Program-made: the position numbers and the translations under genes
In this document: positions 1 to 64,000 of the stretch, one piece after another
How the letters are laid out: the number at the start of each line of letters is the position of its first letter
Position numbering within the stretch: the stretch's first letter is position 1
NCBI RefSeq assembly: GCF_000739915.1
Contig: NZ_BBJT01000004.1
Coordinates: forward strand, 124,001-188,000
From: Paenibacillus chitinolyticus NBRC 15660
GTDB taxonomy: Bacteria; Bacillota; Bacilli; Paenibacillales; NBRC-103111
Reading direction: 5' to 3'
DNA length: 64,000 bases
Notes under the pieces: generated by a model
Seen by the model: only the letters and a program-made list of their open reading frames with translations
What the model was told of the DNA's origin: nothing
Databases searched by the model: none

Positions 1-1035
1 ACCCAGCTCATTAATAATTTCAGATGCCTTACGATTCTGTCCATTTACATCCGTAATCGCTACTCCAACTTCGGCAAGAGCAGTAGCAGCCTTTTTGCTG
101 TATAGACTGGAGAAGATAGACTTTTGAGCATTACCAATAATATTACCGCTTTCTCTTGTTACCTCGCCAATCGCCGCTGTATAGCCAATTAACTGATCTA
201 GGCTAACTCCGTAAGTAGCAGCCGTAGCACCAGCCTTTTCCATACTTTGTGACAATGTCTTAGTGGTAATTGAATAGTCGTTATCTACTTGATTCAGCTT
301 ATCGACAATTTGGATGGTATCTTTTGCTTCAATCTTATATGCCTTCATTGCCGCGATTAGATTGGACATAGCTTCTTTTGGACTTAAATCAGATACATTA
401 GATGCAAGTGTTGCTGTCCTGGTTATATCCAAAGCTTCTTGAGCAGCATACCCTGCTTGTGCCGCGTCAATTAAAGCCTCATTAATCTTGGTTATCTTTT
501 GCCCCAACTCATTTGCCATAGCAATTGAGCCGTTCAGCATTTCTTCAAAGTTTGTATCAGCATCCATGACACGCTTAAGGTGAGTCATCTGGGTATCAAC
601 TTCAACAATAACCTGGAGCATTTCTTCCATGGCTCTCTTGCTACCATAAATAGCAGTGGTGGCTACTCCCCAGGTAAGTGTACCTGCAATTGCAGAAGCC
701 ATGGCTTCGCCTATACCTGTTACATGTGTTCTACTTGCTTGTGCTGTATTTCCTAATGTTCTCAGTTGATTGTCAGTATCACTTAAAGATCTTCTAAAGT
801 TGTTTACTGCATTCGTATTTTGAAAAGTTTTATTTAATTCCTCTAACTGCTTCTTTAACTTCTCTATAGCCCCAGTAAAGATTTGGATATTTTTGGTAAA
901 ATTCTGGTCAACATCAATTCTTAGTTGCAGTTTGTCTATCTTCTTATCTAAGGCAGCTACTGCTTTATTGATCTCAGTTGTTGTTTTCCCAACGTTTAAA
1001 CCGGCAGTAATTAATATCCTCAAATCATCAGCCAT
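1..1035 (-). CDS. Phage tail tape measure protein, TP901 type (partial, N-terminal 345 residues)
   Basis: This open frame runs off the left edge of the window, so only the N-terminus is present. It begins at an ATG at 1035 preceded by AAAGGAG. The first 100 residues are coiled-coil-like. Then comes the segment typical of TP901 tape measure proteins: alternating small and hydrophobic residues with the pattern 'TATLASNVSDLSPKEAM', followed by 'VDKLNQVDNDYSI' and 'GYTAAIGEVTRESGNIIGN'. Tape measure proteins set tail length and are injected at infection. Its place as the last visible gene after the tail tube and the chaperone-position genes agrees. The C-terminal part, with any lytic domain, cannot be seen. 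Confidence 0.9.
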   Translation of the reverse strand, partial: MADDLRILITAGLNVGKTTTEINKAVAALDKKIDKLQLRIDVDQNFTKNIQIFTGAIEKLKKQLEELNKTFQNTNAVNNFRRSLSDTDNQLRTLGNTAQASRTHVTGIGEAMASAIAGTLTWGVATTAIYGSKRAMEEMLQVIVEVDTQMTHLKRVMDADTNFEEMLNGSIAMANELGQKITKINEALIDAAQAGYAAQEALDITRTATLASNVSDLSPKEAMSNLIAAMKAYKIEAKDTIQIVDKLNQVDNDYSITTKTLSQSMEKAGATAATYGVSLDQLIGYTAAIGEVTRESGNIIGNAQKSIFSSLYSKKAATALAEVGVAITDVNGQNRKASEIINELG

Positions 1036-1057
1036 TGTCTCACTCCTTTAAAGGAAA

Positions 1058-1086
1058 TAAAAAAGAAGCGACACAATGATCGCTTC
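1058..1086 (-). terminator. Rho-independent terminator before the tape measure gene
   Basis: On the minus strand GAAGCGA and TCGCTTC pair around an 8-base loop, followed by six T. It sits between the 143-aa gene and the tape measure start, so it probably attenuates rather than stops late transcription. Confidence 0.65.
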
Positions 1087-1093
1087 CTAGTGC

Positions 1094-1525
1094 TTACTGT
1101 TCTGTTCTAATTCCTTGTCTTTCTAACCCAAGCTTCATTGCTTTTATGTGGGATTTCGAAGTTTTAAGTTCTTGCCGAGTGGCGCCAGTAAACGCTCTTG
1201 GTTTATTGGTATAATCAAATGAATAATAGTAACCCTGCCCAGTCTCCACTATCTCCACTACGTTCCTATTCCCATCTGAACGAATATTCTCAATTGAAAC
1301 TGTATCATCATTGATCATCTGTACTCTAATATTGTTTGGGTCAGTTAAACCACCATGATCCTTTTCACGTTCATACACCTTGGGCTCATATACGTCATAT
1401 ACAACTTCATCAATCTTCTTCATCATTGCTTCAACCGTGTTAGTGGCAACCTCATTTTTTAAAGCTAAATTTGCTTTCGTCTGTATGTATCGTTGAAGTT
1501 CTTTAATTGAATTAAAATCAGGCAT
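1094..1525 (-). CDS. Phage protein of unknown function between tail chaperone position and tape measure
   Basis: A 143-residue protein, start ATG after AGGAAA, whose first 8 bases overlap the end of the preceding gene. The N-terminal 50 residues are helical and charged. The middle is beta-rich (VQMINDDTVSIENI, VVEIVETGQGYYYSF). This general shape occurs in HK97 gp10-like neck or tail-completion proteins, but I do not see a diagnostic motif. The position directly upstream of the tape measure gene is where many siphoviruses carry a tail assembly chaperone or minor tail protein. The overlap suggests translational coupling. I found no convincing slippery heptamer for a G/GT-type frameshift. Confidence 0.7.
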   Translation of the reverse strand: MPDFNSIKELQRYIQTKANLALKNEVATNTVEAMMKKIDEVVYDVYEPKVYEREKDHGGLTDPNNIRVQMINDDTVSIENIRSDGNRNVVEIVETGQGYYYSFDYTNKPRAFTGATRQELKTSKSHIKAMKLGLERQGIRTEQ

Positions 1526-2048
1526 TTTCCTGATTCCAGTTAAGCAGCTCTTTGTTCTGGATATTCAATTTATCTACTCTTTCGCTCATCTTCTTGCTCA
1601 ATTCCGTGTTCTGCTCAATTAGATTCTGATAATCATCCAATCGTTTGAATATCATTTCATACACCTTTTCGACTTCACTCTTATCAAAATGTATTTCAAG
1701 CTTTCTAACATATACGTTGTCGGCAAGCTTGGTAAACAGGTCTAATTTTGTCGAAAATTCAGAAGGCATTTCAGAAACAATCGTTGAAAAGTGAACAACT
1801 ACATGTAGATATAGGAATTTGGCAATTGTGCTGTCATCCTCAATTTTCCCTTGGTGCTTCTCATACTCTTCTAAGAAATTCGCCAATTGCTCAATCATCG
1901 TTTCGATTCGAGATGGACGGAACTTTTCATAAACCTCTGTATAAGCCCCATCATCAAATACAACCTTTTTCAAATTGTCGTATTGCTCATCCTGGACAGT
2001 AACTTGCTCAAGTGTAAGTTCCAGTTTTTTATTTTTTGCTTTTGTCAT
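1518..2048 (-). CDS. Putative tail assembly chaperone (positional call)
   Basis: A 176-residue, highly charged, mostly helical protein with coiled-coil character in its last 60 residues (EQNTELSKKMSERVDKLNIQNKEL region). It lies between the major tail protein and the tape measure gene, the conserved place of tail assembly chaperones in siphoviruses. Start ATG with GGGAGGA upstream. No family-specific motif was recognised, so the call rests on synteny. Confidence 0.65.
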   Translation of the reverse strand: MTKAKNKKLELTLEQVTVQDEQYDNLKKVVFDDGAYTEVYEKFRPSRIETMIEQLANFLEEYEKHQGKIEDDSTIAKFLYLHVVVHFSTIVSEMPSEFSTKLDLFTKLADNVYVRKLEIHFDKSEVEKVYEMIFKRLDDYQNLIEQNTELSKKMSERVDKLNIQNKELLNWNQENA

Positions 2049-2115
2049 TTTTATCCTCCCTATTGTAAAAAGCCATATTCAGCAACCTTTTATCAGGTTT
2101 CTCAAGATGAATTTC

Positions 2116-2153
2116 TAATAAAAAATAGGGTAGAAACCAAAAGGAATCTACCC
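2116..2153 (-). terminator. Terminator after the major tail protein gene
   Basis: Minus-strand GGGTAGA / TCTACCC stem with a 12-base loop, followed by TATTTTTTATT. A terminator after an abundantly expressed structural gene is common in phage late operons. Confidence 0.8.
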
Positions 2154-2161
2154 TCTACAAA

Positions 2162-2896
2162 TTAAGTTAGCGGAATACGTACAATTTGACCAATAACGTT
2201 GCCGTCCTTTGGTTTAAGCACTTTCAAATCAAATTGCTGCGCTTGACCGTTTCTCTCGGAAGCCGTTTTAACCGAGAAGTTCCCCGTAGGGACTGCGCTT
2301 TCGAAAATGTACTGAATCTTATACAGAGGTGTCTCGTCGTTATCAATCTCAAGAGTCTCAAGAATTAGCTTTGTACCCTTTGCAAATACACTGTTGTCAA
2401 TGTTAATGGTTTCTGTCTTTGCAGAGGTGGCATATTGATAAGTCCTAACATCGACTTTTTCACCTGCAGTAACACCCGTTGTAAAGGTTACATCTTTATT
2501 AGAGAGTGTGTAATTAGCCTTTGAGACAAGGGTTCCGTCAGCTTTGTAAATTACTAATGTATCAGCAATCGGTGCTTCAGGAAGCGAAATCTTGATCGTA
2601 GTCGTGCCGCTGGCGGTGTACCATTCTGGCATAGCATATGCTTTGCCTGCTCCTGTCACAATAGTCTGTCCTAGCTGTCTAGCCATCCAATCATAACGGA
2701 ACAGACTATCTGTCATCTTCACAGAGATATCACGGTCAGAGTGTAGAACACCTTGCAGTGCATTACCACGACCACCGCGAACCTCGTTTTCCTTTACGTT
2801 AAAATCAATATCCCCACTTTGAAGAGTAGTTGATGCAAAAGTTTGACCACTCGGGTCAACTAAAAGTGCGATAAATACGTCAGCAATCAATGCCAT
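2162..2896 (-). CDS. Putative major tail (tube) protein
   Basis: A 244-residue beta-rich protein starting MALIADVFIALL. It contains an Ig-like middle segment around residues 100-155 (the 'ADTLVIYKADGTLVSKANYTLSNKDV' region, then 'TTGVTAGEKVDVRTYQY'), seen in many tail tube or capsid-surface proteins. Its own flanking terminators (2116-2153 and 2911-2939) and strong ribosome site AGGAGGA suggest high-level, separately tuned expression, as expected for a tube subunit. The call rests on position before the chaperone and tape measure genes and on beta content. Confidence 0.65.
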   Translation of the reverse strand: MALIADVFIALLVDPSGQTFASTTLQSGDIDFNVKENEVRGGRGNALQGVLHSDRDISVKMTDSLFRYDWMARQLGQTIVTGAGKAYAMPEWYTASGTTTIKISLPEAPIADTLVIYKADGTLVSKANYTLSNKDVTFTTGVTAGEKVDVRTYQYATSAKTETINIDNSVFAKGTKLILETLEIDNDETPLYKIQYIFESAVPTGNFSVKTASERNGQAQQFDLKVLKPKDGNVIGQIVRIPLT

Positions 2897-2910
2897 TTAA
2901 AAATTCCTCC

Positions 2911-2939
2911 TAAAATAAAATAAAGAGCTTTCGCCCTTT
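2911..2939 (-). terminator. GAAA-tetraloop terminator before the tail tube gene
   Basis: Minus-strand AAAGGGC, GAAA loop, GCTCTTT, followed by ATTTTATTTT. It overlaps the stop codon of the 239-aa gene and ends that transcript just before the tube gene. Confidence 0.7.
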
Positions 2940-3658
2940 TATTTTTTCAATGCTTTATTTAAATTATTTAGATTATCTTTACCAACGAATAAGTTATCGT
3001 AAGGATTTTCAAACATATTGATTTCCTCTGCAAAATGCTCGATAGAAACTTTTTCAGCACCAGCACATTTCATCGCAATCGAAGTGTGATAACTCTTATC
3101 TCTCGCTATGCGTTTGAAATCAGCAGTTAATTGATAAATGGTTTGTTCCCCAATTTGGTCATAGGTTTTGCCAGTAATTACAGAGACCGTTGTAATCATG
3201 TCTTCGAAGGTGATAGGGATTCCGTTCTTGCTCTTTGCTTCAATTGCCTTATTGGCCCATTCTTGTGTGAGCTTATTTTTGTAAACCTTTTGCTCAAACA
3301 GCAGGTTCTGTCGCATGACAATTCTGCGAAAGCTATCATAATTACCGCTATACACCTTCTTATCACCACTTATGATAAAAGAGCAGCCGTTTTTGTCTTC
3401 GTGAAGTTGAGGATCGTAACCTGTCACTAACTTAATAAGCAGTTTAAGCTGTCGTATCATCTCGACATCTTTATAACCGTATACTATAAGATCTAATAGA
3501 GGGTATTCTTGATATTCGTTAGAGAAATGATTCTTATTTATGTAGAGGACATTTCTACAATCATTAAACTCGTCGTAGTCCTTTACTTTGATGGGGAATA
3601 TTTCTCCTGCTTCCTGAATCACTTCTGGTTTTCCTAAGATATACTTAACGGATTCCAT
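2939..3658 (-). CDS. Phage protein of unknown function upstream of tail tube
   Basis: A 239-residue mixed alpha/beta protein with a single-base junction to the preceding gene (which stops at 3659). I recognise no domain. The C-terminal half is helical, with a 'TFEDMITTVSVITGKTYDQIGEQTIYQL' region spread over residues 150-180. This resembles the helical DUF-type chaperone or portal-associated proteins found between tail terminator and tube genes in some Bacillus phages. It is part of the leftward structural operon. Confidence 0.75.
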   Translation of the reverse strand: MESVKYILGKPEVIQEAGEIFPIKVKDYDEFNDCRNVLYINKNHFSNEYQEYPLLDLIVYGYKDVEMIRQLKLLIKLVTGYDPQLHEDKNGCSFIISGDKKVYSGNYDSFRRIVMRQNLLFEQKVYKNKLTQEWANKAIEAKSKNGIPITFEDMITTVSVITGKTYDQIGEQTIYQLTADFKRIARDKSYHTSIAMKCAGAEKVSIEHFAEEINMFENPYDNLFVGKDNLNNLNKALKK

Positions 3659-4138
3659 CTAGTTAACACTTTGAATCGAGTATGTAAGCTGAAAGCCGCT
3701 GTAAGATTGGTTATATCTTACATGCCTACAGTCCGAGAACGTCAAATCCTTGATACCTACTCTTATTTTCCCATTAAGAGCCTCGTCAACTTCATGCATG
3801 ATTGCATAAGGCCTCATTTCTCCTGTACCATTCATCCTCCACAAATCATTGTGGACTATGATATCGATATTTAATTGACCAGATTTAATCGCTTGGTTTG
3901 AAGTCAATCTGAACCGATCTAGAATAATGCATAAGTAACTGCCCACCTCTTTGTCGGTTTCTGGAACATGACTGTAAGGAAAAATCTTAGAGTAAATCAG
4001 TTCGCCAGTGTCCATAATGTCAATCTCAGCGTAAGGATTATTCGAATTGAATTTGAGCAATTTGCAAAGATTTTGATTAGCAATCAGTTTAAGAACGGTT
4101 TCATTTATATACTTATTCAAGTTTTTAAAATATGCCAA
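3659..4138 (-). CDS. Putative tail terminator / tail completion protein
   Basis: A 159-residue protein. The N-terminal helix (residues 5-35) is followed by beta segments (NPYAEIDIMDTGELIYSKI; QLNIDIIVHNDLW; GFQLTYSIQ). This is the layout of tail terminator proteins that cap the tube, and it sits between the connector proteins and the tube gene. Start ATG; the upstream spacer holds a GAGG-type site (AGGAAGGGG). No decisive motif. Confidence 0.6.
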   Translation of the reverse strand: MAYFKNLNKYINETVLKLIANQNLCKLLKFNSNNPYAEIDIMDTGELIYSKIFPYSHVPETDKEVGSYLCIILDRFRLTSNQAIKSGQLNIDIIVHNDLWRMNGTGEMRPYAIMHEVDEALNGKIRVGIKDLTFSDCRHVRYNQSYSGFQLTYSIQSVN

Positions 4139-4158
4139 ATATTTATCACGCCCCTTCC

Positions 4159-4803
4159 TCAGATGCCAGGCTTAGACGTCTTCTCGTTCTTAAAATTAGC
4201 GATACATTCATCGACGTTGTCAATATAAGTGTTAATTGTGTCTTCAAGTAATGTGATGACTATGATGTTTTCTCTAGATAACCCATCAATTGCTGTGATT
4301 TTCCAACCCCTGTTATCAAAAATGAATCTTTTTGATTTGGCGAATTTGAGCGTATCGCTGTTACGTTGAATCAAAATTCTTCGTTCTTCATCGGGGAGAT
4401 TGACTACTCTTCCCATCTCAATTCCTAAGCTATTTATTACATTATCCAACAGGAAAGGAATCTCTTTAATACTGCCCGTTTCATTCAACCATCTAATAAG
4501 CGAATGGCATTTACGCACCTTAACTGACCAAAAGAAATTTCTGTCCTCTGGACTAAACAGAACAAGGAAACATTGATTGTTAGCTTGAATATAATCTCCA
4601 CAATGAATGTTATATTCGCTTTTTTTAATGAGAATAATTAGGTCAACGTCTTTTTGCCACTCATTTGCATCGTTTATCACAGCTTCATAAGAAACAGCGC
4701 CTGCAGTAAAATCATTAATCTTAACTTTGCTTTTTTCACATAGATCGAAAAGAATCTCTTCACTGTCTGAATTAGGAGACATCCATTTGCTGTAGTCTTT
4801 CAT
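4159..4803 (-). CDS. Phage head-tail joining region protein, unknown
   Basis: A 214-residue protein beginning MKDYSKWMSPNSDSEE. Residues 25-130 are beta-rich with a 'CGDYIQANNQCFLVLFSPEDRNFFW' stretch, as in small barrel stoppers. The rest is mixed. The gene follows the 143-aa connector candidate by 4 bases. Its place between connector and tail terminator suggests a head-closure or stopper role, by position only. Confidence 0.6.
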   Translation of the reverse strand: MKDYSKWMSPNSDSEEILFDLCEKSKVKINDFTAGAVSYEAVINDANEWQKDVDLIILIKKSEYNIHCGDYIQANNQCFLVLFSPEDRNFFWSVKVRKCHSLIRWLNETGSIKEIPFLLDNVINSLGIEMGRVVNLPDEERRILIQRNSDTLKFAKSKRFIFDNRGWKITAIDGLSRENIIVITLLEDTINTYIDNVDECIANFKNEKTSKPGI

Positions 4804-4807
4804 GTAT

Positions 4808-5239
4808 TCACCCTAACTTTGATACCCCTTTTAGAATTCCCCTCGTGAACATCCTGTTAGTTTCCCGTGTAAGACGACCTGTTATTTCTTTAAGAGCAAC
4901 TATTTTAGCTTGCAACCCCGTTACCTGTAATTCCGATCTTTTGTTGAAATGATTAGCAAGCCTTAGACAACTATTCAGCTCACGCTCCATATAGCTTTTG
5001 TAAATCAGCTTTCCGAGTAAACGAATATGATGTCGGGGAATATCATTTAAAATTTCTGTCTTATTGGAATCGTAAACAATCTCTTCGCCAAAGTTTTCTT
5101 CATATTCGTAGGCAGCAGAATCTAAAAAGGTATCAACAATGTTGTCGGGAACATTTACATCTAATTCAGGGTGTTTCGCCAGATCTTCATTTATCGATGA
5201 GTAAAATACATCATATATTTTTTCTAATGTGACAGACAT
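4808..5239 (-). CDS. Putative head-tail connector protein
   Basis: A 143-residue almost fully helical acidic-to-basic protein. It ends in a basic segment (RLTRETNRMFTRGILKGVSKLG). Small helical proteins after the major capsid gene are typically the gp6/gp15-like connector that docks on the portal. That is the basis of the call. It is 12 bases downstream of the previous gene. Confidence 0.6.
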   Translation of the reverse strand: MSVTLEKIYDVFYSSINEDLAKHPELDVNVPDNIVDTFLDSAAYEYEENFGEEIVYDSNKTEILNDIPRHHIRLLGKLIYKSYMERELNSCLRLANHFNKRSELQVTGLQAKIVALKEITGRLTRETNRMFTRGILKGVSKLG

Positions 5240-5251
5240 TTCTCACCAACT

Positions 5252-5746
5252 TTACTTCTTTGAAATCATGCTTGATTTAGTTGTTTCTGATTCGCTTGGA
5301 GCTTCTTCCGTAACCGACATTCCTGTAGCTGTTTCGATTACTTTCACCTTTTTAGCATCCATGGACTCATTATTGTACTGTTCTCTCGCAAGCAGGACAA
5401 TCTTCTCTTTAGTCCCATCGCTTGTATCAGCCGCGAGAATTGCCTCAAGCTGCTTTGCGTCAGATTCCTTTACAAGTTCGCCTAACTCTTCTCTAGAGAG
5501 TGCATTGATATCAACTTGATCACCGTCTTCAAGTCCAAATTCAATCCGAACATCCTTGTTATCAATATATAGATGTCCTCTTTGAATTAATTTGCATGAG
5601 TTAAAAATGTTAAGCACATTATCAAAGGATACCTCTTTGTAGTTGCCGGGTTTAGGCAAAACAATCGGCTTCCCGTCGGTCAATACAATTCCAAGTGAAC
5701 CTGTTGGCATATTGTTGACCACTCTAATCATTTTTGTTTTAGTCAT
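5252..5746 (-). CDS. Phage head-region protein, unknown
   Basis: A 164-residue protein. Residues 5-75 are beta-rich (VVNNMPTGSLGIVLTDGKPI; LPKPGNYKEVSF). Residues 85-125 are helical and alanine-rich. The C-terminus is a Ser/Thr/Glu-rich tail. It lies directly after the major capsid gene and a weak terminator. It may be a head accessory or stabilising protein; no motif supports more. Confidence 0.65.
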   Translation of the reverse strand: MTKTKMIRVVNNMPTGSLGIVLTDGKPIVLPKPGNYKEVSFDNVLNIFNSCKLIQRGHLYIDNKDVRIEFGLEDGDQVDINALSREELGELVKESDAKQLEAILAADTSDGTKEKIVLLAREQYNNESMDAKKVKVIETATGMSVTEEAPSESETTKSSMISKK

Positions 5747-5756
5747 ATAGCCTCCC

Positions 5757-5784
5757 TTAATATAAGGAGGGGAAATCCCCCTCC
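5757..5784 (-). terminator. Hairpin after the major capsid gene
   Basis: Minus-strand GGAGGGGG / CCCCTCC stem with an ATTT loop. The following tract is only TTATATTAA, so this may act as an RNA stabiliser or weak attenuator. Confidence 0.5.
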
Positions 5785-5794
5785 ATTTGTTTGA

Positions 5795-6766
5795 TTACAG
5801 CGAAGAATTCTCGTACAAAGCCATATGATTAATTGCTAGTACAGAGATACCGGCTTTACGATAGTACTCTTTTGTTGTAGACCAGTCGCGCTCTTGTTTA
5901 TCACGAATATGCATACTGCCTTCAAGTACAATCTTTACTGGCTTGTCAGCATTAACAGGAGCCATGTAAATATAGCCGTCATCAAGCAGTTTTTGCGCGT
6001 TTGTTTCGTCGGTAAAAGAGTTAGGCAATTCCACTACATCAGAACCCTTATATTTGCCTACATGTCCAAGATTACGAATATCAAGTCGGTCAGCTTCGGA
6101 TGTTTTATTCCAATCAAAGCCTGCACCATTAGAGATACCAGTAAGTCCTACCGCTGTTCCAAAGATAACTGGTTTGCCGTATGCCTGGACTGTACCTTTC
6201 AACTTATCAAATTCAGCCTGCATGAAAGAGCCGCCAACAAACCGATTTGCATTATTTGTAGTGCCGAATGCACCAATCAGCGCATCCTGAATACCTGCAT
6301 AAATTTGATCCATAATCGCACCAACAAGTTGGTTGATCATATCAGCAAAGTCAACACGTCCAGTAATCAAGTCCTCGTATTCAGCATAAACCGCACCACT
6401 GATTGGTGCTGTTTGTGTAGTGAACGTTCCTTTGTACAACTTTTGACGCGGTTGCTCAACACCGAGTGCAGTATAGGCGGCAGTAATCTTTCCATTCTTA
6501 ACGTGCCACTTCTTAGTTACACCGTCCTGAACTTGGGATACATCTGCAAATACTCCCAATCGTTCAGTGATTTTAATTGGCAAAATAGCATCAACTGTTT
6601 GCTCAATAACCTCATTAATCAGAATCTCATTACGACGATAATCCTTCCCCAATTCAGCTAGATATGCCCGCATACCTTCTACACGTTGTTCAGGTGTAAA
6701 TTTAGGATCGGTACTTCTACCAAGAGCTGCATCAACGGCACAGTTCAAAATACGTTGTTCAATCAT
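5795..6766 (-). CDS. Phage major capsid protein
   Basis: A 323-residue protein with a strong site (GGAGGAATACATAA before ATG). The N-terminal 60 residues are helical and the core is mixed. Phrases such as 'AVYAEYEDLITGRVDFADMINQLVGAI' and 'PVIFGTAVGLTGI' are typical of the HK97-fold capsid proteins of Bacillus and Brevibacillus phages. The order protease/scaffold, small accessory protein, then this gene is diagnostic for a capsid module. I see no separate delta domain. Scaffolding is probably supplied by the coiled coil at the end of the protease gene. Confidence 0.8.
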   Translation of the reverse strand: MIEQRILNCAVDAALGRSTDPKFTPEQRVEGMRAYLAELGKDYRRNEILINEVIEQTVDAILPIKITERLGVFADVSQVQDGVTKKWHVKNGKITAAYTALGVEQPRQKLYKGTFTTQTAPISGAVYAEYEDLITGRVDFADMINQLVGAIMDQIYAGIQDALIGAFGTTNNANRFVGGSFMQAEFDKLKGTVQAYGKPVIFGTAVGLTGISNGAGFDWNKTSEADRLDIRNLGHVGKYKGSDVVELPNSFTDETNAQKLLDDGYIYMAPVNADKPVKIVLEGSMHIRDKQERDWSTTKEYYRKAGISVLAINHMALYENSSL

Positions 6767-6794
6767 TTATGTATTCCTCCAGTATATTAATTAT

Positions 6795-7274
6795 TTACTT
6801 TACAATTTTAACTTGAACAGCATTGTCACCGTTCAGTTTAGTTTTACCAATCACTTCAACAGTTAGATAGGCAGTAGTGTCAGCAGCGGCATAGAACACA
6901 AGCTTACCGCTAGGTTGTACATGTCCTTTATCTCCAACTTGAATAGAATTAAAGTCGCCGCGCGGAGAAGTACCACCTGTATAACCAATTGCAGTAACAG
7001 TAAAGATGTCACCGGCTACTTTCTCATAGGTACGGGGTTTTAAATTAGACCCCGCCTTATTAATGAAGTCACCTTCATTCTTGCTTTCATATTGATGACA
7101 TACGGAAGCCACCAATACAACACGGTCAGTCACCGCTGCTGGAAGTTTTAGTTCACCATTTACTTCATCCTGTACTACAAATTGCCCATTCTCCAAATCA
7201 ACCTTTGCTTTAAGTCGGCCATCTGGTGTACCAGACACACGATCCAGACGCACAATACCATATTTATTTGCCAT
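6795..7274 (-). CDS. Putative capsid decoration / head fibre protein
   Basis: A 159-residue beta-rich protein starting MANKYGIVRLDRVSGTPDG. Low helix content and position directly before the major capsid gene match decoration proteins that bind the outside of the shell. The protein has one Cys and no catalytic motif. A small terminator precedes it at 7297-7319, which suggests dosage tuning. Confidence 0.6.
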   Translation of the reverse strand: MANKYGIVRLDRVSGTPDGRLKAKVDLENGQFVVQDEVNGELKLPAAVTDRVVLVASVCHQYESKNEGDFINKAGSNLKPRTYEKVAGDIFTVTAIGYTGGTSPRGDFNSIQVGDKGHVQPSGKLVFYAAADTTAYLTVEVIGKTKLNGDNAVQVKIVK

Positions 7275-7296
7275 TTCTATCTGTTCCTCCTTAGAT

Positions 7297-7319
7297 TAAA
7301 AAACAGCCATCAAAGGCTG
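7297..7319 (-). terminator. Terminator between protease/scaffold and capsid genes
   Basis: Minus-strand CAGCC / GGCTG stem with a 6-base loop followed by TTTTTTAA. The short stem implies partial readthrough. Confidence 0.6.
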
Positions 7320-7328
7320 ATTAGTTTT

Positions 7329-8339
7329 TTACATATTGAACTTTGTAAGCTCGTCATTGCCAAGGTCTTTTTGCTTGGTTACAGAAAAGAAACTGCCACC
7401 AGTCGAATTGTTAAGCCTAATTGATTCCTTATACTTTTGAGCACAAATTTCATTCACTTTGAATTGAACTTTAGTGAACTCTTTAGCTTCCGCTACTTCG
7501 TTAACCAATGTAAGCTCTTGTTCACTTAGGCTTTCTTTTACCTCTGCAATCAAGGCGTTAATTTTGTCTACTTCTGCCTTCTCCAATGTGTCGTTCTTAT
7601 ACTTAGACAAATCATCTACTTGAGCAGTTAGCATTTCTTTCTCTTTCCCAAGTGTCGTTACCGCTTGATTCGCTTCATTTAGTTGAGCGGTAAGAGTCGC
7701 TACCTGGGCTTCGAGTTTTTCTTTTTCAATCTTCATTTCCTCTAGACTCACTTTTTCTTTTCCTCCTTTAGTCAATTGAGCAACTAATTTTAATGCCTTA
7801 CTTGATGGTTCTGCAGGAACCGATACAAGACAATCCGAAACTAATAAGTTCCCCGGATGGGCATCAATAATAAGCCAATTGTTTTCATCGACTCTATATT
7901 CTTGAGCAATCACTTCAACACTAAAATTTAGACCAGATGTTACATATAGCTCATTTATTACTTTCACTAGGTCTTCATTTCGTTTGCTGATCCTCGCTGT
8001 TCCATGTAATTCTGCAATCCCATTTTCATCATACTTCTTCTCAAAAGAAACGTAGTTCCCAATCTGTTGAGTAAAAAACTTATTCAGAAATTCGGAATAT
8101 TGATGTCCAAGACCATCATAGTCATTTTCAAGCAATCTTTCTAAATCGACAACCAGTGGAAGACCATTATATTTATTCTGATTCTGAACAATTTCATCGA
8201 TAAAGCTCTCAGTGAAATAGTAATTGTTCAGGTTCACTGCATTTCGCATGAGAAGAATGTCCATTTCCAGAAACAATGGATTACTGTTTTCTTCACTTAG
8301 AACTGTTTTTAGGGAATTCAATACAAGCTGTTTCTGCAA
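7329..8339 (-). CDS. Putative capsid maturation protease fused to scaffold coiled coil
   Basis: A 336-residue protein starting at TTG (8339) with a near-perfect site, AGGAGGTGATTGA. Residues 20-175 are beta-rich and contain 'LHGTARI' and 'TSGLNFSVEV', the pattern of the U35/prohead protease-like fold (a buried H and S in short beta strands). Residues 190-290 form a long coiled coil (EKEKLEAQVATLTAQLNEA). In HK97-type systems a protease with a C-terminal coiled coil doubles as scaffold. It lies between portal and capsid genes, which fits. Catalytic residues are not certain. Confidence 0.65.
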   Translation of the reverse strand: MQKQLVLNSLKTVLSEENSNPLFLEMDILLMRNAVNLNNYYFTESFIDEIVQNQNKYNGLPLVVDLERLLENDYDGLGHQYSEFLNKFFTQQIGNYVSFEKKYDENGIAELHGTARISKRNEDLVKVINELYVTSGLNFSVEVIAQEYRVDENNWLIIDAHPGNLLVSDCLVSVPAEPSSKALKLVAQLTKGGKEKVSLEEMKIEKEKLEAQVATLTAQLNEANQAVTTLGKEKEMLTAQVDDLSKYKNDTLEKAEVDKINALIAEVKESLSEQELTLVNEVAEAKEFTKVQFKVNEICAQKYKESIRLNNSTGGSFFSVTKQKDLGNDELTKFNM

Positions 8340-8353
8340 TCAATCACCTCCTC

Positions 8354-9853
8354 TCACTGACCTGTACGCGGAGCCATATTTCCACCATTTGTTTTGTCTT
8401 TCACAGTATTATCATTGGACAAGTCAGAACTTGGCGGTCTGCCTCCATCTTTACCACTTATCGTGTGAGAAGTCTGCAGTGGTTTAAATTTATCTTTGTA
8501 CTCTAAAACATCCTCAATAGCTACTATGTCAATATAATTTGAAACATCCATTCCTCTAGCCGCGATAGAATGACTTAGACTTCCACCCTTATCAAGCAAT
8601 CCATCAAATGCAGCAATCACTTTATCTCGGTTAAATGATGTAATCCCGAGGAATTTCATTCGAAATTGAAACTGACTATTACCAAACTTCTTAAATTTTC
8701 GATTAAACCAGATCGATTGAATCTGTCCAAGAATCTTAACAAGAGAATTAGTAATAATCTCGACGTTTAATACGCCAGCAGAGAAGTTTCCACCTTTTAA
8801 TGCCCCCTCGCCAATACCGGCGTTCATAAGTACATCGCTCTGCACTTCCTGAACCTTACCCTTTTCGAGTGCAGATAATTGCAGAGGGATATCATCGAAC
8901 TTTGTTCCACCCAAAACAGTCAAGCACCCCACATTTGGGGGCAATAAGGCCTTTAAATTCTCATGCGATTGTATGATTTCTTCTTCGCCTAAAATCGAAT
9001 TGCCCTCTTTATCAACCGGTATTTGCTGTACAATAATCTTTCTTCTTTGGGAGTTGACTACACCTCTATCTAACTCCTTTAATTCGTCGTAATACTGAAT
9101 ATCGTCAATGGAACCATACAGTAAGCCTATTCCTTCTGAACTTTCTAAATTGGAACCAATTTTTATTGTGTATGTTTTCTCATGAGGTAGCGTTCTCCAA
9201 TTGTATTCATTGGAAAAGTTAACTTTAGGGTCATCGATACGATTTTTATAGTCCAGATACATCTTTTTAAATAAAGGGTCGTATCCGTTTAACTGCATTT
9301 CTCTTTCTCGGATATCTGTAAACTGTTCAAAATACTCAAAATTGAACTGTATAACCGGATTGCCATCAGAAGCTATTCCAATTATTCGCGTGTAATCTAA
9401 AGGCAATGGCTGTAGAAAAGTTTCACGATCATATGCTGAATACCGACCGTATTTAATTGTTTTGAACAGGATGTCATCTACTGTGGTATCCATAATGCAG
9501 TCCGCCAAGTATACTTTTACCTCAGCGTGTTTTTTCTGATACGACTTCGTATTTAGTTTTTCAATGTTTGCAACGGAAGGTTCGATAAGATATTCAAATG
9601 AAATAATGTTTTTAGTGGTATCAATCAATCTTCGGTAAGTTCCATTTGTAATGTAAAGGTAATCAGACATTTCTCTAAGTGCAACAGAGTTCTTTTCATG
9701 GTTTGAGAGCAGCCTCTTGATATCTTGGCTAGAATACTTTGCATCTTGCTTATAGCTACCATAATGATTGCTACTGTTATATGGCGTATAAGCTAATTGA
9801 GCGGTAATAACCTTGCCCTTTTCATTCTTTACTATGTTGACTGTATCCGACAC
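8354..9853 (-). CDS. Phage portal protein
   Basis: A 499-residue protein starting at GTG (9853), AGGAGG seven bases upstream. It lies directly after terminase. Portal-like features are an N-terminal helical wing (residues 40-130), a central stretch 'YDELKELDRGVVNSQRRKIIVQQIPVD', a loop region ending 'GIGEGALKGGNFSAGVLNVEII', and a polar C-terminal tail. The portal is the dodecameric vertex through which DNA is packaged. The family is recognised mainly by order (terL, portal, protease, capsid) plus these features. Confidence 0.75.
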   Translation of the reverse strand: MSDTVNIVKNEKGKVITAQLAYTPYNSSNHYGSYKQDAKYSSQDIKRLLSNHEKNSVALREMSDYLYITNGTYRRLIDTTKNIISFEYLIEPSVANIEKLNTKSYQKKHAEVKVYLADCIMDTTVDDILFKTIKYGRYSAYDRETFLQPLPLDYTRIIGIASDGNPVIQFNFEYFEQFTDIREREMQLNGYDPLFKKMYLDYKNRIDDPKVNFSNEYNWRTLPHEKTYTIKIGSNLESSEGIGLLYGSIDDIQYYDELKELDRGVVNSQRRKIIVQQIPVDKEGNSILGEEEIIQSHENLKALLPPNVGCLTVLGGTKFDDIPLQLSALEKGKVQEVQSDVLMNAGIGEGALKGGNFSAGVLNVEIITNSLVKILGQIQSIWFNRKFKKFGNSQFQFRMKFLGITSFNRDKVIAAFDGLLDKGGSLSHSIAARGMDVSNYIDIVAIEDVLEYKDKFKPLQTSHTISGKDGGRPPSSDLSNDNTVKDKTNGGNMAPRTGQ

Positions 9854-9870
9854 ACTTTGTCCTCCTTTCT

Positions 9871-11511
9871 TTAGTTGTATAGAAACACCATTTTATTTTT
9901 GACTTTTCTCTGTTTATCTTCAAAATTCTTTATATACCATAGGCCCATAGCCAAAGCACTGTATCTATCTTTGTCCACACGTTTCGTCAATTGCTCTACT
10001 GTGTATCTGGCACTCTGGGTTTGTCTAAGTTTAAGATTTGCTATTTCCTCAATAAGTAAATCTGTCTGGATATGCGGCAAACTCTTTTTGGTCGAGTCAG
10101 TATCGTTAATATCGTATGAATTATCTACATTCTTCACTAATAACTGAAGCTTTCCACTTTCCACCATATCAATGAAGCTAACAATAATATCATGATTTAT
10201 ACCTTGAGCAGTGAGCGCATAAATCACTTTGTCTGATCGTTGGATTTCCGGTTCATGATCTGTATTAATTGTGTCCCAACAGCCAAGACTTTCACCTGTA
10301 TTTGGATCTACGGTATCTTTTAATAACTCGTCGCATAAGCCTGTACCTACACCATTAACATCGACGACGACAGTTTTAGCATTATAAAGATTTTGAAGCC
10401 GTTTCACCTCAATTGCTTGACCAGTAAAATTCATTCCTATAGGTAAATTGATTAAATTCACAAGACTTATTCTTGTTATTTTCTCTTCTTTATTTCTTTT
10501 TATTTTTAATACTGCTACTGAGGATTGGTTGTTATTCTTAGATTGGCTTCGTGCTACATCGACACCCAAAATGTAAGAACTCTTTCCATCACCTTCAAAC
10601 TCAGGCTGAGAAAGAGTTCTTAAATCTAACACTTTATTAATATTAACGAGCGCTCCGTCAGAAGCTCCGACCCATTTGCTTTCATAATTCATTGCGAAGA
10701 ATGTTGGGGATAACTTTGATTTCTTATCAAGTATTGCTGATTTGGGTTCGCCACGCCCATACTTCACGGCAAGTTGCCAATCCGAGCCAAGTACAATTTT
10801 CCCCTTCAATTCCGCCATTTCGTCAATCATTCTTAAATTACGTTCAAACTCGTCTGAGCCTCTAAAACCAGATGTTGTCATGAAGTTAATCTGCCCATTT
10901 AACTCTTCAGGATTTATCAACGCTTCCTTACCAATTGTTCTACGCGGCACGTTTACGATTGGCTCTAAAACATCTTCAAACAATGCATTATTAAGCAATG
11001 CCGCCTCTTCTGCATTTAGACGCTTTCTTCTTGCGCCTTTTGAGCTTTGAGCATTTGCCATAACATCTATTCTGCCGCCAGATGCAAAAACGATCTCTAC
11101 CGAATCTTTACTGAAAAGAGGTCTTCCTTGAATTTCATGTAAAAGCATAGGATAAAATTTCGTTATTTCCCTAAACTTTTCTTCAACAAGTTTTGCCGCG
11201 TTCTCTTTGGTCTGCGCAGTCATTGATATTTCTATATCTGGAAAAAAGATAGCCGTATGTACCATTCCCATAACTTCGAGCATAGTTTTTCCGTATCCAC
11301 GGGGAAACACCATATAATTCGATACAAATCTTGCTATACATCTTAGGTAAACTCGTTGATCTAAGTCTAGTCTTATTCCACCAGTTGGGGGAGTGATGAG
11401 ATCCCACCAAAGATCAGGGTTCCACCTTGCCCATGAAACCAAGTCATAATATTTATCTAAGTTTTTTGAAAATCCATCAGCCTGTAAGCATGAATTATTT
11501 TTCATAGGCAT
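9871..11511 (-). CDS. terL: Terminase large subunit
   Basis: A 546-residue DNA packaging motor with ATPase and nuclease halves. Walker A is PRGYGKT at residues 70-76. The Walker B/catalytic Glu region is RKRLNAEEAAL near 162-172. The RNase H-like nuclease domain starts at ILGVDVARS (D318) and continues with VVVDVNGVGTG (D384). The length is normal for the family. Its start overlaps the end of the preceding gene by 17 bases, and the portal gene follows. It cuts concatemers and pumps DNA into proheads in the host cytoplasm. Confidence 0.93.
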   Translation of the reverse strand: MPMKNNSCLQADGFSKNLDKYYDLVSWARWNPDLWWDLITPPTGGIRLDLDQRVYLRCIARFVSNYMVFPRGYGKTMLEVMGMVHTAIFFPDIEISMTAQTKENAAKLVEEKFREITKFYPMLLHEIQGRPLFSKDSVEIVFASGGRIDVMANAQSSKGARRKRLNAEEAALLNNALFEDVLEPIVNVPRRTIGKEALINPEELNGQINFMTTSGFRGSDEFERNLRMIDEMAELKGKIVLGSDWQLAVKYGRGEPKSAILDKKSKLSPTFFAMNYESKWVGASDGALVNINKVLDLRTLSQPEFEGDGKSSYILGVDVARSQSKNNNQSSVAVLKIKRNKEEKITRISLVNLINLPIGMNFTGQAIEVKRLQNLYNAKTVVVDVNGVGTGLCDELLKDTVDPNTGESLGCWDTINTDHEPEIQRSDKVIYALTAQGINHDIIVSFIDMVESGKLQLLVKNVDNSYDINDTDSTKKSLPHIQTDLLIEEIANLKLRQTQSARYTVEQLTKRVDKDRYSALAMGLWYIKNFEDKQRKVKNKMVFLYN

Positions 11512-12382
11512 CCGCTTCTTGTTTCATCGATTCATACTCTTTCTTACGTTCTTCATAGAATTGATAAATTTCTGAGTATTCGGCCGATGGTAAGCCTTTC
11601 ATGTCTCTTACATAGTTTACATAGCACCAAATGTTAAAATCGACTGAATCTTGAGGGCGTTCTTTGAACTTAGGTAAAATCTCGATGATGTCAACAGATT
11701 GTTCAACGCTTCTCACTAATTGACCAAATCCATCTAATCCATCAGATAAATCTGATTTAGATAATTGTGATGGATTGATTTTTGCCGCTGTTGCCGCATC
11801 CTTTGCCAATGCTCCCCAATCTTTTGCCTCTCTTGCATCTCCCCTTGCTGTTGCTAACTCTTCTTTTACTCTATAGCGAATATACGTAATTAGCGCCTCT
11901 GTGTGCATGGCAGTTCTTTCTTGATAATTATTGCTTAAAGTTGCATACTTGCGTTCAAACGCTCGGTACTCTTCTGGTTCATATCCCTCTCCCCACTTCT
12001 CCATCAATAACTGATCTATATCGGTTTCAGTTTTTTGAACAATTGATTTTGGAATTTCAATAGAAGATGAATACGATAAATCTTTATACTGAGGAAGCGA
12101 AGAGACATTCTTTAAGTATTTCCCGCAATTTTCCTCCCATTTAATCCATTCATCAGATAGATAAGGACGATTTACATGCTGCAAAAATTGAATAAAAAAT
12201 TCAAAACCATATTCCTCAACTAGCACTTCAAAGCATTCTTTACATATACTCGCCTTACCATCTGAACATTTTGAATTTGAATTATAAAATTCTCTATCTC
12301 TATTTTTATCTTGTTTGCACTTTTCACATTTCTTTTTCTCAGCAGCCGGACGCCTAGCTGAAGGCTTTCGTTTCTCCGCCAT
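11495..12382 (-). CDS. Zinc-ribbon protein, probable terminase small subunit
   Basis: A 295-residue protein with a basic N-terminus followed by two CxxC pairs (KKCEKCK at about 18-24 and ICKECFE at about 46-52), which would bind one zinc. The rest is helical with a long charged segment. It lies directly upstream of, and overlaps, the large terminase gene, where the small DNA-recognition subunit is expected. A zinc-ribbon head in place of an HTH is a variant seen in some Bacillota phages. The call rests on position; the zinc motif is seen directly. Confidence 0.65.
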   Translation of the reverse strand: MAEKRKPSARRPAAEKKKCEKCKQDKNRDREFYNSNSKCSDGKASICKECFEVLVEEYGFEFFIQFLQHVNRPYLSDEWIKWEENCGKYLKNVSSLPQYKDLSYSSSIEIPKSIVQKTETDIDQLLMEKWGEGYEPEEYRAFERKYATLSNNYQERTAMHTEALITYIRYRVKEELATARGDAREAKDWGALAKDAATAAKINPSQLSKSDLSDGLDGFGQLVRSVEQSVDIIEILPKFKERPQDSVDFNIWCYVNYVRDMKGLPSAEYSEIYQFYEERKKEYESMKQEADAYEK

Positions 12383-12481
12383 AATTACACCATCCTTGAC
12401 TCCCTTAAGTTTAAAATGAAGACGGATAGGAGGGAGTGGCCAATTTAAGAACAGGGTTCTCCGCCTTCATTATTTAATGAA

Positions 12482-12518
12482 CAAAAGAAAACACACCAAA
12501 CCGAAAAGGCGTGATGTG
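12482..12518 (-). terminator. Terminator after the metallophosphoesterase gene
   Basis: Minus-strand CACATCA pairs with TGGTGTG (one wobble) and is followed by TTTTCTTTTG. It separates the early/middle genes from the packaging operon, whose promoter must lie in 12383-12480. Confidence 0.65.
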
Positions 12519-12533
12519 CTTGAAGTTAACTCA

Positions 12534-13742
12534 CTAATTTAGTTTTAGACTGTAACTGATTGATCTACCCTTATTCCGTTCATATACAGAAAAGTTAGCA
12601 CCGGCTTTAGCTCCTGTCATGAGTGAGTCCGAATACTCATCTGCTCCCATTACGCTAGGAATCTGAATTATTTCTATGTCATTCGTCAACCCTTCTCCTA
12701 CCGTTAAGGTTCCTGCATGGTGGAAATGCGCTATGTATAAATAGTCGATGAATTCTCTATGCAACAAGGATAAATCCCTAATGGCATTCTTTTTACCTTT
12801 TAACTGATGTCCATGCAACGCCCAAACATTATATCCGAGTACATCCAGTTTTACGTAATCCTTATCGTACAGCGGAGCCTCAATTCTTGGATTGTTTGCA
12901 AGCACATCGTGAACATAGTTCATAATCACTAATTCTAAATCCTCCGATGGATACTCGCCGCGATTACTGTTAAATGGCCTAATCTCCGAATGATTAGCCG
13001 ATGGCACATGATGATAGGTTACTCTCACATACTGAGACAATACATTGAGCCAGGATGCGATAAACTTACTAAATTTAATAGTCTGATCAATAAGTCCGCT
13101 TTGTATAGATTGCAATTGACTCGTTCGGAGTGTCATACCCTCAATTGAATCTGCACCATTGATAATATGTATATGTTCAAAACCATGTTGCCTAATGATT
13201 TCTAACGTTTCACCCATAAGCAGAGACATCCTGTCGCGCGCTATGTCTTCGTTATATTCATTTTTCAAGCTCTTAAAGTATTTACCGAAATGGATATCGG
13301 CAAAGGAGAGAACGCCAACCTTATCCCTTGTAGGTGGATAGATAATGGGTTGAAACTTTGGAACAGGAATCTTCTCGATAGAATCTTTAATCATGTCCCA
13401 CATTACTTCTCGTCTAGCTGCTTTATTTAGGTTCTTATTGAGCTCACTTTTTATAGTTTGAATCTTTTTGTATTCCTTTTGAGCCTCAAGCTTCTTTTCT
13501 TCTTGGAGCAATACAATACCATCGGGATTTAATTGAGCTTGATGCAAATCATACCCGCGCTTTAAAAGGTGATAATCTTTTCTCCACTTAGATTCAGAAA
13601 AATCTTCATTTGACTCAGCATTCATAACATCTCTAATTTGATGCCAATTATCTAATCCATAAATCTCCTTATCGTCTCCGAGACGCAATAGAAAACGATC
13701 TAAGCTTTCCTCTGAACCGCGTGTTAGATTGGAATGATTCAC
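12534..13742 (-). CDS. Calcineurin-like metallophosphoesterase (phage)
   Basis: A 402-residue protein. The N-terminal 100 residues are helical with a wHTH-like look. The metallophosphoesterase domain follows, with metal ligands in order: DIH (SFADIHFGK), NGAD (in place of GD), SANHSE (in place of GNHE), LHGHQ, and AHFHHAG. All two-metal ligand positions are represented. Such proteins in phages are often labelled SbcD-like or Mre11-like nucleases; the substrate here is not known. The gene lies between HU and the terminase operon and has its own terminator. Confidence 0.85.
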   Translation of the reverse strand: MNHSNLTRGSEESLDRFLLRLGDDKEIYGLDNWHQIRDVMNAESNEDFSESKWRKDYHLLKRGYDLHQAQLNPDGIVLLQEEKKLEAQKEYKKIQTIKSELNKNLNKAARREVMWDMIKDSIEKIPVPKFQPIIYPPTRDKVGVLSFADIHFGKYFKSLKNEYNEDIARDRMSLLMGETLEIIRQHGFEHIHIINGADSIEGMTLRTSQLQSIQSGLIDQTIKFSKFIASWLNVLSQYVRVTYHHVPSANHSEIRPFNSNRGEYPSEDLELVIMNYVHDVLANNPRIEAPLYDKDYVKLDVLGYNVWALHGHQLKGKKNAIRDLSLLHREFIDYLYIAHFHHAGTLTVGEGLTNDIEIIQIPSVMGADEYSDSLMTGAKAGANFSVYERNKGRSISYSLKLN

Positions 13743-13753
13743 TTATTCACTCC

Positions 13754-14032
13754 TTACTTAGATTTGACCGCTTCTTTGAAGTTTTTACCCGCCGTAAATC
13801 CTGGGCACTTAGACTCGTCAATTTGCATTTCTTCGCGAGTAGACGGGTTAAATCCCTTGCGAGCTGCGCGGGAACGAATCTCAAATTTACCGAAACCATG
13901 CAAAGCAACTTCTTCACCATCGCCAACTGTAACAGTAATTGTTTCAAGAACTGTATCTACAACAGACTCTACATGTTTATTACTCATATCCAGTTCTTTA
14001 GCTACTCTCTTCACCAATTGCTCCTTATTCAT
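13754..14032 (-). CDS. HU-family DNA-binding protein
   Basis: A 92-residue histone-like protein when started at the ATG at 14032 (MNKEQLVKRVAKEL), the usual HU start. A longer frame opens at 14053 but lacks family support. The conserved HU centre (EEVALHGFGKFEIRSRAARKG, residues about 40-60) and arm (NPSTREEMQI) are present. The start codon lies within the end of the 74-aa gene upstream (8-base overlap), so the two are probably coupled. HU bends DNA and may help phage replication, packaging or transcription. Confidence 0.93.
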   Translation of the reverse strand: MNKEQLVKRVAKELDMSNKHVESVVDTVLETITVTVGDGEEVALHGFGKFEIRSRAARKGFNPSTREEMQIDESKCPGFTAGKNFKEAVKSK

Positions 14033-14249
14033 ATTCTTCTTCCCTCTCATCAATATATTTATTTACATGAATTAGGTATTCCAACGTATCTATACTAATT
14101 TCATTGTCACTGCTTGCTTTCTCAAATACATCGCTTTCAAATCCGTTTTCTTTAACCGTAGTCATTATGTTAATAAGTAATCTATCAAGTTGATCGATGC
14201 TTCCTGACAGCAACTCTTCTAAGCTGCTTAGATCTTGTTTTCCTTGCAT
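14025..14249 (-). CDS. Small acidic phage protein, unknown
   Basis: A 74-residue acidic helical protein (ends DEREEEYE). It lies 9 bases after the Rha-type regulator gene and overlaps the HU gene. No family recognised. The tight packing argues for a real operon member. Confidence 0.65.
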   Translation of the reverse strand: MQGKQDLSSLEELLSGSIDQLDRLLINIMTTVKENGFESDVFEKASSDNEISIDTLEYLIHVNKYIDEREEEYE

Positions 14250-14258
14250 AATCTAATC

Positions 14259-15011
14259 TCATTCTCCCTTAGAATTAAATGTTTGAAATTTTTCTTTTAC
14301 TTTATCTGCAATATAGTCAAAGCCTTTAGGAGTTAGCAAAGTTACACTGATTGGCTCTCTATTCCTTGTCGTATGTATTACTTTGAATTTATCAGTACCG
14401 TTCCTATACTTCTGATAAGGAGTATTGTTGTTCATTAGGATTCCGATTCTTCTCAAAAACTCGAATAATTTATTCCTACCAATATTCAGTACCTTAGCAG
14501 CATCGCCAATGGTCATATAACCATCTGCATCTAGAAACTCGTCATACTTTTGAATCTTAGGTGCCGATAGTTCGAGTTGATGTTCAAGCTCTTTCTTTTT
14601 CTTAACTTCACTAAAGTAAGCAATAGCTCTATCCTCTTCTGACAAGGCCAGGTATCTCATTGCTGGATTAGCAAGCTGTTCAGCCATAAGTTCAAATGCT
14701 TCTGTATATTTATATGTAAAAACTGTTGCATCATCGCCAGTAAACTTATTGACGAGCATAGAAAATCCTTGTCGATCCATCTCGAACATCGGTTGAGATT
14801 TGCCTTGTTCATTAATATATGAGGACTCGGAAAAATTTCCGTGTCGGCTTAAATCTGGGATAAGACCAATGAACTTGCGAATTTTCTTTAAAACATCTGC
14901 ATGTTCTTTACCATAGATGGCTGCAACCCTTAGACTATTTGTTACCACTTTGCCCTCTTTATTAACTACTAGTCCAAATTCACTCTCAAATTTCGTTAAT
15001 TCTTTACTCAA
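14259..15011 (-). CDS. Rha / KilAC-domain phage regulatory protein (antirepressor type)
   Basis: A 250-residue protein starting at TTG (15011) after AAAGGATGA. Residues 15-110 match the Rha domain (VVTNSLRVAAIYGKEHADVLKKI; then SSYINEQGKSQPMFEMDRQGF). Residues 130-240 match the KilAC/ANT domain (LDADGYMTIGDAAKVLNIGRNKLFEFLR; LLTPKGFDYIADK). Rha-ANT proteins are phage regulators, often antirepressors, that bind DNA through the C-terminal domain. It heads the leftward operon Rha - 74 aa - HU - phosphoesterase. The 1-kb noncoding region upstream holds candidate operators. Confidence 0.88.
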   Translation of the reverse strand: MSKELTKFESEFGLVVNKEGKVVTNSLRVAAIYGKEHADVLKKIRKFIGLIPDLSRHGNFSESSYINEQGKSQPMFEMDRQGFSMLVNKFTGDDATVFTYKYTEAFELMAEQLANPAMRYLALSEEDRAIAYFSEVKKKKELEHQLELSAPKIQKYDEFLDADGYMTIGDAAKVLNIGRNKLFEFLRRIGILMNNNTPYQKYRNGTDKFKVIHTTRNREPISVTLLTPKGFDYIADKVKEKFQTFNSKGE

Positions 15012-15340
15012 TCAGTTAATCATCCTTTTCCATTTATATTGGTCCAGTGTCAAAGCGCCCTCTTTCAAAGAAAGGCGCCCTGATATCACTAGTTCCGTAA
15101 TTATGGTTACTCACAACGTAATGAGTAGGATGATGATAAGGCTGTCAAAGCCTCGCATTAAGCGATAAGATATTTAGTTGTTAGTTGCTTGCCGCATCAC
15201 AAGCCGGAGAAGCATTTCACCTTCTCAATTCACTGTCTAACTAGTTATATTAAGCGCAGATGACAGGTCTATTATTTGATGTGAACAATTGTCACCTAAT
15301 CCCTGCCTCCCTGCGCTGTGAAGAGAGACATCACTCAAGT

Positions 15341-15550
15341 TTTAAGCGCTGGTTGTTGATGTCCCCTTTAATACCATTAAGGGTTTTACAGTAAAATCGC
15401 TCTGCAACGGGATAATTAATAATATATCATTCTTTTACTTTTATAAAAAAAATCCACAAACCTAGTACTGCTGCGGGTTACAACGATTTTCTAAAGCGGT
15501 AGTGGTTTTTGTCTCCCTTTAATACGATTAAGAAAAATAGGTAAAATCCT
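15341..15550. repeat. Pair of diverged 60-bp direct repeats in a noncoding region
   Basis: Copies at about 15341-15400 and 15491-15550, 150 bp apart. Shared blocks in the same order are TAAGCG, GGTTGTTG-like, a CCCTTTAATAC block followed by ATTAAG, and GTAAAATC. A nearby GGGTTACA..CG.TTTTCTAAA block occurs at about 15475-15495 and 15627-15647. No reading frame spans them. The 15012-16004 stretch otherwise contains no gene I can support. They could be operators, replication sites or paired small RNAs. Confidence 0.6.
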
Positions 15551-15722
15551 TATTAGATAAGGAATATGAGGACTTTTCTATATCAGTAATTCTGTCCTAA
15601 TGTGCTAGAAACCCAAGCATATCAAGGGTTACAGCGTTTTTCTAAAATTCTAGCAGGCTTTTCTATTCTCTTAATTCACCGTGACTTAGTCGATTTCTGG
15701 GAGTAAAAGATGAATGCTCAAC

Positions 15723-15828
15723 AACATAGATTTTGACATACACCTATAATAGAGTAATATATATAATATAAATATAAGTATTAGATTTAATAATTACTCT
15801 ATTATAGGTGTATGCCATTTTCTATGTT
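15723..15828. repeat. 36-bp inverted repeat flanking a 34-bp AT-only core
   Basis: Left arm 15723-15758 and right arm 15793-15828. The inner 22 bases of each arm match exactly and contain CTATAATAG, itself a 9-base palindrome. The outer AACATAGA also matches. The loop is almost pure A/T. There is no T-tract, so this is not a terminator. It looks like a two-site operator or origin structure between the Rha operon and the microprotein at 16005. Confidence 0.75.
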
Positions 15829-16004
15829 TTTAACTGACTAAAGTTTATGAAAGAAAATACAACAGAGTAATTAATAAATTTAAGATGCATTTTTGTTAAA
15901 GGAATGAAACCCTTAATCGAGTAGGAGACATGAGAATTTTATTGATAAATGTGTTGGATTTTGGCTTAGAATTAAACTCTATCGCTTGTTGTGGAGTACC
16001 CTGG

Positions 16005-16175
16005 TTAAATCTTAGCAATCGCAACAGATCCTCCGATTATCCATACGAGTCCTAATAAGTATAATAAGAAATCCTCTACTGCCGGATCATTAAAACATGC
16101 CCACAAAATCAAGGCAATACCGGCTAACACCAAATGTGTTACCACAATTAAAACTAAAGTATCTAGTTTACTCAT
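16005..16175 (-). CDS. Two-helix membrane microprotein (56 aa)
   Basis: A 56-residue frame starting at ATG 16175 with GAGGTGAAAA directly upstream, a good site. It has two hydrophobic segments: residues 5-25 (LVLIVVTHLVLAGIALILWA) and 35-55 (FLLYLLGLVWIIGGSVAIAKI), joined by a short acidic loop. It resembles other tiny phage membrane proteins in this window in size and layout but not in sequence. Function unknown; a holin-like or exclusion role is possible but unsupported. Confidence 0.65.
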   Translation of the reverse strand: MSKLDTLVLIVVTHLVLAGIALILWACFNDPAVEDFLLYLLGLVWIIGGSVAIAKI

Positions 16176-16301
16176 TTTTCACCTCATTTAAGTTTGAAAT
16201 CAAAAAGGTTAAATATTTGTATTGCTTATAATCTTTTAATTATTAATAAGACTCTCTCTTAAGATCTATTATATGTACACTAAATATTTAACCTTTTTAT
16301 T

Positions 16302-17078
16302 TTAATGATTAATAAAATAGGTGTTGGCATATCTTTTCCACTCCCCTTCTTTTAGATAACGTTTTGGCTGCTCTATTCTTATATTTCCTGTCTTTTCTAG
16401 ATTGTTTATGTACTTTTGAATAGTTCCTGTACTTAGCGATAATTCTTCTGACAACCTAATTAGAGTTATAAAATATCCACTAGGAAATTTTGCACAATTG
16501 TACAACAAATACTGAAACATAAAGAAACCAATGGCTCCTAGATCCGGGTTGCTTATAATTTGAATGAACCGATGAATTGAAAATAAGTGAGTGTTACTGA
16601 TGTCGTAGAATGTTCCATCAAATACGTCATCCTCATAACGTCTAAAAGCCTTGATTGGTTTTTTAACTGTATACTTGTGAGGTAGAGTGAAGATTTCTTT
16701 GTCGTTTAAAGCTTTATACATGATGAATGAAACAAATTGGTCATCAAACTCGCTTTGTACAGGAAGGTCTGACACTGTTTCTGTTAAGCCTAATCGATCC
16801 AATAAACCATTTTTCTTTATGAGGTAATCAAAAGTCTTATTGTTCCTGGCAAATCCAAGCATTTCGATTAAGGTCTCCTTGGTAAACCAATACGCGTTTC
16901 CATATTTGCAGTAACGAAATAAATAGCAATTTAAACAGTAATAGCAATAAGCAAAGGCTATGTTTGTGGCAGATTTGATTTTATCTGTATTCTTCAACTC
17001 AGTAAAAATCTCATTATGTATATATACTCTTTCGTAGTCTTTAGGCTGCAACAAGGATATTAGTTTTTGCTTTTCCAT
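16302..17078 (-). CDS. Winged-helix phage protein, possible replication or regulatory protein
   Basis: A 258-residue protein when started at ATG 17078, which has GAGG nine bases upstream. A longer frame opens at 17135 without a ribosome site. The C-terminal 70 residues have a wHTH pattern (ITLIRLSEELSLSTGTIQKYINNLEKTGNI). The N-terminal part is aromatic- and cysteine-rich (AFAYCYYCLNCYLFRYC), which is unusual. Size and terminal wHTH recall phage or plasmid replication initiators and replisome organisers. That is inference only. Confidence 0.75.
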   Translation of the reverse strand: MEKQKLISLLQPKDYERVYIHNEIFTELKNTDKIKSATNIAFAYCYYCLNCYLFRYCKYGNAYWFTKETLIEMLGFARNNKTFDYLIKKNGLLDRLGLTETVSDLPVQSEFDDQFVSFIMYKALNDKEIFTLPHKYTVKKPIKAFRRYEDDVFDGTFYDISNTHLFSIHRFIQIISNPDLGAIGFFMFQYLLYNCAKFPSGYFITLIRLSEELSLSTGTIQKYINNLEKTGNIRIEQPKRYLKEGEWKRYANTYFINH

Positions 17079-17188
17079 TACACCGTCCTCGCTTGAAATA
17101 CTTTTGTGAAGGTACAATTCGAGTGTAACATTCAAATATGTTATTGTACAGTTTTATTTTATTATTCCTTGAAGTTAATTCTCCTCTC

Positions 17189-17803
17189 TTAAATTTCAAG
17201 AAAATTATATATTTTTTCTACTAATTTCAATATCAATCGCTCATCTATGTAACCACTGTCGTGGAAAAGACGCATGTCGGGAAGTTCTGCAATAGCTATA
17301 ACTACGTAATTTCTGCTGTTCATAATAGTGTCAAATACAGGCACATCAAAAACTACATCAATAACTAATGAAATTGTCGCTTCTGAGTGGTTTAGCTTCT
17401 CTTTGACTCTATCATAAATTTTGTTAAGCAAGTTTCTGTCAATGTAATTAAGTTTATTGTAACCTCCAATGTAAGGATCGTTCCACCAAGCCAAAAAAGA
17501 AGCTTTTAATTTTTCAAGCGCAGCCTTTACCTTATCGCCTGTAACACGATTTAATATTTCTAAATTGATCAATTGTGTACCTGCATCTTCTGCTCTAACA
17601 TTCTTCACTAAGTCTACCCAAATATTGATAAGAACATGTTGAAGCTCTACCAGAACTGATTTATCTAAATCTATTGATACCCAAGGAAATTTCCTGTGGC
17701 TTGTTCCGTTTAACTCAATATCAGTGTTCAATATGGCATTCTGAAGATATATTATATAATTCAAAGATTCTGAGCTTCTGTTTGCAATAGTTAAATTACT
17801 CAT
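17189..17803 (-). CDS. Hypothetical phage protein (204 aa)
   Basis: A 204-residue mixed alpha/beta protein with a strong ribosome site (AGGAGGGAATAGTA before ATG). No family recognised. It is the gene into whose 5' region the TnpB element is inserted. A perfect 11-bp hairpin (17822-17859) ends just upstream of its ribosome site, and a short 18-codon frame runs through that hairpin and stops within the leader. Confidence 0.7.
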   Translation of the reverse strand: MSNLTIANRSSESLNYIIYLQNAILNTDIELNGTSHRKFPWVSIDLDKSVLVELQHVLINIWVDLVKNVRAEDAGTQLINLEILNRVTGDKVKAALEKLKASFLAWWNDPYIGGYNKLNYIDRNLLNKIYDRVKEKLNHSEATISLVIDVVFDVPVFDTIMNSRNYVVIAIAELPDMRLFHDSGYIDERLILKLVEKIYNFLEI

Positions 17804-17821
17804 TACTATTCCCTCCTGAAA

Positions 17822-17859
17822 CCAAGAACAGCACCTATCACAATAAGCGCTGTTCTTGG
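17822..17859 (-). promoter_or_regulatory. Leader hairpin before the 204-aa gene
   Basis: CCAAGAACAGC pairs perfectly with GCTGTTCTTGG on the minus strand, directly upstream of AGGAGG. No T-tract follows, so it is not a terminator. An 18-codon frame (MPRTALIVIGAVLGFRRE) begins at its 5' foot and ends three bases before the gene's ATG. It could be a leader peptide, or the tail of a microprotein displaced by the adjacent insertion. Confidence 0.5.
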
Positions 17860-17882
17860 CATGTATTTTATAATCAGCACCA

Positions 17883-19280
17883 AAAACCCCTTGCTTTAGC
17901 TATGGGGATGTAAGACGCTAAAAGGAATCCATAATAGACATCTTGCATATATCTAATGTACTGTGGCATTATTTAACATGGGCAAGTAGAGAATAACAAT
18001 AACATTGTATTTGACTACAGTAGGAAGTGTTCCCTCTAGATACATGTAAAATAGTATATTGAAAATCAGAGAGACAAGTAGGTGAATTATATGAGAATCG
18101 CATTCAAGTTTAGATTGTATCCAACCAAGCAACAAAAAGAGAAGATCGAATTCACTCTTGAACGTTGTAGGCTGCTCTATAATCGCCTACTCGAAGAAAG
18201 AATTTTAGCCTACAAAAATGAAGGAAGAAGTCTAAATTATTACGATCAAGCTAAAACATTCACAGAACGCAAAGTGTATATTCCAGCACTAAAACAAGTT
18301 CATTCGCAAGTGCTGCAAGATGCAGCTAATCGTTTAGATAAAGCATTCCAATCTTTCTTTCGTCGTGTAAAAAGTGGTGAAACTCCTGGATTTCCAAGGT
18401 TCAAACCACAAAAGCGATATGATTCATTTACATACCCTCAAGCTGGTTACTCTATTATTGGAAATAAAGTTAGACTCTCAAAAATTGGAGATGTGAAAAT
18501 AAAGCTACATCGCCAGCCACAAGGTAAAGTAAAGACTTGTACTATCACAGTGAAGAATGGGAAGTATTATGTCTGTTTTTCATGTGAGACTCCTGCTCAA
18601 AAACTTCCTGTATCTGATAAAAGGGTTGGTATTGACCTTGGGATTAAACATTTAGCAATAACTTCTGATGGTCAAATATTTGATTCACCAGAGTATCTTC
18701 GTAAGAGCGAAAATAAACTAAAACAATTACAACGTAATGTTTCAAATAAGATACGTGGATCAAACCGTAGAAAGAAATCTGTACTTCTTCTTGCAAAGTT
18801 ACATGAAAAAGTGGCAAATCAACGCAAAGATTATGCACATAAGATTTCTAGAAAATTGGTTAACCAATACGGATACATTGCTTTTGAAAAGCTCACTAAA
18901 ATTAAGATGTTAAAAAATCATAATCTTGCTAAAAGCATTGCTGATGCTAGTTGGAATCAACTTGTTCAATTTACAACGTACAAGGCTGAGAGTGCTGGTC
19001 GTGTAGTTGTCCAAGTAGATCCAAGAAATACATCTCAAGAGTGTAACAATTGTGGTCAAATCATAAAGAAGTCTCTTTCTGTTCGCATACACAACTGTAG
19101 TCATTGCGGATATGTTGAGGATAGAGATATAAACGCAGCAAAAAACATTCTTCAACGTACATTAGCAGTTTCGTAACGAAACCAAATATGTAAGGCTCGG
19201 ACAGAGCCTTCAGGGAGAGATGAGGATACGAGTCTCGATGATCTGAGAAGCCCTCGCCTTTAGGCATGGGGAGTTGTCAC
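17883..19280 (+). mobile_element. IS605-family element carrying tnpB only (IS1341-like); ends approximate
   Basis: The left end has a CCCC...TTTAGCTATGGGG hairpin (17887-17907), very close to the known left end of IS608-type elements. The right end has a CCCTCGCCTTTAGGCATGGG hairpin (19251-19270). Between them lies only tnpB and no Y1 transposase gene, so movement would need TnpA in trans. It interrupts the control region of the 204-aa phage gene. Exact boundaries and the target motif cannot be fixed from one copy. Confidence 0.85.
18091..19176 (+). CDS. tnpB: TnpB, RNA-guided endonuclease of an IS605-family element
   Basis: A 361-residue protein starting at ATG 18091 with AGGTG six bases upstream; a GTG at 18082 overlaps that site and is less likely. 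Numbering here counts from the GTG. The N-terminal helical domain carries 'LYNRLLEERI'. RuvC residues are intact: GIDLGIKHL (D185), AFEKL (E269), DRDINAAKN (D347-D349). The zinc finger has CNNCG and CSHCG (C321, C324, C339, C342). The length is normal, so the nuclease is probably active, guided by a right-end RNA. Confidence 0.95.
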   Translation: MRIAFKFRLYPTKQQKEKIEFTLERCRLLYNRLLEERILAYKNEGRSLNYYDQAKTFTERKVYIPALKQVHSQVLQDAANRLDKAFQSFFRRVKSGETPGFPRFKPQKRYDSFTYPQAGYSIIGNKVRLSKIGDVKIKLHRQPQGKVKTCTITVKNGKYYVCFSCETPAQKLPVSDKRVGIDLGIKHLAITSDGQIFDSPEYLRKSENKLKQLQRNVSNKIRGSNRRKKSVLLLAKLHEKVANQRKDYAHKISRKLVNQYGYIAFEKLTKIKMLKNHNLAKSIADASWNQLVQFTTYKAESAGRVVVQVDPRNTSQECNNCGQIIKKSLSVRIHNCSHCGYVEDRDINAAKNILQRTLAVS

Positions 19281-19300
19281 CTACACCCGGTATGTATTGA
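19150..19300 (+). ncRNA. Probable right-end guide RNA (omega/reRNA) of TnpB with flanking guide
   Basis: In known TnpB systems the guide RNA covers the 3' end of tnpB and the right end, and its guide is the flanking DNA. Here that region contains two compact hairpins (GGCTC GGACA GAGCC at 19193-19207 and the right-end hairpin at 19251-19270). The guide would be the 16-20 bases after about 19280. RNA ends are inferred. Confidence 0.5.
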
Positions 19301-19940
19301 TAAGAGTATACCATTTTTTATGTAAATTTTCCATATGATTACATAAAGATGAACTGCATTCTTGTGAACTACTAGAAGTGCAAGTCGCTATCAAGTATCG
19401 AGATAACGGTTTGCCAATGTTCTTTTATAGGCTTTAATGATATGTTGCGCTTTGCCATTTATAATTGATATCGTATAAACACTGATCTAATAGGATAATT
19501 CAACTAACCTAGATATACATCGAAAAAATATGCAACGAGTATACATTAATGTTTGTAGAGTATTAAAGCCTAGCTGAGACATTTTAACGATAGCACTACG
19601 ATAACAAAATCGATGGAAATTTAGAGTGAAAATTAAAATAAGGTGAGTGTAGGAGTAGAAGTGCTGCGGCCTCATTCTCTAAAATTGACCGGCTTTTAGA
19701 TGTAAAATACCCCCCTCTAATTACTATATAAGATACATTATATAGTAAAGAATCAAATTAGATAGGCATTTTGATAATGTCAAAATGAATGTAATAGTTA
19801 TCTATAATCATAAGCCAGTTATAATCCACTTACTTTTTGTAAGTTATCGCAATAGTAACAGAATCGGCTCGGCCTAACACTTTTTATTCTTCTAAGTTTC
19901 CTTTATTCTTCTAAGTTTCCTTTATTCCTCTTAGTTTCCC
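19301..19940. other. Noncoding origin-like block: inverted repeat plus 19-bp tandem repeats
   Basis: No supported gene lies between 19177 and 20243. At 19720-19747 two 11-base arms (TTACTATATAA) form a perfect inverted repeat with a 6-base spacer. A small hairpin with ACTTAC/GTAAGT arms lies near 19830-19846. Three tandem copies of a 19-20 base unit (TTTATTCTTCTAAGTTTCC and variants) fill 19883-19940, followed by a pyrimidine-rich run to about 19990. Iteron-like repeats beside AT-rich DNA are typical of replication origins, or of multi-site operators. Confidence 0.5.
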
Positions 19941-20174
19941 TTATTCCTTTTCCCCTATTACATTCCCTTATTCCCTTATTCACATTATTCATCACACTAA
20001 TACTCATTCCTTTTTATGTATACTTATACACCATTGTCACACTTTATTTATCTAATTGTCTCTCCTTTTCACATAGAAATAATCCCATTGTATTTACCTT
20101 TTACATAGTCCAATATTCGTTAAATTAGTTGCATATAGTCAATGAATAATCAATCGTTGTTTATAAAATAAAAC

Positions 20175-20203
20175 TATACAGGATGATATAAATATGTTAT
20201 AAT
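20175..20203 (+). promoter_or_regulatory. Promoter TATACA-N17-TATAAT for the 62-aa gene
   Basis: The -35 is TATACA at 20175-20180 and the -10 is TATAAT at 20198-20203, with a 17-base spacer. It lies about 40 bases upstream of the ATG at 20244. The same -35 hexamer and spacing occur before the mini-CRISPR. Confidence 0.65.
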
Positions 20204-20243
20204 TATCTTGTAAGGTAAATTATACATAGGAGTTGTTGGAAAC

Positions 20244-20432
20244 ATGGAAATGTTTAAAACTTTCCTAACGCTATTGGGATTATTCATTAGTTATGGTGTA
20301 TTCCGAATAGCGAACAAAAAAAACAAGCTTGAGCTTAAAAAACTCAAACTTGAAATCCGTAAACTTGAACTAGAAGTTGCGGAAAAGGAAAAGAGCGCCC
20401 CAATTCCTCCAAGAAATGAAAAGCGCTCTTAG
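20244..20432 (+). CDS. Membrane-anchored coiled-coil microprotein (62 aa)
   Basis: A 62-residue protein with an N-terminal membrane helix (residues 5-24) followed by a strongly charged helix made of Leu-Glu-Lys repeats (residues 27-50) and a proline-rich tail. Start ATG with AGGAG about 11 bases upstream and a well-formed promoter at 20175. Unknown function. The layout resembles small phage proteins thought to anchor replication or lysis complexes at the membrane, but that is only analogy. Confidence 0.7.
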   Translation: MEMFKTFLTLLGLFISYGVFRIANKKNKLELKKLKLEIRKLELEVAEKEKSAPIPPRNEKRS

Positions 20433-20441
20433 TCCTAAAAC

Positions 20442-20467
20442 AGCAAGGAAGGGGAAACCCTTCCTGC
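20442..20467. other. Hairpin without T-tract after the 62-aa gene
   Basis: GGAAGGG and CCCTTCC pair around GAAA, extended by AGCA/TGCT. No T-run follows on either strand, so it is probably an mRNA 3' stabiliser or weak terminator. Confidence 0.45.
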
Positions 20468-20550
20468 TACCCAATAATACATGATTGTACATAAGGATTC
20501 AATGCCAAAGAAAGTACAGAAGAATTAATGTAACCTTTATTAAATATAAC

Positions 20551-20579
20551 TATACAATATTATAATTATGTGATATACT
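20551..20579 (+). promoter_or_regulatory. Promoter TATACA-N17-TATACT directly before the mini-CRISPR
   Basis: The -35 is TATACA (20551-20556) and the -10 is TATACT (20574-20579), spaced 17 bases. The expected start is about 20586, roughly 9 bases before the first repeat, so the transcript would begin almost at the repeat. Confidence 0.6.
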
Positions 20580-20594
20580 TGTTTATGTAAGGTA

Positions 20595-20694
20595 GTCGCA
20601 CTTTGTATGAGTGCGCGGATTGAAATAGGACTCTCCCTACGCTACTAGGAATCTTAATCAGTGTCACACCCTTTATGGGTGTGTGGATTTAAAT
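20595..20694 (+). CRISPR. Two-repeat mini-CRISPR (type I-C-like repeats) in a prophage, no cas genes
   Basis: Repeat 1 is 20595-20626 and repeat 2 is 20663-20694, each 32 bases, with one 36-base spacer (20627-20662). Repeat 1 starts GTCGCACT, forms a CGCACT/AGTGCG hairpin and ends GGATTGAAAT, the classic type I-C layout. Repeat 2 (GTCACACC..., ending GGATTTAAAT) differs at 8 positions. Two of these, positions 4 and 20, change together so that the stem is kept. No reading frame covers it. It could be a mini-array using host Cas proteins, or repeat-mimic RNA that blocks them. Confidence 0.85.
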
Positions 20695-20770
20695 GCAACT
20701 ATTGCTGGAGCCTATGGCATATTTAAAAGTGTGACAAGTGTAAAATAAACTGAAAGGACTATAACAGATT

Positions 20771-20929
20771 ATGAGTAAATTTACAGGGATGTGCCTTGCT
20801 GTCCTACTGTTTGGTATTGGTATGCTCATGTTTGCTTATTTTGATACTGCAAGTGGAGATATTCCAATGTACATAGTAGGAGCCTTGTGCATTATAACAG
20901 GCGCTTATGGTCTTCTTAGGGGCGAATAA
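20771..20929 (+). CDS. Two-helix membrane microprotein, DTxSGD family copy 1 (52 aa)
   Basis: A 52-residue frame from ATG 20771. Two hydrophobic segments (residues 6-23 and 31-49) flank a short acidic loop FDTASGD. The C-terminus is LLRGE. It is clearly related to the protein at 21633-21794: the same loop (DTxxGD), then VGAxC.I.G..G..R. The ribosome site (AAAGGA, about 13 bases upstream) is weak. It sits just after the mini-CRISPR. Confidence 0.65.
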   Translation: MSKFTGMCLAVLLFGIGMLMFAYFDTASGDIPMYIVGALCIITGAYGLLRGE

Positions 20930-20970
20930 CACTATAACAGCGTGGGGTAATTATTGCTGATCTTTTTCAT

Positions 20971-21198
20971 TTAGTCGAATGGTCTATATTTCCCTTTGAG
21001 TTCAGCAGCTTCCTTCTTGCGTTTCTCTACATCTTCCCGTAAAAACAACCTTGTTCTACCTACTTCTTTTACTGGAACAAGTTTACCGCGTTCGATCAGA
21101 GAACTTAAAGCCTGATTGGTAATGTCTAATTCCTCCAGGACTTCAGGAACTGCTAATATTTCATAATTAACGATTCGAATCAATTCATCTCTATCCAA
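20971..21198 (-). CDS. Small helix-turn-helix protein (excisionase/MerR-like)
   Basis: A 75-residue protein starting at TTG (21198) with AGGTGA six bases upstream. Residues 17-55 look like a winged HTH of the excisionase or MerR N-terminal kind (VPEVLEELDITNQALSSLIERGKL, then RTRLFLREDVEKRK). Likely a DNA-binding regulator or excisionase; the integrase partner is not in the window. Confidence 0.7.
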   Translation of the reverse strand: MDRDELIRIVNYEILAVPEVLEELDITNQALSSLIERGKLVPVKEVGRTRLFLREDVEKRKKEAAELKGKYRPFD

Positions 21199-21208
21199 AT
21201 TTGTTCAC

Positions 21209-21298
21209 CTACTTATTCAATATAATAAACAGTGTCAGCACACTAATTCCAATGGAAATAAGACTAATTACAGTAGCCGCTTTATTTATTCTTGACAT
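21209..21298 (-). CDS. Single-helix membrane microprotein (29 aa)
   Basis: A 29-residue frame (MSRINKAATVISLISIGISV, then LTLFIILNK) starting at ATG 21298 with GGAGG 7 bases upstream. It is a single membrane helix with basic ends. It is 10 bases upstream of the HTH gene and probably cotranscribed. The good ribosome site is the main reason to accept it. Confidence 0.55.
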   Translation of the reverse strand: MSRINKAATVISLISIGISVLTLFIILNK

Positions 21299-21411
21299 TT
21301 TCATCCTCCTTCATCCATTGCTTTGTTCATGCTATAATAATGAAGAGAAAGATTAAGAAGTACACGGCCGTACTTTTATTTTCCGACCGTGTATCCCATC
21401 CGTACTGGTTA

Positions 21412-21528
21412 CTACTTCAGTGCTATGATGAGATTGATGATGGACACCAATAAACTAATGATTGCTGTGGTGAGCGGAATTAGTTTATCGGACATCTGCT
21501 TCTTTTTCTTTCTCTTCTTTTTTGCCAT
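21412..21528 (-). CDS. Lysine-rich single-helix membrane microprotein (38 aa)
   Basis: A 38-residue frame starting at ATG 21528 with AAAGGAGGTGAACAA upstream, a near-perfect site. Residues 2-11 are a run of Lys and Arg, and residues 16-37 are one hydrophobic helix (LIPLTTAIISLLVSIINLII). The size and layout are shared by type I toxins and small phage membrane proteins. No antisense RNA gene could be confirmed. A long stem with ACACGG/CCGTGT arms (about 21361-21393) follows. Confidence 0.65.
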   Translation of the reverse strand: MAKKKRKKKKQMSDKLIPLTTAIISLLVSIINLIIALK

Positions 21529-21632
21529 TTGTTCACCTCCTTTATACTTTTATTATACCATATCTATTTATGTATATCAATAGATAATTGAATATTGCTC
21601 GCATATATGAAAATCTATAGGAGGAATAATAT

Positions 21633-21794
21633 TTGTTAAATAAATTGCTTAGTGTTGGTAGCGTTATTTTTGGGGTAGGTTTAATTGGGCTTAACTATTC
21701 GGATAGTCCAGATACAGGAGATGCTATTGCCCTTGTTGTTGGAGCTGCTTGCGTTATTGCTGGGATAGTTGGGTTCTTTAGGGCAGACGCCTAA
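21633..21794 (+). CDS. Two-helix membrane microprotein, DTxxGD family copy 2 (53 aa)
   Basis: A 53-residue frame starting at TTG 21633 with AGGAGG seven bases upstream. Hydrophobic segments 5-20 and 31-49 flank a loop SDSPDTGD. It is related along its whole length to the 52-aa protein at 20771 (LFGIGM/IFGVGL, DTxxGD, VGAxCxIxG, final FFRAD/LLRGE). Two diverged copies within 1 kb indicate a real, selected family. Confidence 0.7.
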   Translation: MLNKLLSVGSVIFGVGLIGLNYSDSPDTGDAIALVVGAACVIAGIVGFFRADA

Positions 21795-21996
21795 TCTGCA
21801 CATGTAAATTCAACAGGATACTTGTACACCCTATAAAATCAAGGGTATCTTACAGGATACCAGGATAGATAGCGGATACTTAGGGAAATTTCTCCCTCAG
21901 TGACATCAATAATCTAATGATAAAACTAAGGGTCTAGAGGAGAATGCGATTAGCAAACCCCAACTTTGAGGACTGATATTACTCCCTAATTGATCT

Positions 21997-22055
21997 GAAA
22001 ACGGAGTTTTCCGTTTTCTAAACAAAACAAAAATACCCAGACTTGTTTGTCTAGG
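21997..22055. terminator. Two hairpin terminators between converging transcripts
   Basis: The hairpin at 21997-22018 (GAAAACGG/CCGTTTTC) can act on both strands. The hairpin at 22036-22055 (CCTAGAC/GTCTGGG on the minus strand) is followed by TATTTTTGTTTT and ends the SieB-like gene. The 21795-22066 gap holds nothing else I can support. Confidence 0.8.
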
Positions 22056-22066
22056 CATGGATAAAG

Positions 22067-22570
22067 CTATTCGGGATTTAGCAAATGGGTATTCTTTTTT
22101 AAATATTTCCAAGCCCATGGTTGTATGTTGCAGGCGAATCCATAATAGTCTCCAACTGAAGAAGCCTGGTATATCACTTGAGTGTGTATCAACCCACTTA
22201 CAACTCCGTTAAACAAGTCTAATTTTTGTGATCTTGTGTTATGAAAAAGATAGTATCTTAAAATAACTTTTTCTTCTTCGGTTAGACCATGTAGGTATTT
22301 TATGCGGAATTTATGCAACTTTCTGTCACCATTTTTTCCAGTGACAAAAGTAGTGAATTTGTAAATCAGATGAGTAATCAAAAAACAAAAAGATATGATA
22401 AAGGTTAAACCTATCCATGTCTTATATTTCACTGTAAAAGGATCTATTCCAAGCTGTTTTAATATGTCTACTGGCAAAAACAGCATTGCTGCAGAGGCTA
22501 AAACAATAGGAAACAAGTATAACGGCGTTAACTTTAGAATGTCCAATATTTTACCCATATCTAATCTCAA
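22067..22570 (-). CDS. SieB-like superinfection exclusion protein
   Basis: A 167-residue membrane protein. Residues 8-30 (ILKLTPLYLFPIVLASAAMLFL region) and 46-68 (KTWIGLTFIISFCFLITHLI region) are membrane helices. The LPVDILKQLGIDPFTVKYKTW link between them is typical of the SieB family (superinfection exclusion protein B). The C-terminal 90 residues are cytoplasmic. SieB proteins abort growth of related phages entering a lysogen. Start TTG at 22570 with an AGAAGG site, or ATG four codons later. It lies about 1.4 kb from the mini-CRISPR. Confidence 0.75.
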   Translation of the reverse strand: MRLDMGKILDILKLTPLYLFPIVLASAAMLFLPVDILKQLGIDPFTVKYKTWIGLTFIISFCFLITHLIYKFTTFVTGKNGDRKLHKFRIKYLHGLTEEEKVILRYYLFHNTRSQKLDLFNGVVSGLIHTQVIYQASSVGDYYGFACNIQPWAWKYLKKNTHLLNPE

Positions 22571-22700
22571 ATAGCTGCCCTTCTTTCTATAGGTATATAC
22601 TCCTACATAATATTATGACAAGTGCCAAAAGTTGACAAGCGCAAATCCAAAATGTTACATTTCAATTATACCACCAAACATACATTCGAGGGGGAATTGA

Positions 22701-23153
22701 ATGAAACGTTTTTTTGACCAACTTCAATATTTTGAAGACTGGAGAGTTTATCTACTTTTATTAGCGTGTTCATGTGGCTTTGGTTATTTGGCTTATGAAC
22801 AGCTTATGTTATTTCAGCTTCCGGAAAGCTTCTTAGATAAGTGCCTGTATATTTTTCGTAATCCGGGACCTTCCTTTAAAGTAGTTGGTCTAAGCTTTTT
22901 ATCTGCTATTTGTTTTCTAGCTCTTTCAATAGGTTCGTTTTGGAATACTTACATAGCTTATGAAAATGAAAAATATTATAAGTGGCCTGTAATTTTCTTT
23001 ATCCCTATTGGTATAATATCCGCATATTTAATTTATTTTTTCCTCAGTACCTTTTTGCAACTGTTGTTCTTGTTATTAATCATTGGCATTCTTATTCTCC
23101 TTGTATTGTTCAATGAAAGCAAAGATACAAGAACAAGTCGCAGAAGAAGATAA
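22701..23153 (+). CDS. Multi-pass membrane protein, unknown (150 aa)
   Basis: A 150-residue protein with about four membrane helices (residues 16-36, 57-80, 96-112, 114-140) and a basic C-terminal tail ending in RRRR. Ribosome site GAGGGGGAATTGA before ATG; a promoter TTGACA-N17-TTACAT lies about 60 bases upstream. It is divergent from the SieB-like gene. No family recognised; an immunity or exclusion role is possible from context only. Confidence 0.75.
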   Translation: MKRFFDQLQYFEDWRVYLLLLACSCGFGYLAYEQLMLFQLPESFLDKCLYIFRNPGPSFKVVGLSFLSAICFLALSIGSFWNTYIAYENEKYYKWPVIFFIPIGIISAYLIYFFLSTFLQLLFLLLIIGILILLVLFNESKDTRTSRRRR

Positions 23154-23160
23154 CAGAAAA

Positions 23161-23186
23161 AGAACCTGGACAAACATCCGGGTTCT
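23161..23186. terminator. Bidirectional terminator
   Basis: AGAACCTGG pairs with CCGGGTTCT. T-rich DNA follows on the plus strand and A-rich DNA precedes, so it serves the converging genes on both sides. Confidence 0.8.
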
Positions 23187-23198
23187 TTAACGTTTTTA

Positions 23199-23447
23199 CT
23201 AAGCTTGATTTAACCGGCTCATCTCTAATTTAAGTTGTCCGTACTCTTTGGCTAAAAAGGTTATATCATATTTAGCTTCAGCCGCTGTTACCTTGTTGTT
23301 ATCATCTATTCTGTTCAGTTGAGCGGTCAATTCCTTCTGAAACTGTTCAAACCTCTTTTCAAATCGCTCCTGGCTTCCTCTAACCGACTCAATCAATTCG
23401 CAGACGTTCTCAAATAGGTCTACAACCTCCTGTGATTGCTTGGACAT
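23199..23447 (-). CDS. Small coiled-coil protein (82 aa)
   Basis: An 82-residue, entirely helical charged protein with heptad character (SQERFEKRFEQFQKELTAQL and onward). Start ATG after GGAGGGATAGACT. No family recognised. Similar short coiled coils are common in phage accessory regions. Confidence 0.7.
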   Translation of the reverse strand: MSKQSQEVVDLFENVCELIESVRGSQERFEKRFEQFQKELTAQLNRIDDNNKVTAAEAKYDITFLAKEYGQLKLEMSRLNQA

Positions 23448-23474
23448 AGTCTATCCCTCCTGTTAATAAATGAG

Positions 23475-23504
23475 CAAGACAAAGAACCTAGACAGGCGTC
23501 TAGG
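23475..23504 (-). terminator. Terminator, minus strand
   Basis: CCTAGAC and GTCTAGG pair around GCCT and are followed by TTCTTTGTCTTG on the minus strand. A short upstream frame (23 codons, about 23519-23590) is too weak to call. Confidence 0.6.
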
Positions 23505-23729
23505 CTCCCAATGATTCATCTAATCCGTTTATTCAATCTGTCTATTTCTAGATCATGTTGACCAATCTTAGCAGCCAGATAGATCACCTGACAATGCCAT
23601 CATATCATAATTTATAATTATTGCAATCATTTATTATTTAATTCTAAATAGAACATATATTCCCTTGTATGTATAAAACTAAAGTTATACAATAACAGTA
23701 AAATAATATAATATGAGGTGTTTATTTGT

Positions 23730-24113
23730 ATGAGTAAACTACTTCTAGATGCTACATGTGACGATGGTAAAATGGTTAATCGTGGGGAAGTTTGGATGGT
23801 AAAGTTTGATGGGATTGGATCTGAGCAACGCGGTTTAAGGCCTGCACTGGTGATTTCTAATAATCGGGGCAATAAATATGGATCAACAGTTATTGTTTGT
23901 GCTATTACTGCTCAAGTACACAAAGCAAAATTGCCTACTCATGTTGTATTAAAAGCATCTCCAAACGGAACCATAAAGGATTCAGTTGTTATGCTTGAAC
24001 AGGTAAGAACAGTTGATAAGTCTAGGCTGCTACATAAGCTTGCTAGAGTTGGACCAATAACAATGGGCAAAGTAACCGAAGCTCATGCGGTTAGTTGTTC
24101 AGGCGATATATAA
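23730..24113 (+). CDS. MazF/PemK-family endoribonuclease toxin without a visible antitoxin
   Basis: A 127-residue protein started at ATG 23730 with GAGGTG nine bases upstream; a GTG at 23718 overlaps that site. The MazF core is clear: RGEVWMVKFD, then RGLRPALVISN with the conserved Arg, then VIVCAITAQ with the conserved Thr, and DSVVMLEQVRTVDKSRL. MazF proteins cut single-stranded RNA. Normally an antitoxin gene lies directly upstream in the same operon; none is visible between 23505 and 23729. Promoter-like TATACA and TATAAT lie upstream. Confidence 0.88.
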   Translation: MSKLLLDATCDDGKMVNRGEVWMVKFDGIGSEQRGLRPALVISNNRGNKYGSTVIVCAITAQVHKAKLPTHVVLKASPNGTIKDSVVMLEQVRTVDKSRLLHKLARVGPITMGKVTEAHAVSCSGDI

Positions 24114-24121
24114 AAAGAAAA

Positions 24122-24139
24122 AGACGCTCAGCGGCGTCT
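24122..24139 (-). terminator. Terminator, minus strand
   Basis: AGACGC/GCGTCT stem with six-base loop, then TTTTTCTTTTT on the minus strand; ends the 183-aa gene. Confidence 0.75.
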
Positions 24140-24149
24140 ATACATAGTG

Positions 24150-24701
24150 TTAAATTTCGTATTGTAGTTTTTGTACTGGTGCTGTTTTACCTGTTTCTTT
24201 GTTAATGTAATCAGCTACACCATCACAATATTTCTTATCACGATCAACCAAGAATAAAGCATCTATCTGTTCATTATCCTTGTTAGTATAAGTTAATTGG
24301 ATATAGTGTTGCGTAACCTCTTTCTTCTGCTGCTTCGTACCTAAGCCGCTCATACCCCCTACTACAGCCCCAATAGGCCCCAATAGTAAGCCGCCAGCAA
24401 TCCCTCTAAGAATTACAGACTTCTGCTGATCATCTAAGACGATTTCTTGAGCAGACACCCCTCTTGCAAACTGGAAGCGATCCATAGGAATAATTTGCGT
24501 GTTATTGATTGTAATGTTGTCTTTGTTTGTAACTACCTTTGCAGAGATGCCAGTTCCAATGCCCGGGATACCTAAGACGTGTTTACCGTCAAAAGATGAG
24601 GTTGGTATAGCAGCCTTAATGTTCTTTTTTATATTTATAATAGCAACAGATATAATAAAGACTGAAAGAGAAACAACAAAGAAAATGCCGAAGGGTGTCA
24701 T
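24150..24701 (-). CDS. Membrane-anchored glycine-zipper protein (183 aa)
   Basis: A 183-residue protein started at ATG 24701 with GAGG seven bases upstream; an upstream start at 24746 lacks a site. Residues 3-22 form a membrane helix. Residues 100-120 (IAGGLLLGPIGAVVGGMSG) form a glycine zipper often found in membrane-inserting segments. Between them is a beta-rich stretch. Family not recognised. Glycine-zipper proteins can oligomerise in membranes, so a membrane-active role is possible. Confidence 0.7.
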   Translation of the reverse strand: MTPFGIFFVVSLSVFIISVAIINIKKNIKAAIPTSSFDGKHVLGIPGIGTGISAKVVTNKDNITINNTQIIPMDRFQFARGVSAQEIVLDDQQKSVILRGIAGGLLLGPIGAVVGGMSGLGTKQQKKEVTQHYIQLTYTNKDNEQIDALFLVDRDKKYCDGVADYINKETGKTAPVQKLQYEI

Positions 24702-24798
24702 AAAATAACCTCGCAGTTGGTTTGTAATGATGATTTTATTATACAATATGTATCTTCCATAATCTACATGTTAATTAATTAGAATGTTATTACAAAAA

Positions 24799-24825
24799 AG
24801 CCCAATTCAATTCTGAATTTGGGCT
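24799..24825 (-). terminator. Terminator after the Cro-like gene
   Basis: Minus-strand AGCCCAAATTC and GAATTGGGCT pair and are followed by TTTTTT. Confidence 0.8.
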
Positions 24826-24831
24826 AAATTT

Positions 24832-25098
24832 CTAATTTTCATTTATGTCAACTTTTAGCATTCCCTCGTTATTCTCCACGGTTTCAAACAAATCATCATT
24901 ATCTACGATTTCAAACAAATCATCGATTTTTACTTTTAAAGCCTTAGCAATAGTAAATAGATGATTGTCAACATGTTGTGTATTCTTATCAAACCTAGAC
25001 AAGACAGGCGCAGAAATCCCTGTCATTGTTGCAAGATCAATTTGTTTAAGATTACGTTCCGCTAAAAGCTTGTTTAAGCAAGGCTTTACAATTACCAT
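24832..25098 (-). CDS. XRE-family small regulator (Cro-like)
   Basis: An 88-residue protein with an XRE helix-turn-helix at residues 10-65 (LLAERNLKQIDLATMTGISAPVLSRFDKN). The acidic C-terminus carries an imperfect repeat (DDLFEIVDN / DDLFETVEN). It resembles the Cro/CI or YozG type. It is divergent from the 80-aa gene at 25245, with a 146-base space likely holding its operator. Confidence 0.85.
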   Translation of the reverse strand: MVIVKPCLNKLLAERNLKQIDLATMTGISAPVLSRFDKNTQHVDNHLFTIAKALKVKIDDLFEIVDNDDLFETVENNEGMLKVDINEN

Positions 25099-25244
25099 GC
25101 AAGCAACTCCCTAACAGTTTCTAATATGATATTACATAAGTCAAATTACAAAGTCAAAAAAAGTAACCGTAATTAGTTGACTTCCACATTACAAAAGTGT
25201 AATATGTAATTAAGAAAGTGGAATAAAGAAAAGAGGTATTGACT

Positions 25245-25487
25245 ATGAAAAAAGTATATTCGGTAGCAATTGTTCAAAAGGTTGTCCGCAATAATCTGGT
25301 ATGTGAAATGCACTACGGCGAATCCACAGCCGTACAGGTAGCTCTTGTAAATGTTAAAATGCCATTCTTCAAATTCTTTGATTCAGCGCAGGAAATGTAC
25401 ACTGAGTTAAACAAGTCTAAATTAAACATGGTTTTCGACAGGGTAACAACTCACCACGTTAACACTATATATGCCGCCGCTATTTAA
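25245..25487 (+). CDS. YYGE-family protein, single-domain copy (80 aa)
   Basis: An 80-residue protein started at ATG 25245 with AGAGG eight bases upstream. It resembles each half of the protein at 26368-26796: a beta strand (VYSVAIVQKV), the motif CEMHYGES, a helical part, then MVFDRVTTHHVNTIYA. Function unknown. Its position between two regulators suggests early expression. Confidence 0.7.
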   Translation: MKKVYSVAIVQKVVRNNLVCEMHYGESTAVQVALVNVKMPFFKFFDSAQEMYTELNKSKLNMVFDRVTTHHVNTIYAAAI

Positions 25488-25548
25488 TGATTAAGGTAAC
25501 TCATTTCAGATCTCATTATACCAGAAAATTGATAAGGCGGTGTTACCT

Positions 25549-25689
25549 TTGTTTACTTGTCCAAAGTGTAAATCAGAAGTTGATTTTGCCGGTTACCATG
25601 AAACAGACGAAGAAATAAAAGAGCAATACGAATGCTTCAACGAACACTGTAATTATGTTGAGTTAAGGGATGCAATTACTCAAATTTAG
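25549..25689 (+). CDS. Zinc-ribbon microprotein (46 aa)
   Basis: A 46-residue frame starting at TTG 25549 with GGCGG-type site. CPKC at residues 4-7 and CFNEHC at residues 29-34 make a four-cysteine zinc ribbon; the remainder is acidic. Such tiny ribbons occur in phage genomes as putative RNA- or DNA-binding adaptors. Function unknown. Confidence 0.65.
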   Translation: MFTCPKCKSEVDFAGYHETDEEIKEQYECFNEHCNYVELRDAITQI

Positions 25690-25766
25690 GTACATGGAAC
25701 TACTCATTGACAACATCTGGAACTAATGATACATTTTAATACGAACATACATTCTTATTTTGCGAA

Positions 25767-25791
25767 CAAAAAAAGAACCATTTACGGTTCT
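25767..25791 (-). terminator. Terminator overlapping the repressor stop codon
   Basis: Minus-strand AGAACC / GGTTCT around six bases, then TTTTTTT. The stop codon lies in the loop. Confidence 0.8.
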
Positions 25792-26228
25792 TCATCATCA
25801 AGCAGAACTTCTACTATATTTAATATTTTTCTCTTTTCATTATCAGATAGAATTCGTCCCTCATAGGCTATGTTATTTTTTGAAAATAACAGTGTGCTAA
25901 GCTCAATAACATTACTGTAAGAGTATTTTGACACTGGCTCTCTAACAAATGAAGCCATCACAGGTTCACTATAAATTTTTCCTTCATAATCCATCATTAA
26001 TTGCTCATCAAGATAACCGGCTCTTTGTAATAGGTCTTCATAAGGATGGTTATATGCCATTGCTAATTTCTTTAAGACTTCAGGAGAAGCTTGAATTGGC
26101 TTTTTAGTTCCAGGCCTCTCACCTTTTTCGAGGAAGCTAATATAAGTATGACTAAGTCCACTTCTATCTGCAGCTTCCCTTAAAGTCATATTGCCGCGCA
26201 ATTGTTTTAGGTATTTTCCAAAATCCAT
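25782..26228 (-). CDS. XRE-family phage repressor (CI-like)
   Basis: A 148-residue protein. The helix-turn-helix spans residues 5-65 (LKQLRGNMTLREAADRSGLS, then HTYISFLEKGERPG), followed by a helical C-terminus without an S24 peptidase domain. It is divergent from the 26368 gene across a 139-base region with three repeated GTTTAAC motifs. That is the expected arrangement for a lysogeny repressor and its operators. No RecA-cleavage domain is present, so induction would need another route, perhaps the Rha/KilAC protein. Confidence 0.85.
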   Translation of the reverse strand: MDFGKYLKQLRGNMTLREAADRSGLSHTYISFLEKGERPGTKKPIQASPEVLKKLAMAYNHPYEDLLQRAGYLDEQLMMDYEGKIYSEPVMASFVREPVSKYSYSNVIELSTLLFSKNNIAYEGRILSDNEKRKILNIVEVLLDDEEP

Positions 26229-26265
26229 ATGATACTCCCTTTAGATGGATTTAATGTGCCAACTC

Positions 26266-26327
26266 TGTTTAACCAGTTGACAAGTCGTTTAACATAGTAT
26301 ACCATAATTTTGAATTAGTCGTTTAAC
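26266..26327. promoter_or_regulatory. Divergent promoter region with repeated GTTTAAC operator half-sites
   Basis: TGTTTAAC at 26266-26273, GTCGTTTAAC at 26284-26293 and again at 26318-26327. A rightward -35-like TTGACA lies at 26277-26282, and a leftward -10-like TATACT overlaps 26296-26301. The sites overlap both promoters, as expected for the CI-like repressor. Confidence 0.65.
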
Positions 26328-26367
26328 GAAGTTTACGTTGTTTACAATGTTAAAAGGAGTCTGTTGA

Positions 26368-26796
26368 ATGAACTTACCGTTCGCTATCGCAATTTTCATT
26401 AATTTAAAAGGTAAGACAGAGCTTTATTATGGAGAAACAGAAGAAATCGAAAACAGACTCTCTAACATTCATGCCGATTTCAATTATTTCCAAAACGAGG
26501 AACAGCTAATCGCAAAATTAAAAATCATTTCAGAGACAAAGGAGTATAAAAAAATTAAGTTCACTCCCATAACGAGCAAATGCTATACTATTTCCCTCCA
26601 TTGGATTTTTCAAATGTATGTAGATGATCAAACTCAAATCTATTATGGCGAAAAAGAATCTGCAAGACAAGCTGTCACGAACTATTGTAAAGGCAAACAT
26701 GTGTACGGTAAAGGATATCCATCAAAATTTCAAATGTTATGGCAACTAGAGTATTACAAAACGGCAAAAAGCAATACAGTATACATACCTGTTTAA
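26368..26796 (+). CDS. YYGE-family protein, two tandem domains (142 aa)
   Basis: A 142-residue protein, ATG after AAAGGAG. It is an internal duplication. Residues 4-75 (FAIAIFINLKGKTELYYGET ... KCYTI) and residues 76-142 (LHWIFQMYVDDQTQIYYGEK ... TVYIPV) each have a beta strand, the YYGE motif, a helix and a closing beta strand. The 80-aa protein at 25245 is a single copy. It is probably the first gene under rightward control of the CI-like repressor. No known family recognised. Confidence 0.75.
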   Translation: MNLPFAIAIFINLKGKTELYYGETEEIENRLSNIHADFNYFQNEEQLIAKLKIISETKEYKKIKFTPITSKCYTISLHWIFQMYVDDQTQIYYGEKESARQAVTNYCKGKHVYGKGYPSKFQMLWQLEYYKTAKSNTVYIPV

Positions 26797-26838
26797 GACA
26801 TCAAGAGACTTAGATTAAACTGAAAGGAGATAATATTG

Positions 26839-26952
26839 TTGAAAATTGAACCGATTAAGATTACCTATACACATTTTCCTCATTGGTCATTAAAAATAGA
26901 ATCAATCACATTTAAAGTCGAAATGGACAGCAATAGCAAAAAGGAATCTTAG
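26839..26952 (+). CDS. Small protein (37 aa)
   Basis: A 37-residue frame starting at TTG 26839 with AAAGGAG upstream, beta-rich then lysine-rich at the end. It follows the YYGE gene in the same direction and ends just before a terminator, which supports it as a real operon member. No family. Confidence 0.55.
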   Translation: MKIEPIKITYTHFPHWSLKIESITFKVEMDSNSKKES

Positions 26953-26963
26953 GTATAGAGAAA

Positions 26964-26989
26964 GGCTCCAGATATAATAATCGGGAGCC
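26964..26989 (+). terminator. Terminator of the rightward YYGE operon
   Basis: GGCTCC / GGGAGCC stem with a 13-base loop, then ATTTGCATTTT. Confidence 0.7.
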
Positions 26990-27082
26990 ATTTGCATTTT
27001 AATAGTGAATACTTTTAAGTAATTTTATGCGCTCACTAATGTGATATAATATCCAGCATATTACAATTCAGGGGGAATGGAT

Positions 27083-27877
27083 TTGACAGAAGAAATAAAC
27101 AAGGGTAAGCATGAAAAATCTTCAAATGGACTAATTGGTGAAGCGCTTATTGTTATCTTAATAACGGCCTTCGGCTATCTTGCTGGCTATCTTTATGAAG
27201 TTGGTTATAAAGACTATTATGAGCTGCCAGACATGTTTGTAGAGGTAGGATTACCGACAATCATTAAATCAACATGGAGTTTATTTAGGTCTATAATGAT
27301 TACGCTCCTTTTTATAAATATTTTATCCTACCTTGAAACAAGAAGAGTTGAGATTTCATTAAGCTATATTAGTCTAATGGGCTATATAGGTGCGTTTAGC
27401 ATTCTCTATAATCTCGGTTCGATTGGGACCTTAGCATATGGCCTCTTTTTTGCTTTCACGATCATAGCTTATGTTATTATTCCTCTTGTTAAATATAGAG
27501 AAATCAAAAGCTGGATAGATCGAATTTTTTACACTGAGAAAACAGGCAGAAATAATATTTTTAAAAACATTTCTCAAAAATATGGAACAAAGGTAACAGT
27601 GATCTTCTTGTTCTTCGCAATCATTTCTTGTAATATGTTCCTCGTTCAAGAAAAAGGAAAAAATGACGCAAGAGAAGAAACAGAGTATTTAGTTACTAAC
27701 ACAACAGAACCAATGATCGTCATTGACTCGTACAAGGATTATTTTATACTTGCACCGGTGGACATTAAGAATAAGACTTTTACCCCTCAGTATAAATTAC
27801 TTAAACAATCCAAGGATACCCCGGACTTACCTACTTTTGAAAAGAAAAAAATTGGACCACTTAAACCAAAGGAATAG
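27083..27877 (+). CDS. Multi-pass membrane protein at the prophage right end
   Basis: A 264-residue protein started at TTG 27083, which has AGGGGG at proper spacing; an ATG at 27077 is too close to that site. About five membrane helices (near residues 18-40, 68-85, 95-135 as two, 170-190), then a C-terminal extracytoplasmic domain with 'TEPMIVIDSYKDYFILAPVD'. No family recognised. Last prophage gene before the attachment junction, with its own promoter and terminator. Such lysogen-expressed end genes often alter host fitness or exclude phages. Confidence 0.75.
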   Translation: MTEEINKGKHEKSSNGLIGEALIVILITAFGYLAGYLYEVGYKDYYELPDMFVEVGLPTIIKSTWSLFRSIMITLLFINILSYLETRRVEISLSYISLMGYIGAFSILYNLGSIGTLAYGLFFAFTIIAYVIIPLVKYREIKSWIDRIFYTEKTGRNNIFKNISQKYGTKVTVIFLFFAIISCNMFLVQEKGKNDAREETEYLVTNTTEPMIVIDSYKDYFILAPVDIKNKTFTPQYKLLKQSKDTPDLPTFEKKKIGPLKPKE

Positions 27878-27884
27878 CTAAACA

Positions 27885-27910
27885 ACCCACTATCTTACCT
27901 GTTAGTGGGT
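27885..27910 (+). terminator. Terminator after the last prophage gene
   Basis: ACCCACTA / TAGTGGGT stem followed by TTATTAAATT. Confidence 0.65.
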
Positions 27911-27927
27911 TTATTAAATTGGTGCAA

Positions 27928-28002
27928 ATTTTGGACAAAAGTGTAATTTAAAATAGTCACGTTTTGAACCGTTTGTCCTTACATTTTGGTCACAAGTGTG
28001 AT
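27928..28002. repeat. Two 20-bp direct repeats near the prophage end
   Basis: Copies at 27928-27947 and 27983-28002 match at 17 of 20 bases (core TTTTGG.CA.AAGTGT). They lie within 200 bases of the prophage/host junction, where integrase arm sites or excision-factor sites are expected. Confidence 0.55.
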
Positions 28003-28108
28003 CACAAAGACTTCAATAAAGACATTTTGTCCATGGCTCAAAAAACACCCGAAAATGCCGGGAGGCTTTGTCCCATAAGGAATTACAGCTTTTCAAAGCC
28101 ATTATTGT

Positions 28109-28255
28109 TCACCCTGTAAAATAGGGTATAAATTGGGCTCCGCACATGATATAGCCTTTATCCGTCGTCACGACAAGCAGCGTCGTTTTGGGCAGCTTTA
28201 CTTCTATCGCAATGGCCGTATTTCCATCCAGTTCGATGGGTTCCACTTTCATCAT
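28109..28255 (-). pseudogene. yunC: 5' fragment of a yunC-like (DUF1805) gene cut by prophage insertion
   Basis: The frame starts at ATG 28255 with GAGGAG upstream. Its first 40 residues match the N-terminus of the YunC/DUF1805 family (EVKLPKTTLLVVTTDKGYIM, then CGA). After CGA, where family members continue with LDV and about 60 more residues, the frame runs into QFIPYFTG and stops. Base composition also changes here. The rest of the gene should lie at the other prophage end. The fragment could still be translated. Confidence 0.8.
28130..28140. other. Inferred attachment site (attR or attL) at the prophage/host junction
   Basis: Homology to DUF1805 ends at the Ala codon 28136-28138 and AT-rich phage DNA begins to the left. 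The junction sequence GGGCTCC is a plausible short crossover core. The integrase and the second att site are outside the window, so the exact core is unknown. Confidence 0.6.
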
Positions 28256-28392
28256 AATGACACATCTCCTCGCTTCAAAATCATACGCAGTATATGCCCG
28301 GTAAAGAGTTTTGGTTCCCGAAAAACAGAGTGTATCTAAAGACCCATTTCATGCTATAGTAAAAGGACCAGATTTAGCGAGACGGAGGTCTT

Positions 28393-28932
28393 ATGACTAC
28401 TAACAAGAATCAAACATCCAAACAAGGCCATTTGTTTACCGTTAAAATTTTGATGGAAGAAGAGACGAATGGCCTTGCGCTTCAAAAGCTGCTGCAGGTC
28501 TTGAATAACGCTAATTTCACGGATTTTACGATCGAGCAGGGAATTGAGCTCGGCAAGCTGATCGCATTAAATACGCCTTCCTCCGGCACATCTTCGACCG
28601 GTCCTTCTTCACAAGCTGCCGGATCGGACGGTACCCCGGCTTCCTCCGGGAACCAGGCGGCTTCCGCATCCAAAACCGGCTCGTCCGCGCCTTCCACTGC
28701 ATCCGCTTCCAACCAGACCCGCCCCCAGGTCGAGGAGCAGCTCCGGAAGATGATCAAGGACAACACCCTGATCCGCCTTTCCGTCGTAAAAGGGGCCGGC
28801 ATCCGCCTCAATCTTCCCTGCCGGGTTCTGAATTTCGATGAAGAATCGGGCAACGTTACCGTCTACCATGTGGACGAAAAGAAAGTCTATCTGTTTAAGC
28901 TCAACGAGATTGACAATATGTCCTTGCATTAA
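28393..28932 (+). CDS. Paenibacillus-type hypothetical protein with Ser/Ala/Thr linker
   Basis: A 179-residue protein, ATG after GGAGG. Residues 10-60 form a helical N-terminal domain. Residues 62-115 are a low-complexity Ser/Ala/Thr/Gly linker. Residues 116-177 form a small beta domain (RLNLPCRVLNFDEESGNVTV, YHVDEKKVYLFKL) that resembles an SH3-like or Hfq-like barrel. No known family assigned. It is the first intact host gene right of the prophage and ends in a strong terminator. Confidence 0.8.
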   Translation: MTTNKNQTSKQGHLFTVKILMEEETNGLALQKLLQVLNNANFTDFTIEQGIELGKLIALNTPSSGTSSTGPSSQAAGSDGTPASSGNQAASASKTGSSAPSTASASNQTRPQVEEQLRKMIKDNTLIRLSVVKGAGIRLNLPCRVLNFDEESGNVTVYHVDEKKVYLFKLNEIDNMSLH

Positions 28933-28936
28933 AAAA

Positions 28937-28961
28937 GGCCCGGCGCATACGCGCTCGGGCC
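28937..28961 (+). terminator. Terminator, GGCCCG/CGGGCC stem
   Basis: The stem is followed by TTTCTTC on the plus strand and preceded by AAAAAA, so it may act in both directions. Confidence 0.85.
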
Positions 28962-28994
28962 TTTCTTCTATAGGGCGGCGAGATTGACTAGCGT

Positions 28995-29041
28995 AAAACG
29001 GCGCCGCATCGGGGACCTGAACCGCATCCCGGTGCCGTTTT
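28995..29041. terminator. Hairpin terminator downstream of the GGDEF-EAL gene
   Basis: AAAACGGCGCCG pairs with CGGTGCCGTTTT across a loop that has its own inner pairs. It is symmetrical in A and T ends and can act on both strands. Confidence 0.65.
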
Positions 29042-29158
29042 CTCTCAATCGCGAGTCTGGCTTCTAAAAACTGAGGCCAAAGCTTTACCGCTTTAACTTT
29101 CGCGGTTTTTTCCGCATGCCTGCAGCCTTATCGACTGATCCGCACCTTCTCGGCCGAC

Positions 29159-31054
29159 CTAGGCTTCCTTGAGCCTCCCGGCGCTGCAGGTGATCCGGCG
29201 CAGCATAGAGCCCATCTTATCCGCCGTTAGAGGCGGGCTGAACCAGTAGCCCTGAACCTCATGGCATTGATTGCGGTGCAGAAAGGAAAGCTGCTCCTCC
29301 GTCTCCACGCCCTCGGCGATCACTTTCAAGTTTAAGTGCCGCGTCATGGAAATAATCGTGGCGACGATAGCGGCGTCGCTCGGGTCCTCCATGATGTCCC
29401 GGACGAAGGAACGGTCGATTTTCAGCCGGTCGACCGGAAATCTTTTCAAATAGGACAGGGAGCTGTATCCCGTGCCGAAATCGTCGATGCTCACCTGGAC
29501 ACCGAGCTGCTTCAGCTCCAGAAGCGAAGCGATGGCATGCTCCACGTCCATGGTCATACTCTCGGTAATCTCCAGCTCCAGAAACTGGGGAGCCAGCCCC
29601 GTATGCTGCAGCACCTGATCGACTTTCGCCTTCAGATTATGCTGGAGAAACTGCCGGGAGGACAAGTTCACGGATACCGGAACTTTCGGTAGGCCGGCAT
29701 CCTGCCAGGCTTGGTTTTGCTGGCACGCCTCGTGCAGCACCCACTCCGAGATCGGCACGATCAGTCCCGACTGCTCCGCAAATGGGATGAAATCGCCCGG
29801 CGGAATAAAGCCCTTCTGAGGATGGTTCCAGCGGATAAGCGCCTCCATCCCTACGATTTGACCGCTTTCGATCTCGACCTGCGGCTGATAATGCAGCACG
29901 AATTCGTTGTTTGTAATGGCCCGTCTCAGGTCGTTTTCCAATTGGAGTTTCTGAAGAGAGACGGATCTCATTTCGGAGTTGAAAATCTGGATGTCGCTTT
30001 TTCCGTTCTCCTTGGCCCGGGTGACGGCCATATTCGCATGCTTCATCAGCGTATCCGCATCCTCGTGTTCGCGCGAGAGCAGCGAAATGCCTATACTTGC
30101 CGTAACGTGCAGCTCGTACTGCTCCAGCATGAAAGGTTCCTCAAGCACGGACAGCAGCCTGGAGGCCAGTTGCAGGGCCTGTTCCCGCCCCTGAATGCCC
30201 GTATAGAAGAAGGCGAATTCGTCGCCTTCCGTTCTGGCGATGAAGTCGTTATCCGAGACGCAGCGGGTGAACCGTTCCGCCACTTGAAGCAGCAGCATGT
30301 CCCCGTAGTCGTAACCGAAGCAGTCGTTAAACAACTTGAACCCGTCGATGTCCACGTACATGACCGCTACCCGCTGATGGTGGCTTTCCGCCAGATGCAG
30401 CGTCTCCGTAAGCTGCTCCTTGAACAGCCGCCGGTTCGGAAGGCCCGTCATATCGTCGTAATAGGCCATATGCCGGAACTGTTCGTCGGCTCTCCGCCGT
30501 TCCGTGATATCCTGGAACATGAACAGGAACCGCCGGTTTGCCCCCTCCGTCTCAAGCGGCACACCCGTAGCCGACAAGTCGATCCGGTACCCGCTCCGGT
30601 GGAGCACCGGGATATCGAACAACTGCGGCGTCCCCGTGCGCAGATCTCCATAGCGCTGCTTGAGCTTATCCTTGTGCTCATCGGACACGTAGGCTCCGAA
30701 AGAATTGCCGATCAATTGCTCGTTCGTCGCTCCGAGGAGCCGTTCCATGGTCCGGCTTACCCGGGTTAATTTGCCGTGCTCATCCGTTACGCTGATCGCG
30801 TTCGGGCTGTAATCGAATAAAGTGTCCAGCAATCGGGAGGTTTCATCCGCAATTGGCGGATCCGCCGGCTTGTTGTCCAATGCCGGAAGTCCTTCTTGCC
30901 CGGAAGCAGCGAGGTTTCCGCGCTTGTTAAGGGTATACAGCGCCCCCGCCAGTACGGCCGAGGCTCCCAGGCAGATCCAGACTGCATAGGCTCTCAGCAG
31001 CACACTTCCGATCACGATAACTGCTGCATACCCGCCTAAGAGAACCGGTATCAT
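29159..31054 (-). CDS. PAS-GGDEF-EAL membrane protein (cyclic-di-GMP signalling)
   Basis: A 631-residue protein. Two N-terminal membrane helices (residues 2-41) precede a PAS domain (about 68-190), a GGDEF domain (about 195-365) and an EAL domain (about 370-625). The GGDEF signature reads ARTEGDEFAFF, so the first Gly is Glu and cyclase activity is doubtful. EAL features are intact: MEALIRW, DDFGTGYSSLSYLKRFPVD, KIDRSFV, AEGVET. It is therefore probably a cyclic-di-GMP phosphodiesterase. Its start overlaps the kinase gene by 4 bases, indicating coupling. Confidence 0.93.
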   Translation of the reverse strand: MIPVLLGGYAAVIVIGSVLLRAYAVWICLGASAVLAGALYTLNKRGNLAASGQEGLPALDNKPADPPIADETSRLLDTLFDYSPNAISVTDEHGKLTRVSRTMERLLGATNEQLIGNSFGAYVSDEHKDKLKQRYGDLRTGTPQLFDIPVLHRSGYRIDLSATGVPLETEGANRRFLFMFQDITERRRADEQFRHMAYYDDMTGLPNRRLFKEQLTETLHLAESHHQRVAVMYVDIDGFKLFNDCFGYDYGDMLLLQVAERFTRCVSDNDFIARTEGDEFAFFYTGIQGREQALQLASRLLSVLEEPFMLEQYELHVTASIGISLLSREHEDADTLMKHANMAVTRAKENGKSDIQIFNSEMRSVSLQKLQLENDLRRAITNNEFVLHYQPQVEIESGQIVGMEALIRWNHPQKGFIPPGDFIPFAEQSGLIVPISEWVLHEACQQNQAWQDAGLPKVPVSVNLSSRQFLQHNLKAKVDQVLQHTGLAPQFLELEITESMTMDVEHAIASLLELKQLGVQVSIDDFGTGYSSLSYLKRFPVDRLKIDRSFVRDIMEDPSDAAIVATIISMTRHLNLKVIAEGVETEEQLSFLHRNQCHEVQGYWFSPPLTADKMGSMLRRITCSAGRLKEA

Positions 31055-32541
31055 TTCCGCTTTTCCTCCATTTCGCCGCTTTCTCTGTTTATGGGCAGCC
31101 GAACGTAAACGATCGTCCCTTCCCCTATGACGCTTTCAATCTGAAGGGTGCCTTTATGCTCCTCCACAATTTTGCGGCTGACCATCATGCCCAGTCCGCT
31201 GCCCTGATCTTTCGTCGTATAGAAGGGCACGCCGATCTTGTCGATCAAATCCTGCGGGATCCCGCTTCCCTGATCCGCAATGGCGAAACAAATCCGCTTG
31301 TCCGCCTGCTCCTGCAGCCGGATCGTGATAAGTCCTCCGTCCGGCATGGCCTCGATCGCATTTTTCAATAAATTCACGAACAACTGCTTGAGCTGATTCT
31401 CGGCACCCATCATGCCGGACAGGCTGCCGTCCACATTCGTCAAGAATTGGACGTTCTTGAGAATGGCCTGCGCTTCAAGGAGCGCAAGTACATGCCGGAT
31501 CACAAGCTCCGGATTTAACCAAGCGAATTCGGACGCTTTGGGCTTGGCTAGCATAAGCAGCTCCGAAAGGATGAGATCAATCCGGTTAAGCTCGGACATC
31601 ATGATTTCGTAGTATTCCTGCTTCCCCTCCGCCCCGGACTGCAGAAACTGAGTAAAGCCTTTCAGAGCTGTCAGCGGATTCCGGATTTCATGGGCGACAC
31701 CCGCCGCAAGCTGCCCCACGGCCGACAGCTTCTCGGACGTTCTCAGCCGTTCTTCCGTTTCCCTGCGCCTCGTTACGTCTTTGTCTATCGCATAAATCCC
31801 TTCCACGTGGCTGCCTACCTGAATCGGAAGCGTGTTGACCTCCACGGTAATCCAGCTTCCGTCCTTGCGCGAAACATTGAATTCGCCTGTCCCGGTTCTG
31901 CCGCTTTTCGCAGCCTCGAAGAGTTCCGCCGCCGCCACCAGGTCTCCCGGGAAAATGAACCTTTTGCAGTGATGCCCCGCCAATTCGCCCGTCTCGTACC
32001 CCGTGATCTGCCTCATCGTAGAATTAATGCTTACAATGTGCCCCTTCATATCCACTATGCAGACGATGTCCGGATTATACTCGAAAAGAGGCCCAAGCTC
32101 CTGACGGCTCCGCTCCAGCTTTTCTTCCATGGCTTTCCGGCTCGTCAGGTCCTGCAGCTGCGCATAATAGACGAAGGAACCGTCCGTACCGGGGAGAAGA
32201 GACACGTTCAGCATCGCCCAGACCCAGTGCCCGTCTTTATGCCGGAACCTTTTCTCCATCTGCAGTTTTTTGGTTGCGGCCAGTTCCTTCCACCGGCTCA
32301 TCCAGTCCCCCGTGCCGACCGCTGCGCAAACGATATCGTCCTTGTTCATTCCGAGAAGCTCCCGGCGCGTATAGCCCAGCATCCCGCAGAGCACTTCGTT
32401 CACTTCAAGAATATCACCCTGCTGATTCACAACCGCCATTCCGATCAAGGCCTCTTTGAACGCGTAGGCAAACACGGGAATCATAGCGGGTGCGATAAAG
32501 CCCGATTCGCTATCCTCATCTGGACTGAATGTCTTATACAT
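31051..32541 (-). CDS. Cytoplasmic sensor histidine kinase with two PAS domains
   Basis: A 496-residue protein. PAS domains span about 20-140 and 145-265. The HisKA box is VAHEIRNPLTALKGF. The ATPase domain has the N box (NLLKNAIEAMPDGG) and G boxes (IADQGSGIP; GSGLGMMVSRKIVEEHKG). No membrane helix is present. This Kin/AtoS-like design occurs in Bacillus sporulation kinases such as KinA and KinE, so it may feed the phosphorelay; that is inference. No response regulator is adjacent. It overlaps the GGDEF-EAL gene and is cotranscribed. Confidence 0.92.
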   Translation of the reverse strand: MYKTFSPDEDSESGFIAPAMIPVFAYAFKEALIGMAVVNQQGDILEVNEVLCGMLGYTRRELLGMNKDDIVCAAVGTGDWMSRWKELAATKKLQMEKRFRHKDGHWVWAMLNVSLLPGTDGSFVYYAQLQDLTSRKAMEEKLERSRQELGPLFEYNPDIVCIVDMKGHIVSINSTMRQITGYETGELAGHHCKRFIFPGDLVAAAELFEAAKSGRTGTGEFNVSRKDGSWITVEVNTLPIQVGSHVEGIYAIDKDVTRRRETEERLRTSEKLSAVGQLAAGVAHEIRNPLTALKGFTQFLQSGAEGKQEYYEIMMSELNRIDLILSELLMLAKPKASEFAWLNPELVIRHVLALLEAQAILKNVQFLTNVDGSLSGMMGAENQLKQLFVNLLKNAIEAMPDGGLITIRLQEQADKRICFAIADQGSGIPQDLIDKIGVPFYTTKDQGSGLGMMVSRKIVEEHKGTLQIESVIGEGTIVYVRLPINRESGEMEEKRK

Positions 32542-32735
32542 CCGGTATTCCTTTCAACCAAAAGGATTTTGGGTTTGTTGGCTTTATACGGAGGGTCATC
32601 CTGCAAATCCGCCCTCAATCGACATTATCGTCTTCCGACAAACACCTGAATCGACAGACAACCGTGCAAATGGTAACAACTTCTACGCAATAGGTAAATT
32701 TTCCTGCTATTATTTAAGTCCCTTACAAAAAAGAA

Positions 32736-32758
32736 AAGAGCCGTTTTATCCGGCTCTT
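32736..32758 (-). terminator. Terminator after the DUF423 gene
   Basis: AAGAGCCG/CGGCTCTT stem; minus-strand tract TTCTTTTTT follows. It overlaps the stop codon. Confidence 0.85.
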
Positions 32759-33128
32759 ATTTCATTGCGGCAATCGCCAGCATAACCCAGCCTGCCAGGA
32801 ACGCAACCCCGCCGAAAGGCGTAATGGCCCCTAACACTTTAATACCGGACAAGCTCAGGACATAGAGACTCCCGGAAAATAAAATAATTCCGATCACAAT
32901 CGCCCAGCCCGAAGCATTAACCAGGGACTGGTTCTGCGTCAGACGATCCGCGGCGAGACCGATTGCGATAAGGCCAACCGCATGAATCATATGATACTGC
33001 ACGCCGGTCTGGTAGACGGCAAGCATATCCGCACTGATTTTCGTTTTCAGCATATGAGCGCCGAAAGCCCCCAGCGCCACCGCCAAAAACATATTAACGC
33101 TTCCCAGCATCATGAATAAACGCATCAT
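32757..33128 (-). CDS. DUF423 (YwdK-type) membrane protein
   Basis: A 123-residue protein started at ATG 33128 (AAGGAG nine bases upstream); an upstream start at 33152 has no site. Four membrane helices. The family patterns are MLGSVNMFLAVALGAFGAH near the start, QTGVQYHMIHAVGL, LFSGSLYVLSLSGIKVLGAI, and TPFGGVAFLAGW. DUF423 proteins are widespread small membrane proteins of unknown function. Confidence 0.93.
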   Translation of the reverse strand: MMRLFMMLGSVNMFLAVALGAFGAHMLKTKISADMLAVYQTGVQYHMIHAVGLIAIGLAADRLTQNQSLVNASGWAIVIGIILFSGSLYVLSLSGIKVLGAITPFGGVAFLAGWVMLAIAAMK

Positions 33129-33247
33129 GTCTCCATTCTCCTTTGTAAGCAAAGTCGTCTCTCCCCATGATAGCCGATTATCCGCGAAGAATCCAATCGG
33201 GATACGGTTTTCAGCCGCCTTCTCAGCCCTGCCGGGAGCCTCGCGGA

Positions 33248-33553
33248 TTACTCCGTTTCACCCACGTCGTGCTGGCCGATAATGAGCACCTGCGGCTCTA
33301 GGTAGGCACGGGTCGTAAACGGGTGCTGGAGCATGTCCACTTCGATGTCGACCACTTTAAAACGGGCCGTTTCGATGCCCTCCCTCTTGTCGTAAACGAC
33401 TTCGAATTTCTTGAGGCCGAGCGAATGTGTAACGACCGAAGCGCCCACCGTCAGTGCCGCCCCTTCGATCTCCCCGTGTACAAAGAGCTGCTCCGTCATA
33501 GCTTCGTTGTTCATATCGACGATTTTAACCCATTGGCAAATGCTGCATTTCAT
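33248..33553 (-). CDS. Hypothetical protein with CxxC (101 aa)
   Basis: A 101-residue protein started at ATG 33553 (MKCSICQWVKIVDMNNE) with AGAGGGG upstream; the longer frame to 33604 lacks a site. The CSIC pair at residues 3-6 is not matched by a second CxxC. The rest is mixed beta (GEIEGAALTVGASVVTHSLG; YLEPQVLIIGQHDV). No family recognised. Confidence 0.75.
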   Translation of the reverse strand: MKCSICQWVKIVDMNNEAMTEQLFVHGEIEGAALTVGASVVTHSLGLKKFEVVYDKREGIETARFKVVDIEVDMLQHPFTTRAYLEPQVLIIGQHDVGETE

Positions 33554-33645
33554 TTGATAAGTCCCCTCTCTCTGCAAAGCTTGCATGGTTCCAAAATTCG
33601 ACAACTCCTCGATGGATTCCTTCCTGGAGCATGCTGTTCCGGAGC

Positions 33646-33692
33646 AAAAAAAATCGTCCGGAAGCAGCCTTGGGGGCTGCGTTCGGGACGAT
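33646..33692 (-). terminator. Strong terminator after the MFS exporter gene
   Basis: ATCGTCC and GGACGAT outer stem plus GCAGCC/GGCTGC inner stem, followed by eight T on the minus strand. Confidence 0.92.
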
Positions 33693-33703
33693 GTCCGTTT
33701 TAC

Positions 33704-35227
33704 CTATTTCGACGAAACCGTGACGGCTTCGGCGTCTTTGTTTTCGATCACGACACTCTCGTGCTTGATCTCGACGTGCGGCTTCACTTTACGGATAAAG
33801 AAGGCCATAACGAGAGCGGCCACCGTCATCCATGTCGCCACGACGAAGGAATGGTTAATGCCGTAAATCGCGGACTGCTGGGCAATCTCCGCCATTTTGA
33901 CCTTATCGGCGGGATTGATGCCGCCTGCGGCAACGAGCTCCGCTCCATGGGACTTGGCCGCATTGGTCATAAGGGACACGAGCAGGGCGGTACCGATGGC
34001 GCCGGCCACGTTCCGGAGCGTCTGCGACATGGCCGATCCGTGCGCGTTCAAACGCTGGGGAAGTTGATTCATTCCTGCGGTCTGGATCGGCATCATCAGC
34101 ATCGACATCCCGAAGCTGCGGATCGTGTAGATCAGAATAAGCGTCGTGTACGTCGTATCCACGGTAAGCTTGCTGAATTCGTAAGTTGTCACGGCCGTGA
34201 TCAAAAGACCTGTGACGGATAGCCAGCGGGCTCCGACTTTATCGAAAATAATACCGGTAATCGGGGACATGATCCCCATCAGGATCGCGCCCGGCAGAAG
34301 CAGAAGTCCGGATTCGAACGGCGTAAATCCGCGGATGTTTTGCAGATAGAGCGGGAGAAGAATCATCCCGGAGAACATGGCCATCGTCACAATGACGTTA
34401 ATGACGGTCGTAAGGGAATACATGTTGAATTTGAACACCCGGAATTCCAGAATCGGCTTCTCGGTCACCAGCTCGCGCCAGATGAACAGGATGAGCGAAA
34501 CGGCTCCGACCGCCAGACAAGTCACAACAATCGTGCTGTCCCATCCGTCTTTACCCGCGTCACTGAAGCCGTAGAGCAGTCCTCCGAAACCGAGTGTGGA
34601 TAGAATAACGCCGAGAATATCAAGACGCGGCTTGGACGTGCGCGTCACGTTTTTAAGCGATACGGCTCCGAAAATCAGGGCAAAAGCGGAAAGCGGGATA
34701 ATGATGTAGAACAGGGCGCGCCAACTGTAATGCTCCATAATCCAGCCGGACAGCGTAGGACCGATAGCCGGGGCGAAAATCATGGCGACGCCCATCATGC
34801 CCATCGCTTTGCCGCGCTCTTCCACAGGGAAGATCGTCAGGAAGACGATCGACATCAGCGGCATTAGCACGCCTGCGCCTGCCGCCTGGACAAGACGGCC
34901 GGTCAGCAGCAGTTCGAACCCAGGGGCGAATCCGCTTATGATCGTGCCCAGCGTGAACAATCCCACCGCGGCGATAAACAGCTTCCGCGTCGTAAAACGT
35001 TCGATCAGAAAGGCGCTGATCGGGACGAGAACGCCGCTGACCAGCATATAGCCGTTGGACAGCCACTGGATGGTGTTCTCGCTTACTTTGAGGTCCTTCA
35101 TCATGCCCGGCAGGGCGACGTTGAGGAAGGTTTGGCTGAGCAGGGCGACGAACGCTCCGATCAGCAGGGAGGCCACAATGGGCCCCCGTTTAAATTGGGG
35201 TGCTTCTGTACTCATGGGTTTCTTCAT
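33704..35227 (-). CDS. DHA2-family MFS multidrug exporter
   Basis: A 507-residue protein with about 14 membrane helices, the length and topology of EmrB/QacA (DHA2) drug:H+ antiporters. Recognisable segments are NVALPGMMKDLKVSENTIQW near helix 1, LFTLGTIISGFAPGFELLLTGRLVQAAGAG at helices 3-4, and GPTLSGWIMEHYSWRALFYI (motif C region) at helix 5. The start overlaps the end of the MarR gene by 38 bases, so the two form an operon and the MarR protein likely controls export. The substrate cannot be told from sequence. Confidence 0.93.
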   Translation of the reverse strand: MKKPMSTEAPQFKRGPIVASLLIGAFVALLSQTFLNVALPGMMKDLKVSENTIQWLSNGYMLVSGVLVPISAFLIERFTTRKLFIAAVGLFTLGTIISGFAPGFELLLTGRLVQAAGAGVLMPLMSIVFLTIFPVEERGKAMGMMGVAMIFAPAIGPTLSGWIMEHYSWRALFYIIIPLSAFALIFGAVSLKNVTRTSKPRLDILGVILSTLGFGGLLYGFSDAGKDGWDSTIVVTCLAVGAVSLILFIWRELVTEKPILEFRVFKFNMYSLTTVINVIVTMAMFSGMILLPLYLQNIRGFTPFESGLLLLPGAILMGIMSPITGIIFDKVGARWLSVTGLLITAVTTYEFSKLTVDTTYTTLILIYTIRSFGMSMLMMPIQTAGMNQLPQRLNAHGSAMSQTLRNVAGAIGTALLVSLMTNAAKSHGAELVAAGGINPADKVKMAEIAQQSAIYGINHSFVVATWMTVAALVMAFFIRKVKPHVEIKHESVVIENKDAEAVTVSSK

Positions 35228-35660
35228 CTCTCACTTTCTGTAAAATCTCTAGGATTTGTGTATTGATACGCTCCAGCTGCCGCTGATCCTCTTCGGATAC
35301 CGAAGCGAGAATATACAATCGGTCCATGTGGTCCCGTTCGACCAGGTTCCACTGCTCCAGCCCTTGCTCCGTCAGTTTGAGCGTAACGGACCTGCGGTCT
35401 GTCTCCGAACGCTCCCGGGAAACGAGGCCCGCTTTGACCAGACGGTCCACAATCCCGCTCGTCGTGCTGGTCCCGAGCAGAATATACTCGCTGAGTTCCC
35501 CCAATCCGATAAGCGGATGTTCTTTCAGATTTTTCAGGGTAAGCAGTTGGACCGGCGTCAGGCCGTACAGTTGAGCCGCCTTCATCAAGACTTGGAAAAA
35601 AGCCTGATTGACCTCACGATAGGATTGAAAAATCCGGTGAATGCGATCCTGTTCCTCCAA
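35190..35660 (-). CDS. MarR-family transcriptional regulator of the exporter
   Basis: A 156-residue regulator started at TTG 35660 (AAGGAAGG eight bases upstream). The longer frame to 35696 starts inside the candidate operator and has no ribosome site. The wHTH spans residues 35-100 (TPVQLLTLKNLKEHPLIGLG, LLGTSTTSGIVDRLVKAGLV, RERSETDRRSVTLKLTEQG). MarR proteins bind palindromes as dimers and release on ligand binding. An AT-rich palindrome lies 36 bases upstream, consistent with autoregulation of this operon. Confidence 0.9.
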   Translation of the reverse strand: MEEQDRIHRIFQSYREVNQAFFQVLMKAAQLYGLTPVQLLTLKNLKEHPLIGLGELSEYILLGTSTTSGIVDRLVKAGLVSRERSETDRRSVTLKLTEQGLEQWNLVERDHMDRLYILASVSEEDQRQLERINTQILEILQKVRDEETHEYRSTPI

Positions 35661-35695
35661 TACGAATTCCTTCCTTTCTTTACTATTCGCCTGCA

Positions 35696-35717
35696 AATAT
35701 TTTGCATACGAAATATT
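35696..35717. promoter_or_regulatory. Candidate MarR operator
   Basis: AATATTT and AAATATT form an inverted repeat around TGCATACG, about 36-57 bases upstream of the regulator's likely start. Its size fits a MarR dimer site. Confidence 0.55.
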
Positions 35718-35821
35718 ATAGGACTTAAAGAGTTTCTAGTCAATCATATTCCTATAAACTTAATAAGTCTTTTATGCGTCCCTTTTTCCACTCCTATTGA
35801 TTAAACTTATTTGTCCAACGC

Positions 35822-35879
35822 AAAAAAAGCCCTTGCCGGGTTGAACGAGAAGGATGTTCTCATTGTAACCCGGAAGGGC
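35822..35879 (-). terminator. Strong terminator of the kduI-deoR-kduD operon
   Basis: GCCCTTCCGGGTT and AACCCGGCAAGGGC pair on the minus strand, with a second small hairpin in the loop, followed by TTTTTTT. Confidence 0.92.
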
Positions 35880-35942
35880 ATGGCTTTGTGCAGGGGAGTT
35901 CGGCCCTGTCCCGATGAAGCGGAAAAAGCAGGGCGGGACGGA

Positions 35943-36698
35943 TTAGCGGACCATCCAGCCCCCGTCGACGCACAGAATGTGTCCGTTCATGTAATCCGAG
36001 GCCCGGGATGCGAGCAGCACCGCCGGTCCGACCAGATCCTGGGACGTGCCCCAGCGTGCCGCCGGAATGCGCTCGAGAATCTGCTTGCTGCGGACCGGAT
36101 CGTCGCGCAGCGCCTCGGTGTTGTCCGTGCTCATGTAGCCCGGTGCGATGGCGTTGACTTGAATGCCTTTGGAGGCCCATTCATTCGCCAAAGCTTTGGT
36201 CAGGCCGGCTACGGCATGCTTGCTGGACGTGTAGCCGGGCACGTTAATGCCTCCCTGGAACGACAGCATGGAGGCCACATTGATGATCTTGCCGGAACCC
36301 TGCGCGATCATATGGCGGCCGGCAAGCTGGCAGAGCGTGAACACGGAGTTCAAGTTCACGTCCAGCACATCCTGCCAGTCCTGGTAGTCATGCTCGGCGG
36401 CCGGCGTGCGCCGGATGATGCCCGCGTTGTTGACCAGGATGTCGAGTCCGCCCAGGCCTTCGAGGGCCTGGCCGATGACGCCGGACAGCAGGCTGCGGTC
36501 GGAGACATCCGCCTGGATGGTGACCGCGCGGCGGCCGAGGCTCTCGATCCGTGCCTTGACGTCATCCGCCGGCGTCCGGTTCGTCACCAGCGCCACGTCC
36601 GCTCCCGCCTCGGCCAGACCGATCGCGATAGCGGCGCCTAGGCCGCGGCCCGCCCCGGTTACGACGGCTTTTTTGCCGGACAAATCAAATAAGTTCAT
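35943..36698 (-). CDS. kduD: 2-dehydro-3-deoxy-D-gluconate 5-dehydrogenase (SDR)
   Basis: A 251-residue short-chain dehydrogenase started at ATG 36698 after AAGGAAGGTG; the in-frame GTG at 36707 lies inside that site. NAD-binding motif VVTGAGRGLGAAI near residue 12, NNAG near 90, catalytic Ser in VASMLSFQGG and YxxxK in YTSSKHAVAGL. The start NLFDLSGK and the end NGHILCVDGGWMVR are typical of KduD. It converts 2,5-diketo-3-deoxygluconate to 2-keto-3-deoxygluconate in breakdown of unsaturated uronates from pectin or glycosaminoglycans. kduI in the same operon supports this. Confidence 0.92.
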   Translation of the reverse strand: MNLFDLSGKKAVVTGAGRGLGAAIAIGLAEAGADVALVTNRTPADDVKARIESLGRRAVTIQADVSDRSLLSGVIGQALEGLGGLDILVNNAGIIRRTPAAEHDYQDWQDVLDVNLNSVFTLCQLAGRHMIAQGSGKIINVASMLSFQGGINVPGYTSSKHAVAGLTKALANEWASKGIQVNAIAPGYMSTDNTEALRDDPVRSKQILERIPAARWGTSQDLVGPAVLLASRASDYMNGHILCVDGGWMVR

Positions 36699-36727
36699 TC
36701 CGTACACCTTCCTTAGCCTAACGGTTA

Positions 36728-37477
36728 TTAGAGGGGGGCCTGCAAAATGTTGACGGCTTCCCCGTATTTGCTCAGCGTCTCGGAACCGATGCCGCTGTCG
36801 GTGATCAAGTAGTCGATCTCGTCAAGCCCGGCAAACGTGATCAAGGCTCCTTTGCCGAACTTCTTGTGGTCGGCGACGCAGTAAATCGTTTTGGCGCATT
36901 CCATGTACACGCGCTTGAGCCTTGTCAGCTCCTCCGTGAAAATGGTCAGTCCGTAATCCGGATGAATGCCGGTCGCGGACAGAAACAGCTTGTGTACGTT
37001 GAGTTTCTTCACCCAATCCGGATCGGTGCCGACGAGCAGGTTATGATGCCGGTACCCGCCCGGCACGACAAGCCGGATCTGGTCCTTGGCCGTCAGCTCC
37101 CGGATTATGAGCAGATCGTTGGTCAGGACCGTGAGCGGCATGTTCTTCACCTTGCGGGCGATCTCCAGCGTCGTACTCCCGGCGTCGAGCGCAATGATGT
37201 CGTGCGGTTCGATGAACGTCAGCGCGTATTCGGCGATGGCGGATTTTTCGCGGACATGCTTGATATTCGGAATCTGCGGCAGCAGGCTCTCTTCGTCCGG
37301 CAAAGGGACAGCTCCCCCGTGGGTCCGCTTCAGAAGCCCCTTCTCCTCCAGCTTCTCGAGATCCTCGCGGATCGTCTTTTCCGTGACCTGAAATTTATCG
37401 CTAAGCTCGGAAACTTTGACGCTTTTCCGGCCTTCCAGTTCTTCCAGAATGGTACGATGGCGTTCAGCAGCCAGCAT
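36728..37477 (-). CDS. DeoR-family repressor of the uronate operon
   Basis: A 249-residue protein started at ATG 37477 (AAGGAGGAATTATTC upstream). DeoR HTH at residues 4-55 (RHRTILEELEGRKSVKVSEL, TEKTIREDLEKLEEKGLLKR, THGGAV). The C-terminal sugar-phosphate isomerase-like effector domain has DAGSTTLEIARKV and LTNDLLI. It sits between kduI and kduD, so it most likely senses a pathway intermediate. Repeated TGTTC-type motifs upstream of kduI are candidate operators. Confidence 0.92.
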   Translation of the reverse strand: MLAAERHRTILEELEGRKSVKVSELSDKFQVTEKTIREDLEKLEEKGLLKRTHGGAVPLPDEESLLPQIPNIKHVREKSAIAEYALTFIEPHDIIALDAGSTTLEIARKVKNMPLTVLTNDLLIIRELTAKDQIRLVVPGGYRHHNLLVGTDPDWVKKLNVHKLFLSATGIHPDYGLTIFTEELTRLKRVYMECAKTIYCVADHKKFGKGALITFAGLDEIDYLITDSGIGSETLSKYGEAVNILQAPL

Positions 37478-37515
37478 GAATAATTCCTCCTTGCCTGTCA
37501 AACAGGTTCATGCTT

Positions 37516-38349
37516 CTACTTTAACTCGTTCATAGGCACCATATCCATATCTTTAAAGGTATAATTTTCACCGGCCATAGCCCAGATGAACGAATAGTTG
37601 CTGGTTCCCGCTCCAGAATGGATGGACCAGCTCGGCGAAATCACGCCTTGTTCATTGGAGACTACGAGGTGACGCGTTTCCGAAGGCTCGCCCATCATAT
37701 GGAATACGCGCGCGTCTTCCTTCAGATCGAAGTACAGGTAAGCTTCCATTCTGCGGTCGTGAATATGAGCCGGCATCGTGTTCCATACGCTTCCCGTTTT
37801 GAGCTGGGTAACGCCCATCATCAGCTGGCAGCTCTGGATGCCGTCGGCATGAATGTACTGGTTCAGAATCCGCTCGTTGGACGTTTCCAGAGAGCCGAGG
37901 TGGTTCGGATTCGCTTCCTTGATGGAAATTTTTCTCGACGGAATTTCCGCGTGAGCGAGAGCCGAACAGAAATAAACGCGGGCCGGATTCGAAGAATCCT
38001 TGCTTGCGATCGTCACTTTCTTGTTCCCTTTGCCCACGTACAGCGCATCCAGACGGCCCAGCTCGAAGCTCTCTCCGTCCGCCGTAATGACGGCGTCTCC
38101 GCCGATGTTCAGGAAGCCAACCTCGCGGCGCTCCAGGAAGTATTCCGTTTTGAGCGTTTCGGCCGCTTCAAGTTCCAGCGTTTCCTTGACAGGAACCGCG
38201 CCTCCGATGACCATGCGGTCATAATGGGTGTAAACCATCGAAATGCGCTCTTCCTGAAACAGATTTTCGATCAAAAAATCGTTTCTCATGCGTTCGGTTG
38301 TAAACGTTTTAAAATCAGCAGGGTTGGTCGTGTGACGGATTTCCATATG
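37516..38349 (-). CDS. kduI: 5-dehydro-4-deoxy-D-glucuronate isomerase
   Basis: A 277-residue protein started at ATG 38349 (MEIRHTTNPADFKTF) with AGGAGG nine bases upstream; a longer frame to 38382 lacks a site. KduI features: TERMRNDFLIENLF, YTHYDRMVIGGAVPV, GRLDALYVGKG, and the metal-site region WNTMPAHIHDRRMEAYLYF. The length equals the family norm (about 278). It converts 4-deoxy-5-ketouronate to 2,5-diketo-3-deoxygluconate, the KduD substrate. First gene of the operon. Confidence 0.96.
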   Translation of the reverse strand, partial: HMEIRHTTNPADFKTFTTERMRNDFLIENLFQEERISMVYTHYDRMVIGGAVPVKETLELEAAETLKTEYFLERREVGFLNIGGDAVITADGESFELGRLDALYVGKGNKKVTIASKDSSNPARVYFCSALAHAEIPSRKISIKEANPNHLGSLETSNERILNQYIHADGIQSCQLMMGVTQLKTGSVWNTMPAHIHDRRMEAYLYFDLKEDARVFHMMGEPSETRHLVVSNEQGVISPSWSIHSGAGTSNYSFIWAMAGENYTFKDMDMVPMNELK

Positions 38350-38373
38350 GTGTAACCTCCTATAAGGTACGTT

Positions 38374-38425
38374 TATGTTCATTTAAGTTCGTTTTAAGTG
38401 TATCATAACAATAGCGAACATAAAA
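38374..38425. promoter_or_regulatory. Candidate DeoR-type operators upstream of kduI
   Basis: Tandem TATGTTCATTT (38374-38384) and AAGTTCGTTTT (38385-38395), 11 bases apart, plus an inverted copy at 38413-38425. DeoR-family repressors commonly bind repeated TGTTYNNTTT-like motifs. A leftward -10-like TATGAT overlaps about 38402-38407. Confidence 0.5.
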
Positions 38426-38585
38426 GGACTTTTTTCATATGAGATCGATAAACCCTTTTTTCATAGATTCGGGCGGCCGCCGCCACCTTTCTATTAATCT
38501 CGCATACGATAATCTCAGAAAGGAGGAACGAGTCCCCAACCCGCACAACGGACCCTGCCGGCCCTGCCCCTCCTCTTCCCATATA

Positions 38586-38624
38586 AAAAGCGGCCGCCCT
38601 CCGGAAATGAAGGCGGCCGCTTTT
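38586..38624. terminator. Bidirectional GC-rich terminator
   Basis: AAAAGCGGCCGCC and GGCGGCCGCTTTT form a perfect long stem. It can stop transcription from either side. A 100-codon frame on the minus strand runs through it and is therefore not annotated. Confidence 0.85.
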
Positions 38625-38754
38625 CCTGTGAGCGGACTGGTGAGACAGGCTTCGTCTCCAATCCGGGGAAGGCGTTCCAAAATGTTTTCGATCAGCAGCC
38701 TGTAAGTCTTGTCGTGTTCGAACAATGTTTTCTCCACTTACATGTTGGCTTGCT

Positions 38755-39219
38755 TTAATATTCTCCTTTGATTACAAAAAACGATCCCCGAATGGTTCCG
38801 GCTAGTTTGGACTTCTGCCTGGCAAACTTAAACTTCCCTTCTAGCTCCTGCGGTACCTCCATTCCCTCGGAAAGCTTAAAACCAACGGCCCGCTTCTTAG
38901 GGTCATCCACCGTATACATGACATTGAGCGCAAGTCCGTCCTCATAAAAGACGTAGGTAAATTGGATATTTTCCACTTGGAACTGCGACGTTTCCAAAGG
39001 CTTGGCCGCAAACGCAAGACCACGTTCTTCTTTCAAAATCCGGTTCACGTAATCAAGGTTCTCCTGACTTTCACTGGCGGGTACAACCGTAAATTCATGC
39101 TTGTATTTGTTCATAAAATAACGGGCTTCGTTAGCACGCAATCCAGCAAGCGCTTCCGCTACAGGTGAGGACTCTAAACCAACTGTGGACACATTTTTAA
39201 AATCAACGATATACGACAT
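38755..39219 (-). CDS. Hypothetical protein, sometimes labelled phage tail protein in relatives
   Basis: A 154-residue soluble protein, ATG after AAAGGAGAGATTTAA. N-terminal helix (residues 15-40), then beta-rich (QVENIQFTYVFYEDGLALNV; KKRAVGFKLSEGMEVPQEL). It looks like a stand-alone host protein common in Paenibacillus whose database label is uncertain. I see no phage genes beside it. Confidence 0.75.
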   Translation of the reverse strand: MSYIVDFKNVSTVGLESSPVAEALAGLRANEARYFMNKYKHEFTVVPASESQENLDYVNRILKEERGLAFAAKPLETSQFQVENIQFTYVFYEDGLALNVMYTVDDPKKRAVGFKLSEGMEVPQELEGKFKFARQKSKLAGTIRGSFFVIKGEY

Positions 39220-39348
39220 TTAAATCTCTCCTTTTATGTTTTGGTTTTCAAAAACGGAGGGTACCGAATGCAGTCTCTCCAATTTAACATTTTAATAGTA
39301 GGAATCTATTGGTTGTACGAAGGAGCAGCCGATAATTTCACCGCTTCC

Positions 39349-39771
39349 TTACATTTTGCGGCTCCCCGGACGCAGCGCCCACGAGGCGATATTCAATGCG
39401 GCATAGAAAAGCGGAAGGATAAGATTAAAACCATAATCACCATAATCGTCAGCAAACGCATGAGATAAAGCCGCACCCGTCATTAAGAAGAAAATACCGG
39501 CGTAAGCCCATTCTTTAAGCCGGGGAAAACCCGGCACGATGATAGCAATGACCCCAAGTAATTTCCAAGTCCCAAGAATGCTCGTGACGTATAAAGGGAA
39601 CCCGATATTTTTCACTAAGTCCACATTCCCCCCATATCGCATGAGTTGCCCGATACCGCTTAACGTAATGGATATTACGAGCAGTAATGTGAAGGTCCAA
39701 TAAGCAATCGTTTTTCCGCGGTGCCGGGTTTCTTCTTTGACGGTTGTTTCCGCACTTATGATTGTACTCAT
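39349..39771 (-). CDS. DoxX-family membrane protein
   Basis: A 140-residue protein, ATG after GAGGAGGAAACAAA. Four membrane helices. The DoxX-like signature region is SGIGQLMRYGGNVDLVKNIG, then GFPLYVTSILGTWKLLGVIAI, then PGFPRLKEWAYAGIFFLMTG. In Bacillota such genes are often controlled by ArsR-type repressors. The promoter at 39845-39897 has two matching palindromes. The role of DoxX-like proteins is not well defined (membrane redox or stress). Confidence 0.9.
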   Translation of the reverse strand: MSTIISAETTVKEETRHRGKTIAYWTFTLLLVISITLSGIGQLMRYGGNVDLVKNIGFPLYVTSILGTWKLLGVIAIIVPGFPRLKEWAYAGIFFLMTGAALSHAFADDYGDYGFNLILPLFYAALNIASWALRPGSRKM

Positions 39772-39844
39772 TTTGTTTCCTCCTCATTGTTTTAAATGAA
39801 ACTTATTCAGGTCCAAATCTTGTTAATTGGCTGCTTCCTAATTG

Positions 39845-39897
39845 GACACCATTTGGTGTCACTTTGAATTATAGGACACCATTCGGTGTCGTGTCAA
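39845..39897 (-). promoter_or_regulatory. DoxX promoter with two ArsR-type operators
   Basis: Minus-strand -35 TTGACA (39892-39897), 18-base spacer, -10 TATAAT (39868-39873). Operator 2 (GACACC-4-GGTGTC, 39875-39890) fills the spacer exactly; operator 1 (39845-39860) lies at the start site. Centres are 30 bases apart, three helical turns. No ArsR gene is adjacent. Confidence 0.85.
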
Positions 39898-39986
39898 AAG
39901 TATTTTTTAACGCCTTATGCAAACTGCCGGCCGGCTATGTGTGTCAACATTTCATGCCATCTGGCTCTCTGATTGAATGCAAAAAA

Positions 39987-40009
39987 GCTCCGGCGCGTTA
40001 ATGCCGAAG
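39987..40009. terminator. Terminator downstream of the 208-aa gene
   Basis: CTCCGGC and GCCGAAG stem with A-run on one side and six T on the other; works for the minus-strand gene ending at 40189. Confidence 0.65.
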
Positions 40010-40188
40010 TTTTTTGATCATGAGTCCGTTTTGGCGGGCGTTTGGAGCGGGAGGGGCCCGTCCTTTACAGGCGAAAATTGAGAAAAGAACCAGCGTCGGC
40101 CGGCTCCTGCGTTATTTTATGCAGCTATACGAAAACAACTTCATGTCTCAACATTTTAATGATAGAGCGTGGGCCATATCTATACAGC

Positions 40189-40815
40189 TCATGTATTTTC
40201 AATATGAAATTCATATTTCTCAAAACGATTTCTAAGATTTTCATCGTGTGGCAACCACTCCGAATCACTCCACAAAGACATGCTTAAGAATTCCGACAGT
40301 TGATCCACGGCTTGTTCCGGACTCGTAATCTTTATGAATTCGTCAAAATCTTCCTTACGGATATCCAACACTTCCCGCAGGCGGTCATCATGAAGGCGCT
40401 CCTCTTGGAGTTCATAGTCCTCTCTCGTCCACGGTCCGCAGAAGATTCTTTCCGCTCCGATATCTCCATTCTCGAAAATCGACAACTCAAATATTTCATC
40501 ATTTATAAATCCGATCGTCACCACCGGCTCCTCGATAAGCCGGGACAACGCTTTGCCGATCTTCTTCACCGTACCCCATACAAAATAATCGTGGAGCACA
40601 CTGATCCAGTTTTCGTTGCTTTTGCTTACATAAAAGACAAATGTATTGTCTTGAGCTTCATTTCCCGTCTTGTCCGCATCCGAGACCGCTCGGTTTTGAA
40701 CGGACGATTTCTTACCTAATAATTCGGGGGAACCTTCGCTAAGCTCTCTTAATGCTTTAAGAGCTTTCTCCAGGTTATTCGACTTGATGTGCAAATTCGC
40801 AAAATTTCTTCCCAC
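40189..40815 (-). CDS. Hypothetical protein (208 aa)
   Basis: A 208-residue protein starting at GTG (40815) with GAGGAGG seven bases upstream. The N-terminal 35 residues resemble a short helix-strand start (NFANLHIKSNNLEKALKALR). A polar linker follows, then a beta-rich part (VVTIGFINDEIFELSIFENG) and an acidic helical end. The pattern 'ENWISVLHDYFVWG' followed by 'TVKKIGKALSRLIEEPVVTI' is like small SMI1/immunity-type proteins, but I cannot assign a family. Confidence 0.8.
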   Translation of the reverse strand: MGRNFANLHIKSNNLEKALKALRELSEGSPELLGKKSSVQNRAVSDADKTGNEAQDNTFVFYVSKSNENWISVLHDYFVWGTVKKIGKALSRLIEEPVVTIGFINDEIFELSIFENGDIGAERIFCGPWTREDYELQEERLHDDRLREVLDIRKEDFDEFIKITSPEQAVDQLSEFLSMSLWSDSEWLPHDENLRNRFEKYEFHIENT

Positions 40816-40897
40816 AGGTCGGCCTCCTCAAATTGTATTTCCTACTATTCTTGTTCATGTCCTATAAGGTTCGCCTCAATAATCCCACTCCCTTACC

Positions 40898-41269
40898 CTA
40901 CTGAACGGCACCGCTTAGATGCTCATGCACAAGCTTCCACTCGCCCGCAGCGTCCTTGACGAACACATTCGTCCCGCGCCCGCTGCCCGAAACGAACTTC
41001 CCTTCGTGGTAGCCTTCCCAGCAGTACGTGTAGATGCATGCGGCCGACTGCGGCCCTTCCGCTATCCACTGCACGTCACGGACCGAATACACTTCCTCCC
41101 GTATAAGGTTCCACGTGTTCTCAAAGTACGCCCGGATCTGCTCCGGCGTCGTGCAGCTCTTGTCCGTAAACCAGTAGACCGCCTGCGGGTGTAGAATTTT
41201 TCTCACTTCATCAAAGTCATGCGTGTTCGTAGCTGTTATGTATGCTTCCAGTGCGTTTTGGTATGTCAT
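40898..41269 (-). CDS. SnoaL/NTF2-like protein
   Basis: A 123-residue protein with the NTF2-like cone fold pattern: N-terminal helix (ALEAYITATNTHDFDEVRKI), LHPQAVYWF, then curved strands (VYSVRDVQWIAEGPQSAACI; WKLVHEHLS). Such proteins include SnoaL-like isomerases and DUF4440 domains. Substrate unknown. It lies 26 bases after the HAD gene, probably the same transcript. Confidence 0.85.
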   Translation of the reverse strand: MTYQNALEAYITATNTHDFDEVRKILHPQAVYWFTDKSCTTPEQIRAYFENTWNLIREEVYSVRDVQWIAEGPQSAACIYTYCWEGYHEGKFVSGSGRGTNVFVKDAAGEWKLVHEHLSGAVQ

Positions 41270-41295
41270 GCTGCATTTGTCCCTTCTTTTTGCTC

Positions 41296-41961
41296 TTAAC
41301 GTTCTAGCGCAGCACCCGATTCTCTTACCAGCTCCGTCAGATCCCGTGCGCTCTTTAATACACGGTCCGGCTCCGGATCAAATCGTGCGGTCTGAACGGT
41401 CTCGAACCAGTGAGCTCCAATCGTCATCAATCCGGCCGACTTTCCGGCTGTAATATCCGCGCTGCTGTCTCCGACGAAGATCGCTTCCTCCTTAGACAAC
41501 CCAAGCAGCTTCAGCACCGCAAAAATCCCCTCGGGATCCGGTTTCGGCCGTTCCACCTCGTCGCCGGATACGGAGAAGCAGAAATACTTCTCAATTCCCA
41601 GCTTGTTCAAGCTAACATCGAGGGCTCTTCTGCTCTTGCCCGTTATGATGACCATCCGGACCCCTTGCCCGTTTAAATCCTCCAGCATATGTACAATGTC
41701 CCGGGGCATGCTCACTCTTTCATGAAAATGATTTTCATAAAAAGCATAGTAATCCGCTATGGCCGCTTCCGCTTTGGATGAGTCCGACACATTCCTCCGG
41801 ATGATGTCATCCTCCGTGGGTCCGAATATGGCCGTGATCTGCTCGTTGGTCAGCGTCTCGTTTTCGTACGTTTCAAAAACGCAGCGGAAAGCGTCGAAAG
41901 AAAGCGGCAGTGTATCCGCCAGCGTGCCGTCGAAATCGAAAAGAATCGCCTGAATCGGCAT
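41296..41961 (-). CDS. HAD-family phosphatase (phosphoglycolate/PPi phosphatase-like)
   Basis: A 221-residue protein. HAD motif I FDFDGTLAD (residues 8-16), motif II VIITGKS, motif III Lys in RPKPDPEG, motif IV VGDSSADI. A helical cap lies between motifs I and II, as in the Gph/PpaX group. A cytoplasmic phosphatase of a small phosphometabolite; exact substrate unknown. Confidence 0.92.
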   Translation of the reverse strand: MPIQAILFDFDGTLADTLPLSFDAFRCVFETYENETLTNEQITAIFGPTEDDIIRRNVSDSSKAEAAIADYYAFYENHFHERVSMPRDIVHMLEDLNGQGVRMVIITGKSRRALDVSLNKLGIEKYFCFSVSGDEVERPKPDPEGIFAVLKLLGLSKEEAIFVGDSSADITAGKSAGLMTIGAHWFETVQTARFDPEPDRVLKSARDLTELVRESGAALER

Positions 41962-41989
41962 GGGTGGGTCCTCCTTTTATAAGAAACAT

Positions 41990-42409
41990 TCAAGAATTCA
42001 GCATACGCCTGCTGTGCAGCATCAGGTTGGTCAAGCCTCCGAGGAGTGTGCCGAGCACAACACTCACAAGATTGATCCCCGTCGTAATGAACCAAAGTAT
42101 TCCGGCTCCTAAGTCATCTTCCGCGACCGAAAAAAACAGTCCACCGATGAAAAAAAACAGCAAGGAGCCGAGCGGGCTCAGTACAAAGAGAAAAGCCAAC
42201 ACAGCCCAATATTTCGTTCTAAAACATGCAAAAACCGGGAGCGCGTAAAAAATGGTCAAGACAGCCACAGCGAGACCTAAGCTTTCTACTATCGCAGAGT
42301 ACTTATAAGCGCTTAGAAAAAGCAGCTCTCCACCCGCTCCGTGAAGAAAACTCAAAAGCACGGTCAGCCCGAGTGTGCCGAACAACGTGCCGTTCCATTT
42401 TTTTATCAA
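41990..42409 (-). CDS. Four-helix membrane protein, unknown
   Basis: A 139-residue protein with four hydrophobic segments (about 9-32, 41-62, 65-90, 103-128). No recognised family. It lies between the HAD gene and the DUF6199-like gene, all leftward. Confidence 0.78.
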   Translation of the reverse strand: MIKKWNGTLFGTLGLTVLLSFLHGAGGELLFLSAYKYSAIVESLGLAVAVLTIFYALPVFACFRTKYWAVLAFLFVLSPLGSLLFFFIGGLFFSVAEDDLGAGILWFITTGINLVSVVLGTLLGGLTNLMLHSRRMLNS

Positions 42410-42445
42410 TTCTCTTCCCCCTTTAAATGCTGCGCATGTTCACGC

Positions 42446-42640
42446 TTACAGCCGGCTAACCACGATACAAGCTATTCCGACCAGCAAAAAAATCCCACCG
42501 CCCAGCCTTGTGGAGAGCAGATACAGATCGGACGGCTCCGTTCCGTCGTTGGATTTCCAGCTTTCCTTAACGGTCCATACGGCCCCCGGCGCGAGCAGCA
42601 TCACAAGACCGACCGCGATCAGCACGATATAGATGAAAAT
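42446..42640 (-). CDS. DUF6199-like small membrane protein, unusual start
   Basis: The frame encodes two membrane helices around a polar loop with WKSNDGTEPSDLYLLSTRLG, the hallmark of DUF6199-type proteins (WKS...EPSD.Y...R.GG). An in-frame stop lies upstream and there is no ATG, GTG or TTG before the first helix. The best-placed initiator after GAGGGTGA is ATT at 42640 (64 aa). The GTG at 42625 would cut into the first helix and leave 59 residues. The start is therefore unsure, but the protein family looks real. Confidence 0.65.
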   Translation of the reverse strand: MFIYIVLIAVGLVMLLAPGAVWTVKESWKSNDGTEPSDLYLLSTRLGGGIFLLVGIACIVVSRL

Positions 42641-42699
42641 GGCCTTATCACCCTCTTCCCTTGTTTCCTATATCTTACATCCCCTTGCCTTTTCCCGCA

Positions 42700-42734
42700 A
42701 AATAAAAAACCGCCCGCTTCCGAGAAGCGGACGG
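42700..42734 (-). terminator. Terminator of the lamin-tail protein gene
   Basis: CCGTCCGCTTC and GAAGCGGGCGG stem with CTCG-type loop, then TTTTTTATTTT on the minus strand. Confidence 0.92.
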
Positions 42735-42743
42735 CCGGGTGAT

Positions 42744-44645
42744 TTACATCTGGTCCCACTGGTTCCAGTTGATTTTGAGAATGCGGTCCATGATGTACGT
42801 CGTCGTGTACCGGTATTTGTTCGCACCGGATTCGAACAGGACGAACAGGTCGTCGCCCACCGGCACGATGCCCTCGGTCATCGGGACGGCGGTCAGCTTG
42901 CTGTTCGTAGCCTTGGCGGACTGCCCGTCGAGGAACCAGACGGGCACGCTTGTCCCGCCCACGGTTCCCGTGGCGTGAGCCGGTTCCTGCAGCGGGTTGT
43001 TGTAGCGGTACAGCGTGCTGTCGTTGCCGCGTCCGTAGGACTGGCTGAGCACGACGGAATTCTGCATAAACGCGATGCCCTGAATTTTCTCCGTGATGGA
43101 CAGGAGATAGTCCGGTACCGCAGCCGTGCCGGCGCTGCCGTTCCACTTGTCCGAACGGATCGTATCCGTGACCGGATCGAGCCGATATCCCGCGGTCCAG
43201 GCGTAGTGCTGCACGCCGTCGCGGCCTACGAGCTTGTGGCTCGGGTCGGTCGGGTAGCTCTTCGCTTCGTAGAACTCGCCTACCCAAAGAACGCCGTCGG
43301 CGAACGTATTGAACGCCGCATCCACCGGCACCGGAACGGAGCCGATGAAGGAGACTTCGCCGTTGTTCTGGGCGCCGGTCACATCGCTCAGCCGGAGCTG
43401 GTGCAGCGCCCCTTCGGAGGCGATCCACACGTGATCCCGGCTGACCGCCACGCCGCCGGCATGTCCGGTGTACGGAGTGCCGTCGCTGTTATACAGCACG
43501 ACGGATTTGACGTACTGGTTCGTCGAAGCGTCCGTGACGGTGAGAGTCGCGGGGCGTCCGTCCTCCAGGTATGCCACAGTGAGCAGCCAGTTGTTGGCCC
43601 CGTAATACGCCATTCCCTGCGGAACGAGATCCTGTTTCAGTCCCGGAACGACCGGACCGTCGGAGCTGATGTTCCACAGGCTCTGGTACTTGCTGTCTTT
43701 CGGATTGACGGCTCTTTCTTCCTGCGTGATCAACTGGTGGGAAGGCGTAACGGTAACGGACGTTTTGGCCGACTCGTTCTCGGACAGATCCACGGCGCTG
43801 ATCTGGAACGTATACGGCTTGTTTCCGATCAGGGAGTAAGCCGTGAACTCGCGCTGCGAAGCGGGCACCGTATAGAGCAGCACTCCGTTCTGGTAGACGT
43901 TGTACTGGAACACGTCTGCCTCCGGGTTCGCCGACCACGCCAGCTTCGCGCTGCCTCCGCTCGCCACCGCCGTAACCCCCGCCGGTGCCTGGGGCGCCTG
44001 ATTGTCCTGCTTCGGACGGGCCGGGGCTTGTCCGGCAAGGAGTCTGCCGGGTGTCGGCGCCTGCAGTCCGGCGATCTTCTGCATCGCCGTTCCGCCTGCC
44101 GCCGGATAGCGGTAGGTGATCGTCTTGCCTTCGGCCACATCGTCGGCCGTGTACGAAGCCTTGACCGCTTCCGCGCCCGCCGGGTCCAGAATCGTGACGG
44201 TCTGCGTTCCGCTGTTCGTCAGGCCGCCGACATTTTCAATGATGTGAAGCTTGCTGTCCGGCACGTACTTGCTTGCGTAGGAAAGGGAATAATAGCTGTT
44301 GAACGCCTCTTTGCCAAGCGGAGCGATTTCGGCTCTACGAGTCCAAACCACGCCGGTCTCCCAAGGCCCCAGCTTGTAGGACTGCGCGATTTGAGCGTTC
44401 CAGCTTCCGGCTTTGAACCGGTAGCCCTGCAGATCGACCTGCACGGCGCTGTTGTTGTACACCTCGATGTACTCGAAAGCGTCGTAGCTCGCGAAATTGG
44501 TCGTATCCGGCACCAATTCCGTAATGAGCAGCTTCGGCATGGCCGCTGCCTGAACGGACTGAGTCGGCAAGACCGGCAGGAGCGGAGCCGCCGCCAGGGC
44601 CAGAGTCAAGACGCCGGCCATCTTTTTGCGTAAACTTTTGCGCAT
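42744..44645 (-). CDS. Secreted protein with lamin-tail, fibronectin III and C-terminal propeller-like domains
   Basis: A 633-residue exported protein. Signal peptide residues 1-34 (RKSLRKK, hydrophobic core, cut near VQA-AA). Lamin-tail domain about 36-150 (KLLITELVPDTTNFASYDAF; EYIEVYNNSAVQVDLQGYRF). Fibronectin type III about 215-310 (APAGVTAVASGGSAKLAWSA). The C-terminal 310 residues are repeats of strands with WLLTVAYLEDG, HVWIASEGALHQLRLSDVTG and DGVLWVGEFYEAKSY, a beta-propeller-like pattern. No catalytic motif seen. Likely a cell-surface or secreted binding protein. Confidence 0.9.
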   Translation of the reverse strand: MRKSLRKKMAGVLTLALAAAPLLPVLPTQSVQAAAMPKLLITELVPDTTNFASYDAFEYIEVYNNSAVQVDLQGYRFKAGSWNAQIAQSYKLGPWETGVVWTRRAEIAPLGKEAFNSYYSLSYASKYVPDSKLHIIENVGGLTNSGTQTVTILDPAGAEAVKASYTADDVAEGKTITYRYPAAGGTAMQKIAGLQAPTPGRLLAGQAPARPKQDNQAPQAPAGVTAVASGGSAKLAWSANPEADVFQYNVYQNGVLLYTVPASQREFTAYSLIGNKPYTFQISAVDLSENESAKTSVTVTPSHQLITQEERAVNPKDSKYQSLWNISSDGPVVPGLKQDLVPQGMAYYGANNWLLTVAYLEDGRPATLTVTDASTNQYVKSVVLYNSDGTPYTGHAGGVAVSRDHVWIASEGALHQLRLSDVTGAQNNGEVSFIGSVPVPVDAAFNTFADGVLWVGEFYEAKSYPTDPSHKLVGRDGVQHYAWTAGYRLDPVTDTIRSDKWNGSAGTAAVPDYLLSITEKIQGIAFMQNSVVLSQSYGRGNDSTLYRYNNPLQEPAHATGTVGGTSVPVWFLDGQSAKATNSKLTAVPMTEGIVPVGDDLFVLFESGANKYRYTTTYIMDRILKINWNQWDQM

Positions 44646-44861
44646 TCTTCATCCTCCTAGGCGTATCGATTATATGAAAAACGGCCGAATAAAAGCGGAT
44701 CGTGTTTTCAAAGCCATCCACAAGTATTCAACCGTTATTTCCCAAAGGAGCCGCGTACGCTTACTTCCCGCAGAAACGATACAAAAGCATCTATAGAAAT
44801 CCCTTGAATATCCTAACGCATCCGGCGCCGCACATCTAATGAAGAAATTGTTAAGGCGGCT

Positions 44862-45464
44862 CTAGCGGTTTTCATCCTGCCAGCGCCACAATTCCTTACT
44901 GGACGTCGAGATGCCGATAACCCCGCTGCCGAGAGCGGCGTTAAAGTCTTCCAGATCGGTCATCAGACCGCCTGCAATAACCGGCACATCCACTTCGGCC
45001 CGGATCCGCTTCATAATCCGCGAGCAGACCATTCCCGGAAGAACCTCGATCGCGTCAGGCTGGGAGCTTTTTGTCATTTTGATGCCGTTATCCAGCGATA
45101 CCGAGTCGAAAACGAACAGCCGTTGTACGGTAATCAGGCCGTATTTTTTCCCTTCGGCAATAATGTTGTTCTTCGTCGTGACGATCCCGTCGATGCCGAT
45201 TTTCTCCGCCATATAGGCGACTCCCGCTTTGTCTTTGCCGATTCCTTCGATCAAGTCGAAATGGACAAAGGACAGCTTCCCGGCTTCGCGGATTTTTTCC
45301 ACAATGCCTTCGATCATAAAAATATCCGATTTCAATATAAAGACGATATTGGAGGAGGTCTGCAAAATGCCCGGCAGCTCCTCCGCATTCATCAAGCTTG
45401 TAATCACGGGTTTCTTTTTCAGACAATAAGCCACTCGCTGTGCACGTTCTGTCGTCTCTTTCAT
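44862..45464 (-). CDS. glpP: Glycerol-3-phosphate-responsive antiterminator GlpP
   Basis: A 200-residue protein started at ATG 45464 (MKETTERAQR), with GAGGTGATGAGG upstream. GlpP family blocks: VITSLMNAEELPGILQTSSN, VFILKSDIFMIEGIV, FVHFDLIEGIGKDKAGVAY, GIDGIVTTKNNIIAEGKKYG, DAIEVLPGM, PVIAGGLMTDLEDF. In B. subtilis GlpP binds glycerol 3-phosphate and prevents termination in glp mRNA leaders. Here it is at the end of an ABC-transporter cluster whose leaders carry paired terminator/conserved motifs, so it probably controls this operon. Confidence 0.93.
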   Translation of the reverse strand: MKETTERAQRVAYCLKKKPVITSLMNAEELPGILQTSSNIVFILKSDIFMIEGIVEKIREAGKLSFVHFDLIEGIGKDKAGVAYMAEKIGIDGIVTTKNNIIAEGKKYGLITVQRLFVFDSVSLDNGIKMTKSSQPDAIEVLPGMVCSRIMKRIRAEVDVPVIAGGLMTDLEDFNAALGSGVIGISTSSKELWRWQDENR

Positions 45465-45658
45465 CCTCATCACCTCATCGTTGATTAAACATTCTCCAGG
45501 TCTCCGGTCCAATCAAACGTTCAGCACCTTCAGTCCCTTTAGGCAAGTGACATGCCGGTTGATCCGGCTGCCTCTAAGTTGAATCTCATGTGACCACCGT
45601 CATGTGACTCCGAGCAGCGCGCTTGGAGCTTCGAGCGGTGCGGTCTCCCGGCGGCGGG

Positions 45659-46450
45659 TTACTGGGAAGAACAGCCTTGCTTCACAATAGCGTGAACGGA
45701 AGGCAGCACGTAAGTCGGCTTAAACTCGGCCGATGCGACATCCGCTTCGCTCGTAATGCCCGTGAGGACAAGCGCGGTGCTCATTCCCGCCTCGGCTCCC
45801 ATCCGGATGTCCGTCTCCAGACGGTCTCCGGTCATCAGGCAATCCTTCGCTTCCACCTGCAAAATTTCGAGCGCGGTCAGCGCCGTCATGACGGAAGGCT
45901 TGCCCATAATCATCGTGACCTTCTTGCCGGTCGTGCCTTCGATGGCACCGATCATTCCTCCGCAGTCGGGAACGTCTCCGCCCGGCATCGGGCAAGTTCT
46001 GTCTGGATGGGTCGCAATCGCCTCGGCCCCGTGCTTGATCGCCTGGTAAGCGAAATCCAAATGGTTGTAATGAAAATCGCGGTCCCAGGAAATGACGACG
46101 ACACCGGTTTCCTCCGGCGTATCCGCGAAGGAGATGCCGTTTTCCAGAAATTCTTCCTTTAGAATCGGCTCTCCGATGACGTATACCTTTTGGCCCGGAT
46201 AGTGATTCTGCAAATAACGGATCGTGACGAGCGCGGGATTCAGCATCTGTTCCATGCCTATCTTCACCCCGAATTCATGGAGCTTTTTAACGTAGTTTTC
46301 ACGGGATTCGATCGTCTTGTTCGTCAAGAACAGAAGTTTCTTCCCTTTGGACTGCAGATGATGGATCGTTTCCACCGCTCCTTCGATCGCATGATCGCCC
46401 AAGTAAATCGTTCCGTCCAAATCAAATATGTACCCCGCATAATGATCCAT
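45659..46450 (-). CDS. HAD-IIA phosphatase (NagD/AraL-type), possibly glycerol-phosphate phosphatase
   Basis: A 263-residue protein. Motif I FDLDGTIYLGD, motif II FLTNKTIESR, motif III Lys in IMGKPS, motif IV MTGDRLETDIRMGAEAG. The cap between residues 85 and 190 is the HAD-IIA type. Relatives dephosphorylate sugar or glycerol phosphates. In the GlpP/ABC cluster a glycerophosphate-related substrate is likely. The precise reaction is inference. Confidence 0.9.
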   Translation of the reverse strand: MDHYAGYIFDLDGTIYLGDHAIEGAVETIHHLQSKGKKLLFLTNKTIESRENYVKKLHEFGVKIGMEQMLNPALVTIRYLQNHYPGQKVYVIGEPILKEEFLENGISFADTPEETGVVVISWDRDFHYNHLDFAYQAIKHGAEAIATHPDRTCPMPGGDVPDCGGMIGAIEGTTGKKVTMIMGKPSVMTALTALEILQVEAKDCLMTGDRLETDIRMGAEAGMSTALVLTGITSEADVASAEFKPTYVLPSVHAIVKQGCSSQ

Positions 46451-46522
46451 CTCTTCACTCCCTCTCGCTCACAATAAGCCCTCGTATTCTGCCGGATACG
46501 GCTGATTCTCGGGCGCATTCCC

Positions 46523-47293
46523 CTAGTCAATCGAATTTTCACCGGACAAAAAAATTCTTTCCAGTTCCCGGCCCAAAAATATTTTGGAAGAAACCGGCTC
46601 CGGTATTTCCTTCAGCAGATCCTCGTAAGGCTCGTCGTCCGTCAGGTGCACGAGTATGCCCCGGCCGATTTTGCTCCAGTCGTAGTAACCGGCAATGTCG
46701 CGCAAGGTGCTGTGCATCGCCAGACTTCTCTCCGCCGTCGTCGATTCGTGGATAAGCAGGTCGATCCGGTCCATGTCCCGAATGAGCGGGTTCGGCATCG
46801 TATCCGTTGAATAAACGAATACCGTTCCGCCGCATTCCACCCGGATGCCGACGGCCGCAACGCCGTGCCTGCTCGGAAAAACCGACAGAGCCGTTTCGCC
46901 TTCTTTCCATAGAAGTGCAGGCTTCTCCCACTGGAACGCCCGGACCGAAATCTCGAAAGCAATGGGCCATTTCGTCAATTTCATCAGGTCCAGCCAGTTT
47001 TGCAGCCATTCTTTCTCCGACTCGTCACAGTAAATTTCCAGCGGATCTTCACGACCGTCGATCCACATCCCCCACAGCAGGGAGGGCAGACCGTAAATAT
47101 GGTCGATATGAACATGTGTAAACACCACCCGCTTGACTTCGTGCGTCGTAAGTCCGAGTGTTTTCAGCTTCCCGAGCGGGTTGCCTCCGATGTCAATAAG
47201 CGTGCTCCCGGACGTATCGCGCACAAGCAGATACGTATTGTCTCTATCCCTGCCCGAAGAAGCACACGCCGTCCCCATTAAAATCAGTTCCAT
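46523..47293 (-). CDS. MBL-fold phosphodiesterase-like hydrolase (RNase Z/PDE type)
   Basis: A 256-residue protein started at ATG 47293 (MELILMGTACASSGR), 14 bases after the permease gene; a longer frame to 47419 would lie inside the permease. The HxHxDH motif is THVHIDHIYG, with further ligands VFPSRHGV, YSTDT and HESTTAE. The overall pattern is the RNase Z-like branch, which includes cyclic and glycero-phosphodiesterases. Context points to a phosphodiester such as a glycerophosphodiester. Confidence 0.88.
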   Translation of the reverse strand: MELILMGTACASSGRDRDNTYLLVRDTSGSTLIDIGGNPLGKLKTLGLTTHEVKRVVFTHVHIDHIYGLPSLLWGMWIDGREDPLEIYCDESEKEWLQNWLDLMKLTKWPIAFEISVRAFQWEKPALLWKEGETALSVFPSRHGVAAVGIRVECGGTVFVYSTDTMPNPLIRDMDRIDLLIHESTTAERSLAMHSTLRDIAGYYDWSKIGRGILVHLTDDEPYEDLLKEIPEPVSSKIFLGRELERIFLSGENSID

Positions 47294-47307
47294 GTCTGCG
47301 CGCCCCC

Positions 47308-48120
47308 CTACTTGATACCGGAGTGCATAAAGCTGTCGACGAATTGTCTCTGGAACACGAAGAACGCGATGAGCAGAGGCAGGATCACCATCAGCGTCGC
47401 TGCCGTGACCGTTCCCCATTGAGCGCCGGTTTCAAACGACTGGGCGAAAATCGCGATCCCTACGGTAAGCGGACGGGATTCGACGGAGTTCGTAACGACG
47501 AGCGGCCACATGAAATTGCTCCAGTGAGTACTCACGGAAATAAGGCCGAACGCGATGTAAGTCGGTTTGGCGGCAGGCAGGTACACGTACCAGAGCGTCT
47601 GCCACCATTTGCAGCCGTCCACCCGTGCCGCTTCGTCCAGATCAAGCGGAATCTGCTTGAACGTCTGGCGCAGCTGAAACACTCCGAACGAGGAAGCCCA
47701 GTACGGCAGCATGATCGCCAGCTTCGTATCGACGAGATTCAGCTCTTTCATGATCGTGTAGTTCGGATAGATCAGAATGTCCGGCGGAATCATGATCTGC
47801 GTCAGGAAGATGATGAACAGAATGCCGGAGCCGACAAAATTCAACCGGGCAAACGCATAGGCGGCCAGCGTGATCGTAACGAGCTGAACGGCCAGGATGC
47901 CCACAACTATGACGATCGTATTCCAGTAATACTGGAGGAACGGAATCGTTTTCCAAGCGTTGATGTAGTTCACGAAAGTCGGATTTTCGATCGCAAACGG
48001 ATTGGCCCTTGTAATGATTTCTTCCGAAGGCGTGAAGGAAGTGAACACCGTCCATACCAGAGGGATCAGGAAGGCGATGGCAAGCAGAATAATAACCGTC
48101 CGGTTGATGACTTGATGCAT
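47308..48120 (-). CDS. ABC transporter permease, UgpE-like
   Basis: A 270-residue inner-membrane protein with six helices. The EAA loop is EAARVDGCKWWQTLWYVYLP, which docks the ATPase. It belongs to the carbohydrate uptake CUT1 family. Partner of the permease at 48141 (gap 20 bases). No ATPase gene lies in the operon; a shared MsmX/UgpC-type ATPase is common in Bacillota. Confidence 0.93.
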   Translation of the reverse strand: MHQVINRTVIILLAIAFLIPLVWTVFTSFTPSEEIITRANPFAIENPTFVNYINAWKTIPFLQYYWNTIVIVVGILAVQLVTITLAAYAFARLNFVGSGILFIIFLTQIMIPPDILIYPNYTIMKELNLVDTKLAIMLPYWASSFGVFQLRQTFKQIPLDLDEAARVDGCKWWQTLWYVYLPAAKPTYIAFGLISVSTHWSNFMWPLVVTNSVESRPLTVGIAIFAQSFETGAQWGTVTAATLMVILPLLIAFFVFQRQFVDSFMHSGIK

Positions 48121-48140
48121 AAGGTTGCCTCTCCTTTCTT

Positions 48141-49058
48141 CTAGTAGTGGATTTTTTTATCGAGATAAGCGTAGTTGAAAATAGATACGGCAAGCAGAAT
48201 GACGAGCAGGATAACCGTTAGCACGGATGCTTTGCCCATATCCCAGAAGCTGAACGCCGTTTCGTAAATGTGATAGAGCAGCAGGTTGCTCCCGTTGTCC
48301 GGACCGCCCTTAGTCATAATGTACAGGTGATCCACCAGCTTGAAGGAATTGGTGACCGCGATAATAAACACGAACGTCGTGGTAGGCATCAGCAGCGGAA
48401 ACGTGATTTTGCGAAAAACTTGAAAAGGGCTCGCGCCTTCCAGCTTGGCGGCTTCATACACTTCCTTGGGCAGACTTTGCAGTCCCGCCAGGTAGAAAAT
48501 CATGAAATACCCGGCTTCCTTCCAGAGAACCATAAGCATCATGGCGTACATAACCCACTCGGGACTGCCGAGCCAGTTGGGGCTATCGATTCCGAATACA
48601 CCGAGGAATTTGTCCAAAAGCCCGTAATCCGGCGTATAAATGAACAGCCAGACGTTAGCGATGGCAATCATCGGAATAATCGTCGGGTAGAAAAAGGCGG
48701 CACGGAGCAGTCCGTTGCCCTTCAGCTTGTTATTCACCCAGATGGCCATGTAGATGGCGAGAAAAATGCTCGTCGGAACCGTGCCGACCGCCAGGAGAAG
48801 GTTGTTCTTGATGACTTTCCGGAACACATCATCCTGCAGGACGGATTTATACTGATCGAGCCCGACAAACGTGCTGCTTTCGAAGTTGGAGCTGTAGAAG
48901 CTGAGATAGATCGACTTGAGCGTCGGGTAGAACGTGAACAAGGCCAGGAAAATCAGAGAAGGCAAAAGGAGCGCATAAGCGAACGCATTCTCTTTCCAGT
49001 TGAATTTATTCTTGATGGTTGCGGTTCGTTGAGCCAATAAAATCACCCGTTTCTTCAC
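48141..49058 (-). CDS. ABC transporter permease, UgpA-like
   Basis: A 305-residue CUT1 permease with six helices and the EAA loop YEAAKLEGASPFQVFRKITF. The start at GTG 49058 has no clear ribosome site; GTG or TTG a few codons later are alternatives. A 141-base leader with a terminator-like hairpin separates it from the binding protein gene and should lower or regulate expression of the downstream genes. Confidence 0.92.
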   Translation of the reverse strand: MKKRVILLAQRTATIKNKFNWKENAFAYALLLPSLIFLALFTFYPTLKSIYLSFYSSNFESSTFVGLDQYKSVLQDDVFRKVIKNNLLLAVGTVPTSIFLAIYMAIWVNNKLKGNGLLRAAFFYPTIIPMIAIANVWLFIYTPDYGLLDKFLGVFGIDSPNWLGSPEWVMYAMMLMVLWKEAGYFMIFYLAGLQSLPKEVYEAAKLEGASPFQVFRKITFPLLMPTTTFVFIIAVTNSFKLVDHLYIMTKGGPDNGSNLLLYHIYETAFSFWDMGKASVLTVILLVILLAVSIFNYAYLDKKIHY

Positions 49059-49084
49059 ATGGAGAGGTTGGTCGAAAACGACAG

Positions 49085-49165
49085 GAAGCCGCAGGTCGCA
49101 TTAGGCGATCCCATAGAGAAAGAAGGATTCCTTAACGCAACTGCGGCTTCTCATCGTCTCTAGCC
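49085..49165 (-). promoter_or_regulatory. Leader element 2: conserved motif and terminator-like hairpin before ugpA-like gene
   Basis: On the minus strand a 21-base motif (GGCTAGAGA ... ATGAGAAGCC, 49145-49165) runs into GAAGCCGCAG.TGCGTTA, which pairs with TAATGCGA.CTGCGGCTTC (3' arm to 49085). The downstream tract TGTCGTTTTC is only partly T-rich. It matches leader element 1 at 19 of 21 motif bases. Confidence 0.75.
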
Positions 49166-49199
49166 GAACATGTTTTAAGTTAGTTGAAATTAGTTAAAG

Positions 49200-50516
49200 T
49201 TATTTAAAATTTTTCAGAATGCCGTCCGCCGCTTCCTGCGATTTCTGCAAAGCTTCTTTCGCCGTCATCTTGCCGAGCAGCGCCGCCTGAATATTGTCGT
49301 TAAACAGCTTGGTTATCTGGCCGTTCTGGTACGTGGAAAGCTCGCTGTCCGCGTATTCCAGTTGATCTCTGGCTACTTTGGCCTGCGGGAACGATTCGAT
49401 GTACTTTTTCAGCTGATCGGTTTCGTAAGCGGCTTTCGTCGTGCCGACATATCCGGTGTCGATCGACCACTGGGCCACACGCTCCGGCTTCGTCAGGAAT
49501 TCGATGAATTTGACGGCCGCTTTTTTGCGTTCTTCCGGGATATTTTTGAACACATACAGGTTGCCGCCCCCGGTCGGGGAACCGAATTGTTTGTTGGCCG
49601 GCAGGAAAGCGACGCCGAAGTTGAATTTCGCATCGGTTTTGACTTTCGTCAGGTTGCCGGTCGTATGGAACATCATGGCCGTTTTGCCGCTGATGAAGTC
49701 GGACGGCACCGTCGCCCATTCGATCGCCCCGTTTGGCATGACCTTATCCTTCTGTCCCAGGTCCATATAGAACTGGAGCGCTTCTTCTACGTGCGGTTTG
49801 TTGAAAAAGACCTGCTTGCCGTCGCTCGACATAATGTTGTCGCCGGATTGCAATGAGAGCGCTTGCAGCATCCAGTATTGATAGCCGGTGCTCGGGATTT
49901 CGACCCCCCACTGCGACACTTTACCGGATGCGTCCGTTTTGGTCAGCTTGGCCGCAGCCTCCCGGAGCTCGTTCCAGTTTTTCGGCGCTTTTTCCGGGTC
50001 CAGCCCCGCTTCCTTGAACATGTCCTTGTTGTAGTAAAGCACGATCGTGCTGCGCTGGAACGGAACGCTCCAAACGGTGTCGCCGGACTTCGTGTTGCCG
50101 AGGAACGCTTCATAGAAGTTGCCGAAATAGTCCTTCGAGAACCGCGGAGTGAGATCCTCAATGGCTTTCATCGAAAGCAACGTGTACAGATCCGTGGACA
50201 GAAGAACCGCCATATCCGGGGAGTTGTTGCCCTGAACCGCCGTAGCGACCTTCGTCATCGTATCCTGGTAACTGCCGCCGTAAACCGGTTTGATCTTAAT
50301 GTTCGGGTTTTCCTTCTCAAAATCTTGGGCAAGCCCATCGATGATTTTCGTAATCGGTCCGCCTACCGCAACCGGGAAGTAAAACTGAAGCTCGACGGGT
50401 TTGCCGTTGTCTCCGCCGGAACCTTTATTGTCTGTAGACGCCGTATTTCCGCCTCCTCCTCCGCAAGCTGAAAGGAGCATCGCAAGCGCGATCATAAGGA
50501 CCATTAGTTTTTTCAA
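49200..50516 (-). CDS. Extracellular solute-binding lipoprotein, UgpB-like
   Basis: A 438-residue lipoprotein started at TTG 50516 (MKKLMVLMIALAMLLSACGG) with GGGGGG seven bases upstream. The longer frame to 50711 runs back through the leader terminator and lacks signals. The lipobox is LSAC at residues 15-18. Solute-binding family 1 patterns: VELQFYFPVAVGGPITKIID, FISGKTAMMFHTTGN, AVKFIEFLTKPERVAQWSID. It binds the substrate for the two permeases, plausibly glycerol 3-phosphate or a glycerophosphodiester. Confidence 0.92.
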   Translation of the reverse strand: MKKLMVLMIALAMLLSACGGGGGNTASTDNKGSGGDNGKPVELQFYFPVAVGGPITKIIDGLAQDFEKENPNIKIKPVYGGSYQDTMTKVATAVQGNNSPDMAVLLSTDLYTLLSMKAIEDLTPRFSKDYFGNFYEAFLGNTKSGDTVWSVPFQRSTIVLYYNKDMFKEAGLDPEKAPKNWNELREAAAKLTKTDASGKVSQWGVEIPSTGYQYWMLQALSLQSGDNIMSSDGKQVFFNKPHVEEALQFYMDLGQKDKVMPNGAIEWATVPSDFISGKTAMMFHTTGNLTKVKTDAKFNFGVAFLPANKQFGSPTGGGNLYVFKNIPEERKKAAVKFIEFLTKPERVAQWSIDTGYVGTTKAAYETDQLKKYIESFPQAKVARDQLEYADSELSTYQNGQITKLFNDNIQAALLGKMTAKEALQKSQEAADGILKNFK

Positions 50517-50649
50517 GAACGTTCCCCCCTGAAATTCGTTAAAGTGTGTAAGTCTGTGCCGGTTTGAGTGAACTTTCATCTTATTTGAAAACGCATTCAT
50601 TTCTTCGCGGTATCCCGGACGCGATCTCTCCTTTCTATAAATAGGCATA

Positions 50650-50722
50650 AGAAAAAGAAGCCTCCAGCATAAAAACACCTCCGAAAAGGAGTATGCATGA
50701 AGGCTTCTCATTATCTCTAGCC
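50650..50722 (-). promoter_or_regulatory. Leader element 1: conserved motif and intrinsic terminator before ugpB-like gene
   Basis: On the minus strand the motif (GGCTAGAGA ... ATGAGAAGCC, 50702-50722) overlaps the 5' arm AGAAGCCT of a long hairpin whose 3' arm AGGCTTCT (50656-50663) is followed by TTTTTC. The overlap lets a bound protein block terminator formation, the usual antitermination design. GlpP is encoded in the same cluster. Confidence 0.8.
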
Positions 50723-50894
50723 ATCGTTGGATCAGGTGTGATATTTGACTCCATATTACACGGAAGCGGTTTCATTGGCAAGAGGTTTTTGTCAAAAAAA
50801 AATCATAATAGGAAGGAAATTTGTTCCTCTCCTCTTTTTTAATCAAACCGATCTCATCCAAAAAAGCATATAATGGAAATGGAGGTGAACACAC

Positions 50895-51542
50895 ATGTTC
50901 AGCAGTGAAGAAAGAGAAGCGCTTTATAAGATTGTGTATACCCGGCGGGACGTCCGTACTTTCCGCAGCGATCCGATTCCGGATGAAACCGTTATCAGGC
51001 TGCTGGAAGCCGCTCATCATGCCCCTTCCGTAGGATTTATGCAGCCGTGGAATTTTATCCTGGTGGAGTCGGATGAAATCAAAGAACGGCTCGCCTGGGC
51101 GGCCGACAAAGAAAGAAGGGCGCTGGCCATTCATTACGAAGGGGAGCGCCAGGATCAATTTCTGAATTTAAAAATCGAGGGCCTGAAGCAGGCGCCCCTG
51201 ACCGTGTGCATCACCTGCGATCCGACGCGCGGAGGTTCCCACGTGCTGGGACGCAACTCCATCCCGGAGACGGACATGATGTCCGTCGCATGCGCAATCC
51301 AGAACCTGTGGCTCGCAGCCTGCGCGGAAGGTCTGGCAGCCGGCTGGGTCAGCTTCTACAAGAAGAACGATATCCGCGATATTTTGGCGATTCCGCCGCA
51401 TATCGATCCGCTCGCTCTAATCTCCATCGGCTACACGGACCACTATCCCGCCCAGCCGATTCTCGAAACGGCAAACTGGGAGAAACGCCGGGAGCTGGAC
51501 GGCCTGATCTACCGCGAAACGTGGGGACAGCGCGGAAACTGA
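50895..51542 (+). CDS. bluB: 5,6-dimethylbenzimidazole synthase BluB
   Basis: A 215-residue protein, ATG after GGAGGTGAACACAC. Nitroreductase fold with BluB features: YTRRDVRTFRSDPIPDETVI, AAHHAPSVGFMQPWNFILV (flavin site), QAPLTVCITCDPTRGG, GRNSIPETDMMSVACAIQNL, AEGLAAGWVSFY. It cleaves reduced FMN with oxygen to make the lower ligand of vitamin B12. It is monocistronic, with its own strong terminator. No other cobalamin genes are nearby. Confidence 0.95.
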   Translation: MFSSEEREALYKIVYTRRDVRTFRSDPIPDETVIRLLEAAHHAPSVGFMQPWNFILVESDEIKERLAWAADKERRALAIHYEGERQDQFLNLKIEGLKQAPLTVCITCDPTRGGSHVLGRNSIPETDMMSVACAIQNLWLAACAEGLAAGWVSFYKKNDIRDILAIPPHIDPLALISIGYTDHYPAQPILETANWEKRRELDGLIYRETWGQRGN

Positions 51543-51583
51543 ACAAGGGAGTATTCCTTCCGGAATGCTCCCTTGTTTTTTTG
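51543..51583 (+). terminator. Terminator after bluB
   Basis: ACAAGGGAG..ATTCC and GGAAT..CTCCCTTGT form a long stem, followed by seven T. Confidence 0.95.
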
Positions 51584-51645
51584 CAGCGTCGCGGTATGCG
51601 GTTGTAAGGCACGCGGGTTCTGCTGTTGCAGCACTCGGCCGTGTG

Positions 51646-52443
51646 TTACCGGACCGTTTCCGCCGCTGTGCGCCCATGTTCATTCCCGCTCTGCTCCAGG
51701 TAATCCGCGGCAAAATGAAAGCCGCGCTCGAGCAGCAGAGGAATGACTTTATCTAACGTACGGACGGTTTCTTCCCGGGTTCCTCCACCGTCATGAAGCA
51801 GAATCATGCTGCCGGACTCTGTCTTTTCCTCAATAAGACGGACCATGTTGTCCACACCGGGGAAAGACCAATCATACATTTCGAGTTCCTCGGACCACAT
51901 CATAATTTCGTAGCCCCGAGCCCGGAGCAAATCGATAGTCCCCTGATTCAGCAAACCGTACGGAGGGCGGAAAAGAACGGGCGCAAAACCGACGGCATCC
52001 CGTATGGCTTCATCCGTCAGGGACAGCTCCTCGTTCAACTCTTTCTCATTAAGGAGGATCATGAAAGGATGGGTGTAGGTATGATTGCCGATCGCATGCC
52101 CTTCATCCACTATCCGCTTAACGATGTGCGGGTGCTTCCGGACCCTTTCTCCCATTAAAAAGAACGTACTGGTGATGCCGTATTTCTTTAAAAGATCCAG
52201 GATCTGCGGGGTATAAACCGGATCGGGGCCGTCGTCAAACGTTAAATAAATTTTGTTTTCTCCGTTCGGAACTCTGCGAGGGAGATCCTCATGCGGCTCT
52301 GTGTAAAGAGAAAGCATCTCTTGCGCCACTCCCTTAATAACCTCGTATCTTTTCAGATCGCAGCTGTCCGAGGCATAAGTAAGGCCCGCTTTTGCGCTTA
52401 CGAAGATATAATGTGCCCAGTCCACTATTTTGTTTGCTTCCAA
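51646..52443 (-). CDS. Polysaccharide deacetylase (NodB-type), last gene of the cluster
   Basis: A 265-residue protein. NodB motifs in order: TFDDGPD (motif 1), HAIGNHTYTHP (metal His pair), RPPYG (motif 3), WS.ELEMYDW, LHDGGG (motif 5). No signal peptide is seen at the N-terminus, so it may act in the cytoplasm or be retained. This fits a small-molecule N-deacetylation as well as a cell-wall role. It starts 14 bases after the MBL gene and is the last gene of the leftward run. Confidence 0.9.
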   Translation of the reverse strand: MEANKIVDWAHYIFVSAKAGLTYASDSCDLKRYEVIKGVAQEMLSLYTEPHEDLPRRVPNGENKIYLTFDDGPDPVYTPQILDLLKKYGITSTFFLMGERVRKHPHIVKRIVDEGHAIGNHTYTHPFMILLNEKELNEELSLTDEAIRDAVGFAPVLFRPPYGLLNQGTIDLLRARGYEIMMWSEELEMYDWSFPGVDNMVRLIEEKTESGSMILLHDGGGTREETVRTLDKVIPLLLERGFHFAADYLEQSGNEHGRTAAETVR

Positions 52444-52457
52444 TGCTCCTCATCCTT

Positions 52458-53459
52458 TCATGGGTTCCGATTAGCATGTGCGGGTGCACGTCTGTAATAA
52501 AGCCGCCCGTCCGCTCCCGCTTCCGCCGGTTTAATCAAGTTCAGGCTCTGCAAATAATTCAGGCAAGCCAACATTTCAAACAGCTTAAAACGGAGCTGTT
52601 CCGCGTTTACCGGCACAAAGAACACGAGACAGCACAATTCAAAGGCGGTCATCGGCTTGTCCATCCGGGCCAGTATATCGTCAATGCGCTGCCGGTACTG
52701 GGCCGCAATATCGGCCGCACGGGCGTTGTACTTGCGGAAAGGAATCATATGCCCCGGATAAGCCTTCCGGACAGGCAGTTCGGCATGCTCCTTCAGCGAG
52801 CTGAAATAGGAGCCGAGCGGATTCTCGTCAAATCCGAGCGTGAAATTAAGGTTCGGCAGCATTTTCGGAATCACATGATCCCCGCAAAAAATGAGCTGCT
52901 CTTGTTTGTCGTACAGACAGAGATGTCCTTCCGCGTGGCCGGACACCAGCTCGGCTTCGAAGATCGACTTACCGAGCGCAAGTTTATCGCCTGCACGTAT
53001 AAATTCCGCATCCGGATGAACATTCACAGACTTCACGTAATGCTTCAGTTCCGGCGCGGTCACTTCCAGCAGATGCCGTGGAGCTCCGTGCCGGGCGAAA
53101 AGCTCCAATACCTCTTCATCGTAAACGGAATCCGCCGACCAGATCCGCGAGGCCTGAAGGAAACAGGACTCCGTCATCCGGACCGATGCTCCCGTCACTT
53201 CCTGAAGCCTCGCTGCCAGCCCGTAATGATCCACATGATGATGAGTGATAATAATGGAGGTGATATCGCGCGGAGAAATCCCCAGATGTCTCCAGGCTTG
53301 CTGCCACAAGCCGAATGTTTCTTCATCGGGCATTCCCGCATCAAGCAGCGTATAGCCGTCTTCCCCGCGGATAAGATAAGCGTTCAGCCACTGCAGGACA
53401 CTGCCGACAGGCAGCTTCACACTGACAATCTCCTCGGTTTCCTGCTTGAGCAGCTCCAT
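52458..53459 (-). CDS. MBL-fold hydrolase with C-terminal helical domain
   Basis: A 333-residue protein, ATG after AAGGAG. Metal motif THHHVDHYG, with VSGHAEGH and FCGDHV further on, and a C-terminal wHTH-like helical region (residues 255-310). This pattern matches the LACTB2/glyoxalase II-like group. It lies 40 bases after the dehydrogenase gene. In the cluster it could hydrolyse a thioester or ester of the pathway product; that is inference. Confidence 0.9.
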   Translation of the reverse strand: MELLKQETEEIVSVKLPVGSVLQWLNAYLIRGEDGYTLLDAGMPDEETFGLWQQAWRHLGISPRDITSIIITHHHVDHYGLAARLQEVTGASVRMTESCFLQASRIWSADSVYDEEVLELFARHGAPRHLLEVTAPELKHYVKSVNVHPDAEFIRAGDKLALGKSIFEAELVSGHAEGHLCLYDKQEQLIFCGDHVIPKMLPNLNFTLGFDENPLGSYFSSLKEHAELPVRKAYPGHMIPFRKYNARAADIAAQYRQRIDDILARMDKPMTAFELCCLVFFVPVNAEQLRFKLFEMLACLNYLQSLNLIKPAEAGADGRLYYRRAPAHANRNP

Positions 53460-53499
53460 TCGTCACACTCCTTTCCATATGCACCGCTTCAGGCTGTAC

Positions 53500-54945
53500 T
53501 CAGGCTTTCACCGTCATTACCTTCTTGCGCGTATAAAATTCCAGTCCGTCTTTCCCGTTCACATGCAGATCGCCGTAAAAAGAGTTTTTGTAGCCGGAGA
53601 AAGGGAAAAGCGCCGTCGGGGCAGGTACGCCGATGTTCACTCCCAGCATTCCGGCGTCTATTTCCTCGCGGAACTGGCGGACAGCCGCCAGTTGTCCGGT
53701 GTAAATGCAGGCACCGTTGGCAAAAGAAGAACGGTTGGCTATCGCAATCGCCTCTTCCAGACTGTCCGCCTGCATAATGGACAACACCGGTGCGAAAATT
53801 TCATCCTGCCAAATCTTCATTGCCGGTGTAACTTCGTCAAAGACAGTCGGGCCGAGGAAATAGCCCGCTCCGGATGCGGCCCCGTCTTTTCTGCCGTCCC
53901 GCAGCAGAACGGCGCCTTCCTGTTCGCCGGAACTCAAATAATCCAGGGTCCTGTCTTTGTGGCTTTGACGGATAAGGGGACCCAGCTCCGTTTCCTTATC
54001 TTCGCCGTTGCCGATTTGCAACCGATCCGCCGCGTCAATCAGCCTCTGTTTCAAGTCGTCGCGGTCTCCACCGACCAGAACGACGACGGAACAAGCCATG
54101 CACCGTTCGCCTGCAGATCCGAAAGCCGACTCGATAATACTTTTGACCGTAAGCTCCTCATCCGCATCCGGCATAACAATGGAGTGGTTTTTGGCTCCAG
54201 CCAGCGCCTGAACTCTTTTTCCGTGCTGTGCCGCCGTTTTGTACACATATTCCGCAACCGGCTGCGAGCCGACGAAGGATACGGCTTTGATCTCGGGATG
54301 CTCCAGAATGCCGTTCACCACTTCGCGCGCCCCGTGTACGATATTGAACACGCCGTCGGGAAGCCCCGCTTCCGTGAACAGCTCGGCAAGCCGGTTAGCA
54401 AGCAGAGGCGTGCGTTCGGACGGCTTCAAAATGAACGTATTGCCGCAGGCAATCGCCATAGGAAACATCCAGCACGGAACCATCATGGGGAAGTTAAACG
54501 GTGTGATGCCCCCCACAACCCCAATCGGGTAGCGCAGCATAGTCGTCTCCACACCGGTACCCACGTCCGGAGTAATCTGTCCCATCATGAGGGACGGAAT
54601 ACCCGCCGCAAATTCCACGCATTCGACACCGCGTTGGACTTCCATATACGCATCTTGCTGGGATTTTCCGTTCTCCCTCGTAATCAGAGCGGCGAGCTCG
54701 TCCCAAGCTTCAACGAGAAGCTGCTGGTATTTGAAAAGAATCCTCGCCCTTTTCTGGACCGGTGTGTTTTTCCAAGGCAGAAAGGCGGCTTTCGCCGCTT
54801 GAACCGCCTCGTCCAGATCCTTGCGGGTTGACAGCGGAACCTGAGCGAGAACCCCGTCGTTCGCCGGATTATAGACCGTTTCGGTCACGGACGAAGAAGA
54901 TTCCTGCCAGCTGCCGGATATATAGTTTTTTAATAAAATGCTCAC
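53500..54945 (-). CDS. CoA-acylating methylmalonate-semialdehyde dehydrogenase family (MmsA/IolA)
   Basis: A 481-residue aldehyde dehydrogenase. Features: [21 protein letters not shown] start, [20 protein letters not shown] (cofactor site), [11 protein letters not shown], the catalytic Cys in GERCMACSV, and [19 protein letters not shown], all as in MmsA/IolA. The family oxidises malonate or methylmalonate semialdehyde to acetyl- or propionyl-CoA. No myo-inositol genes are nearby. The start is GTG 54945 with AAAGGAG 13 bases upstream. In this cluster it could supply or consume a beta-carboxy aldehyde. Confidence 0.9.
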
Positions 54946-54954
54946 AGAAGCACG

Positions 54955-56934
54955 TCATCTCCTTTCGGCTTGCACACGATTTGAATAACGCGAACTTTGA
55001 AGCTTCACATAGCGGATGCAGTAGGCGGAGGGAAGGAGCGGCTCGTCCGGGATGCCGAGGTCCCCGCCGTCCAAGGGCGTGTCCAGGGAGACACGGAACG
55101 GCCTCTCGCCTACTTTGAACGCGACGGTTCCCGCCTTCGCTGCATGATACTCAAAAAGCTTTCCTGCCGGCGTCCCGTCTATGGAAAGGCTTAAGCTGCC
55201 ATTTTCCGGATCGATGGACAGCACGCATTCATACTCGGCGCCCTCTTCGTAGGTTTGTAAGAATACGCGGCTTTCTTCTTGCAGGACCGAAATACGTCCG
55301 TCCGTGCTCCAATGGAGCCAGACGGCCGTTTCGCCCCGTCCATCGGTCAGTTCGATCGTAAGCGGTACCGTTCCGATGGCAAGGGGCCGGATACCGATCG
55401 TCACATCCGTTTGATGGCCGGCCCTGAAAGCGAAAGCTTTCTCCACCTTGACGTAGTCATAGGGGTCACGGCTGCTCAAGATCAGGCCGGAATCTCCTCT
55501 TAAACGGATCTCCGACCATTTGGGCCGATAGATGCTCCAGCCGTCGAAATCTTCCAGGCCGGAGCTTGAAAGAGCGGGCATTTCGCAGAGCTGTCCGGCT
55601 GCGGATACGGGACCGGATCCATCGGTGTCCGGCGCCGGGGCCGCTGCTTTTGCCGTTTCAATGGGAGAACCGGACAAGCCGTACACTCTTCCCCCAAGGG
55701 TCGAGGCATCCGTATCGGTATCTGTATCTGTATCCGTGTCTGCCGTAGGAGCTGCCGCATCTCCATCATCGTGGAAATCCGGCACCAAGGGCACCGGAAT
55801 GCGGGCTACCCAAATATCCTCCTTGTTCATGCTGTAAGTGACCCAGATTGCGTCCTCTTCCGGTGTGCCGTTTCCGGACGATATTCCGCGGACATAATTC
55901 AACCCGTAAAATTTGTAAAAGCCTGTATAGCGGCGCGGGGGAACTTCCCCTCCGATTAACCGGAGCTTGTCGAAATGAAGCCCGTCCTCGCTTACGGCTG
56001 CGGCCAGCGGCCAGCGGTACGCGTTGTTAGGGCTGGGATTGTACAGCAGCGCATATTTGCCGTCCGGCGTTTGCTGGCCCCACAGCTTGCTACCCGCTGT
56101 GACCAGACCGTCAATTTCCCCCGTCTCTGTCCAGCTTTCCCCATTGTCTTCGCTTAAAGCATATTTCCCGTTTTTGCCGATACCGGCTACCTTGTTACCG
56201 GGCAGGGGATAGCAGCTCAGCGCTTTGTAACCCGCAAGCGGATAAAAACCATCCTCGCTCTGATCTTCTTCCCACCACTGAATCGTCGCCAGCCTGTCTT
56301 GCAGTAACAGCCGGCATGCCTCGACAAACCCCTCATCCGGCGATTCCGTATACAAAGGATAGCTCGTGTTACCGGTATTCCATCCCGCATGGACATTCAG
56401 CCGAATGAAATAAATGGGGCCCATGGACCCGTCCGGGTATATCTCACGAACGACCCGGCCGATTCCGCGGCCGTCATTGGGCATTACGGAAAGAACCGGA
56501 CAGATGCCGTAGAAGCCCAGCGTCAGCAGTCTTCCATCGGCTGCCGTATAAAATCCCATACGCTGATGCATGACGGCAAGGCTGCCTTTCGGCAGGTCAG
56601 CTCCGTCCGGGCCGCTATATACCCCCTCCGGTATTTCATAGGAAGGAAACGCAATCACCGGTTCGGTCCATTCCTTGCCGTCGGCCGAGCTTGTGATCAT
56701 CGTCCGGGCGGGAGGATGATTCTCTTCCACGGGACATGTAATATACTGCAAATAAAACCGCTGCCTCCAGAAAGCCAGCATAGGTGCATTATGAAAGGTC
56801 CAGCCAGGTCCCCCTTCCAGATCAGGCTTAAGCCTGCAAGCCCGGACCGCCTGGTAATGCCGGACGCCTGGAACAGGCTGGAGCCTTCCGTGGTGCCGGG
56901 AAGCCTCTGTTTGTTCCGTTCCGATATATTTCAT
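54955..56934 (-). CDS. Sialidase-like beta-propeller protein with DT-repeat linker and lectin-like domain
   Basis: A 659-residue protein without signal peptide. Residues 40-395 carry propeller blades with sialidase-like phrases (SADGKEWTEPVIAF; ALSEDNGESWTETGEI; AAVSEDGLHFDKL). Residues 410-422 are a run of Asp-Thr repeats. Residues 465-640 are a concanavalin-like domain (VKVEKAFAFRAGHQTDVTIG; LSLSIDGTPAGKLFEYH). It looks like a glycoside-hydrolase-related protein. The absence of an export signal inside a biosynthetic-type operon is odd. Confidence 0.8.
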   Translation of the reverse strand: MKYIGTEQTEASRHHGRLQPVPGVRHYQAVRACRLKPDLEGGPGWTFHNAPMLAFWRQRFYLQYITCPVEENHPPARTMITSSADGKEWTEPVIAFPSYEIPEGVYSGPDGADLPKGSLAVMHQRMGFYTAADGRLLTLGFYGICPVLSVMPNDGRGIGRVVREIYPDGSMGPIYFIRLNVHAGWNTGNTSYPLYTESPDEGFVEACRLLLQDRLATIQWWEEDQSEDGFYPLAGYKALSCYPLPGNKVAGIGKNGKYALSEDNGESWTETGEIDGLVTAGSKLWGQQTPDGKYALLYNPSPNNAYRWPLAAAVSEDGLHFDKLRLIGGEVPPRRYTGFYKFYGLNYVRGISSGNGTPEEDAIWVTYSMNKEDIWVARIPVPLVPDFHDDGDAAAPTADTDTDTDTDTDASTLGGRVYGLSGSPIETAKAAAPAPDTDGSGPVSAAGQLCEMPALSSSGLEDFDGWSIYRPKWSEIRLRGDSGLILSSRDPYDYVKVEKAFAFRAGHQTDVTIGIRPLAIGTVPLTIELTDGRGETAVWLHWSTDGRISVLQEESRVFLQTYEEGAEYECVLSIDPENGSLSLSIDGTPAGKLFEYHAAKAGTVAFKVGERPFRVSLDTPLDGGDLGIPDEPLLPSAYCIRYVKLQSSRYSNRVQAERR

Positions 56935-56961
56935 ATCTTAGTGCCCTCCTTGGCTGCCTTT

Positions 56962-57963
56962 CTAAGATTCCTTGGAGAGTGCTGCCGCAGCACCGGTAGT
57001 TTCGAGAAGCGCCGCCCAAAAACTTCTCTCCCGGGAAAGAAGCGGCACGGCCAGGGTCAGGAGCTGATCCCGGTTAAACCTTCTTTTCAACGAAAACTTC
57101 GCCTTGATAAACACATTTTTCGCTTTGAACCAGCCTAGTGCCAAATCCTCAAGTTCCTTGTCGAGCGTCTGAAAATCAGCTTCCCGGATAAACCCTGCAT
57201 CCAGTAAATAGCGCAGCATAAGCCGGTTTCCCGTCTGTCTGCTTTCGATAATATTGACGCCGACCAGTCCGTTGGTCATGCTCTCTTCAAACTTGTCCGG
57301 TTCCGGCGTTCCCTCCCACAAATGCTCCGTCTGCAGGTTGTCCAGCTCTCCGATCAGCCTTTCCGCATGACGGCTCAAATCGGAAAGTTTGAATTCGAAA
57401 GGCGGAATCTGGTCCTTCAACCGGATCAAAGAACAAGGAGGCTCCTGATAAGCCGGATTATTCTCCGTCTGCGAGCTGAGAAAAGCCTCCTGAAGACGTT
57501 CGGGTGGAACTTCAAAATCCCGGAAACCGTTGATATCGTCATCCAGCACCCGGTATACCGAACGCTCCGCATCGTAACCGGTGATCAGGGAGTAGTGGTA
57601 CCAGTGGTACTGTTTCCAGGCGAGCGAGTTCGGAATCCAGTGAAATAAATCCACGTGAACGACCGGGAGCTGACCGCTGTCCAGCAGTTCGCCGATTTCT
57701 TCCCCGATTGCCTGCGGATTCCGGAAATAGTAAGGCTCCCACTCTCGGATAAAATCATTGAAAACCTCATTCTGATACTTGAGCGGGTGGTCCATCGTTA
57801 AATAAGTGAATGAAGGATCAACTGCGACCTGATACGTGTAGTGGTTCAGATAAGCAGCCGTCCGGTAGCTGGAATCGTTTGAGACGGCAATGGAATAAAC
57901 CGTGTTCGACACGCAGTTCATCCAGAAGTCGTTAAACGGGCGGAGAGATTGGTTATACGTCAA
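56962..57963 (-). CDS. BtrH-like protein 2 (butirosin biosynthesis H N-terminal type)
   Basis: A 333-residue protein. Residues 10-160 resemble the BtrH N-terminal domain: conserved Cys in FWMNCVSNTVYSIAV, 'VVHVDLFHWIPNSLAWKQYH' and HYSLITGYDAE with the catalytic-type His/Asp, then VYRVLDDDINGF. BtrH transfers an acyl side chain in butirosin biosynthesis. The C-terminal 150 residues are helical. It follows a related gene by 33 bases. Confidence 0.75.
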   Translation of the reverse strand: MTYNQSLRPFNDFWMNCVSNTVYSIAVSNDSSYRTAAYLNHYTYQVAVDPSFTYLTMDHPLKYQNEVFNDFIREWEPYYFRNPQAIGEEIGELLDSGQLPVVHVDLFHWIPNSLAWKQYHWYHYSLITGYDAERSVYRVLDDDINGFRDFEVPPERLQEAFLSSQTENNPAYQEPPCSLIRLKDQIPPFEFKLSDLSRHAERLIGELDNLQTEHLWEGTPEPDKFEESMTNGLVGVNIIESRQTGNRLMLRYLLDAGFIREADFQTLDKELEDLALGWFKAKNVFIKAKFSLKRRFNRDQLLTLAVPLLSRERSFWAALLETTGAAAALSKES

Positions 57964-57996
57964 CGCAGCGCGCTCCCTTCTTAATCGAGATGAAAT

Positions 57997-59010
57997 TCAG
58001 CCCGGTATCATAGCCAGTCTTTCCAGCCAAAGCTCCAGAACCTGCTTTTCTTTCAGCGCCATCGCATCGAGACTCTGTATGATCTGTTCGATCAGACGCG
58101 CGCTTTGAGTGAGCTCGTATTTGAGCAATTTGTTTCTCAAGTTGAACAATTCCTGTTCCATTTGCCGGTATGCTTCCTGCACGATGTCCAGACCGGAATG
58201 TACGGCTATCCCATGCTCCAGCATGTATTGAAGCCGGACTCCCATGACCTTCTTGTGCTCCCAGAGGATATGGAGGTACGCGATATTCGTAACGACAGCA
58301 CCTTCCCTGTCCAAAATGCACCTCAGAGACTCCACAGCGCTTTTGTATACGTCGAGTCCGAACACCAGTTGAGAACGCTCGGGGAGTGCAAGACCGGTAT
58401 GCTTATCCGCCGAGTCTACGTACTGGGTCAGAAGCGGGATCACCTTGTCCAGTTGGAATTCCGGATTGAAATCTTCTTTCGGCTTCAACAGGAAAACATC
58501 CGTAACGGGAGAGTGGACGATCCCTTTGGCAATGTCGGCAAAAGGAACGGTTGAAGAAGCGAACAGTCTGCTTTTGTTAAATCCGAGAATCTGAAAAGTT
58601 TGCTCCTCCAGATCGTATCCATAGATCAGCGCTTCCTGGATAACGTGTTTTTTACCGTGGAAAGGGTTGTCCGCCACATAATATTTATCTACATAGGCAT
58701 ACACGTACTGGTCCCGGTCAATGGCTTCCACCGCCTGCCGGTGAATGTCCGGCTCTTTTCCCGCCGCTTCCGGCACAATCGTCAACACTTCACTGAAACA
58801 GCCGGGCTCGTCCGCGTTATAGAAACGGATTTCCGCGACTTGCTCTTCCCGGGTCCTGGTCAGCGAATAAGCCTGCAGCTGTATAAAATTGTTGAGCATC
58901 CAGGGCATATAAGAACCCGCCGGACCGAGTATGCTCAAAGGAAACGCGTAATACATGCGTCCATGGATGGGAGGTATCTCCACAGGCAGCACTTTAGTTC
59001 CCGTTTTCAC
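57997..59010 (-). CDS. BtrH-like protein 1 (paralogue)
   Basis: A 337-residue protein with the same plan as its neighbour: 'YVYAYVDKYYVADNPFHGKKHVIQEALI' followed by YGYDLEEQTFQILGFNKSRLF corresponds to the HWIPN...HYSLITGYDAE...VYRVLDDD region next door. The N-terminal Cys is not where BtrH has it (C.S.IL appears as PLSILGPAGSY), so this copy may lack the nucleophile and act as a partner. Long C-terminal helices (residues 255-335) suggest pairing. Confidence 0.7.
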   Translation of the reverse strand: MKTGTKVLPVEIPPIHGRMYYAFPLSILGPAGSYMPWMLNNFIQLQAYSLTRTREEQVAEIRFYNADEPGCFSEVLTIVPEAAGKEPDIHRQAVEAIDRDQYVYAYVDKYYVADNPFHGKKHVIQEALIYGYDLEEQTFQILGFNKSRLFASSTVPFADIAKGIVHSPVTDVFLLKPKEDFNPEFQLDKVIPLLTQYVDSADKHTGLALPERSQLVFGLDVYKSAVESLRCILDREGAVVTNIAYLHILWEHKKVMGVRLQYMLEHGIAVHSGLDIVQEAYRQMEQELFNLRNKLLKYELTQSARLIEQIIQSLDAMALKEKQVLELWLERLAMIPG

Positions 59011-59077
59011 GCGCCTTCACTCCTTCTTAAAATTGAGGGCAGCCTTCTGTCCTGTTCATACTGCCTATGCGCCGGGA

Positions 59078-60322
59078 TTACCAGATGTACCGGAGTCCGT
59101 GCAGCCTCGATTTCAACTCGTCGATCAATGCTCTTTCTTCCTCTTCGCCATCTGCTTCGAACGTGACGGAGAAACGCACATACGCGCCTGCGTCGTCCCA
59201 TGGCACGGTGGAGATGAGCTTTTCGGTAATGAGATATTGGGAGAAGTCCTCCGCACTGTCGAAACGGGGGCCGTCTTCTATCCCCTTGGGAGCCTGCGCG
59301 TACAAATAGAAGGTCGCTTTGGGCTTCTGCACTTTAAAACCGACCGAGCCTAAAGCTTCGGCCAGAAGACCGTGCCGTCTGGAATATTTGGCGGCGGTAG
59401 CCTCCGTAATTTCCGGGTGATTCAAACAGTAGACGCCTGCCTTTTGAATCGCCAGAAACTGCCCGGAATCGTGATTGTCTTTCGCATAAGAAAAGGCCTT
59501 AAGAACAAGCTCGTTCCCGGCTACGAAACCGAGTCTCCAGCCTGTCATGTTAAACGCCTTCGACAAGGACTGGATGGCAACGCCCACGTCTTTGGCCCCC
59601 GGGACGGACAGGAACGACAGCGGAGGTTCTCCGTCGAACGTCAAGGCGGCGTAAGCTTCATCGGAGACGACGATAATTTCGTTTTCTTTGGCGAAGCGGA
59701 CGACTTCTTCATAAAACGCCCGGGTAGCCACGGCACCGGTCGGATTGTTCGGGTAATTCAAATAGAGCAGCTTCGCTCTTTTCTTCACCTCGTCGGACAA
59801 GGCATTGAGATCGGGCAGATAGCCGTTCTCCTCCAGCAGCGGCATCTTGACCACTTCACCGCCAAGCCACTGGGTGTGGGTACCTATAACAGGATAGCCC
59901 GGCACGGTCATCAGCGTAATATCTCCCGGATTGATGAAAACGGCCGGAATCTGGGCCAGGGCAGGCTTAGAGCCGATACAGTGATTGATTTCGGTCGTTG
60001 GATCAAGCCCCTTTACACCGTAAATCCGCTCCATATAAGCGGCTGCCGCTTCCTTGAATTCGAACGACCCGTTGTCCGAGTAGAACCGGTTTTCCCGTTT
60101 GGCCGCTTCCGTGGAAAGAACGTTAACGACTTCCTTGTCGGCCATCCAGTCCGGCTCCCCTAATCCCATGTCGATAATAGGGATACCCGGTTTTTCCTTT
60201 AAAGCTTGAGCCTTCGCGCGTTTAATTTTCTCGAATTTATAAACCTCGTTTCCTTTGCCGAACTTATCCCCACCGATGCGGTCCGCAAAGGACTTTTGAA
60301 TGTAATCTTGAAGAACGAGCAT
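59078..60322 (-). CDS. Class I aminotransferase, DapL-like
   Basis: A 414-residue PLP enzyme. Features: DMGLGEPDWMADKEVV, HCIGSKPALAQIPAVFINPG, NYPNNPTGAVATRAFYEE, VSDEAYAALTFDG and the PLP Lys in QSLSKAFNMTGWRLGFVAG, and RFSVTFEA near the end. It is closest in style to LL-diaminopimelate aminotransferases, but the cluster setting points to a pathway-specific amino transfer. It lies 70 bases after the fusion gene. Confidence 0.88.
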   Translation of the reverse strand: MLVLQDYIQKSFADRIGGDKFGKGNEVYKFEKIKRAKAQALKEKPGIPIIDMGLGEPDWMADKEVVNVLSTEAAKRENRFYSDNGSFEFKEAAAAYMERIYGVKGLDPTTEINHCIGSKPALAQIPAVFINPGDITLMTVPGYPVIGTHTQWLGGEVVKMPLLEENGYLPDLNALSDEVKKRAKLLYLNYPNNPTGAVATRAFYEEVVRFAKENEIIVVSDEAYAALTFDGEPPLSFLSVPGAKDVGVAIQSLSKAFNMTGWRLGFVAGNELVLKAFSYAKDNHDSGQFLAIQKAGVYCLNHPEITEATAAKYSRRHGLLAEALGSVGFKVQKPKATFYLYAQAPKGIEDGPRFDSAEDFSQYLITEKLISTVPWDDAGAYVRFSVTFEADGEEEERALIDELKSRLHGLRYIW

Positions 60323-60392
60323 GATTATCCCTCATTTATGTGTTTTATGGAGCGCCGGCGGTGTGTCCCGCCGGCGTATGAGTTTGCTTTGC

Positions 60393-63281
60393 TTATGACA
60401 GTGAATCCGCTAATTCCTTGCGTTTGATTTTGCCGACTCCGCTGCGCGGAATGCTGTCTACCGTAACAAATTTTTGCGGAAGCTTGAACGGAGCCAGATA
60501 CTGCTGGCAGTGTGCGATAAGATCGTCGATCGTCACACCCGGATCAAGTACGACAAAGGCTACCGGATACTCGGTCGTCTTCCGCTCATTCATGATGCCG
60601 ACAACGGCGACATCCTGAACGCCCGACAGCTTCAGCAGGACATTCTCCACTTCAAGCGGGTCCATCTTCTTGCCGGCGACGTTGATCATGTCCGAGGAAC
60701 GGCCGTTAATGTGCAAGTGATTGCTTTCGATAAACCCTCTGTCCGTCGTCTGATAATAGCCGTCCGGCGATATGACAAACGGGAAGGAGGCTTTGTAGTA
60801 GCCTTTGGCCATCGAGGAGGAACGGACCTGGATAATGCCCGATTCACCGTCCGCAACGGCAAAACCCTCTTCGTTCACGATCCGGATATCGACGCCGGGA
60901 ACCGGCGTACCGAGTGAAGCTTCCTTACTGCCGTTATTGAACGTGCAGGGCCCTGCCTCGACGATTCCGTAATAATCGCAGATTTCCATACCCGTCTTGT
61001 CCAGGAACGACTGCTTCACGGCATAGTGCAGTGGAGCCGCAGAGGACAAGCACAAGCGTAGATTGTGTTCCGGTTTGCAATATTTCGAGTTGTTAAGCAG
61101 ATCATAGACGACAGGGAAGGCGACCAGAATCGAGATGTTCTCCTTCATCACCGTCTCCCAGATCGATTTCGGTGTAATCTGCTTTGCGATAAACAGGCAG
61201 GCGCCCGACACGAATACGGCAAGCAGAGAAGTATTAAAGGCGAGTCCGTTATGGAACAGCGCGGTTACCTGCACGTTATCGGCGGAAGTGATCCCTGAAG
61301 CCTTCGCCCAGTTCACTCCGGCATTGATCACCGCATCGTGGGTAAACATCAGGCATTTGGGCCGGCCTGTCGTTCCCGAAGAGAAGCGGCACGTCGCCAC
61401 ATTCGCGAATTCGTCTTCATCGAACGAGTCGAAGTTTTCATCCCGCAGCTGAACCTGAATCCGGCCTTCCCCGTCAAGCGTAAGAAGGGAGCCGATATTG
61501 TAGTAGGAGCAGAGATTGTCCACCTCATCCTGGGTAAAAGTATGGTCGATCAGCATCGGAATATACCCTTCCAGAAGAAGTCCGTAGTAGGCGAACAAGT
61601 AGTTCGGGCAGTTCTTCATGGAAATCCCCACGGGATACTGCTTCGGAATCTGCTGCTTGATCCAGGCGCCCGTTTTCTCCACCTGGTTCCAGAACTGGTG
61701 GTACGTATAGCTTTCATCCGCGTAGCGGATCGCTTCTTTCGGTCCGTATTTCAGCACCGCTTCGTACAGCTTGTCGATGATGCGCCCGTTTTGAGCCGGC
61801 GAGTCACCCTTTACCTCTTCACTGTCTTTCGGTTTGTTGAGATAGTAGCGGTCCATTTTAACCTTGAAGGCGGAGTTAACGTCGTCTTTGCCCAATGTGC
61901 CGGAGTATAGCAGGTCCATGTTTTCGCCGAGGTTAAACAGTTCCTTCGCTTCTTCGTCGTAATAGCCGCCGATCGCCGAGTAACCCAGCTTCAATTCTCC
62001 CGATTTGAGATAAATCATTTGAGCCAGAATTCCCATGTCCACCAGTCTTTGCTGATAAGTGTAAAAGTTTTTATCGTTCACTTGAGACTTATCGATCGCA
62101 AAGAAGAACAAGACCGAAGAATCATGGACGAACTCCTGATCGAAGCAAAGCTGTGTGGAGCGGGCTCTGAAATCGCCGGCTTTGATCATTTTCAGCTCGC
62201 TGCCGTTGAATTCATAGGTGCCCGGAATCATTCCCTCCACGGCATGGACAACGCAGAATATGCGGATTGGCATACCGAGACTGTTTACAAATTCCAGCAG
62301 ACGGATGAAATCGTGACGGGGAATTTCAACCGGCAGATAGGAGGAGCTGGAGCGGCGTTCGATGATCAGACGCAGCATCTCATTGTAATCGTTCCACTCC
62401 GCCGGGATATGATGGCGCACTGTCCAGTCTTCGGATGGCTGCTGGTGCTGAAGTGACTGGCGCACCTTTTCCTGGTACAGCCGGATCGGTTCCCAGTCGA
62501 ATTCGGACAAACCGCTGTCGAACGTAGTGATGCAGCGGCTTTGATAGTTTCCGCGATAGGCCTGCTGCACGGCCAGAGGTTTGGTTTCGTGCTGCTTGAC
62601 GGCGATAATGCCGACCGGTTCCTCGTGGCTGTCCAGATGAAGCAGCGTTTTGATATGCTGATCTTTGCATGCGGTATACGTGGTAAAATTTACGCCGAGC
62701 GAATGGAAGATCGTCTGGAAATTTGCCAGGACATGGCCCGCATCGATAAAACTGAAACGGTAACCGCGATGGGAGTATTTCCAGCAGCTGCGCCAAGGAA
62801 CGGCCGAAACCATGATGTAATAATCCGCGTCCTGATCCTGTGGAAGAATCGCCTCATCCAGCAGGAAAAGAGAATCCGCGCAGGCGATTTTATGAAGAGA
62901 AGTATTGAGAGGCGAGTAATAATAAATGCCCGGCTCCACTCCGTCCAGCGAACGGACAATCACATACACATCGACCGGATAGCAACCTCCGGCAGACGGG
63001 AACGACCACAGCATTTCGGACTGGTAGCCGTAAAATTTAACCGACGTGACACTGAAAGAGCTGAGCAGCACCTGCTCCAGAATGCTTAGTCCTGTCTTGG
63101 GCAGCATGTCTTCATTGGTTTTGTTGAAAACGGATGTTTTCAGGCGGGTATAAGGACCTTCGAAGTTTTTATGTCTTTCCGGACGGGGAGATTTGGAAAA
63201 TTTGCTTCCGACGTATTCCCGGCCTTTTAAATTGTAGAAAATGGACAGTACATCCTCTTGAGTTAACAGTTGATTGGTCAT
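60393..63281 (-). CDS. Tandem SagB-type nitroreductase fused to an adenylation (AMP-ligase) domain
   Basis: A 962-residue protein. Residues 1-260 and 290-490 are two nitroreductase halves of the SagB/thiazole-oxidase type (FPSAGGCYPVDVYVIVRSLD, GVEPGIYYYSPLN; second half RLIIERRSSSSYL, GYSAIGGYYDEEA). Residues 505-960 are an ANL adenylation domain: SGTTGRPK, DYYGIVEAG, YYQTTDRG, INGRSSDMINVAGKKMDPLEVE, and catalytic Lys in GVGKIKRKEL. There is no carrier domain. The start ATG lies 1 base after the aldolase stop. It would activate an acid and oxidise it or an attached ring. Confidence 0.92.
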   Translation of the reverse strand: MTNQLLTQEDVLSIFYNLKGREYVGSKFSKSPRPERHKNFEGPYTRLKTSVFNKTNEDMLPKTGLSILEQVLLSSFSVTSVKFYGYQSEMLWSFPSAGGCYPVDVYVIVRSLDGVEPGIYYYSPLNTSLHKIACADSLFLLDEAILPQDQDADYYIMVSAVPWRSCWKYSHRGYRFSFIDAGHVLANFQTIFHSLGVNFTTYTACKDQHIKTLLHLDSHEEPVGIIAVKQHETKPLAVQQAYRGNYQSRCITTFDSGLSEFDWEPIRLYQEKVRQSLQHQQPSEDWTVRHHIPAEWNDYNEMLRLIIERRSSSSYLPVEIPRHDFIRLLEFVNSLGMPIRIFCVVHAVEGMIPGTYEFNGSELKMIKAGDFRARSTQLCFDQEFVHDSSVLFFFAIDKSQVNDKNFYTYQQRLVDMGILAQMIYLKSGELKLGYSAIGGYYDEEAKELFNLGENMDLLYSGTLGKDDVNSAFKVKMDRYYLNKPKDSEEVKGDSPAQNGRIIDKLYEAVLKYGPKEAIRYADESYTYHQFWNQVEKTGAWIKQQIPKQYPVGISMKNCPNYLFAYYGLLLEGYIPMLIDHTFTQDEVDNLCSYYNIGSLLTLDGEGRIQVQLRDENFDSFDEDEFANVATCRFSSGTTGRPKCLMFTHDAVINAGVNWAKASGITSADNVQVTALFHNGLAFNTSLLAVFVSGACLFIAKQITPKSIWETVMKENISILVAFPVVYDLLNNSKYCKPEHNLRLCLSSAAPLHYAVKQSFLDKTGMEICDYYGIVEAGPCTFNNGSKEASLGTPVPGVDIRIVNEEGFAVADGESGIIQVRSSSMAKGYYKASFPFVISPDGYYQTTDRGFIESNHLHINGRSSDMINVAGKKMDPLEVENVLLKLSGVQDVAVVGIMNERKTTEYPVAFVVLDPGVTIDDLIAHCQQYLAPFKLPQKFVTVDSIPRSGVGKIKRKELADSLS

Positions 63282-63282
63282 G

Positions 63283-64000
63283 TTACACTCCTACCAAATG
63301 ATTTTTGGAATCGGGATTAAAATGCCGGTCTGCCTTCCTGCACCAGTAGGCCCAGTATTCCCGGATCGCTGTCGCGCCGAAGATGATTTTGCTTTTCATT
63401 TTGATCTCATGGCCTTCTGTCCACGTATAAGGAACACCTGTCGATTCGGCGATAAGCTGAAGTTTGCAGGCATTCTCCAGAACGGCCGCCCAGCAGACGG
63501 TTTCCGGAATCGTTTTGCCGGCTGCGACAAGCCCGTGGTTTTTGAGCAGCAGCGTGTTGCTTTTACCGAGGGACTCGGCTACTTGTGCCGCAATATTCGG
63601 ATTCGTTACCGTATTTGTAGTCAGCGTAAACCGCTGTGTATTCATAATCGGCGTAGCATCGTGCGTGACCGGACGAAGGTCCAAATCCGTGGCACTGAAA
63701 ATCATGGAATACGGGGGATGCGAATGGATAATGCAGTTCACGTCCGCCCTTGCTTTGTAGGTTTCTGTGTGAAGCGGCCATTCCGAGGGGATATGCCCCT
63801 CTCCCTTCAGACGGTTACCTTCGGAATCGATAAGGATAAAATCATCCGGCGTCGTTTCTTCCCAGCCCAGGAACCCTTTCCGGATCCAGATATTTCCCGA
63901 TTCAGGATCACGGTAGGAAATTTGCCCGTTGTTAATGTCGTTATGTCCCTCCAGGTATAAAATTTGAGAGGCATAAACCATCTCTTCAATAAACTGGCTC
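63283..64000 (-). CDS. Class II aldolase/adducin-family protein (5' end outside window)
   Basis: The frame is open to the right edge, so the first residues are missing. An internal ATG at 63981 is not the start, since the family's opening helix precedes it. Zinc-site pattern HSHPPYS and LKNHGLVAAGK, with NNGQISYRDPESGNIWI and EWPLHTETYKARADVNCIIH. The family includes fuculose- and rhamnulose-phosphate aldolases and decarboxylases. It may be the first or an internal gene of the nine-gene operon. Confidence 0.88.
   Translation of the reverse strand, partial: SQFIEEMVYASQILYLEGHNDINNGQISYRDPESGNIWIRKGFLGWEETTPDDFILIDSEGNRLKGEGHIPSEWPLHTETYKARADVNCIIHSHPPYSMIFSATDLDLRPVTHDATPIMNTQRFTLTTNTVTNPNIAAQVAESLGKSNTLLLKNHGLVAAGKTIPETVCWAAVLENACKLQLIAESTGVPYTWTEGHEIKMKSKIIFGATAIREYWAYWCRKADRHFNPDSKNHLVGV

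Follow-up and report, generated by a model that had tools for sequence, protein, structure and literature searches.

There is a small CRISPR array, with only two repeats and one spacer, in a prophage of Paenibacillus chitinolyticus NBRC 15660 that lies within the 64,000-nucleotide stretch of DNA analysed here (the window). Judged from sequence comparison and folding, this array is probably a type I-C mini-CRISPR without cas genes that was captured by a temperate phage, and it is predicted to serve as a Cas-dependent guide against related phages. In a host that provides type I-C Cas proteins, Cas5c would cut the array transcript into one crRNA comprising the handle of the first repeat (R1), the spacer and the stem of the second repeat (R2). 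This crRNA would direct Cascade and Cas3 to incoming phages with a matching copy of the small gene ORF1, resulting in superinfection exclusion, and the carrier phage would be spared by a missing TTC and by mismatches at its own site. R1 has kept the consensus handle that such a crRNA would carry and R2 the stem at which it would end, with the changed 3' end of R2 falling outside it. In the present lysogen, the array would be inactive.

Array anatomy and repeat family

Repeat R1 (GTCGCACTTTGTATGAGTGCGCGGATTGAAAT, positions 20595-20626) and the terminal repeat R2 (GTCACACCCTTTATGGGTGTGTGGATTTAAAT, 20663-20694) are each 32 bases long and lie on the forward strand, wherein they flank a spacer of 36 bases (20627-20662) that is homologous to ORF1 coding sequence. 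These letters and coordinates are exactly those reported in an earlier, sequence-only reading of this DNA. The two repeats are unlike at 8 of 32 positions (4, 8, 9, 11, 16, 20, 22 and 28), and the pair was not among the repeats listed by a general repeat search of the window. R1 has an intact consensus 3' handle (GGATTGAAAT), and the 3' end of R2 (GGATTTAAAT) is off consensus. Folding predicts a stem of seven pairs in both repeats and one further pair in R1, with energies of -10.0 kcal/mol (z -2.6) for R1 and -12.3 kcal/mol (z -3.5) for R2. There is no Rfam match to the window at gathering scores, and no tRNA was found in it.

In the genome, which comprises 6.43 Mb in 32 contigs and is 98.4% complete, a pattern derived from R1 and R2 occurs five times when at most three mismatches are allowed. 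Besides R1 and R2 themselves, the occurrences are three copies in a single further array (contig C30, 72604-72772), and the reversed pattern does not occur in this genome at the same threshold. The array is real and beyond chance. The locus corresponds to the viral record IMGVR_UViG_2848028059 and the window contains phage genes, and thus a single spacer is located between two repeats within a viral genome.

The earlier assignment of the repeats to type I-C agrees with the family to which R1 and R2 belong, whose arrays share contigs with csd1 (encoding Cas8c) in two genus-mates (G001 and G004) and one family-mate (G011). In one G011 array, the 33-base main repeat accounts for 20 of 24 copies; R1 departs from it by a single substitution and a single gap and has GCGCGG in common with it. 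R1 is also unlike a repeat of an order-mate (G195) at 2 of 32 positions. R2 is unlike the main repeat of the csd1 contigs of G001 and G004 at 4 of 32 positions, but a viral contig of 67.8 kb (L087) has a repeat, GTCACACCCTGTATGGGTGTGTGGATTGAAAT, from which R2 departs at just 2 of 32. The type I-C array of L087 (reverse strand, about 7000-7400) is the nearest relative of R2 that was found, and its repeats already have the A4/T20 form, which among the 104 family genomes is present in the window only. R1 and R2 therefore look like members of two repeat lineages.

The sequence-only reading had taken the joint change of stem positions 4 and 20 between the two copies as an argument for selection. 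The change itself is present, as both sides of pairs 4/20 and 8/16 differ between R1 and R2. However, the array of L087 already carries A4/T20, and thus the joint change at 4/20 says little in favour of selection on pairing at this locus. No repeat identical to R1 or R2 is found among the collected arrays of the host and its relatives. This lowers the claim that the element belongs with known mini-arrays but does not remove it, as the phage may have other hosts outside the collected set. Among viral contigs, the R1 core is found in the window's own record only. The R1-spacer-R2 unit has one match among annotated phages, which covers 35% of the query (the R2 part) and lies in an unannotated faecal phage record.

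The spacer and its resemblance to ORF1

ORF1 (20244-20432, forward strand) is a small gene for 62 amino acids located upstream of the array, and the spacer resembles the copy of this gene in a sister prophage of Paenibacillus sp. HGH0039 (genome G002). The best spacer matches outside the spacer itself are the two ORF1 copies, with 25 of 36 positions each, and no other site reached 22 in 377 kb searched on both strands (179 kb of host contig C30, 88 kb of host contig C29 and 110 kb of HGH0039). The site in the window's own ORF1 (20256-20291, forward strand) has the 5' flank TTT, and the site in HGH0039 has TTC directly 5' of it. The match is in frame with ORF1, reading RTLPTLLGILIS in the spacer, KTFLTLLGLFIS in the carrier's own copy and KILLTLLGLIIS in HGH0039. 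With the array masked, a score of 25 was reached over 198 kb by just one in 1000 dinucleotide-shuffled spacers, and in the surrounding 1.9 kb by none of 1000 shuffles and by none of 963 real 36-mers of the window. The spacer could simply be what is left of a gene that repeats interrupted in two places, but the repeats would then have come to lie at CRISPR spacing by accident, and we rejected this explanation.

The mismatches include spacer positions 2 and 5 for the HGH0039 copy and positions 2, 3 and 7 for the carrier's own copy. Given these positions and a score of 25/36, neither known ORF1 would be a good target itself, and the actual target would be a nearer relative of ORF1. The PAM-filtered spacer search that had been suggested thus yields a 25/36 site behind TTC in HGH0039 but no exact protospacer, and no protospacer better than 25/36 was found in the 377 kb, the annotated phages, the plasmids, or the viral-contig and genome-contig sets. 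Specifically, the spacer has no match among annotated phages, and an exact 20-mer from it is found only in the window's own viral record. A plasmid match of 31 bases (87% identity, E 0.1) in a Pectobacterium enzyme gene is taken as chance. A degenerate site pattern recovers only the spacer and the two ORF1 sites from the viral and genome contigs; the pattern was built from these same three sites, so this result means only that these sets contain no other close relative that fits it.

TTC is the canonical type I-C PAM according to the cited part of PMC8482600, although its table also lists TTT for one genus, and therefore self-protection through the lack of TTC may be incomplete. The notion that the spacer fits related viruses and not its carrier can be stated only as 25/36 with TTC in the sister prophage versus 25/36 with TTT in the carrier, there being no near-exact protospacer among the sequences searched. 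A target located beside the array was not seen as a general rule. When 38 spacers of five other loci were compared with the flanking DNA, two gave a match that 6 or fewer of 200 shuffles equalled. Neither match had TTC and the number is about the chance level, and such a rule was rejected.

The match to the 5' part of the neighbouring ORF1 raises the possibility that the array is a regulator, wherein the guide would send host Cascade to repress the carrier's own ORF1 rather than cut rivals. Such an arrangement resembles CreTA (PMC8501985 and PMC9458426), in which the CreA guide RNA has two divergent flanking repeats and its spacer partly matches a small gene next to it. However, a CreTA guide has a PAM-bearing match in the promoter of the neighbouring toxin gene and is associated with a cas operon. 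Here the match is in coding sequence, the own site has TTT rather than TTC and mismatches at three early spacer positions, ORF1 is not known as a toxin, and no cas operon was found in the genome by searches for csd1, csd2 and Cas1. Regulation of ORF1 is thus a very improbable role for the array.

The array site and its host

The HGH0039 prophage aligns to the window query with 90% identity over bases 1-443, which include ORF1 and both its sides, and with 97% identity over the last 77 bases. The alignment ends at TATGTAAGG (window position 20592) and resumes from TGCAACTATTG (20694/20695). Between these blocks, HGH0039 carries two small genes in some 490 bases free of repeats, whereas the window has 102 bases consisting of TA followed by R1, the spacer and R2. 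Two flanking pieces are kept beside the array, namely the promoter region ahead of it and the final 54 bases of a small gene (20695-20748, forward strand), which is whole in HGH0039 and is the second of the two genes there. Because this gene is cut in the window, we infer that the arrangement without an array is the older state.

The promoter-like site TATACA-N17-TATACT proposed earlier is present ahead of the array (20551-20579, forward strand) and has an extended -10 element. The scanned stretch has six such sites where 4.0 +/- 2.6 are expected, so this one means little on its own. Its region is mostly alignable with the HGH0039 prophage, and the changes there include the -35-like hexamer. 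A similar promoter-like site precedes ORF1 (20175-20203, forward strand), and the run of small genes has two twin sites of this kind. This run (window 20244-20929, with counterparts at locus L042 of HGH0039 and locus L043 of genome G027) is a row of genes for short, apparently membrane-bound proteins that varies between prophages.

One conceivable, though doubtful, origin is that the protospacer was the very place at which the phage acquired the array. A spacer of a host array would have recombined with its target in a small ORF1-like phage gene, copying the repeat-spacer-repeat unit into it. If so, the targeted gene would have been broken and its PAM lost in a single event that also placed the guide under the gene's own promoter, which would turn escape into a weapon. 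In keeping with this, the spacer lies near the place where the displaced gene's coding sequence would start, being 371 bases after its ORF1 counterpart versus 376 bases between the two promoter copies. However, the right edge jumps into the next gene, which a simple exchange does not explain, and the gene that HGH0039 now has there is related to ORF1 only distantly.

Other genes near the array were also noted. A SieB-like superinfection exclusion protein is encoded close to it (22067-22570, reverse strand; Pfam PF14163, E 1.8e-35), which suggests that the region may be an exclusion module, and a PemK/MazF-like toxin gene is located at 23718-24113 (forward strand). There is also an IS605-type OrfB/TnpB gene (18082-19176, forward strand) that is Cas12f-like by PADLOC profiles. 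We rejected it as a partner effector, as Pfam identifies an IS605-type transposon protein and nothing ties it to R1 or R2. The locus DNA has no match among annotated phages, nor does ORF1 by tblastn, and among viral contigs ORF1 is found in the window's own record only. A profile of the ORF1 family gives strong matches in three of 392 order genomes, namely the host (G000), G027 and HGH0039, the last with two genes. Its matches in G083, G130 and G249 are weak (E 0.002-0.008).

The statement in the sequence-only reading that cas genes are lacking holds for the whole host genome as judged by csd1, csd2 and Cas1, the three families searched, none of which has a match. The array's carrier thus lacks its own cas genes by these searches, and the array should be silent in the present lysogen. 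Csd1 is found in 20 of 104 family genomes and in three of five genus genomes (G001, G003 and G004), and the two genus members without it (the host and HGH0039) are the two with an ORF1 match. In a member of another genus (G027), csd1 occurs together with a more distantly related ORF1 (43% identity). The proposed check for host cas genes and a host array repeat gave no match for these cas genes, and repeats of the same family in the C30 array of the same genome.

This lack of csd1, csd2 and Cas1 matches is one of several observations that cause us to consider the array as an idle captured fragment, a fossil that the prophage carries along, its repeats divergent and its spacer outdated. The eight differences between R1 and R2, the altered 3' end of R2 and the failure to find a near-exact protospacer in the searched sequences are all consistent with such decay. 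Against this, both stems are kept, the R1 handle is intact, a promoter-like site precedes the array, the changed 3' end of R2 would not enter the crRNA, and type I-C arrays are found on other viral contigs as well. We regard a fossil as unlikely, and favour the guide against related phages, for which it also speaks that the repeat-spacer-repeat unit occupies the place of two small genes of the sister prophage just behind a promoter-like site. Against this guide stand the lack of any identical host repeat among those found, the poor quality of the HGH0039 ORF1 as a target, and the present host without a Cas1, Csd1 or Csd2 match.

Other phage-borne arrays and known systems

There is a second array in the same genome (C30, 72604-72772; about 12604-12772 of locus L006), with three identical repeats and a degenerate fourth, and no cas-like gene was seen by eye among the open reading frames around it. 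It sits in an apparent prophage of about 18-141 kb on C30 (limits set by eye), which we take to be of the SPbeta kind. The genes of this prophage include those for an MrpR-like regulator, an AgrB-like protein, portal, terminase, tape measure, ribonucleotide reductase, thymidylate synthase and integrase, and an identical stretch with the array is present in an IMG/VR viral record of 119,583 bases.

Spacer 2 of the C30 array matches the window at 1367-1403 (forward strand; 30/37, 5' flank TTC), and spacer 3 matches it in an exonuclease-like gene at 13582-13614 (forward strand; 30/33, 5' flank TTT). The corresponding matches in HGH0039 are 31/37 (ATC) and 29/33 (TTT), and the C30 prophage itself is matched less well (25/37 and 22/33). 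For spacer 1, no score exceeds 23/36. These two spacers are the only ones among 326 that match the window above 71%, where the 326 come from the arrays of 11 of 12 loci, with some counted twice due to the overlap of L011 and L052 and none obtained from L021 (33-base repeat). The 59 spacers of G011 add a single low-scoring match, which lies in the C29 stretch (25/33, flank TTG) and is taken as chance. A spacer from a type I-C array of G001 (L052) matches the SPbeta-like prophage at C30:39689 on the reverse strand (32/34 with TTC). Hence TTC is present at the matches of two spacers from other type I-C arrays, namely C30 spacer 2 on the window and this G001 spacer on the C30 prophage. Two prophages in one genome bear type I-C arrays with spacers that resemble one phage lineage.

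A generic two-repeat type I-C pattern finds seven stretches in six viral contigs, one of which is the C30 prophage record, although some viral records may include host DNA. The other arrays found by it include one with five repeats beside a repressor-like gene (L070) and one with three repeats and two similar spacers beside HTH-like genes (L071, 5108-5270), the genes in both cases being judged by eye from translations. L087 adds another viral contig with such an array. The arrays of L087 and L070 match the same unannotated faecal phage record as the R1-spacer-R2 unit, and that of L071 has no match among annotated phages. It had been suggested that similar elements should be present in related prophages. 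The close sister in HGH0039 has no repeats, but the second prophage of the genome and several viral contigs do carry type I-C arrays.

As its second reading, the sequence-only account had offered a repeat mimic. Transcripts of R1 would occupy Cas5c and Cas7 of type I-C hosts and thereby block immunity, as an RNA anti-CRISPR (Racr) does. A divergent repeat of a known subtype directly behind a promoter-like site, in a prophage without cas genes, is indeed like the solitary repeat units in the cited passages of PMC10651486, where a working type I-C case, RacrIC1, is reported. However, Racrs are described there as solitary repeats, and here two repeats are 36 bases apart. The mimic is less likely because the unit is repeat-spacer-repeat at the spacing normal for an array, and because its spacer is similar to a gene of the sister phage; a solitary repeat needs neither feature. 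We consider it an improbable account of the array. The first reading offered, a Cas-dependent weapon, is the one that fared better, given the resemblance of the spacer to a neighbouring gene of the sister phage with TTC.

The guide against related phages fits closely with the virus-borne mini-arrays in the cited passages of PMC6858448, which include those of the archaeal viruses SPV1 and SPV2 and of phages and prophages. The shared features are one spacer, two repeats and no cas genes, a spacer with homology both to a near relative of the virus and to a gene adjoining the array, and a promoter in front with no host-type leader seen. In contrast to those examples, the best match here is only 25/36, no identical host repeat was found, the carrier's host has no Cas1, Csd1 or Csd2 match, and the case is bacterial and of type I-C. 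Likewise, the cited passages of PMC11656645 describe the repeats of viral mini-arrays as identical to those of the host CRISPR system, and none identical was found here. Among the titles listed by literature searches there is none on this element, which is no proof of absence. Given the close fit, the array is probably a new case of an already known kind of viral weapon.

In this case of a bacterial prophage, it is possible to read from the sequence the site without an array, the reuse of a promoter region, a gene that resembles a target and why the carrier is likely to be spared (TTT in place of TTC). In addition, the array of a second prophage in the same genome matches the same phage lineage. 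This case makes it testable how phages capture pieces of arrays and whether they use them in CRISPR-dependent superinfection exclusion, and it shows phages bearing such guides in a host without a Cas1, Csd1 or Csd2 match.
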